A stretch of DNA of 29,192 nt from Caryophanales bacterium UBA3631 (GTDB lineage Bacteria > Bacillota_I > Bacilli_A > RF39 > UBA660): NCBI GenBank assembly GCA_002374055.1, contig DFLA01000047.1, positions 193 through 29,384 on the forward strand, read 5' to 3'. Each line of letters begins with the position of its first letter. The stretch's first letter is position 1. The translations under genes were made by a program, and so were the position numbers. Below are positions 1 to 29,192 of this stretch, piece after piece. The notes beneath the pieces were generated by a model, which did not search any database, was not told the origin of the DNA, and saw only the letters and a program-made list of their open reading frames with translations.

Positions 1-2
1 TA

Positions 3-353
3 AAAGAAGATATAATAAATATAAAAGATATAAGATTATTAAGATATAACTCAGAGCCAGTTACTATAGAAAACTCTGAAAGATATAAAGCATTAATTGA
101 TAAAAATTATAAAATGTTTTCGCCGTTTAAATCAAATTTAATTTGTGAAACACCAGAGGAAAGATTGAATAATATATTAAAAAGTATCAAAGAAAAAGGT
201 TATGGATATGATAACCAAGTAGCAATATTTTATAATGATGAACCGTATATAAGAGATGGGCAACATAGAGTATCAGCAGTTAAATACTTAAGTGGTGATA
301 TAGATATAAAAATAATAAGGTTTTATTTGAAAGGTAATTTTTTCTATGAATAA
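3..353 (+). CDS. ParB/sulfiredoxin-like domain protein, 5' end outside window
   Basis: The frame is open from the window edge to TAA at 351-353, so the start is missing. The first in-window ATG (114) lies mid-protein, because the same frame reads 37 sense codons before it. The key motif is YIRDGQHRVSAVKYL near the C-terminus, matching the DGQHR-type signature of the ParB N-terminal/Srx-like fold. Such short ParB-like proteins also occur beside surface-glycan glycosyltransferases, where their role is not established. The next gene, a glycosyltransferase, overlaps it by 8 bp, so the two are probably translated together. Chromosome partitioning is unlikely: no HTH region is visible in the part seen. 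Confidence 0.6.
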   Translation, partial: KEDIINIKDIRLLRYNSEPVTIENSERYKALIDKNYKMFSPFKSNLICETPEERLNNILKSIKEKGYGYDNQVAIFYNDEPYIRDGQHRVSAVKYLSGDIDIKIIRFYLKGNFFYE

Positions 354-1440
354 AAAAGAACTAAAAATAAAAAAAATATTAGTAGGAATATGTGGTATAG
401 GTAATGGACATATTAATAGACAAATATGCGTGATAAAAGAATTATTGAAAAATAATTATGAAGTGTTAGTAGCAACAGAATCTTGCAAAATACAAACTAT
501 AAAGGATACATTTAAAAATGTTAAAGTAATAGAATTATATATTCCGTGGATAGTATGTAATGAAAAAGGATTTGATTTTAAAGAAACATTAGATAAATAT
601 AATGATATAGATTTATTTAGAAAGTTTTTAGAATTTGGAAATAAAATAGAACAAGAATTAAATGGAAAACCTGATTTAATAATATCGGACTATGAACCAA
701 ATGTTGCACAATATGCATATGCAACATGTACTCCATTAATTACAATGGAACAGCAATCCAAATTTTTATATTTAGATGAATTAAAATTAAAAGATTATTC
801 AATTAGAGAAGAAATCTACAGAATAAATTATTTCTTCCCTAAATTCGATAAAAAGGTAGTATCATCATTTTTCCCAATAAATATAAAGGACAATAAGATT
901 ATTCAAGTCCCACCAATTATTACGAAGATAAAACGTGGGAAAATAAAAAATGATTTTATAGTAGTATATTTGTCCCCATATTCAGATTCAGATAAATACG
1001 GTAAGTTAATCAATATATTAAGCGAAATAAAAAATATTAGTTTTAAAGTATATAGTAAGAATTATGAGGCATATATTAATAAATTTAATTTTGATAATGT
1101 AGAATTCTCTAAATTTAATGAAAAATTAAAAAAAGATATTTCACAATGTTCTGCATTAATAACTACTGGTGGACATCAACTAATTAGTGAGGCTATATCA
1201 ATAGAATTACCATTATATGTAATGCCATTAAATACATATGAACAGCATTATAATGCCTATATGGTAAATTATTATAATTTAGGAAGTAACAACGAAATAA
1301 CAAAGGATAATATCATAAAATTTATAAATGATAGAGAATTATATAGAAATAATATAAAAAAGTATAAAGATAAATATTATATAGAAAAATGGGAAAATAC
1401 ATTTATCGATACAGTAAAGGAATTATTAAACGACAAATAA
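346..1440 (+). CDS. GT-B fold glycosyltransferase (MJ1255/TIGR00661-like)
   Basis: A predicted 364-residue cytoplasmic glycosyltransferase that would move a sugar from a nucleotide-sugar donor to an unknown acceptor. The N-terminal Rossmann half opens with GIGNGHINR at residues 17-25, the glycine-rich GHxxR loop of MurG-like and MJ1255-like GT-B enzymes. The C-terminal half has the donor-site motif TTGGHQLISEA at residues 273-283, followed by a QH pair typical of this fold. No membrane segment or signal peptide is evident. The start overlaps the ParB-like gene by 8 bp, suggesting translational coupling. Acceptor and donor cannot be read from the sequence. It lies in the suspected island, so host-surface or phage-receptor modification is plausible. 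Confidence 0.7.
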   Translation: MNKKELKIKKILVGICGIGNGHINRQICVIKELLKNNYEVLVATESCKIQTIKDTFKNVKVIELYIPWIVCNEKGFDFKETLDKYNDIDLFRKFLEFGNKIEQELNGKPDLIISDYEPNVAQYAYATCTPLITMEQQSKFLYLDELKLKDYSIREEIYRINYFFPKFDKKVVSSFFPINIKDNKIIQVPPIITKIKRGKIKNDFIVVYLSPYSDSDKYGKLINILSEIKNISFKVYSKNYEAYINKFNFDNVEFSKFNEKLKKDISQCSALITTGGHQLISEAISIELPLYVMPLNTYEQHYNAYMVNYYNLGSNNEITKDNIIKFINDRELYRNNIKKYKDKYYIEKWENTFIDTVKELLNDK

Positions 1441-1596
1441 TATGAAAGAATATGCTGGTAAAAAAAGTAAATTTTTTATGTACAATAGCTTGTAATATAA
1501 ACAATTATACTTCGGGTTTTATGACAGAATTGGGAAAATACGCCGTGGCTTGCTGCGAGGAGTTTCATTATTACAATCAATTTAAGGAGGATGAAT

Positions 1597-1896
1597 ATGG
1601 ATTTAAAAAAAATACAAAAAGATATTTGGCAAAATAAAATAAATAAGGGATTTAATACAACTGATGTTAATAAAGAGTTTTGTTTATTGTATGGAGAAGT
1701 AGCAGAAGCATATGATGCCTGGAAAAAGAAAAAAGAAGATTTAAATGAGGAATTGGCCGATATAGCAATATATTTAATGGGGTTATCTGAAATGCTAGGA
1801 TTTGACTTAGAAAGCGAAATTCAAAAAAAAGTTGCAAAAAATGAAAAAAGAGTTTATAAAAATATTGATGGGGTAAATGTTAGAATTAGTGATTAA
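1597..1896 (+). CDS. MazG-like nucleotide pyrophosphohydrolase
   Basis: A 99-residue all-alpha NTP-PPase of the short MazG-like type, expected to hydrolyse a (d)NTP to the monophosphate and pyrophosphate with Mg2+. The metal-binding acidic pattern is clear: E34-x2-E37 in GEVAEAYDAW, then E51/E52-x2-D55 in EELADIAIY. AAGGAGG ends at 1590. The ATG at 1591 abuts it with no spacer, while the ATG at 1597 has a 6-nt spacer and is chosen (the longer form would add two residues). It is the last gene before the tRNA fragment. Such proteins are common in prophages and islands as nucleotide-pool or housecleaning enzymes. The substrate is unknown. Confidence 0.75.
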   Translation: MDLKKIQKDIWQNKINKGFNTTDVNKEFCLLYGEVAEAYDAWKKKKEDLNEELADIAIYLMGLSEMLGFDLESEIQKKVAKNEKRVYKNIDGVNVRISD

Positions 1897-2045
1897 TTAA
1901 AAAAATGTGTTATTAATTCGTACAGAGATTGTTCTCAATGTGTTTTTAAAAAAATCGTAAAATTATTTTAAAAATTTTAAATTTATTTGATAATTTTAAA
2001 ACATTTTTAACTGATTTTAAAAAGAATAATCAATATACAATGATT
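1897..2045. repeat. AT-rich gene-free stretch with four ATTTTAAA repeats
   Basis: No gene is seen between the MazG-like stop codon and the tRNA fragment. The octamer ATTTTAAA starts at 1965, 1974, 1993 and 2014, the last three about two helical turns apart. Such repeats beside an attachment core could be arm-type integrase sites. In DNA this AT-rich they may also be chance. Confidence 0.3.
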
Positions 2046-2090
2046 CTCCTAAGCGATAGGTCGTTGGTTCGATTCCAATCGGGAACGCCA
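2046..2090 (+). other. 3' fragment of tRNA-Arg(CCU); candidate att site
   Basis: The piece folds as the 3' half of a tRNA. It has anticodon loop CTCCTAA (2046-2052, anticodon CCU), anticodon-stem 3' strand GCGAT (2053-2057), variable loop AGGTC, and T arm GTTGG-TTCGATT-CCAAT (2063-2079). Acceptor 3' strand CGGGAAC (2080-2086), discriminator G and encoded CCA (2088-2090) follow. The matching 5' strands (GTTCCCG for the acceptor, ATCGC for the anticodon stem) are absent upstream, and homology breaks at the loop's 5' edge. It cannot be a working tRNA. It is best read as the duplicated core (attL/attR) left by an integrase that targets the anticodon-to-3' part of the gene. Confidence 0.8.
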
Positions 2091-2099
2091 TAAGAGTTT

Positions 2100-2129
2100 A
2101 AAAGTCTTTGAAACAAAAGGCTTTTTTTT
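2100..2129 (+). terminator. Rho-independent terminator after the tRNA fragment
   Basis: A ten-pair stem (2100-2109 with 2116-2125, one G-T pair) closes a six-base loop and runs into a long T tract. It lies 10 bp after the CCA, as expected for the tRNA gene's own chromosomal terminator. Confidence 0.85.
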
Positions 2130-2192
2130 AATTATATTTCAATTACATTAGAATATTGTCGATTTTATCATGAATCATGCTTTTTTAAACTA

Positions 2193-2221
2193 TTGATTTA
2201 TAGCAAATAATACTATATAAT
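2193..2221 (+). promoter_or_regulatory. Sigma-A-type promoter for the glycine-rich pilin-like gene
   Basis: TTGATT (2193-2198) and TATAAT (2216-2221) are separated by 17 bp, about 75 bp upstream of the ATG at 2296. Confidence 0.65.
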
Positions 2222-2295
2222 TTAAATATAAGGTAAAGAAATATCCAATTTAGTGATTAACAATTATAAAAAAGGATGAAGGGAATAAGAGAAAA

Positions 2296-3636
2296 ATGAA
2301 AAATAAAAAAGGATTTACATTAATTGAATTATTGGCAATAATAGTAATACTTGCAATAATAGCAGTAATAACAGTGCCAATTATATTAGATATAATTGAA
2401 AATTCAAAAAAAGGCGCTATTGAAGATTCTGCATATGGATATAAAGAATCAATAGAAAAATATTATACATCAGAGTTGTTTGATAACAATGATATAAAAT
2501 TAGAAGACGATTATATAATAGAGAATGGAATGATGACTGGAAAAAACATGAACAGCGTAGAAATACCAATAAATGGGACAAAACCTACAAGAGGAATATT
2601 AACATACGAGAATAATAAATTAAAAAGAGGATGTTTACAAATTGATGAATACGCAGTAACATTTGAAGAAAACAGAGTTACAAAAGTTGAAAAAGGTGAA
2701 TGTGAAATAACAACTGATCTTTTTGAAGAAACATTTGAATATACAGGAACAGAAGCAGAATATACAATACCAAAAACAGGTTATTATAAGATAGAAGTAT
2801 GGGGTGCTCAAGGAGGAAATGGCGGTGATAATGTCGATTCTGGCGGATACGGTGGTTATTCAACAGCCATAGTACAACTAACTGCCAATACAAAAATTTA
2901 CGTTAATGTTGGTGGCAAAGGTCAAACTAATGCAGGCGGCTATAACGGCGGTGGTGCCGGTACAAGAATTGCTGGAAAAATTTCAAATGCAGGTGGCGGC
3001 GGAGGCGGCGCTACCCATATAGGAACAAAATCAGGATTACTTTCTTCATTTGATAGTAATGAAAATGGAATTGCAGATCCAAATGAACTAACTGATTTAT
3101 TAATTGTAGCTGGTGGCGGCGGAGGCGGCACAGAAACAGGCAATAGAAGAGGTGGTTCAGGTGGTGGAATGAATGGAAATGCTGGCGAGGGAGCATATTA
3201 CGCTGCCGGAGGCGGTACTCAATCTACTGGTGGAACTGCTGGAGATACTGATTCATTTGCAGGTAGTTTTGGTTTGGGTGGAGCAGCTGCTGATGGAAGC
3301 GCAGCAAGTGGTACATACGGAGTTGGAGGCGGCGGAGGCGGCTTCTATGGAGGCGGTGGCTCTAGTCACAAATCAAACGGCGGAGAATTATCAGCATCAA
3401 GTGGAGCTGGAGGATCAGGATATATAGGAAATAATTCACTTATAAATGGTATTATGTATTGCTACAATTGCACCGAATCAACTGACAGTTCAACAAAAAC
3501 CGTTTCTACAACAGGTGAGAATACTCTAATAGATAGCGTTAATTGTAGTAATGGATTTAGTGACGAACCAATTAGTAAATGCGCTAAAGCAGAAAATGGA
3601 TATGCAATAGTAAAATATCTAGGAACAAGGATTTAA
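2296..3636 (+). CDS. Type IV-pilin-like protein with ALK/LTK-like glycine-rich domain
   Basis: A 446-residue predicted surface protein. Residues 1-30 are a class IVa prepilin leader: cleavage after G6 (KKG/FTLIELL), Glu at mature position 5, then a long hydrophobic helix. Residues ~30-136 form a small module ending in two Cys (113, 136), also present in the product of 6456-7352. From ~143 on comes a glycine-rich region opening with FEYTGTEAEYTIPKTG and a WGAQGG motif, ending in SGYIG, a Cys-rich stretch and NGYAIVKYLG. This is the layout of the bacterial relatives of the ALK/LTK glycine-rich domain. It probably sits at a pilus or pseudopilus tip as a display or adhesion unit. No class IVa assembly gene or prepilin peptidase is in the window. 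The glycine-rich part is far GC-richer than its surroundings. Confidence 0.8.
   Translation: MKNKKGFTLIELLAIIVILAIIAVITVPIILDIIENSKKGAIEDSAYGYKESIEKYYTSELFDNNDIKLEDDYIIENGMMTGKNMNSVEIPINGTKPTRGILTYENNKLKRGCLQIDEYAVTFEENRVTKVEKGECEITTDLFEETFEYTGTEAEYTIPKTGYYKIEVWGAQGGNGGDNVDSGGYGGYSTAIVQLTANTKIYVNVGGKGQTNAGGYNGGGAGTRIAGKISNAGGGGGGATHIGTKSGLLSSFDSNENGIADPNELTDLLIVAGGGGGGTETGNRRGGSGGGMNGNAGEGAYYAAGGGTQSTGGTAGDTDSFAGSFGLGGAAADGSAASGTYGVGGGGGGFYGGGGSSHKSNGGELSASSGAGGSGYIGNNSLINGIMYCYNCTESTDSSTKTVSTTGENTLIDSVNCSNGFSDEPISKCAKAENGYAIVKYLGTRI
2992..3342 (+). repeat. Three 18-bp glycine-codon repeats
   Basis: The same 18-base GGT/GGC/GGA string occurs at 2992-3009 and 3112-3129, and a one-base variant at 3325-3342. 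Each encodes six Gly in a row in the pilin-like protein. Lengths are multiples of three, so recombination or slippage between copies would keep the frame. Confidence 0.75.
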
Positions 3637-3677
3637 TAAAAATCAACATCTATAAATAGGATAATATGGAAGTATAC

Positions 3678-3707
3678 TTGCAATTATAAATCCCAATATG
3701 ATATAAT
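3678..3707 (+). promoter_or_regulatory. Probable promoter for the ABC transporter operon
   Basis: TTGCAA (3678-3683) and TATAAT (3702-3707) lie 18 bp apart. The transcript would begin upstream of the hairpin at 3737-3769, so that hairpin would sit in the operon leader. Confidence 0.45.
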
Positions 3708-3736
3708 TAGCAGGTAGTATTCCACAATAGGAGTAT

Positions 3737-3769
3737 AACCTAATTAGGAATATCTAATTAGGTTTTTTT
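3737..3769 (+). terminator. Rho-independent terminator or leader attenuator
   Basis: A perfect 11-bp stem (3737-3747 with 3754-3764), six-base loop and seven-T tract. It ends 18 bp before the ABC gene's ATG. It can end the pilin-like transcript, or attenuate transcripts from the promoter at 3678-3707. Confidence 0.85.
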
Positions 3770-3787
3770 ATAGAAAGGGAAAAAATA

Positions 3788-4687
3788 ATGGGCTTAAAAA
3801 TAGAAGACGTATCAAAAAAATACGGAAAAAAACAAGTCGTTGATAACATATCAATTGAACTAGATAAACCAGAAGTATTTGGACTTCTAGGAACAAACGG
3901 TGCAGGAAAAACTACAACAATAAGAATGCTACTTGGAATTATAAAAAAAGATTCAGGTACAATTACATGGAATGGAAAAGAAGTAGATAGAAAAAAAGTA
4001 AACTTTGGATATCTTCCAGAAGAAAGAGGAGTATACCCTAAAGTAAAAATAATGGATCAACTAAAATACTTTGCTGAACTAAAAGGCATGGACAAAGAAT
4101 GTGCAGTAAAATCAATAAACAAATGGGCAAAAATATTAAAAGTTGAAGAATACTTAGAGATGCCAGCTGAAAAATTATCAAAAGGAAATCAACAAAAAAT
4201 ACAATTTATGACTGCTGTAATACATGATCCAGAATTAATAGTATTAGATGAACCATTTTCAGGACTAGATCCTGTAAATACAGAAATACTAAAAAATGTA
4301 ATAATTGATTTAGTAAAAAAAGGAAAATACATAATAATGTCAGCACATGAAATGCATACTATAGAAGAATTCTGCTCAAATATCTTAATAATTAATAAAG
4401 GAAAAACTGTTTTAAAAGGAAATATAAAAGAAATAAAAGAAACATATCCTGCAAATAGAGTAACAATCGAAACAGATAAAGATATAACAGAAATGATAGA
4501 AAAACAAAATCTAAAAATAGAAAACTCACATAACAATATATATATAGTAAAAATAGAAGAAGAAAAGCAAGGATATGACTTGTTAAAAAATATAGTAAAA
4601 GAAAAAATAAATGTAAATAAATTCGAAATAATGAAACCAACATTAAACGATATATTTATAGAGAAAGTTGGTGCTAAAAATGCATGA
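3788..4687 (+). CDS. ABC transporter ATP-binding protein (NatA-like, DUF4162 tail)
   Basis: A 299-residue cytoplasmic ATPase that would drive the permease encoded next. Walker A is GTNGAGKT (35-42). The signature is LSKGNQQ (130-136), a known variant of LSGGQ in this subfamily. Walker B is LIVLDEP (150-156) with catalytic E155, the D-loop is SGLD, and the switch His is H187. The ~80 residues after the ATPase core match the accessory C-terminal domain usual in NatA-type Na+ extruders and drug or lantibiotic exporters. An AAAGGG site precedes the ATG. The stop overlaps the next start, so the two are coupled. The substrate is not readable; Na+ or drug efflux is the family's usual role. Confidence 0.88.
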   Translation: MGLKIEDVSKKYGKKQVVDNISIELDKPEVFGLLGTNGAGKTTTIRMLLGIIKKDSGTITWNGKEVDRKKVNFGYLPEERGVYPKVKIMDQLKYFAELKGMDKECAVKSINKWAKILKVEEYLEMPAEKLSKGNQQKIQFMTAVIHDPELIVLDEPFSGLDPVNTEILKNVIIDLVKKGKYIIMSAHEMHTIEEFCSNILIINKGKTVLKGNIKEIKETYPANRVTIETDKDITEMIEKQNLKIENSHNNIYIVKIEEEKQGYDLLKNIVKEKINVNKFEIMKPTLNDIFIEKVGAKNA

Positions 4688-5879
4688 TATGTTTATAGTG
4701 GCTAAGTTTACTGCAAAAGACATGGCTAAAAGAAAATCATTCGTAATTTCAACAATAATAATTCTAGCAATGATAGTAATAGGATTTAATATTCCAAAAA
4801 TAATTAAATCATTTAATAAGGGAACAGATAAAATTGTTATCGTAGATAAAGAAAATATATTTGAAAATAAAATAAAACCAGTAGATAATAATACAGAAAT
4901 AATACTAGAAAATTATTCCGTAGAAGAAATAAAAGAAAAAATAAAAAATGATGATATTGAATATGGAATAATAATAAATAAAACTGATAAAAATGTGATT
5001 AATCTCACATATGTATTAGAAAATAAAATGTCTAGTGGTCCATCAGAAGAATTCGAAGCTTCACTAACAACACTTTATAAAGATATACAAATAGAAAAAT
5101 TAGATATTGATGCAGAAAAAAAAGCAAGATTAACACCAGAATTTGATTATAACTTAGAAGTAGCAGATGAAAATATTAAAGGAAATCCACTAGTAATGAT
5201 GATGATATCAATAGTACTTTTCTATGCAGTATATTTTAGTGCATTCCAAGTATCTAACTCAATAACAACAGAAAAAACATCAAAGATAATAGAAACACTA
5301 GTAACATCAACAAGCCCAACAAACATAATTATAGGAAAAACACTAGGAGTAGGTTTAGTTGGTTTATGCCAATTAGCAGCAATAATAATAACAGCATTTA
5401 TAAGTGCAAAGGCATTCATAGAGCCAGAAGTATTAGAAAAAGTATTAGATACATCATCATTAACGCCAATGCTAGGGCTAATAACACTTATATATTTCTT
5501 ACTAGGATACCTAACATTTGGATTAATGTACGCTCTAACAGGTTCAACAGTAAGCAAACCAGAAGATATACAATCAGCAAATCAACCAGTTACCATAATT
5601 ACAATAGTAGGATTCTACTTGGCATACTTTACAATGATTAATCCATCAAGTGAATTAAATCATCTAGCAGCACTTCTTCCTATATCATCGCCATTCTGTA
5701 TGCCACTAAGAATAATGATGGGAGCTGCAAATAATTCTGAAATATTATTATCCATTGGAATATTAGTTATAACAATAATAGTAGTAGCAAATATAGCAAT
5801 AAAAATATATAGAAATGCAATATTAAACTATGGAAAATCAGGATTAAAAGATATATTAAAAATGTATAAGCAAAAATAG
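4680..5879 (+). CDS. ABC-2 type permease (NatB-like)
   Basis: The membrane partner of the preceding ATPase, about 400 residues. Layout: one N-terminal membrane helix (roughly 20-45), a soluble extracytoplasmic part rich in K/E/N (to ~170), then five or six membrane helices to the C-terminus. This is the NatB/YhaP arrangement. The start at 4680 overlaps the ATPase stop (4685-4687). An in-frame ATG at 4668 would overlap more, and one at 4689 is also possible; no strong ribosome site separates them, as expected with coupling. The following gene starts 8 bp downstream, with an AGGAG that overlaps this gene's stop codon. The transported substrate is unknown. Confidence 0.82.
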   Translation: MHDMFIVAKFTAKDMAKRKSFVISTIIILAMIVIGFNIPKIIKSFNKGTDKIVIVDKENIFENKIKPVDNNTEIILENYSVEEIKEKIKNDDIEYGIIINKTDKNVINLTYVLENKMSSGPSEEFEASLTTLYKDIQIEKLDIDAEKKARLTPEFDYNLEVADENIKGNPLVMMMISIVLFYAVYFSAFQVSNSITTEKTSKIIETLVTSTSPTNIIIGKTLGVGLVGLCQLAAIIITAFISAKAFIEPEVLEKVLDTSSLTPMLGLITLIYFLLGYLTFGLMYALTGSTVSKPEDIQSANQPVTIITIVGFYLAYFTMINPSSELNHLAALLPISSPFCMPLRIMMGAANNSEILLSIGILVITIIVVANIAIKIYRNAILNYGKSGLKDILKMYKQK

Positions 5880-5887
5880 GAGAAAAT

Positions 5888-6400
5888 ATGGAAAAAATAG
5901 TTAAAGGATTTATAGGAATTTTTGGTGGAATAACAAGCACAGTATTAGGAAAAGAAATATTAGTATTCATAATTTCACTTATGCCAATATTAGAATTAAG
6001 AGGAGGATTACTAGCAGCAAGTATAATAGGGCTTGATCCACTTCCAAGCTATATAATAGCGGTAATAGGTAACATAATACCAATACCATTTATACTATGG
6101 TTTATGGGAAGAATTCTAAAATGGATGAAAACAAGAAAAAAACTAAAAAAAATAACAGATTGGATTGATAAAAAAATAGAAAAAAACAGAAACAAAATAG
6201 AAAAATTTGGATTCTGGGGATTAGTTCTATTTGTAGGAATACCACTTCCAGGAACAGGAGCATGGACAGGATGCCTAGTAGCCTCAGTTCTTGAAATGGA
6301 TAAGAAAAAATCATTCATAGCAGCAATGATAGGAGTAGCAATGGCAAGTATAATAATGATGATTATATCATTTGGTGTGATAAAAGGAATAACAAATTAG
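5888..6400 (+). CDS. Small multidrug export family membrane protein (PF06695, COG2426-like)
   Basis: A 170-residue integral membrane protein. It has the family's two conserved blocks: MPILELRGGLLAAS near residues 32-45 and GIPLPGTGAWTG near 117-128. Hydrophobic segments lie on both sides of a lysine-rich cytoplasmic stretch (roughly 78-105). The first block resembles the re-entrant loop of DedA-type proteins. The 'small multidrug export' name is historical and the true substrate is unsettled. It is the third gene of the ABC operon, 8 bp after the permease, and a terminator follows at once. Co-transcription suggests a linked envelope or efflux job; that is inference. Confidence 0.85.
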   Translation: MEKIVKGFIGIFGGITSTVLGKEILVFIISLMPILELRGGLLAASIIGLDPLPSYIIAVIGNIIPIPFILWFMGRILKWMKTRKKLKKITDWIDKKIEKNRNKIEKFGFWGLVLFVGIPLPGTGAWTGCLVASVLEMDKKKSFIAAMIGVAMASIIMMIISFGVIKGITN

Positions 6401-6425
6401 GTACTTTACAAAGAGTACTTTTTTT
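6401..6425 (+). terminator. Rho-independent terminator after the ABC operon
   Basis: The stem pairs 6401-6407 with 6412-6418 (GTACTTT/AAGAGTAC, one G-T), the loop is ACAA, and seven T follow. It begins directly after the stop codon. Confidence 0.8.
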
Positions 6426-6455
6426 GATATTATTAATACATAATAGGAGGAATAA

Positions 6456-7352
6456 ATGATGAAAAAAAAGAATGGTTTTACATTAATTGAATTACTTGCT
6501 ATAATCGTAATACTAGCAATAATAGCAGTAATAACAGTTCCAATCATTTTGAATATTATTGAGAACTCTAGAAAAGGCGCAGCATCTGATTCAGCATACG
6601 GCTATAAAGACGCAGTAAACAAATGGTATGTATCAAAACTACAAGACGATAATAACTATAGATTAAATGGAAATTATAATGTATCAGATGGAAAACTAGA
6701 CAATATAGATATCCCTGTATCAGGTGATAAACCAACAAATGGAACACTAACATATTCAAATAATGTATTAACTGGAGGATGCCTAACAATAGGAGAATAC
6801 AAAGTAACATTCGATTCAAAAGGAAATGTATCAAAAACAGAAAAAGGAGAATGTGACAGTGCACCAGGAAATACAATATTGTATTACACATATGATGAAA
6901 ACGGAACAGAAAGTAGAAATGGTAAAATAACACAAAAGCTTTCTCAACCAGACCCTAACTGGGTACTTTACATTCAAGAAACATCAGAACAAGCAACTGC
7001 AGAAGGTGATATGTACACGTTAACAGACGGTGACTTTGAAACTGAATTTGTTTATACTCAACAAAAATGTAATGAATTAATATATGATTCTGATACTCAA
7101 TCATGCGTAAAAAAATACAGTTCAGGAGACACATACAAAAAAATAATAAGTAACAAAATATGCTTTGATAACCATTGCTATGGACCTGGAGATACACTTC
7201 CAACAGATAATATTACAATTTTTGATGACCTAGTAACTGATTATGGAGTATGGCCAATAGATTATTATATCGTTGGAATCGGGATAAATGACATGAAATG
7301 TGATATATATCAAGATTATGATGCCACTTGCGTATATTGGAATGGAAAATAA
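6456..7352 (+). CDS. Type IV-pilin-like protein with unrecognised C-terminal domain
   Basis: 298 residues. The N-terminus is a class IVa prepilin leader (NG/FTLIELL, Glu at +5) nearly identical to that of the 2296 gene. Residues ~35-133 repeat the shared module: SAYGYK, IPVSGDKPTNGTLTY, then C109 and C133 in GGCLTIGEY and KGECD, a probable disulfide. After ~140 the two proteins diverge completely. Here the tail has several Cys, Trp and Tyr, no glycine-rich repeat, and ends in ATCVYWNGK; I do not recognise it. TAGGAGG precedes two adjacent ATGs (6456, 6459), and the second has the better spacing. No clear promoter lies between the preceding terminator and this gene, so read-through may supply it. 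Own terminator downstream. Confidence 0.78.
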   Translation: MMKKKNGFTLIELLAIIVILAIIAVITVPIILNIIENSRKGAASDSAYGYKDAVNKWYVSKLQDDNNYRLNGNYNVSDGKLDNIDIPVSGDKPTNGTLTYSNNVLTGGCLTIGEYKVTFDSKGNVSKTEKGECDSAPGNTILYYTYDENGTESRNGKITQKLSQPDPNWVLYIQETSEQATAEGDMYTLTDGDFETEFVYTQQKCNELIYDSDTQSCVKKYSSGDTYKKIISNKICFDNHCYGPGDTLPTDNITIFDDLVTDYGVWPIDYYIVGIGINDMKCDIYQDYDATCVYWNGK

Positions 7353-7375
7353 TATATAAAACATAAAAAAATATG

Positions 7376-7412
7376 AAATCTAGTTAATAAATAATAACTA
7401 GATTTTAATTTT
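7376..7412 (+). terminator. Rho-independent terminator after the second pilin-like gene
   Basis: A perfect 11-bp stem (7376-7386 with 7395-7405), an eight-base loop and a T-rich tail. Confidence 0.8.
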
Positions 7413-7462
7413 GTCATATTATGTAAAATATTTGAATAAAATAAGTGTATTAAAAAAAATAA

Positions 7463-7492
7463 TTGACATATGACACCCTGTCATATTATAAT
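7463..7492 (+). promoter_or_regulatory. Promoter of the TetR/ABC export operon
   Basis: TTGACA (7463-7468) and TATAAT (7487-7492), 18 bp apart. The operator palindrome fills the spacer. GGAGG lies just before the ATG at 7522. Confidence 0.85.
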
Positions 7493-7507
7493 TGATATGT
7501 TGTCATA
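7464..7507. promoter_or_regulatory. Probable TetR operator array (TGACA/TGTCA)
   Basis: A palindrome TATGACA-CCC-TGTCATA (7469-7485) lies between -35 and -10. More half-sites follow the same word: TGACATA at 7464-7470, overlapping the -35, and TGTCATA at 7501-7507, just before the ribosome site. A further TGTCATA starts at 7412. A repressor bound here would block RNA polymerase. The TetR protein encoded at 9816 is the obvious candidate, giving autoregulation; this is inference from position and symmetry. Confidence 0.7.
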
Positions 7508-7521
7508 AAAGGAGGATATAA

Positions 7522-9816
7522 ATGTTAAAATTAAAAAGCATAAAAAAAAGTTATAAAACAGGTGAATTTGTACAACATGCATTAAAAGGAATAGATTTAG
7601 AATTTAGAAAAAATGAATTTGTAGCAATACTAGGACCATCGGGTTCAGGAAAAACAACACTATTAAATATTATCGGAGGACTTGATAGATATGATAGTGG
7701 AGATTTAGTAATAAATGGAAAATCAACAAAAAAATTCAAACAAAAAGATTGGGATGCATATAGAAATAACTGCATAGGATTTATATTCCAAAGCTATAAC
7801 TTAATAAGCCATATAAGCGTATTAGAAAACGTAGAAATGGGTATGACATTAAGTGGAATGAACGCAAAAAAAAGAAAGAAAAAAGCAATGGAATTGCTAA
7901 AAAAAGTTGGATTAAAAGAACATGCACATAAAAAACCAAACCAACTATCAGGTGGTCAAATGCAAAGAGTTGCAATCGCAAGAGCATTAGCAAATGACCC
8001 AGATATAATACTAGCAGATGAACCAACAGGAGCACTAGATACAAAAACAAGTATTCAAATAATGGAATTAATCCAAGAAATAGCAAAAGATAAATTAGTA
8101 GTAATGGTAACACACAATCCAGACTTAGCAAATCTATATTCAACAAGAATAGTAGAATTTAGAGATGGAGAATTAATAGATGATTCAAATCCAATATCAG
8201 AAAAAGAAAAAGATGAAAAACAATATGATATTAAGAAAACATCAATGAACTACCTTACAGCATTAAAACTATCATTCAATAACATTAGAACAAAAAAAGG
8301 AAGAACACTTATAACAGCATTCGCTTCAAGTATAGGAATAATAGGAATAGCGTTAATACTATCATTATCAAATGGATTTAAACTACAAATAGATAAATTT
8401 GAAAAAGACACACTATCACAAGCACCTATAATAGTATCAAAACAATCAATGGATATGAACTCAATGTCAGATATGAAAGAAGACAAAGACGACTTAGAAG
8501 AATATACAGAAAAAAAAGAGATATATTCACAAAAAACAATTGAAAATATGATACATAAAAATAAAATAACAAAAGAATATATGAAAACAATAGAAAGCAT
8601 AGATTCAAATTTAATAGGTGGAATATCATATCAAAGAGCAACAAATATAAATATATTCACAAAAATAAATAATAAAATCAAACAACTAGATTCAAGTTCA
8701 ATTTTATCCCCAATTCCAAGCAAACTAAATAATGAACAAGCAGAAGTAATAAAAGATAATTTTGATGTAATATATGGAAACATAACAACAAATAAAGAAG
8801 ATTTAGTACTATTACTAGATTCAAAAAATAGAATATCAGAACAAACATTAAAAGCACTAGGATTTGAAGAAAAAAGTATAAATTTTGAAGAAATAATAGG
8901 AAAAGAATTTAAAGTAATACTTAACAATGATTATTATAAAAAAACAGGAGATTTTTATACAATAAATACGGATTTAGAAAACGTATATAATAATGAAAAT
9001 GCAATAACATTAAAAATATCAGCAATCATTAGAGGAAAAAAAGATAGCGATTTTGCTAAACTATCAGGAACAGGACTAATGTATAACAACTCGTTAACAG
9101 AATACATAATAGAACAAAATGAAAAATCAGAAATAGTAAAAACACAAAAAGAAAAAAACTATAACGTTTTAACAACAGAACCATACGATATAACAACAGA
9201 AGAAGGAAAAGAAGCAAAAGAAATGATGCTATCATACTTTGGTGCAGATACAAATCCGATAGTAATACAAGTATATCCAAAAGATTTCAATTCAAAAGAA
9301 GAAATACTAAAAAAACTAGATGGATATAATGAAGGAAAAACAGAAGAAGATAAAGTTATATATTTAGATCAAGCAGCATTAATTACAACAATGTCAGGTA
9401 GTATAATGGATGCAATAACAATAGTACTAATTGCTTTCTCAGCAATCTCACTAATTGTATCATCAATAATGATAGGAATAATAACATATATATCAGTATT
9501 AGAAAGAACAAAAGAAATAGGAATACTAAGAGCATTAGGAGCAAGAAAAAAAGATATAACACGAGTATTCAATGCAGAAACATTTATAATAGGATTATCA
9601 TCAGGAATACTAGGACTAATAATAGCAAAACTTCTAACAATACCTGCAAACTCAATAATAGAAGGACTTACAACACTTAAGAATGTAGCAAAACTAAACC
9701 CAACACATGCAGCCGTACTATTATTTATAAGCATCCTTTTAACTGTAATAGGTGGATTAATACCATCAAAAATTGCAGCTAAAAAAGATCCAGTAGAAGC
9801 ATTAAGAAGCGAATAA
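7522..9816 (+). CDS. MacB/FtsX-type ABC transporter, ATPase fused to permease
   Basis: 764 residues. The N-terminal ATPase has Walker A GPSGSGKT (38-45), Q-loop Q90, signature LSGGQMQR (142-149), Walker B IILADEP (162-168) with E167, and H198. The permease half has one membrane helix at ~262-288, an extracytoplasmic domain of about 340 residues, then three helices at ~635-665, ~690-710 and ~733-752. That is the type VII (MacB) topology, which acts by mechanotransmission rather than transport through its own channel. Between helices 2 and 3 is the conserved ERTKEIGILRALGA coupling stretch. Likely roles are expulsion of or resistance to peptide antibiotics, or an envelope function. It is first in a TetR-controlled operon, and its TAA overlaps the next ATG by one base. 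Confidence 0.88.
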   Translation: MLKLKSIKKSYKTGEFVQHALKGIDLEFRKNEFVAILGPSGSGKTTLLNIIGGLDRYDSGDLVINGKSTKKFKQKDWDAYRNNCIGFIFQSYNLISHISVLENVEMGMTLSGMNAKKRKKKAMELLKKVGLKEHAHKKPNQLSGGQMQRVAIARALANDPDIILADEPTGALDTKTSIQIMELIQEIAKDKLVVMVTHNPDLANLYSTRIVEFRDGELIDDSNPISEKEKDEKQYDIKKTSMNYLTALKLSFNNIRTKKGRTLITAFASSIGIIGIALILSLSNGFKLQIDKFEKDTLSQAPIIVSKQSMDMNSMSDMKEDKDDLEEYTEKKEIYSQKTIENMIHKNKITKEYMKTIESIDSNLIGGISYQRATNINIFTKINNKIKQLDSSSILSPIPSKLNNEQAEVIKDNFDVIYGNITTNKEDLVLLLDSKNRISEQTLKALGFEEKSINFEEIIGKEFKVILNNDYYKKTGDFYTINTDLENVYNNENAITLKISAIIRGKKDSDFAKLSGTGLMYNNSLTEYIIEQNEKSEIVKTQKEKNYNVLTTEPYDITTEEGKEAKEMMLSYFGADTNPIVIQVYPKDFNSKEEILKKLDGYNEGKTEEDKVIYLDQAALITTMSGSIMDAITIVLIAFSAISLIVSSIMIGIITYISVLERTKEIGILRALGARKKDITRVFNAETFIIGLSSGILGLIIAKLLTIPANSIIEGLTTLKNVAKLNPTHAAVLLFISILLTVIGGLIPSKIAAKKDPVEALRSE

Positions 9817-10418
9817 TGCCAACTAGTACTTTCGAAAATTTACCAGAAAATAAAAAGAAAATAATATTAGAAGCATCAATAAAAGAATTCAAAAGAGTTC
9901 TTCTTAGTGATGCTTCTATTAATAAAATAATAAAGGATGCAAATATATCAAGAGGAAGTTTCTATACATACTTCAAAGACATAAAAGATCTATACATGTA
10001 TACACTGAAAACTTATCAAAAAAAATTCTATGATATAGCAAATGAAGCAACACATGAAACAAAAGGAGACTTAATCGAAACAACAAAAAAAATATATGAA
10101 AAAATAATAGAAGATTATAAAAAAGACAAAAGCGAATTCAAACACATATTTCTTAATATGAATTACGATATATCAATAAGAAATCAACTAGGATATGATT
10201 TAGAATGCAGATACAAACTAATTGAACTAACAAGTAAAATAGATAAAAAAAGTCTTAATATAAATACCGAAGAAGAACTCTTTTATATAATAGATATAAT
10301 AGTGGGCATAGTAGTGCACGGCTTAGTAGAAATATTTATAAATGATAGAGATGCAGAGTCAATAAAACAAAAACTAGATAAACAGATACAAATAATAAAG
10401 GAAGGAATATATAAATGA
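9816..10418 (+). CDS. TetR/AcrR-family transcriptional regulator
   Basis: 200 residues. The N-terminal DNA-binding domain shows the TetR pattern: KKKIILEASIKEF in helix 1, ASINKIIKDANISRGSFYTYF as the helix-turn-helix, then DLY. The remainder is all-helical ligand-binding sequence, lysine- and isoleucine-rich. The start overlaps the upstream TAA (TAATG) and the stop overlaps the next ATG (ATGA). It is therefore translated inside the export operon it probably represses, through the palindromes at 7464-7507. The inducer is probably a substrate of one of the exporters; this cannot be read from the sequence. Confidence 0.87.
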   Translation: MPTSTFENLPENKKKIILEASIKEFKRVLLSDASINKIIKDANISRGSFYTYFKDIKDLYMYTLKTYQKKFYDIANEATHETKGDLIETTKKIYEKIIEDYKKDKSEFKHIFLNMNYDISIRNQLGYDLECRYKLIELTSKIDKKSLNINTEEELFYIIDIIVGIVVHGLVEIFINDRDAESIKQKLDKQIQIIKEGIYK

Positions 10419-12544
10419 AACAACTCTTTAAATACATAAAAAGATATATACTAATAATAATACTAGTTATAATATTCCTATTCATCCAGGCTATGTGCGA
10501 CTTAAAACTACCAGACTATACATCAAAAATAGTAGATATAGGTATAAGTCAAAATGGTATAGAAAACAATATACCAAAAAAAATATTAAAAGAAGATTTT
10601 GAAAAATTACTAATATTTATGGATGAAGAAGATATTAAAACAATAAATGATAAATATGAACAAAAAGAAGATATATATGAAATAAAAACACTAACAAAAG
10701 AAGAACAAGATAAAATATCAAAAATATTAATTAATCCAGAAATAATAGTTCAATTCATAGAAACAAAAGATGAACATATATTAGAAAACATAACAACAAA
10801 GAAAGATTTACAAAAAGCAATGTCAAAATCAAATAACAATGAGCAAAATATATCCGAACAATACTTAAACATGGATGAACAACTAAAAATACAATATGGG
10901 ATAAACTACGTAAAAAAAGAATATCAAAAAATAAATATAGATATGCAAAAAATGCAAAACAAATATATAAAAAAAACAGGAATAAAAATGCTATCACTAG
11001 CACTATTAGGAGCAGTAATAGCAGCAGTAGTATCATATTTAACAAGTAAACTTTCAGCAAAATTAGGAAAAACATTAAGAAAAGAAGTAACAGAAAAAGT
11101 AATGAGATTTGGAAACAAAGAATTCAAAGAAATATCACAAGCATCACTAATAACAAGAAGTACAAATGATATAAATAGAGTTCAAATGTTTGTTACAATG
11201 CTTCTAAGAATAATGATATTTGCACCAATTATGGGTATAGGAGCCTTATTAAAAGTTATAAATAACGAAATGAACTTCATTATAATTATTGCCGTTTCAA
11301 TAATACTACTACTTGTAATAACATTATTCGTACTAGCAATGCCAAAATTTAAACAAGTACAAGAACTTATAGATAAAGTAAACCTTGTTTTTAGAGAAAT
11401 ACTAAATGGTTTACCAGTAATACGAGCATTCAAAAATGAAAAACACGAAGAAGAAAGATTTGATGAAGTAAATAAAACATTAAAAAAAGTAAACCTATTC
11501 GTAGATAGAGTGATGACACTAATGATGCCTACAATGACATTTTTAATGAACGCTATATGTATTTTAATAATATATATTGGAGCAAAAAAAATAGATGCAG
11601 GAACAATACAGATAGGAACACTAATGGCATTTATACAATACACAATGCAAATAATTATGTCATTCCTACTGATATCAGTAATGTCAATCATGATACCAAG
11701 ATCATGGATATCAATAAAAAGAATAGCAGAAATATTTGATAAAGAAATAGAAATAGAAGAACCACAAATAATAAATGAAATTGGAGAAAAATTCAAAGGT
11801 ACAGTAGAATTTAGAGAAGTATACTTTAGATACCATGATGCAGACGAAGATATATTAGAAAATATCTCATTTAAAGCAACACCTGGAACAGTAACTGCAA
11901 TAATAGGAGGAACAGGCTCAGGAAAAACAACACTTATAAATCTAATTCCGAGATTTTTTGATGTAACAGGAGGTCAAATACTAATAGATGGAGTAGATGT
12001 AAAAAGCCTAAGTTTATATAAACTAAGAGAAAATATTGGATATGTTCCACAAAAAGGAATACTATTTACAGGTACAATAAAAGAAAATATTTCATTTGGG
12101 AAAGAAAAAATAGACAAAAAACAACTAGAACTAGCAGCACAAGTTTCACAATCAGAAGAATTTATAAAAACAAAAGAAAAACAATATGAAGAAGAAATAT
12201 CACAAGGTGGAACAAACGTATCAGGAGGTCAAAAACAAAGACTAGGAATAGCACGAGCAATATATAAAAACCCTAGTATATACCTATTTGATGACTCATT
12301 CTCAGCACTAGACTATAAAACAGACAAAAACCTAAGAAAAGAACTAAAAAAAATAACAAAAAACAGTACAGTAATAATAGTAACACAAAGAATCAGTACA
12401 GTACTAAATGCAGATCAAATAATAGTATTAGATGAAGGAAAAATAGTAGGACAAGGAAAACATGAAGAACTAATAAAAAACTGTGAAGTATATAAAGAAA
12501 TAGCACTATCGCAAGTAACAAAGGAGGAACTAAATGCCAAATAG
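10415..12544 (+). CDS. ABC exporter half, degenerate-site subunit (BmrC/TM287-like)
   Basis: 709 residues: membrane domain then ATPase. Walker A is GGTGSGKT (498-505) and the signature is VSGGQKQR (602-609). In Walker B the catalytic Glu is replaced by Asp (FDD, D627), and the switch His is replaced by Gln (VTQR, Q658). This is the hallmark of the non-catalytic half of heterodimeric exporters such as BmrC/BmrD and TM287/288. Between membrane helix 1 (~10-30) and helix 2 (~189-208) lies a hydrophilic stretch of about 155 residues, far longer than usual. It should be extracytoplasmic. It explains the size compared with ~580 residues for ordinary half-transporters. It is coupled to tetR by ATGA overlap and to its partner by 11 bp. 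Confidence 0.88.
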   Translation: MKQLFKYIKRYILIIILVIIFLFIQAMCDLKLPDYTSKIVDIGISQNGIENNIPKKILKEDFEKLLIFMDEEDIKTINDKYEQKEDIYEIKTLTKEEQDKISKILINPEIIVQFIETKDEHILENITTKKDLQKAMSKSNNNEQNISEQYLNMDEQLKIQYGINYVKKEYQKINIDMQKMQNKYIKKTGIKMLSLALLGAVIAAVVSYLTSKLSAKLGKTLRKEVTEKVMRFGNKEFKEISQASLITRSTNDINRVQMFVTMLLRIMIFAPIMGIGALLKVINNEMNFIIIIAVSIILLLVITLFVLAMPKFKQVQELIDKVNLVFREILNGLPVIRAFKNEKHEEERFDEVNKTLKKVNLFVDRVMTLMMPTMTFLMNAICILIIYIGAKKIDAGTIQIGTLMAFIQYTMQIIMSFLLISVMSIMIPRSWISIKRIAEIFDKEIEIEEPQIINEIGEKFKGTVEFREVYFRYHDADEDILENISFKATPGTVTAIIGGTGSGKTTLINLIPRFFDVTGGQILIDGVDVKSLSLYKLRENIGYVPQKGILFTGTIKENISFGKEKIDKKQLELAAQVSQSEEFIKTKEKQYEEEISQGGTNVSGGQKQRLGIARAIYKNPSIYLFDDSFSALDYKTDKNLRKELKKITKNSTVIIVTQRISTVLNADQIIVLDEGKIVGQGKHEELIKNCEVYKEIALSQVTKEELNAK

Positions 12545-14324
12545 AGGACCAAAAATAGAAAAAGCAAAAAACTTCAAAGGCACAACAAAAAAACTCATAA
12601 AATATATGAGCGAATATAAAAAAAGCCTAATAGTAATATTATTATTTGCGATACTATCAACAATGTTTTCAATAATAGGACCTAAAATACTAGGAAATGC
12701 AATAACAGAACTATCAAATGGATTCATAGGAAAAATAACAAATACTGGTTCAATTAACTTTAATAAAATAGGAACAATGTTATTATGTTTATTGATATTA
12801 TATATAATAAGTGCGGTATTTACATATATTCAAGGCTTCATAATGACTGGAATATCACAAAAAACAACATATAAACTAAGAAAAGAAATAACAGAAAAAA
12901 TAAATAGATTACCTATGTCATACTTTGATAAAAAAACAAATGGTGAAACACTATCACTTGTAACAAATGATGTAGACACACTAAGTCAAAATCTAGATCA
13001 AAGTATTACACAACTAATAACAAACATAATAACAGTAATAGGAATACTAATAATGATGCTTAGCATAGACAAACTTATGACCCTAATAGCATTAGCAATA
13101 GTACCAGTATCATTACTACTTATGGGAACAATAGTAGGATTATCCCAAAAACACTTTAAAAATCAACAAAAATACTTAGCAGATATAAATGGATTAGTAG
13201 AAGAAATGTACTCAGGCCATGACGTAATAACATCATTTAATGCAACAGAAAAAATGATGAAAAAATTTAATAAAAAAAATGAAGACTTATATGAGTCATC
13301 ATGGAAAAGTGGATTCTTATCAGGATTAATGCATCCAATAATGGCATTCATAGGTAATTTAGGATACGTATTAATATCAATAATAGGTGGATACTTTACA
13401 ATACAAGGAAGAATAACAATAGGTAACATACAATCATTTATTACATATACAAAAAACTTCACACAACCAATATCACAAATAGCTCAAATATCAAACATGT
13501 TACAAGCTATGATGGCTTCAGCAGAAAGAATATTTGAATTCCTAGAAGAACCAGAAGAAATAAACCATTCATCGATAAGAATAGATGCAGAAAAAATAAA
13601 AGGTGAAGTAGAATTTAAAAATGTAAAATTTGGTTACGATGAAAACATAATAATAAAAAACTTCAATGCAAAAATAAAACCAGGACAAAAAATCGCAATA
13701 GTTGGGCCAACAGGAGCAGGAAAAACAACAATAGTAAAACTATTAATGAGATTCTATGAACTAAATGATGGAGAAATATTAATCGATGGAAAAAATATAG
13801 ATAAAATAGATAAAAAAGATTTTAAAAATATATTTGGAATGGTACTACAAGACTCATGGGTATTTTCAGGAACAATAATGGAAAATATCAGATATGGTAG
13901 ATTGAACGCAACAGATAATGAAGTAAGAGAAGCTGCTATTAGTGCACATGCTCATCACTTCATAAAAACACTACCAGACGGATATAATATGGAACTAAAT
14001 GAAGATACAAATAATATTTCAGGAGGTCAAAAACAACTATTAACCATAGCACGAGCAATACTCTCAGATCCTAAGATATTGATATTAGACGAAGCAACAT
14101 CAAATGTTGATACAAGAACAGAAGTACTAATACAAAAAGCAATGGATGAGTTAATGAAAGGAAGAACATCATTCATAATCGCACACAGATTATCAACAAT
14201 AAAAAATGCTGATTTAATACTAGTTATGAAAGATGGAGACATAATAGAAACAGGAAATCATGAAGAACTAATGAAAAAAAACGGTTTCTATACAAATCTA
14301 TATAACTCACAATTTGAAGAATAA
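12534..14324 (+). CDS. ABC exporter half, catalytic subunit (BmrD/TM288-like)
   Basis: 596 residues, of normal length for a half-transporter, with six predicted membrane helices and an ATPase. Walker A is GPTGAGKT (391-398), the signature ISGGQKQ (495-501), Walker B ILDE with the canonical catalytic E520, and the switch His is H551 (AHRLST). With the preceding subunit it would form a heterodimer having one active and one degenerate ATP site, typical of multidrug or lipid exporters. AAAGGAGG lies inside the end of the previous gene and the frames overlap by 11 bp. It is the last gene of the TetR operon and a terminator starts at its stop codon. Confidence 0.9.
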   Translation: MPNRGPKIEKAKNFKGTTKKLIKYMSEYKKSLIVILLFAILSTMFSIIGPKILGNAITELSNGFIGKITNTGSINFNKIGTMLLCLLILYIISAVFTYIQGFIMTGISQKTTYKLRKEITEKINRLPMSYFDKKTNGETLSLVTNDVDTLSQNLDQSITQLITNIITVIGILIMMLSIDKLMTLIALAIVPVSLLLMGTIVGLSQKHFKNQQKYLADINGLVEEMYSGHDVITSFNATEKMMKKFNKKNEDLYESSWKSGFLSGLMHPIMAFIGNLGYVLISIIGGYFTIQGRITIGNIQSFITYTKNFTQPISQIAQISNMLQAMMASAERIFEFLEEPEEINHSSIRIDAEKIKGEVEFKNVKFGYDENIIIKNFNAKIKPGQKIAIVGPTGAGKTTIVKLLMRFYELNDGEILIDGKNIDKIDKKDFKNIFGMVLQDSWVFSGTIMENIRYGRLNATDNEVREAAISAHAHHFIKTLPDGYNMELNEDTNNISGGQKQLLTIARAILSDPKILILDEATSNVDTRTEVLIQKAMDELMKGRTSFIIAHRLSTIKNADLILVMKDGDIIETGNHEELMKKNGFYTNLYNSQFEE

Positions 14325-14351
14325 TCACAATAAAACTGTGATTATTTTTTT
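14322..14351 (+). terminator. Rho-independent terminator of the export operon
   Basis: Eight-bp stem TAATCACA/TGTGATTA (14322-14329 with 14337-14344), seven-base loop, seven T. The stem includes the stop codon of the preceding gene. Confidence 0.85.
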
Positions 14352-14405
14352 ATAACATAAAAAAAATATTAAACCATGATATTCATTTTTTGTTTATGAA
14401 TTAAC

Positions 14406-14435
14406 TTTACAAATAGTCATTAATTATGATAGAAT
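14406..14435 (+). promoter_or_regulatory. Probable promoter of the acyl ligase operon
   Basis: TTTACA (14406-14411) and TAGAAT (14430-14435), 18 bp apart. AAGGTAGGG precedes the ATG at 14474. Confidence 0.5.
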
Positions 14436-14473
14436 CAAGATGAAGATATATATGTAAGGTAGGGTTTGATAAT

Positions 14474-16252
14474 ATGGAAGAAACAAGAAAAACAATAATT
14501 GATAATATTGAAGATAGAAGTGGTAAGCATTTAAATGTTCCTGCCTTTGAAAGTCTAGGTGGATCATCAATAGACTATAAAACATTTTTTGAAATGATTG
14601 ATGTATACGCCAAAGCATTCTTAGAAATAGGTATAAAAAACGGAGATATGGTAACAATCTGCTCTGCAGGAACACTAGATACAATGCTATATTTTGGTTC
14701 ACTAAATAGAATTGGTGCAATAGCCCAATTTGTAAATCCAAACTACTTAAAAGTAAATGGAAAAAAATACATAGATGACACAAATACAAAACTATTAATA
14801 TGCATGGATAGATTTTATCCATTATTAAAAAAAGAACTAGAAAATACAAATATAAAAAAAATACTACTATCATCAATGTCTGAATACTCATCATTTTTAT
14901 ACAAAATAATACTAAGAAGACAAAAAACAAAAAAAGAAGATAGAATTTCTAACGTAGAATATATAGAATTACCAGAATTTATAAAAAAAGGAGAAAACTC
15001 AAATATAAAAATAGAAAGAATACCATACGAAAAAGAAAAACCAGCCGTAATAGCATATACAAGTGGAACAACAGGTGACCCAAAAGGAATAGTACACACA
15101 AATGATAGTATAAATAATATGATATCAATATATGCTCAAACAGGTGGATTCGGTCCAGGAAGAGGAGATAGAAATCTAGTACTAATACCACCTATGTATC
15201 TAACAAGTTTTGTACACTCACTATTTGGAACAATGATACTAGGTCCTACAAATATACTACAACCAATATATAATCCACTAACACTAGGAAAAGACTTAAA
15301 AAAATATGAACCAAAAACAGTAATTGCGTCAAAAGCACACTATCTTAACCTACCAAATAGCAATTTAAAAAAAGGATCATTATCGTTCTTACAATACCCT
15401 TACTGTGGAGGAGAAGCATTCTCAAAAACAACAGCTACAAAAATAAATAAAATTTTAGAATACTATGGAATCCCACCAATGATATTAGGATATGGTCAAT
15501 CAGAATTCGGAACTATGACAATGTTCAATAGCGATATACCAACAAGAACAAATGAATCAGGAATATTAATTCCAGGAGTAGAAGCAAAAATATTAGATTT
15601 AAAAACAAACAAACCTGTAAAAAACGGACAAAGAGGAGAATTATATATAAAAACACCAGCAATGATGAAAGGATACCTAAATGATCCAGAAAAAACAAGT
15701 AAATTTATTGTTACTGATGAATATGGTAATTGGGGAAAAACAGGAGATATAGCTGCCATAGTAGGAAAGCATAATGGCAAAGATGTATACGAAGTATTTG
15801 GGAGAAAAACAGATTCATTTATAAACTCAAAAGGAGAAATTATATATCTATTCGACATAGAAAATCAAATAGAAGAAATAAAACTTATTAAAGAAGCAGA
15901 AGTAGTTGCATTAAAAATAGATGAAAACTATGCCCCAGTAGCGCATATAATATTAGACGAAAAAATAAATATAGATGAAAAACTAGTCGTTACATATATA
16001 AATCAAAAATTAAAAGAAAAATTTTCTGATTTAAGCCATATTCCATATGCGTACAAAATAAGAAAATCATTCGCAACTAGTCCAATAAGCGGTAAAAGAG
16101 ATTACAAAATACTTGAATCTGAATTTGATGGATTTTACATAATAAATGAAAACAACGAACCAGAAATGGTAGATTTAAAACCTAATAAAGAGGAAAATAA
16201 AAATAATGAGTCAGAAAACTCAAAACAAAAAACAATGATAAAAAAAATATAA
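14474..16252 (+). CDS. AMP-forming acyl ligase (ANL superfamily, acyl-CoA synthetase-like)
   Basis: 592 residues. It would activate a carboxylic acid with ATP to an acyl-adenylate, then pass it to CoA or another thiol. Core motifs: A3 TSGTTGDPKG (196-205), A5 GYGQSEFG (339-346), A7 KTGD (422-425, with D425), A8 FGRKTDSF, and A10 SPISGKRDYK with the catalytic Lys at K541. The C-terminal ~40 residues are charged and low in complexity. No signal peptide. The acid substrate (fatty, aryl or amino acid) cannot be told. The gene is followed after 13 bp by a sensor-like membrane protein, with its own AATGGAGG ribosome site in the gap. This pairing is not one I know as a described system. Confidence 0.85.
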   Translation: MEETRKTIIDNIEDRSGKHLNVPAFESLGGSSIDYKTFFEMIDVYAKAFLEIGIKNGDMVTICSAGTLDTMLYFGSLNRIGAIAQFVNPNYLKVNGKKYIDDTNTKLLICMDRFYPLLKKELENTNIKKILLSSMSEYSSFLYKIILRRQKTKKEDRISNVEYIELPEFIKKGENSNIKIERIPYEKEKPAVIAYTSGTTGDPKGIVHTNDSINNMISIYAQTGGFGPGRGDRNLVLIPPMYLTSFVHSLFGTMILGPTNILQPIYNPLTLGKDLKKYEPKTVIASKAHYLNLPNSNLKKGSLSFLQYPYCGGEAFSKTTATKINKILEYYGIPPMILGYGQSEFGTMTMFNSDIPTRTNESGILIPGVEAKILDLKTNKPVKNGQRGELYIKTPAMMKGYLNDPEKTSKFIVTDEYGNWGKTGDIAAIVGKHNGKDVYEVFGRKTDSFINSKGEIIYLFDIENQIEEIKLIKEAEVVALKIDENYAPVAHIILDEKINIDEKLVVTYINQKLKEKFSDLSHIPYAYKIRKSFATSPISGKRDYKILESEFDGFYIINENNEPEMVDLKPNKEENKNNESENSKQKTMIKKI

Positions 16253-16265
16253 TGGAGGCAATTTT

Positions 16266-18110
16266 ATGTTTTATATAGGATTTCCAGTACTATCACTAAT
16301 TTATATTATTATATTATTAATAATATATTTTTCAAAAAAAAGAATAGATCTATTTGAAAATAAAGTAGTTTCAACACTTATGATTATCAATGCAATTGGA
16401 TTAATGCTAGAAATATTATGCTACGTTGTTTTAGTATTCCTAAAAATACAAGACACAACACCAGGAATGTTTATTCTGAAATCATATGTATACTACATGT
16501 ATGTATTTGATTGGGTTCTAACAGGATATATTTGTATGCTAACAAATAAAAAACATGATATAGAAAACTACGACAAAAAAAGATACTACAAAAAAAGCTT
16601 AATCGTATTTTGCCCAATTATAATAATAGGTTTCGTCATAACATTTTTTACAAAACTTCAATACTATAATATTTCACCTAAATACTATACATATGGATTA
16701 AGTATTAACTTCTTAATTTACTTTACATGCATTTTAGCACCATTTTGGATTTATAGATGCATAAATGCAGCAGTAACAAAGGAATCAAGAAAATCTAATA
16801 CAAGAGAATATAACATAAGAATAGGTACAATACTATTAGGAATTATACTAGTAGGAATAACATCAGCCCTTGTACAACTAGTAGATAGAAGTATGCTTAT
16901 AATAACATCAGCACATACAATAATGCTAGTATTAATGTACTTCACAATAGAAAATCCTGATTTACAAATGGTAGAAGAACTAAACAAAAATAGAAAACTA
17001 ACAGAACAAAACCTTGAAGAAAAAACAAACTTCTTGTTCAAAATTTCACAAGATTTAAAAAAACCACTACAAGATATAACAAACATAAGTAATAGCATAT
17101 ATGAAAACACAAATGGCGAAATAAAAGAACAAGCAAAACAAATAAATGCAAACTCAAAACAACTATACACATACGTAAATAATGCATTAGATATTTCAAC
17201 AATGGATATAAAAAATCTAAAAATAGTAAAAGGAACATACAATACAAAAAATTTCTTTGAAGAAATAAAATTAAGAATAAAAGAAGAAATAAAACAACAA
17301 AACAAAGACATAGAACTAAGATATAATATATCAAAAAATATGCCAGAATACCTACAAGGTGATAATACAAAACTAAAACAAGCAATAACATCAATCGCAT
17401 TTGATGCAATAAAACATACAGAAAAAGGATTTATAGAACTAAACGTAGACTCAATTGTAAGATATGGAATATGTAGATTACTAATAGAAATATCAGACTC
17501 AGGAAGAGGAATGGAATTAGAAAAAATAAATGAAATACTAAGTGTATCAAAAGAAATAACACAAGAAGAAATAGAAAAAATAGATAAACTTAATATTTCA
17601 CTTACCTTAGCACATAAAATCATAAAAACATTAAACGGAAGTTTGATAATAAAAAGTGAAATAAATAATGGAACAAACTTTTTAATAGCGATAAATCAAA
17701 AAATAGAAAACAAACAAAATAACCAACAAAAGACACTAGAACAATACTCAAAAAAAATAATAAACCAAAAACAAATAATGATGATAACAAGTAACATACA
17801 AAAAATAAAAGAACTAAAAGAAGAATTAGAAGATATTAATATTGTTTCATCACCATTTCCAAAAGAAAGTTTAGAACAAATAGAAAAACAAAAATTTGAA
17901 TGCATAATAGTTGACGAAGATTTAAACGAAGAAACAGGAATAAATATAATAAAAGAAATAAAAAAAATAAATACAAAAATACCTGTAATAATACTTATAA
18001 GTAAAAAAAATGAATTCTTAAAAAAGCATTATTTAGAAGAAGGCGTTGACGAATACATCATAAAAGATAATCAAGAAGAATATATAAAAAAAATAAAAAA
18101 ATACCTATAG
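16266..18110 (+). CDS. 7TM hybrid sensor protein, apparent pseudo-histidine kinase
   Basis: 614 residues: about seven membrane helices (1-~230), a short coiled segment, a HisKA-like region, an ATPase-like domain and a C-terminal receiver-like domain. Where kinases have S-H-[DE]-L the sequence reads SQDLKKPL, so the phosphoacceptor His is Gln (Q262). The N-box Asn is Asp (FDAIKHT, D380). The G1 box survives (SDSGRGM, D411), and a G2-like GTNF follows. The receiver keeps D550 (IIVDEDL) and K600 (YIIKD), but lacks the acidic pair at its start (MMITSN). It therefore probably cannot autophosphorylate and may signal by conformation, or be a scaffold. It lies 13 bp after the acyl ligase. A DNA-binding output partner is not in the window. 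Confidence 0.8.
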   Translation: MFYIGFPVLSLIYIIILLIIYFSKKRIDLFENKVVSTLMIINAIGLMLEILCYVVLVFLKIQDTTPGMFILKSYVYYMYVFDWVLTGYICMLTNKKHDIENYDKKRYYKKSLIVFCPIIIIGFVITFFTKLQYYNISPKYYTYGLSINFLIYFTCILAPFWIYRCINAAVTKESRKSNTREYNIRIGTILLGIILVGITSALVQLVDRSMLIITSAHTIMLVLMYFTIENPDLQMVEELNKNRKLTEQNLEEKTNFLFKISQDLKKPLQDITNISNSIYENTNGEIKEQAKQINANSKQLYTYVNNALDISTMDIKNLKIVKGTYNTKNFFEEIKLRIKEEIKQQNKDIELRYNISKNMPEYLQGDNTKLKQAITSIAFDAIKHTEKGFIELNVDSIVRYGICRLLIEISDSGRGMELEKINEILSVSKEITQEEIEKIDKLNISLTLAHKIIKTLNGSLIIKSEINNGTNFLIAINQKIENKQNNQQKTLEQYSKKIINQKQIMMITSNIQKIKELKEELEDINIVSSPFPKESLEQIEKQKFECIIVDEDLNEETGINIIKEIKKINTKIPVIILISKKNEFLKKHYLEEGVDEYIIKDNQEEYIKKIKKYL

Positions 18111-18131
18111 TACTGTATAACAGTACTTTTT
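18109..18131 (+). terminator. Short terminator or attenuator after the sensor gene
   Basis: Seven-bp stem AGTACTG/CAGTACT (18109-18115 with 18121-18127), loop TATAA and five T. It overlaps the stop codon. With so short a T tract, part of the transcription may continue into the lipoprotein gene, which has its own TAGGAGG. Confidence 0.65.
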
Positions 18132-18145
18132 GGTAGGAGGAAAAA

Positions 18146-18553
18146 ATGAAAAAAATAATATTAATAATTCCAATACTTATACTAACAGGATGCCTAGGAA
18201 AATCAGGAAAAGGATACATAACAAAAAAATGTGAAAAACTAGAAAATATTAATGGAAAAGTAGTAAAAACAAATATTGAAATAACATCAAAACAAGGTGA
18301 CATAGAAACAATAAAAATAACACAACAATACGACAAAAACATGGATATAGATAAAATAATAATGAGCAAAAAATCAGAACAAAACCTATATAAAAATCTA
18401 GATGGAATACAACTAGATATAAATGAAAATATATTTACATATAACATACAAGCAAACAATATAAATGAAGATTTAAAAGAAAGATTCAATATAAAAAAAG
18501 AACAACATAAACAAATAAAATATTACGAAGAAAATGGATATACATGTAAATAG
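18146..18553 (+). CDS. Small lipoprotein, possibly DUF1307/YehR-like
   Basis: 135 residues. A lipoprotein signal peptide (two Lys, hydrophobic core, lipobox LTGC with C16) means export, lipid attachment and an outward-facing domain. After it come a Lys-rich segment with a second Cys (KKCEKLE), predicted beta-strands and a Cys near the C-terminus (YTCK); these two Cys could pair. Layout and size resemble the DUF1307 lipoproteins, but the match is by general look only. TAGGAGG precedes the ATG by a normal distance. The next gene begins 54 bp on; no convincing promoter lies between, so they are probably co-transcribed. Confidence 0.75.
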   Translation: MKKIILIIPILILTGCLGKSGKGYITKKCEKLENINGKVVKTNIEITSKQGDIETIKITQQYDKNMDIDKIIMSKKSEQNLYKNLDGIQLDINENIFTYNIQANNINEDLKERFNIKKEQHKQIKYYEENGYTCK

Positions 18554-18607
18554 TAGAAAAAATAAAAAAAATATGATAAAATATAAAAGTTAAAAAAAGG
18601 AGAAATT

Positions 18608-20242
18608 ATGGCTGATAAACTATACAAAAAAATAATACAAAATAAAAAAAATACAATAATATTTATACTAATATTAACGCTATTAGCAAGTATTCCAGTA
18701 TTCATATTTCCAGGAATAAAAAAAGGAGATGATGTATACTTCCATCTATCAAGAATATCAGCAATCAGTGATAATATAAAAAATCATACCCTTTTTAATG
18801 GAATATATTCAGAATATTTTAATGGTTACGGATACGCAAATGGACTTTTCTATCCAGACTTATTTTTATACATCCCAGCAATCCTTAAAACACTAGGAAT
18901 GAATATAATAAACTCATATAAAATATTTTTAATACTAATTAATCTATTATCCATAACTTCAATATATATATCAATAAAAGGAATAAGCAAAAATAAATAC
19001 GCTAGCATATTAGGAAGTATAATATATGCATTCGCACCATATAGACTTGTAGATATGTATGAAAGAGCAGCACTAGGAGAAACATTAGCATTTATATTTA
19101 TTCCATTAATTATATATGGAATATATGAAATAATATATAAAGATAAAAAAAAGTTCTATATTTTAACACTAGGAATGACAGGATTAATACTATCACATAT
19201 TGTATCAACATACATAATGGGAATAGTCTTATTCATACTATGTCTAATAAATATAAAAAAACTCCTAAAAGAAAAAAGAATAATTTATATAATATTATCC
19301 GCATTAATAACACTACTACTAACAGCATACTTTATTTTACCAATGCTAGAACAAATGAAATCACAAACATTTTATTATAGTAATACACCAAATATAACAG
19401 AATTCCAACTATCAAAAAGAACAGTACCAATATATTTACTATTTATAGGACTCCCAAACCTAAGAAAAGCAATATTTAATAAATATTGGGTACCATCAGG
19501 AATAGGAATAATATTTATATACCTAATATATAAAAAAATAAAAGCAAAAAAAACAACCGATTTTATAAATCAAACATACAAAATTAGCATTATTTTTCTA
19601 CTATTAACCGCAATAAAACCATTTTGGGATTTAAATATAATAAAAAAAGTATTATATCCAATACAATTTCCTTGGAGACTATACATGGTACCAACATTAC
19701 TGCTAACAATATCAGGCTCAATATTAATAGCAAAAAACAAATCAATTAAAACAATAAAAAACACATTCCTTATCTCAATGATTTCTCTAATATCAATGTT
19801 TGTAATATGCCTAATCCCACCAAGAATCAGAGAAATTAAAGAATATGATGCATCATATGCAGAATACTTGCCAAAAGAAATAAATAGAGAATATATAAAA
19901 AATAGAAATATAACAATTACATCAAATAATGAAGTAGAACACACATTTACAAAAAAAGGGACAACAATGAAAATAGACTTTAAACAAAATCGAGAAGATA
20001 CATATCTAGAACTACCATTAATATATTATAAAGGATACAAAGCATACAATAAAAAAACAGAAATACAAACATTTAAAACAGAAAATGGATTATTGGGAAT
20101 AAAAATAAATAACTTAAAATCAGGAACAATAAACGTATCATACAAAGGCACAAAACTATCAAAAATAACAAAAATAACATCATTAATGTCGTTAGCAGTA
20201 TTTACAATTTACATAACTAAGAAGGTGAAACATGAAAAATAA
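18608..20242 (+). CDS. Polytopic membrane protein, PTPS-related (PF10131-like) GT-C type
   Basis: 544 residues, about ten membrane helices and a soluble C-terminal domain of ~150 residues with a last helix near the end. The first extracytoplasmic loop carries GDDVYFHLSR (D41, D42, H46). An Asp pair there is typical of GT-C glycosyltransferases using lipid-linked sugars. Later motifs YAFAPYRLVDMYERAALGE and FPWRLYM are those of the membrane family misleadingly named '6-pyruvoyl-tetrahydropterin synthase-related'; it does no pterin chemistry. Likely role: adding or handling sugars on an envelope polymer outside the membrane. AAAAAGGAGA precedes the ATG. It overlaps the YfhO-like gene by 11 bp, so the two are coupled. 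Confidence 0.78.
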   Translation: MADKLYKKIIQNKKNTIIFILILTLLASIPVFIFPGIKKGDDVYFHLSRISAISDNIKNHTLFNGIYSEYFNGYGYANGLFYPDLFLYIPAILKTLGMNIINSYKIFLILINLLSITSIYISIKGISKNKYASILGSIIYAFAPYRLVDMYERAALGETLAFIFIPLIIYGIYEIIYKDKKKFYILTLGMTGLILSHIVSTYIMGIVLFILCLINIKKLLKEKRIIYIILSALITLLLTAYFILPMLEQMKSQTFYYSNTPNITEFQLSKRTVPIYLLFIGLPNLRKAIFNKYWVPSGIGIIFIYLIYKKIKAKKTTDFINQTYKISIIFLLLTAIKPFWDLNIIKKVLYPIQFPWRLYMVPTLLLTISGSILIAKNKSIKTIKNTFLISMISLISMFVICLIPPRIREIKEYDASYAEYLPKEINREYIKNRNITITSNNEVEHTFTKKGTTMKIDFKQNREDTYLELPLIYYKGYKAYNKKTEIQTFKTENGLLGIKINNLKSGTINVSYKGTKLSKITKITSLMSLAVFTIYITKKVKHEK

Positions 20243-22727
20243 AAAATATTACATACTATCATTTATAATACCATGTATAATGATGATACTATTATACATA
20301 AGCGTAGGAGTAATAGGAGGAAACAAAAGCATACTAACAGTTGATCTTGCAGACCAATATGTAGCATTCTTTAATTCATTAAAAAACATACTAAATGGAA
20401 CAATAAATCCAATATACTCATTCAGTAAAACATTAGGAGGAAATCTATTTGGAATAATAACATATTACTTAATGAGTCCACTTAATTTAATAATAGTTTT
20501 TTTCAATAGAATAGATATACCAAATGCAATACTAATAATTAACATACTTAAAATAGCACTATGCGGTTTGACAAGCTACATATACTTTTCAAAAACAAAC
20601 AAAGACAATAAAACAAACCTAGCATTCTCAATAATATACTCAATGATGTCATATAATATAGTATATAGTCAAAACATAATGTGGCTAGATGGAGTAATAT
20701 TACTGCCAATAATATTTTTAGGAATAGAAAGATTAATAGAAAAAAAACCAACATTGTTCTACATATCCCTTACAACATCAATAATATGTAACTACTACAT
20801 AGGATATATGTCATGCATAGGCTCATTAATATATTTTATATATAAAGACTACTTAAAAGAAAACAAAATAGTAATAAAAAATATATTAAACTTTATAAAA
20901 TATATAATACTATCAGTTTTAACAAGTAGTATAATACTAATACCATCAATAATATCACTTCTATCAGGTAAAGCAAATGGAATACTAAAAGAATTTATAC
21001 CAAATCAAAAATTTGCACTATTTGATTTGATAACAAGATTTTATATTGGAACATTTAAAAACAAAGATTTAGAAGGTGGCTGTCCAAATATATATATATC
21101 ACTAATAGCCATAGTATTAGTAATTTACTACTTCTACAATAAAAAAGTCAGTACAAAAGAAAAAAAAGCCTCGCTAATACTTCTATCAGTATTCATAATA
21201 AGCTTCATATTTAACCCAATAGATGTAATATGGCATACATTTAAACACCCATATGGATTTCCATTCAGATACTCATTTATATTTGACTTCATACTACTTT
21301 TATTAGCACAAAAAAGCCTAAAAGAATTAAATGAAATAGACAAAAAATTCATAAAAAGATTTATAATGTATGCATTTTTCCTAACACTTATAGTAGACAA
21401 AGTATTATATACAACAACAATGTACTATAAAGCACTCGCGACATTCATATTATTACTAATTTACTTATTCTATTTAACAAAAAACAAAACAATAAAACCA
21501 GCAATAATAATATTAATAATAATAGAACTATTTATAAATAACTTTATAACACTATCAAATATAAAATACCAAGACAAAACACAATATGAAAACATAATAC
21601 AAAAAGAAGGAACAATAATAGATAAACTTAATAAAAAAGAAAACTTCTACAGACTAGAAAAAGACTACTCATATTCAACAAACGATGAGCTATTACTTAA
21701 TTACAACGGAATATCACACTTCAGTTCAGTATATGAACAAAAAAACAATGAATTATTAGGAAAATATCTTGGAATATTTAATAGATTCTATATAACTAAT
21801 TATAAAGGCTCAACACCAGTCACAAACTCACTATTTAACATAAAATATCTATTATCAAAAGAACAAAATCAATACTACAATAAAATAGATACATATAAAG
21901 ACATTAATATATACGAAAATAACTATAATCTTCCAATTGGATTTATGGTAAACGAAAAACTAAAAGATTTAAAGCTAGAAGAATACAACCCATTCGAAAA
22001 CCAAAACAAAATACTAAAAACAATGAATAGCAACATAGAAAACGTATTCATAAAAGAAAACTTTAAAATAAAACTCAATAATCTAAAAAAAGAAACAACA
22101 AAAGAAGAATTAATATATAATAAAATAAATAAAAATGAAAGCGCATCCATTGTATTTGAAATAAACAAAGAAAATACAGGAATATTATATGCATATCTTT
22201 CATCAAAAACGAATAAAAAAATAAACATAAAACTAAATGGAAAAAGCATAACAGATCAAACAAATCAAAACGACTATTATTATAATATATTAGAGTTAAA
22301 AGTAACAGAATTTGAGCCAATAACACTAGAAGTAGAACTATTAGAAGATACACTAAAAATAGGAGACTACATGTTCTACACACTAGATCTAAATAAATTT
22401 AATAACGCAATTAATATATTGAAACAAAACGATAAACTAGAAATAATAAATTATGATAAAAATCAAATACAAGCACAAATAAATGTAACAGAAAATAATA
22501 AAATACTATACACATCAATACCTTATGATAAATCAATAAGAATAGAAGTAGATGGAAATAAAATAGAACCATTAAAAACATTTGATACATTAATTTCACT
22601 AAAACTAGATAAAGGAATTCATACAATAAAAATTAAATATGAATTACCAGGTATAAAAATAGGTATTATATTAAGTATAATAGGAATTGTAACATTTATA
22701 ATAAAAAGAAAAATTGATAGAAAATAA
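20232..22727 (+). CDS. YfhO-family membrane protein (GT-C-like)
   Basis: 831 residues with about 13 membrane helices and a large extracytoplasmic C-terminal part (roughly 450-790) before a last helix and basic tail. The N-terminal loop has TVDLADQYVAFF with D38 and D41, then the FSKTLGGN and MSPLNL motifs of PF09586. The Bacillus and Listeria relatives take part in glycosylating lipoteichoic or wall polymers outside the membrane from lipid-linked sugars. AAGGTG lies inside the end of the previous gene. The pair of GT-C-like proteins suggests a decoration module; a lipid-sugar charging enzyme (CsbB/GtcA type) is not in the window. Confidence 0.85.
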   Translation: MKNKKYYILSFIIPCIMMILLYISVGVIGGNKSILTVDLADQYVAFFNSLKNILNGTINPIYSFSKTLGGNLFGIITYYLMSPLNLIIVFFNRIDIPNAILIINILKIALCGLTSYIYFSKTNKDNKTNLAFSIIYSMMSYNIVYSQNIMWLDGVILLPIIFLGIERLIEKKPTLFYISLTTSIICNYYIGYMSCIGSLIYFIYKDYLKENKIVIKNILNFIKYIILSVLTSSIILIPSIISLLSGKANGILKEFIPNQKFALFDLITRFYIGTFKNKDLEGGCPNIYISLIAIVLVIYYFYNKKVSTKEKKASLILLSVFIISFIFNPIDVIWHTFKHPYGFPFRYSFIFDFILLLLAQKSLKELNEIDKKFIKRFIMYAFFLTLIVDKVLYTTTMYYKALATFILLLIYLFYLTKNKTIKPAIIILIIIELFINNFITLSNIKYQDKTQYENIIQKEGTIIDKLNKKENFYRLEKDYSYSTNDELLLNYNGISHFSSVYEQKNNELLGKYLGIFNRFYITNYKGSTPVTNSLFNIKYLLSKEQNQYYNKIDTYKDINIYENNYNLPIGFMVNEKLKDLKLEEYNPFENQNKILKTMNSNIENVFIKENFKIKLNNLKKETTKEELIYNKINKNESASIVFEINKENTGILYAYLSSKTNKKINIKLNGKSITDQTNQNDYYYNILELKVTEFEPITLEVELLEDTLKIGDYMFYTLDLNKFNNAINILKQNDKLEIINYDKNQIQAQINVTENNKILYTSIPYDKSIRIEVDGNKIEPLKTFDTLISLKLDKGIHTIKIKYELPGIKIGIILSIIGIVTFIIKRKIDRK

Positions 22728-22742
22728 ACTATCAATTTTTTT
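22709..22742. terminator. Bidirectional terminator between convergent genes
   Basis: A 12-bp perfect stem (22709-22720 with 22729-22740), an eight-base loop, and T tracts on both strands. The + gene's TAA (22725-22727) lies in the loop and the - gene's stop (22732-22734) in the stem. One hairpin thus ends both transcripts with no spare DNA. Confidence 0.85.
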
Positions 22743-23316
22743 CAATGAAACAATCATCAATAATTTCAAAATCATAATTATTTAAAATAGATAAATTATT
22801 AATGCTTATCTTAAAATAATAAATAACATCATTTCCATATTCCTTATTAATAATAGAACAATCCCTCAAAACATTATCAATAACTTTTGTATCCTCATAT
22901 CTAAATCTAATAGAACAAATCTTACCGGGTAACAAATTAACAATATTAGCACAACCTAAAGCATCACAACAACCATTTGAATATGCACGAACAAGTCCAT
23001 TAGCGCCTAATTTAGTGCCACCAAAATATCTAACGATACAACATAAAATATGATTCAATCCCTTACTTTCTAAAACATTTAAAATAGGCATACCAGCAGT
23101 TCCACCAGGTTCACCATCATCACTAAACCTTTTAACATTATCCAAAATATAAGCATAACATATGTGAGTAGCGTCCTTATACTTCAAACTCAATTGATCT
23201 AAATGATTCTTAATATCATCACTACAATCAACCCTGAATAAAAAAGTAATAAACTTAGACTTCTTAATAATAACCTCATTTAAAACATCATCTTTTATTG
23301 ATAACAAACTATTCAT
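22732..23316 (-). CDS. yigZ: YigZ/IMPACT family protein (UPF0029)
   Basis: 194 residues. The IMPACT N-terminal domain motifs are plain: KSKFI near residue 20, THICYAY near 50, FSDDGEPGGTAG near 64-75, and RYFGGTKLGANGLVRAY near 95-111. A smaller C-terminal alpha/beta domain follows. Eukaryotic IMPACT modulates Gcn2; the bacterial role is unsettled, with a link to translation suspected. The same frame stays open upstream, but the ATG at 23316 fits the family start (MNSLLSIKDD). It lies one base after the stop of the DUF192 gene, so the two are co-transcribed from the divergent promoter. Codons mostly end in T, unlike the + strand genes. Confidence 0.88.
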   Translation of the reverse strand: MNSLLSIKDDVLNEVIIKKSKFITFLFRVDCSDDIKNHLDQLSLKYKDATHICYAYILDNVKRFSDDGEPGGTAGMPILNVLESKGLNHILCCIVRYFGGTKLGANGLVRAYSNGCCDALGCANIVNLLPGKICSIRFRYEDTKVIDNVLRDCSIINKEYGNDVIYYFKISINNLSILNNYDFEIIDDCFIEKN

Positions 23317-23317
23317 A

Positions 23318-23632
23318 TTAATCACAAACCTTAACTTTTTTAATATTAGTCTTAATACTACCGCTAGGTAACTCATAAGTATTATAAACACCTTTTTTAG
23401 GTAAAATAACTCTCCAAGGCTTAACATTTTTAAAAATAAACAAAACATTATCATCCTTATCAGTCATAACAACATCAATATTAGTACTCATAAAAAAAGT
23501 ATGAATGCTATTACACTTGCCAAATCTCATACAATAGTCAAAATTTTTAACAAACATTAAACCTTTAAAACGTTCACTAAAAGAAATACAATCAACTAAA
23601 CTATATTTTTTTTTATCAATTAAAACCTTCAT
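23318..23632 (-). CDS. DUF192 family protein
   Basis: 104 residues, the usual size of a bare DUF192 domain. The family pattern is visible: ERFKGLMF near the N-terminus, HTFFMSTNIDVVMTD in the middle (the common form has MxxTxxPLD), KPWRVILPKKG, then YELPSG near the end. There is no signal peptide, so it should be cytoplasmic. The function is unknown. The frame is open upstream to 23761, but GGTGA followed by ATG at 23632 gives a proper ribosome site, and the longer reading would overlap the flp promoter and gene. Its stop is followed after one base by the yigZ ATG. Confidence 0.8.
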   Translation of the reverse strand: MKVLIDKKKYSLVDCISFSERFKGLMFVKNFDYCMRFGKCNSIHTFFMSTNIDVVMTDKDDNVLFIFKNVKPWRVILPKKGVYNTYELPSGSIKTNIKKVKVCD

Positions 23633-23647
23633 AAAATCACCAAACAT

Positions 23648-23676
23648 AATATAACACAAAAAACAACAATTGACAA
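23648..23676 (-). promoter_or_regulatory. Probable - strand promoter for DUF192-yigZ
   Basis: On the - strand TTGTCA (23676-23671), 17 bp, then TATATT (23653-23648). Its -35 overlaps the -35 of the divergent flp promoter. Confidence 0.5.
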
Positions 23677-23698
23677 ACAAAAATAAATCTTGTATACT
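23670..23698 (+). promoter_or_regulatory. Promoter of the flp pilin gene
   Basis: TTGACA (23670-23675), a 17-bp spacer and TATACT (23693-23698): a strong sigma-A-type promoter, suited to a major pilin. GAGGG precedes the ATG at 23734. Confidence 0.8.
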
Positions 23699-23733
23699 AA
23701 TTATAAACAATACTTCAAGAATAGAGGGATAAT

Positions 23734-23925
23734 ATGAAACTAAATAACAAAGGACAAGCACTAGTAGAATACTTATTAATAATTGCAGTAATAAGTGTTA
23801 TTGCAGTCAGTGTCGTAAAATTATTAGGTGGTTATCTACAAGACTCTATAACAAAGTCATCCTGTAATTTAGTTGACAAAGTATATGTAGAAGGAGATAA
23901 ACCAGGACAAGGTACATGCCAATAA
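23734..23925 (+). CDS. flp: Flp/Tad-type pilin subunit
   Basis: 63 residues, the typical size of class IVb Flp pilins. The short leader MKLNNKG is followed by QALVEYLLI: processing after G7 leaves Glu at +5 and Tyr at +6, the Flp signature. A ~22-residue hydrophobic helix follows, then a short polar tail with two Cys, one in SSCNLVDK and one next to the C-terminus. It should form the pilus shaft. It has its own strong promoter and is followed directly by a terminator, so it can be made in excess over the assembly proteins. The peptidase needed to process it is not in the window. Confidence 0.92.
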   Translation: MKLNNKGQALVEYLLIIAVISVIAVSVVKLLGGYLQDSITKSSCNLVDKVYVEGDKPGQGTCQ

Positions 23926-23947
23926 TCCGTAAAAGGATTATTTTTTT
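23921..23947 (+). terminator. Terminator after flp
   Basis: Stem AATAATCC/GGATTATT around the loop GTAAAA (core 23923-23928 with 23935-23940), then seven T. The stem begins inside the stop codon and the T tract enters the next promoter's -35. Confidence 0.85.
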
Positions 23948-23974
23948 GACATTCTAAAGACATTTTGATATAAT
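23946..23974 (+). promoter_or_regulatory. Promoter for the tad assembly genes
   Basis: Perfect TTGACA (23946-23951), 17 bp and TATAAT (23969-23974). The first two bases of the -35 are the last two T of the flp terminator. Confidence 0.85.
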
Positions 23975-24000
23975 TTAATAGATGATAGGATAGTGATAAT

Positions 24001-24330
24001 ATGAAGAATAAAGGACAGGCTTTAATAGAATTTATTATTATATTACCAGTTATCCTAATTATATTATTATATATAGTAGAATTTGGAACAATAACACTAA
24101 AAAAGTACGAACTAGAATCAAATATAGAATTAATAACAGAACTATATCAAGATGGAAATCAAGAGAAACTAAACGAATACTTAAATAAAAATAATATAAA
24201 CCTTACATACGAAAAAAACGATCAACTAACAACACTAATAATAACAAAAAACATAAAAACTAATACACCATTAATAAATAAAATTCTAGGTAACCAAATA
24301 AAAACGAAAAGGACAATATATGAAAAATAA
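24001..24330 (+). CDS. TadE-like minor pilin
   Basis: 109 residues. The leader MKNKG is followed by QALIEFIIILP: a Flp/TadE processing site with Glu at +5 and Phe at +6, then a ~22-residue hydrophobic helix. The remaining ~75 residues are a polar extracytoplasmic domain rich in Asn and Lys, without Cys. TadE-type pseudopilins are processed by the same peptidase as Flp and are needed for pilus assembly or sit in the fibre as minor parts. It is the first gene after the 23946 promoter and overlaps the next by 11 bp. Confidence 0.82.
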   Translation: MKNKGQALIEFIIILPVILIILLYIVEFGTITLKKYELESNIELITELYQDGNQEKLNEYLNKNNINLTYEKNDQLTTLIITKNIKTNTPLINKILGNQIKTKRTIYEK

Positions 24331-24670
24331 TGGTCAAGTACTAGTATTATTTGTTATACTACTACCAGTTATACTATTAACACTAATTATTACAATAGAA
24401 ATAGGAAATCTATACCTAGAAAAACAAAAAAATCAAAACACAATAAAAAATATAATTAGAGAAAATCTAAAAGAACCAAATAGCGAAAAAATTAATACAT
24501 TAATAGAAAAAAATATAAAAAATATAGACCAAAAAAATATATTCGTTAGTGATGATGAAATAAGAATATACATAAAACAAAATAGAACAATATTTGGAAA
24601 AGAAATAACAATAGAATATAAATATAAAGGAATAAAACAAGACGAGAATATAAATATAAGCGAGGGATAA
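24320..24670 (+). CDS. TadG/TadE-like pilus protein
   Basis: 116 residues. MKNNG/QVLVLFVILLPVILL is a TadE/TadG-like N-terminus, but the Glu at +5 of true pilins is Leu here, which is more like TadG-type proteins. One hydrophobic helix (to ~28) and a polar domain follow. Real TadG proteins are usually much longer, so this is a short form; it has no Cys or visible metal-binding motif. It probably partners the preceding TadE-like protein, to which it is coupled by an 11-bp overlap. The next gene (TadZ) begins two bases after its stop. Confidence 0.72.
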   Translation: MKNNGQVLVLFVILLPVILLTLIITIEIGNLYLEKQKNQNTIKNIIRENLKEPNSEKINTLIEKNIKNIDQKNIFVSDDEIRIYIKQNRTIFGKEITIEYKYKGIKQDENINISEG

Positions 24671-24672
24671 AT

Positions 24673-25428
24673 ATGTCAATACCAAAAGCAAAAATAATAA
24701 CAATTGCATCAGTAAAAGGCGGTACAGGAAAAACAACAACAGCACTTAATCTAGCAGGAACATATAGCCTAATGAAAAAAAAGACACTAATACTAGACTT
24801 TGATTTATATAGTGGAGGAATTGCACTATCACTAAACGTGGATATTACATCAGATCTATATAAATTAGCATACGATATGAGCGTTAATGAATATAAAAAT
24901 ATAAACGACTATATATTAAACTATAACGACTATATAGATATAATACCAGCACCAAAAGATCCAAGATATGCAAGCAAAATAGAAAAAAAATACATAAATA
25001 CAATCCTAAAAAAAGTAATAAATAAATATGAAATCATAATAATAGATACAAACCATTTCCTAGATGCAACAAACCTAATACTATTCGATAAAAGCGATAT
25101 AATTATGTACATTATAAATAACAACCCATTAGATATAAAAAATCTAAAATCGATGATTTCAATACACAAAGATATGGAAAAAGAAAACTATTGTGTAGTA
25201 CTAAACGAGTCGAATACAAAACTAAACGAAATATTCAGCAATTATGACATAAAAAATATAATAAAAAACAATATAGACTATATAATACCAAGAACATTCT
25301 ATAACAAAAACATAAATAAATATGTAATAAAAGGAAAAATAATGATTCTAGATAAAAATGTAAGATTACTAAATAAAAAAACAATTAAAGTATTTAACAA
25401 AATAGCAACCGACTTATTAGAAAGGTGA
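24673..25428 (+). CDS. tadZ: TadZ/CpaE-like ParA/MinD-family ATPase
   Basis: 251 residues. It has a deviant Walker A KGGTGKTT (15-22), the ParA/MinD form with signature K15, then LILDFDLYSGG for the switch region. IIIIDTNHFLD occupies the Walker B place, and NES/PRT fit the later adenine-binding part. In Tad systems TadZ/CpaE marks the site of pilus assembly at the membrane or pole and recruits the TadA ATPase. The receiver-like N-terminal domain of many TadZ/CpaE proteins is missing, as in other short Gram-positive versions. It sits directly before tadA, and no plasmid or partition genes are present, so chromosome partitioning is unlikely. Confidence 0.85.
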   Translation: MSIPKAKIITIASVKGGTGKTTTALNLAGTYSLMKKKTLILDFDLYSGGIALSLNVDITSDLYKLAYDMSVNEYKNINDYILNYNDYIDIIPAPKDPRYASKIEKKYINTILKKVINKYEIIIIDTNHFLDATNLILFDKSDIIMYIINNNPLDIKNLKSMISIHKDMEKENYCVVLNESNTKLNEIFSNYDIKNIIKNNIDYIIPRTFYNKNINKYVIKGKIMILDKNVRLLNKKTIKVFNKIATDLLER

Positions 25429-25432
25429 TAAT

Positions 25433-26755
25433 ATGGCTAAAAAAAAGTTCACAGAAGAATTTGGAGTAGACTTAGAACCAGAAGTAGAAGAACTAACAGA
25501 TTATGAGACATTTCCAAATAAAATACTATTAGACGAACTAAGAAACAAAATAATACAAAACCTAATAGATAATGACATCGGAGAATTTCAAAACATGAAC
25601 GATTTCATAAAGCACGAAATAGGAAAAACAATAGAAGGATACGATTTAACAAACGTTGAAATTAGTTACATACACAACTTAATAGATAATGAAATAAACG
25701 GATACGGACCAATAACAGAACTATTAAGTGACAAAAATATAACAGAAATAATGGTCAATGGAACAAACGAAATCTATGTAGAAATAGATGGAAAAGTCAT
25801 AAGAGATAACAGCGTCTCATTTATAAACGATGCACACATATTAAGAACAATCGCAAGAATAATACAACCATTAGGAAGAACAATAGATATATCAAATCCA
25901 ATGGTAGACGCAAGACTAGAAGACGGTTCAAGACTAAATGCCATAATTCCACCATTATCACTAAAAGGTCCAGTTCTAACAATAAGAAAATTTAAAGAAG
26001 AACTAGCAACCATAGACGACTTTCTAAGGACTGGAACACTAACACCATACATGGCAAGATTTTTGGAAGCCAGTATAAAAGCAAAACTAAACATAATAAT
26101 ATGTGGAGGAACAGGATCAGGAAAAACAACACTTCTAAACGTATTATCATCATTTATACCAAATGATGAAAGAATAATAACAATAGAAGATGCTGCAGAA
26201 CTAAAACTAAAACAAAACCATGTTATCTCGCTAGAAACAAAACTTACAAACTACGAAGGAACAGGAGAAATAACAATAAGAGATCTAGTAAGAAACTCAC
26301 TACGTATGAGACCGGATAGAATAATAGTTGGAGAAGTAAGAGGAAAAGAATCATTCGACATGTTACAAGCAATGAACACAGGACACAATGGATCATTAAC
26401 AACAATGCATGCAAATAGTCCAATAGATGCACTAAATAGACTAGAAACAATGATTTTGATGGCCGGAATGGAAATACCTATAAATGCTATAAGAGAATAT
26501 ATAGAAAATGCTATAGATATAGTAATACAAACGTCCAGACTATCAGATGGAAGAAGAAAAATAACAAGCATAAGTGAAGTAGTAGGATTCGAAGAAGACA
26601 ATATAAAACTAAAAGAAATCTTTGGATTTAAACAAAACGGATTAACAGAAAAAGGAGAAGTAATCGGAGAATTCATAAAACACGATTACAGCCCAGAAGT
26701 ATATAAAAAATTAAAATCAAGAGGAATAGATAATTTAAAAGATATATTTGAGTAA
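25433..26755 (+). CDS. tadA: TadA/CpaF secretion ATPase
   Basis: 440 residues, a hexameric type II/IV secretion ATPase that powers pilus extension (and, in some Tad systems, retraction). The N-terminal helical part leads to MVDARLEDGSRLNAIIPPLS. Walker A is GGTGSGKTT (225-233). The Asp box lies around TIEDAAEL, and Walker B is RPDRIIVGEVRG with E301. The His box is GSLTTMHANSP, and TSRLSDGRRK comes near the C-terminus. All catalytic elements are intact. GAAAGGTGA lies just before the ATG and overlaps the end of tadZ. It is followed after 11 bp by the TadB-like gene. Confidence 0.94.
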   Translation: MAKKKFTEEFGVDLEPEVEELTDYETFPNKILLDELRNKIIQNLIDNDIGEFQNMNDFIKHEIGKTIEGYDLTNVEISYIHNLIDNEINGYGPITELLSDKNITEIMVNGTNEIYVEIDGKVIRDNSVSFINDAHILRTIARIIQPLGRTIDISNPMVDARLEDGSRLNAIIPPLSLKGPVLTIRKFKEELATIDDFLRTGTLTPYMARFLEASIKAKLNIIICGGTGSGKTTLLNVLSSFIPNDERIITIEDAAELKLKQNHVISLETKLTNYEGTGEITIRDLVRNSLRMRPDRIIVGEVRGKESFDMLQAMNTGHNGSLTTMHANSPIDALNRLETMILMAGMEIPINAIREYIENAIDIVIQTSRLSDGRRKITSISEVVGFEEDNIKLKEIFGFKQNGLTEKGEVIGEFIKHDYSPEVYKKLKSRGIDNLKDIFE

Positions 26756-26766
26756 GGAGGGATAAC

Positions 26767-28269
26767 ATGGATTACATTGGATTTAACATAACAGAACAAA
26801 CTATACCAACAAAAGAAGATATAAATATAACATTTAATCCAGACCCAAATTACTCATCATACAAAATTACAATATTAAAAGACAATGAAATATATAAAGA
26901 AATAACAAAAATAAATACAATTCCAACAGAATTTACACTATCAGAAACAGGAAACTACAAAATTAATACAAGCTATTATGATACATACATGAATGAAACA
27001 CAAATAGAAGGTGGTACATATATAATAGATAAAGAACCACCAATAATAAAAGTAAATAAAAATAACTACGAAATACATCTAGGGAAAAAAATCAATATAA
27101 TGGAAAACGTAATAGCAACAGATAATATAGATAAAAATGTTACTGCAAACATAAAAACAAATCAAAATGAATTAGACTTTAATACTAGAGGAACAAAAAA
27201 ATTAATATACAAAGTATCAGATAGAGCAGGTAACATTGCAGAAAAAGAAATATTAATAACTGTAACACCAAAACTAACAAGTATTTATATATTTCAAATA
27301 ATATTCATGATAATACTCGCAATTATTTCATTAGGAATATACATATATAATAAAAGTATAAAACTAGAAAAAAGAATCAGTAGATTTAGCATAAGTCCAT
27401 TAAAAGACGAAACACAATCACTATTTGATAGTATAATTGAAAAATTAGGAAACGTAATAACAAAACTAGATAAAATACTTTATAAATCAGAATTTTTAAA
27501 AAAATATAGTAAAAAATACACAAAATACATAAGAACAAACAACCAATTAAATAAAACAAGCATGGACTTTATCTCAACAAAAGTACTTTGTTCAATTCTT
27601 TGCATAATAATTGCGGTATTCGCAAAAACAGTAAAATTCAAAATATTTAATCTATACGATATATATATACCACTTATATTTGGATTCTTTCTCCCAGACT
27701 TTCTATACTACTATAAATATAAAATATATAGAAAAAAACTAGAAAACGATTTATTACAAGCAATAATAATAATGAATAATGCATTCAAATCAGGAAGAAG
27801 TATAACACAAGCAATAACTCTAGTATCACAAGAATTAGAAGGGCCAATGGCAGAAGAATTCAAAAAAATGAATTTAGAACTATCATTTGGACTAGGAATG
27901 GATGTAGTATTTAATAGACTATATGAAAGAATAAAAATAGAAGAAATCGCATACCTAACCGCATCACTTACAATACTTAATCAAACAGGTGGAAATATCG
28001 TAGAAGTATTTAAATCAATAGAAAAATCATTATTCAATAAGAAAAAACTAAGACTAGAATTAAAAAGCTTAACAAGTGGATCAAGAATGATAGTAAATAT
28101 ATTAATGATAGTACCAATCGCATTTATACTACTAATTTGGATAATAAACCCAATGTATTTTGAACCACTAATAACAACAAAATTAGGATTTATACTTGAT
28201 TGTGTTGTATTCACATATTATATTCTATATATTATAGTAATAAGAAAACTATTGAGGGTGAAAATATGA
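26767..28269 (+). CDS. tadB: TadB-like platform protein with N-terminal Ig-like ectodomain
   Basis: 500 residues against ~300 for ordinary TadB. Residues 1-~90 look like a beta-sandwich of about seven strands. Residues ~92-169 fit a bacterial Ig-like domain of the Cry22Aa/DUF5011 kind (PPIIKV, ATDNIDKNVTA, DFNTRGTKKLIYKVSDRAGN, ITVTP). Then a membrane helix (~172-195), a basic cytoplasmic stretch, helices at ~270-288 and ~297-317, the T2SSF domain (~325-440), and helices at ~441-462 and ~471-492. Placing T2SSF inside puts the N-terminus outside, yet there is no signal peptide. GGAGGG five bases before the ATG makes the start secure, and no frameshift is seen. Assembly platform for TadA; the ectodomain's role is unknown. 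Confidence 0.88.
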   Translation: MDYIGFNITEQTIPTKEDINITFNPDPNYSSYKITILKDNEIYKEITKINTIPTEFTLSETGNYKINTSYYDTYMNETQIEGGTYIIDKEPPIIKVNKNNYEIHLGKKINIMENVIATDNIDKNVTANIKTNQNELDFNTRGTKKLIYKVSDRAGNIAEKEILITVTPKLTSIYIFQIIFMIILAIISLGIYIYNKSIKLEKRISRFSISPLKDETQSLFDSIIEKLGNVITKLDKILYKSEFLKKYSKKYTKYIRTNNQLNKTSMDFISTKVLCSILCIIIAVFAKTVKFKIFNLYDIYIPLIFGFFLPDFLYYYKYKIYRKKLENDLLQAIIIMNNAFKSGRSITQAITLVSQELEGPMAEEFKKMNLELSFGLGMDVVFNRLYERIKIEEIAYLTASLTILNQTGGNIVEVFKSIEKSLFNKKKLRLELKSLTSGSRMIVNILMIVPIAFILLIWIINPMYFEPLITTKLGFILDCVVFTYYILYIIVIRKLLRVKI

Positions 28270-28964
28270 AAAATAAAAATATAATTACAAAAATATATAG
28301 AGAAAGTGAAGTAAAAAGAGTAAACGAAAAAATAATGATGTTAAATAACTATCCATTAAATGAAATAAAATTCTTAAACATAAGACTAATAACATCATTA
28401 ATAATATTCTTTATAACACTTTTAATATTTAAAACAGGATATATATTATCACCAATAATCGCATTAGTATATTACTATTTATTTGAATATATATTTTTAG
28501 ATACATTCATACAAAACAGAATAAAAAAACTAGATAGAGAAGCATTAACATTTTTTGAAATATTAACACTAACTCTTGAATCAGGAAGAGATCTAGAAAA
28601 AGCACTAGAAATTACAGTATTAAATGTTAATTCAGAACTATCAGAAGAATTTAAAAAAACACTATTTGAAGTTAAATTTGGTAAATCACTATTAGAAGCA
28701 CTTAATGATACAAAAAAAAGAATACCATCAGAAACAATAAATAATATTATTCTAAATATAACTCAAACAAATATATTTGGAAACAAAATAATTGATACAA
28801 TGTATTCTCAAATAGAATTCTTAAGAGATAAACAAGTACTATCAATAAGAGAACAAATAAATAAATTACCAAATAAAATATCAATAATATCAGTATTATT
28901 TATAGTACCAATAATACTATTAATAGTACTAGGACCATTCTTAATATCATTTCTAAATCGATAA
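28266..28964 (+). CDS. tadC: TadC-like platform protein
   Basis: 232 residues. Two membrane helices (~40-75), a cytoplasmic T2SSF domain (~85-195, with LTFFEILTLTLESG and FGKSLLEAL), and a C-terminal membrane helix that runs nearly to the end. With TadB it forms the inner platform on which TadA works. The start is ATG 28266, overlapping the tadB stop (ATGA) and preceded by GAGGGTG. The frame is open further upstream, inside tadB, but that has no ribosome site. It is the last gene of the tad operon and is followed by a terminator. No peptidase (TadV) gene follows. Confidence 0.88.
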   Translation: MKNKNIITKIYRESEVKRVNEKIMMLNNYPLNEIKFLNIRLITSLIIFFITLLIFKTGYILSPIIALVYYYLFEYIFLDTFIQNRIKKLDREALTFFEILTLTLESGRDLEKALEITVLNVNSELSEEFKKTLFEVKFGKSLLEALNDTKKRIPSETINNIILNITQTNIFGNKIIDTMYSQIEFLRDKQVLSIREQINKLPNKISIISVLFIVPIILLIVLGPFLISFLNR

Positions 28965-28987
28965 ATGCAACATCAGTTGCATTTTTT
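28963..28987. terminator. Terminator between tadC and dinD
   Basis: Nine-bp stem (28963-28971 with 28976-28984), loop ATCA and T tract to 28987. On the - strand the T tract is short, and the dinD stop codon overlaps its edge, so it may also serve dinD. Confidence 0.82.
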
Positions 28988-29192
28988 ATGTAATTTCATT
29001 TTTTTCTTTATCCAAATGCTTTAAACTTTTAGATGGAGTAGGCAAATCCTCAGGCATAGTTCCACCTTGCATTTTTATAAAATTTCTAATGTCTTTACCC
29101 ATATTATAATGAGTTTTATTTGCATCAACTTCATTATTAATATTATCATTTTTTAACTTCTGATTAGTTAAAGAAATTCTAAACAAATTAGC
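28986..29192 (-). CDS. dinD: DinD-like DNA-damage-inducible protein, C-terminal part
   Basis: Only the last 68 codons lie in the window, and the frame is open through the right edge (the TTG at 29186 is an internal Leu, not a start). The text ANLFRISLTNQKLKND, ANKTHYNMGKDIRNFI, GGTMPEDLPTPSKS and IKHLDKE-like end closely follow the C-terminus of DinD. E. coli DinD is SOS-induced and reported to inhibit RecA filament activity. The upstream part and any SOS box are outside the window. It is convergent with the tad operon and not obviously linked to it. Confidence 0.82.
   Translation of the reverse strand, partial: ANLFRISLTNQKLKNDNINNEVDANKTHYNMGKDIRNFIKMQGGTMPEDLPTPSKSLKHLDKEKNEIT

Follow-up and report, generated by a model that had tools for sequence, protein, structure and literature searches.

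The T2SSF domain of platform proteins is cytoplasmic, and the platform of the archaellum is related to that of Tad pili. Fusions of TadB to other domains, such as vWA, occur in other phyla. The platform has been modeled as a trimer of TadB-TadC type heterodimers around the pilus axis (PMC12019362, PMC13170226), and in a model of CpaF with CpaG/H the basic CpaG helices alpha3-alpha4 contact the cytoplasmic motor, at lower confidence (PMC12019362). Whether the platform rotates, or stays in place while the motor changes around it, is described as an open question (PMC10191384, PMC11300603). RcpC/CpaB of diderm Tad systems is a separate protein that forms a dodecamer binding the secretin (PMC12307814), and ArlF, which belongs to the ArlF/ArlG stator of the archaellum, docks to the S-layer (PMC13319060). 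With regard to export, one review states that long exoplasmic N-tails require a signal peptide, a statement made for single-spanning proteins (PMC13261788), and another that long translocated segments require SecY and a preceding hydrophobic domain (PMC7616256).

Here we describe a TadB with an Ig ectodomain, i.e., a known platform protein in an altered form, encoded in a window of 29,192 nucleotides (the whole stretch of DNA that was analyzed). Like canonical TadB/CpaG, this protein has one T2SSF domain, the same layout of transmembrane helices (TM) and a position between tadA and tadC, but about 170 residues precede its TM1, whereas Ig-less forms have no ectodomain and a tail of 0-13 residues. 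It is predicted to resemble RcpC/CpaB in being membrane-anchored, envelope-facing and near the pilus exit; however, PF16976 (RcpC/CpaB) gives no match in the window TadB at E<=0.1. As in the archaellum stator, Ig-fold domains lie beside the platform, but ArlF and ArlG are separate pilin-derived proteins with C-terminal Ig domains, whereas the window TadB has an Ig-Ig-TM arrangement fused to T2SSF, with Ig N-terminal to the TM. The ectodomain profile matches 7js4 over positions 14-172 (2.6e-16), a likeness to the surface Ig-like repeats (PF16403, HYR, Big_3; e.g., ZmpB). Such repeats sit in secreted proteins, whereas in the window TadB they precede a polytopic platform protein without a signal.

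The tad locus and its TadB

Features of the tad locus are listed in Table 1. As the initial annotation stated, tadB is intact and embedded in the operon; intact relatives in many genomes rule out a pseudogene or a misassembly. Pfam matches the single T2SSF domain at residues 336-457 (E 9.8e-14, 51.8 bits against a cut-off of 25.2). Neither a CpaB nor a secretin gene was found among the tad genes of the window, and no RNA family reached its gathering score within 22700-29192.

Table 1. Coordinates of the tad genes in the window and of the parts of TadB.
Feature	Position	Strand	Remarks
flp, major pilin, 63 aa	23734..23925	+	class III leader ...NNKGQALVEYLL; named by reading
tadE-like minor pilin	24001..24330	+	PF07811, 27.7 bits
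Second TadE/TadG-like minor pilin (tadE2)	24320..24670	+	PF07811/PF13400, below cut-off
tadZ/cpaE-like ParA-family ATPase	24673..25428	+	
tadA, motor ATPase	25433..26755	+	T2SSE 2.5e-61; TIGR03819 1.9e-95, below its curated cut-off
In-frame TGA stop, six codons 5' of the TadB start	26749..26751	+	read from the sequence
Ribosome-binding site AAGGAGGG	26754..26761	+	overlaps the TadA stop, 5 nt 5' of the ATG; read from the sequence
tadB, Tad platform protein, 500 aa	26767..28269	+	intact, between tadA and tadC
Ectodomain D1, aa 1-88	26767..27030	+	Ig/Fn3-like beta-sandwich
Ectodomain D2, aa 89-168	27031..27270	+	bacterial Ig-like (HYR / PF16403 / Big_3 type)
TM1, aa 171-196	27277..27354	+	predicted N-out; counterpart of the N-terminal helix of Ig-less TadB
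Basic loop 1, aa 197-263	27355..27555	+	predicted cytoplasmic; net positive in 78/78
TM2 and TM3, aa 264-317	27556..27717	+	
T2SSF platform domain, aa 318-440	27718..28086	+	cytoplasmic from family knowledge
TM4, TM5, basic C-terminus, stop	28087..28269	+	
tadC, second platform protein	28266..28964	+	without ectodomain; T2SSF 5.8e-14

The order flp-tadE-tadE2-tadZ-tadA-tadB-tadC is common to loci with and without the Ig extension (hereafter Ig and Ig-less). It is complete in 42 of 96 Ig loci, some of which are one genome counted twice, and in 20 of 38 Ig-less loci; in the incomplete ones, genes are missing through contig or locus ends or weak hits, or the flp and tadE hits are swapped. The median TadB frame is 506 in Ig and 338 in Ig-less loci, whereas the other operon genes differ little. 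Four T2SSF matches were found in 34 of 36 Ig genomes (TadB, TadC and two in one two-domain protein, presumably ComGB), and two in each of G024 and G032.

At the end of flp (23921-23947) we read a hairpin, AATAATCC-GTAAAA-GGATTATT, followed by a run of T. It looks like an intrinsic terminator, which would shift the balance toward Flp and away from the machinery encoded downstream. The window Flp and that of an Ig-less relative (locus L116) share a C-terminal ...SC...EGDKPG...TC... motif, whose two cysteines possibly form a disulfide in a very short pilin. Elsewhere in the window, positions 2296-3636 and 6456-7352 encode two N_methyl pilin-like proteins, the former with an ALK/LTK-type glycine-rich domain (PF12810, 3.4e-32), an unusual pilin head.

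The TadB start and the absence of a signal peptide

The initial annotation held that a strong ribosome site fixes the start of TadB and that the protein has no signal peptide, and both statements were confirmed. The start codon is the ATG at 26767, with the ribosome-binding site 5 nt before it, and because an in-frame TGA sits upstream of that site, a signal peptide encoded upstream is excluded. Relatives were examined in the best 80 of 199 loci encoding one, a choice that favors extended forms. In these loci the open frame starts at most 28 codons ahead of the first match to the window protein, apart from L056 with 74; the frames of L044 and L015 start at a contig end and that of L055 is interrupted after 44 codons. 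In-frame stops near the start, in the window and in the relatives, rule out a missed or upstream start.

With start codons in the relatives picked by script, the most hydrophobic 19-residue stretch of the first 120 residues reaches at most 1.27 in 79 loci and the window, compared with 2.03-3.44 for TM1. When the whole open frames of the 80 loci are considered, no hydrophobic stretch precedes TM1 for any choice of start, the top 19-residue window again being 1.27. An internal start giving an Ig-less product was rejected, since no ribosome site could be read before TM1 in the window. The Ig-TadB of L056 has an extra acidic N-terminal extension of about 55 residues, which likewise contains no hydrophobic stretch.

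Fold and conservation of the ectodomain

Structure prediction gives the N-terminal ~170 residues as two beta-sandwiches (pLDDT 92.8). This confident model and the Ig matches agree with the original description of two beta-sandwich domains, the second of them Ig-like. HYR matches the window TadB at residues 88-165, above the Pfam cut-off, and PF16403 (DUF5011) scores 22.3-26.1 bits on it, against a curated cut-off of 27; the same family matches 50 of 54 ectodomains at E<=0.01. Support for the Ig fold concerns D2, which is matched, whereas D1 is matched only near background. When the full-length model was submitted to Foldseek, the rows were taken up by Ig domains and the VIA list added T2SSF.

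Mean pairwise identity is 36-39% in the ectodomain and 72% in T2SSF, and this lower conservation fits a stalk better than a specific binding site. A wall-binding motif was not identified. The length of the ectodomain is held, the first residue of TM1 falling between 165 and 181 in 73 of 80 rows (best 80 of 199 relatives).

Distribution and origin of Ig-TadB

The Ig extension is present in 79 of the best 80 of 199 relatives, and the remaining gene is interrupted. We used the TadB core (residues 174-500) as a query against 193 genomes from the order of genome G005, which we take to be GTDB order RF39, and obtained matches in 97 genomes and none in 96. By length, 25 of the matching frames have 495-520 aa and 71 have 323-350 aa; the last is a 167-aa fragment. 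By reading, all 25 long frames carry the Ig extension, and the 71 Ig-less ones begin at TM1. Thus, the claim that normal TadB lacks such an extension holds for 71 of the 97 matching genomes, and 38 Ig-less orthologues have a tail of 0-13 residues. The class sample gave matches in 24 of 296 genomes, with 2 long and 13 short frames among the 15 closest orthologues, and in the phylum sample of 195 genomes a full-length match occurs in G005 only; the samples were taken from larger groups, and many of the genomes are drafts. The hosts are uncultured Bacilli, some filed as Mycoplasmatota/Tenericutes, and several come from animal guts, judging by isolate names.

In a core tree of 101 rows (97 different; 63 Ig and 38 Ig-less), every Ig form falls to the same side of a single branch, supported at 100/99. 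The tree is midpoint-rooted; some of its branches are long, among them L183-L186, and 31 of its forks are open, none of which touches the question asked. It needs one change between Ig and Ig-less, a number reached in 0 of 500 shuffles, and no Ig-less row lies inside the clade of 63 Ig rows. Nearest to this clade are six Ig-less rows, joined at only 81/89, and five of their six N-termini (MNVFIIQTIIMIILAF... and similar) align with TM1 of the Ig forms. The window TadB core can be aligned along its whole length with Ig-less orthologues, at an identity of 34-51% to most and 25-29% to six of them. These data suggest that the Ig extension was gained once if the Ig-less form is ancestral, as is suggested by the Ig-less rows occupying the other side of the branch. 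Ranking by identity had interspersed eight Ig forms with Ig-less ones, which raised the suspicion of several independent gains, but the core tree overruled it.

Two of the 120 homologues listed, P0071 and P0078 (277 aa), start inside loop 1 and have neither the ectodomain nor TM1. Both are very close to the window (P0071, 89% identical, comes from a contig of at most 16.7 kb and P0078 from one of 1.1 kb), and they may be truly truncated, broken or mis-called genes. A further homologue, P0080, is broken behind the third helix. The open-licence PMC literature searched yielded no account of an Ig-domain TadB, where a mention inside a paper is possible; the combination of PF16403 and PF00482 is already in databases as automatic annotation.

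The same Ig domain in other proteins of these genomes

The ectodomain profile was searched against 16 genomes, 11 with Ig-TadB and 5 with Ig-less TadB, and matched in 15, including four of the five with Ig-less TadB. From a larger number of matches 30 loci were retrieved: 11 were tadB itself and 19 encode other proteins, two of which (L227 and L234) run past the end of the locus. The 17 uncut proteins all have a hydrophobic anchor or pilin leader ahead of their first Ig domain. Enzymes among them are VanY carboxypeptidases, polysaccharide deacetylases and a GDSL hydrolase, and N_methyl pilin-like proteins also occur; G005 has a VanY and a GDSL protein with the same Ig domain. Ig-TadB is the exception among the Ig-domain proteins retrieved, having no export signal ahead of the Ig domains.

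At L215 (1689-2813 and 11269-12483) this Ig-like domain joins a membrane anchor to a VanY, polysaccharide deacetylase or GDSL hydrolase domain, and this linkage recurs at L229, L230, L236, L237, L238, and L242. Type IV pilin-like proteins with an N_methyl leader carry Ig-like repeats in their heads at L231, L232, L240, L244, and L245, the longest reaching at least 879 aa before its locus ends.

Predicted membrane topology

Among 78 aligned proteins the net charge is negative for the N-tail in 74, and positive for loop 1 in all, for T2SSF in 75 and for the C-terminus in 76. In 78 of 80 rows lysine and arginine are commoner on the C-terminal side of TM1 than on the N-terminal side (the other 2 rows are ties), as they are in 38 of 38 Ig-less orthologues, whose N-tails have 0-13 residues. 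The short TM2-TM3 loop runs counter to a simple topology, being slightly positive in 43 of 78. Since T2SSF is cytoplasmic and three helices lie ahead of it, the N-tail would be outside. The Ig domains had originally been placed on the outer face of the membrane, and we infer the same from the charges, the helix parity with T2SSF and the use of the domain elsewhere. We take loop 1 to correspond to the basic CpaG helices alpha3-alpha4.

TM1 would act as a reverse signal anchor that puts the ~170-residue N-tail outside the membrane. Such a location is surprising, because the two reviews demand a signal peptide or a preceding hydrophobic segment (PMC13261788, PMC7616256). Throughout the clade, ~170 Ig-fold residues appear to cross with TM1 as their sole signal, and either the export rule has a large natural exception or the topology given here is wrong.

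Possible function of the ectodomain

We propose that, in a single clade of uncultured Bacilli, TadB once acquired two Ig-like domains by fusion directly before TM1. With a platform built as a trimer of TadB-TadC dimers, three stalks of two Ig domains each, whose length we estimate at perhaps 7-8 nm, would surround the pilus exit in the space between membrane and wall. Acting as a collar or anchor, they would center the machine on the wall and hold the platform while TadA drives pilins through. A collar or anchor around the pilus base in the inner wall zone is the reading we prefer, unproven as it is and with a likelihood approaching an even chance, because wall-facing proteins of these genomes use this type of domain as a spacer and because archaella meet a similar task with the Ig-fold proteins ArlF/ArlG (PMC13319060). 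The initial annotation had suggested docking to peptidoglycan or guiding of the fiber through the wall, either of which may apply. Loss of the cell wall by the hosts was ruled out, as each of the 40 genomes examined, 20 Ig and 20 Ig-less, encodes peptidoglycan transpeptidases of the penicillin-binding type. A point against a collar is that Ig-less sister lineages have the same operon and wall, so that Tad pili in general need none.

Two alternatives concern the side of the membrane and the missing envelope parts. If TM1 ran from in to out, the Ig domains would be cytoplasmic and might act on the TadA motor; this would explain the absent signal peptide and agree with the reviews, which predict that so long an N-tail is not exported (PMC13261788, PMC7616256). 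We give it little credence, since the uniformly positive loop 1 would end up outside, TM2 or TM3 would have to be non-spanning, and an export signal precedes the Ig domain in all other uncut proteins; moreover, the basic CpaG helices, the presumed equivalent of loop 1, meet a cytoplasmic motor in the published model (PMC12019362). The initial annotation further suggested that the domains replace missing CpaB and secretin parts. Its premise stood, the tad genes of the window including neither, and RcpC is described as a periplasmic conduit in Pseudomonas (PMC12307814), but the conclusion did not follow, as Ig-less relatives equally lack CpaB at their tad loci. PF16976, which may overlook weak relatives, matches in 25 of 36 Ig genomes (11 above cut-off) and in 16 of 30 Ig-less genomes (4 above cut-off), and in every one of these 25 and 16 the match is on a contig other than that of tadB, the contigs being fragments. 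The Ig-less tad locus L116, read gene by gene, has neither CpaB nor Ig. The Ig domains therefore do not mark systems newly deprived of CpaB, and a functional stand-in for CpaB/RcpC and secretin is highly improbable.

The main rival to a collar or anchor is that the Ig domains bind the Flp fiber or the TadE minor pilins as a feeding chaperone or gate at the platform mouth. The ectodomain would sit at the pilus exit, and platform-pilin interactions have been reported for type 4 filaments (PMC10191384). In a distance-correlation test on 26 loci with 200 permutations, a weak test, D1 showed a slight excess with the tadE2 product (partial r 0.16, reached in 5 of 200 permutations), but neither D1 nor D2 did so with Flp, nor D2 with either TadE, and no partner for the ectodomain emerged. 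The median frames of tadE and tadE2 also hardly shift between Ig and Ig-less loci (121/123 and 129/127; flp 114/104), and we regard pilin binding as unlikely, if worth keeping in view. Still less probable in our judgment is a generic spacer from domain shuffling, with little specific role and kept since its loss slightly harms folding or insertion. That extracytoplasmic proteins of these genomes often carry the Ig type, that the ectodomain evolves fast, that Ig-less relatives manage without it and that P0071 and P0078 may be truncated forms all agree with a spacer. However, a useless tail that is hard to export should have been lost, whereas the Ig clade contains zero Ig-less rows and has held the length of the ectodomain.

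Were the collar or anchor reading correct in its strongest form, the Ig domains would fasten the platform to the wall and thereby prevent the rotation that the spindle model requires, and a folded N-tail would be exported by TM1 alone; we consider this doubtful. An outward stalk that possibly grips the wall nevertheless makes the question of platform rotation directly testable, with the Ig-less sister lineages as natural controls, and Ig-TadB is a natural case in which to study how the cell wall holds pilus machines. Should the N-tail lie outside, the family would be a large, natural, single-origin exception to the view of long N-tail export in the two reviews (PMC13261788, PMC7616256), and a tool for finding how long N-tails cross the bacterial membrane.

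Loop 1 and a second locus with CpaB-like proteins

The strongest excess in the distance test links Flp to loop 1 and not to the ectodomain: loop 1 distances follow those of Flp more closely than the other operon genes account for (partial r 0.39, a value reached in 0 of 200 permutations, 26 loci).

CpaB adjoins a TadA/VirB11-like ATPase in five short and three longer loci, the longer ones adding T4SS-like genes. In relatives, at L091, L092, and L094 (also L081-L084 and L087), this second locus encodes a CpaB-like protein, the TadA/VirB11-like ATPase and several pilin-like proteins. No T2SSF match was spare for this locus in the genomes searched. It also contains two membrane proteins of ~263 and 300 aa and T4SS-like genes (PrgI-/VirB6-like, by reading), and appears to combine Tad with type IV secretion.
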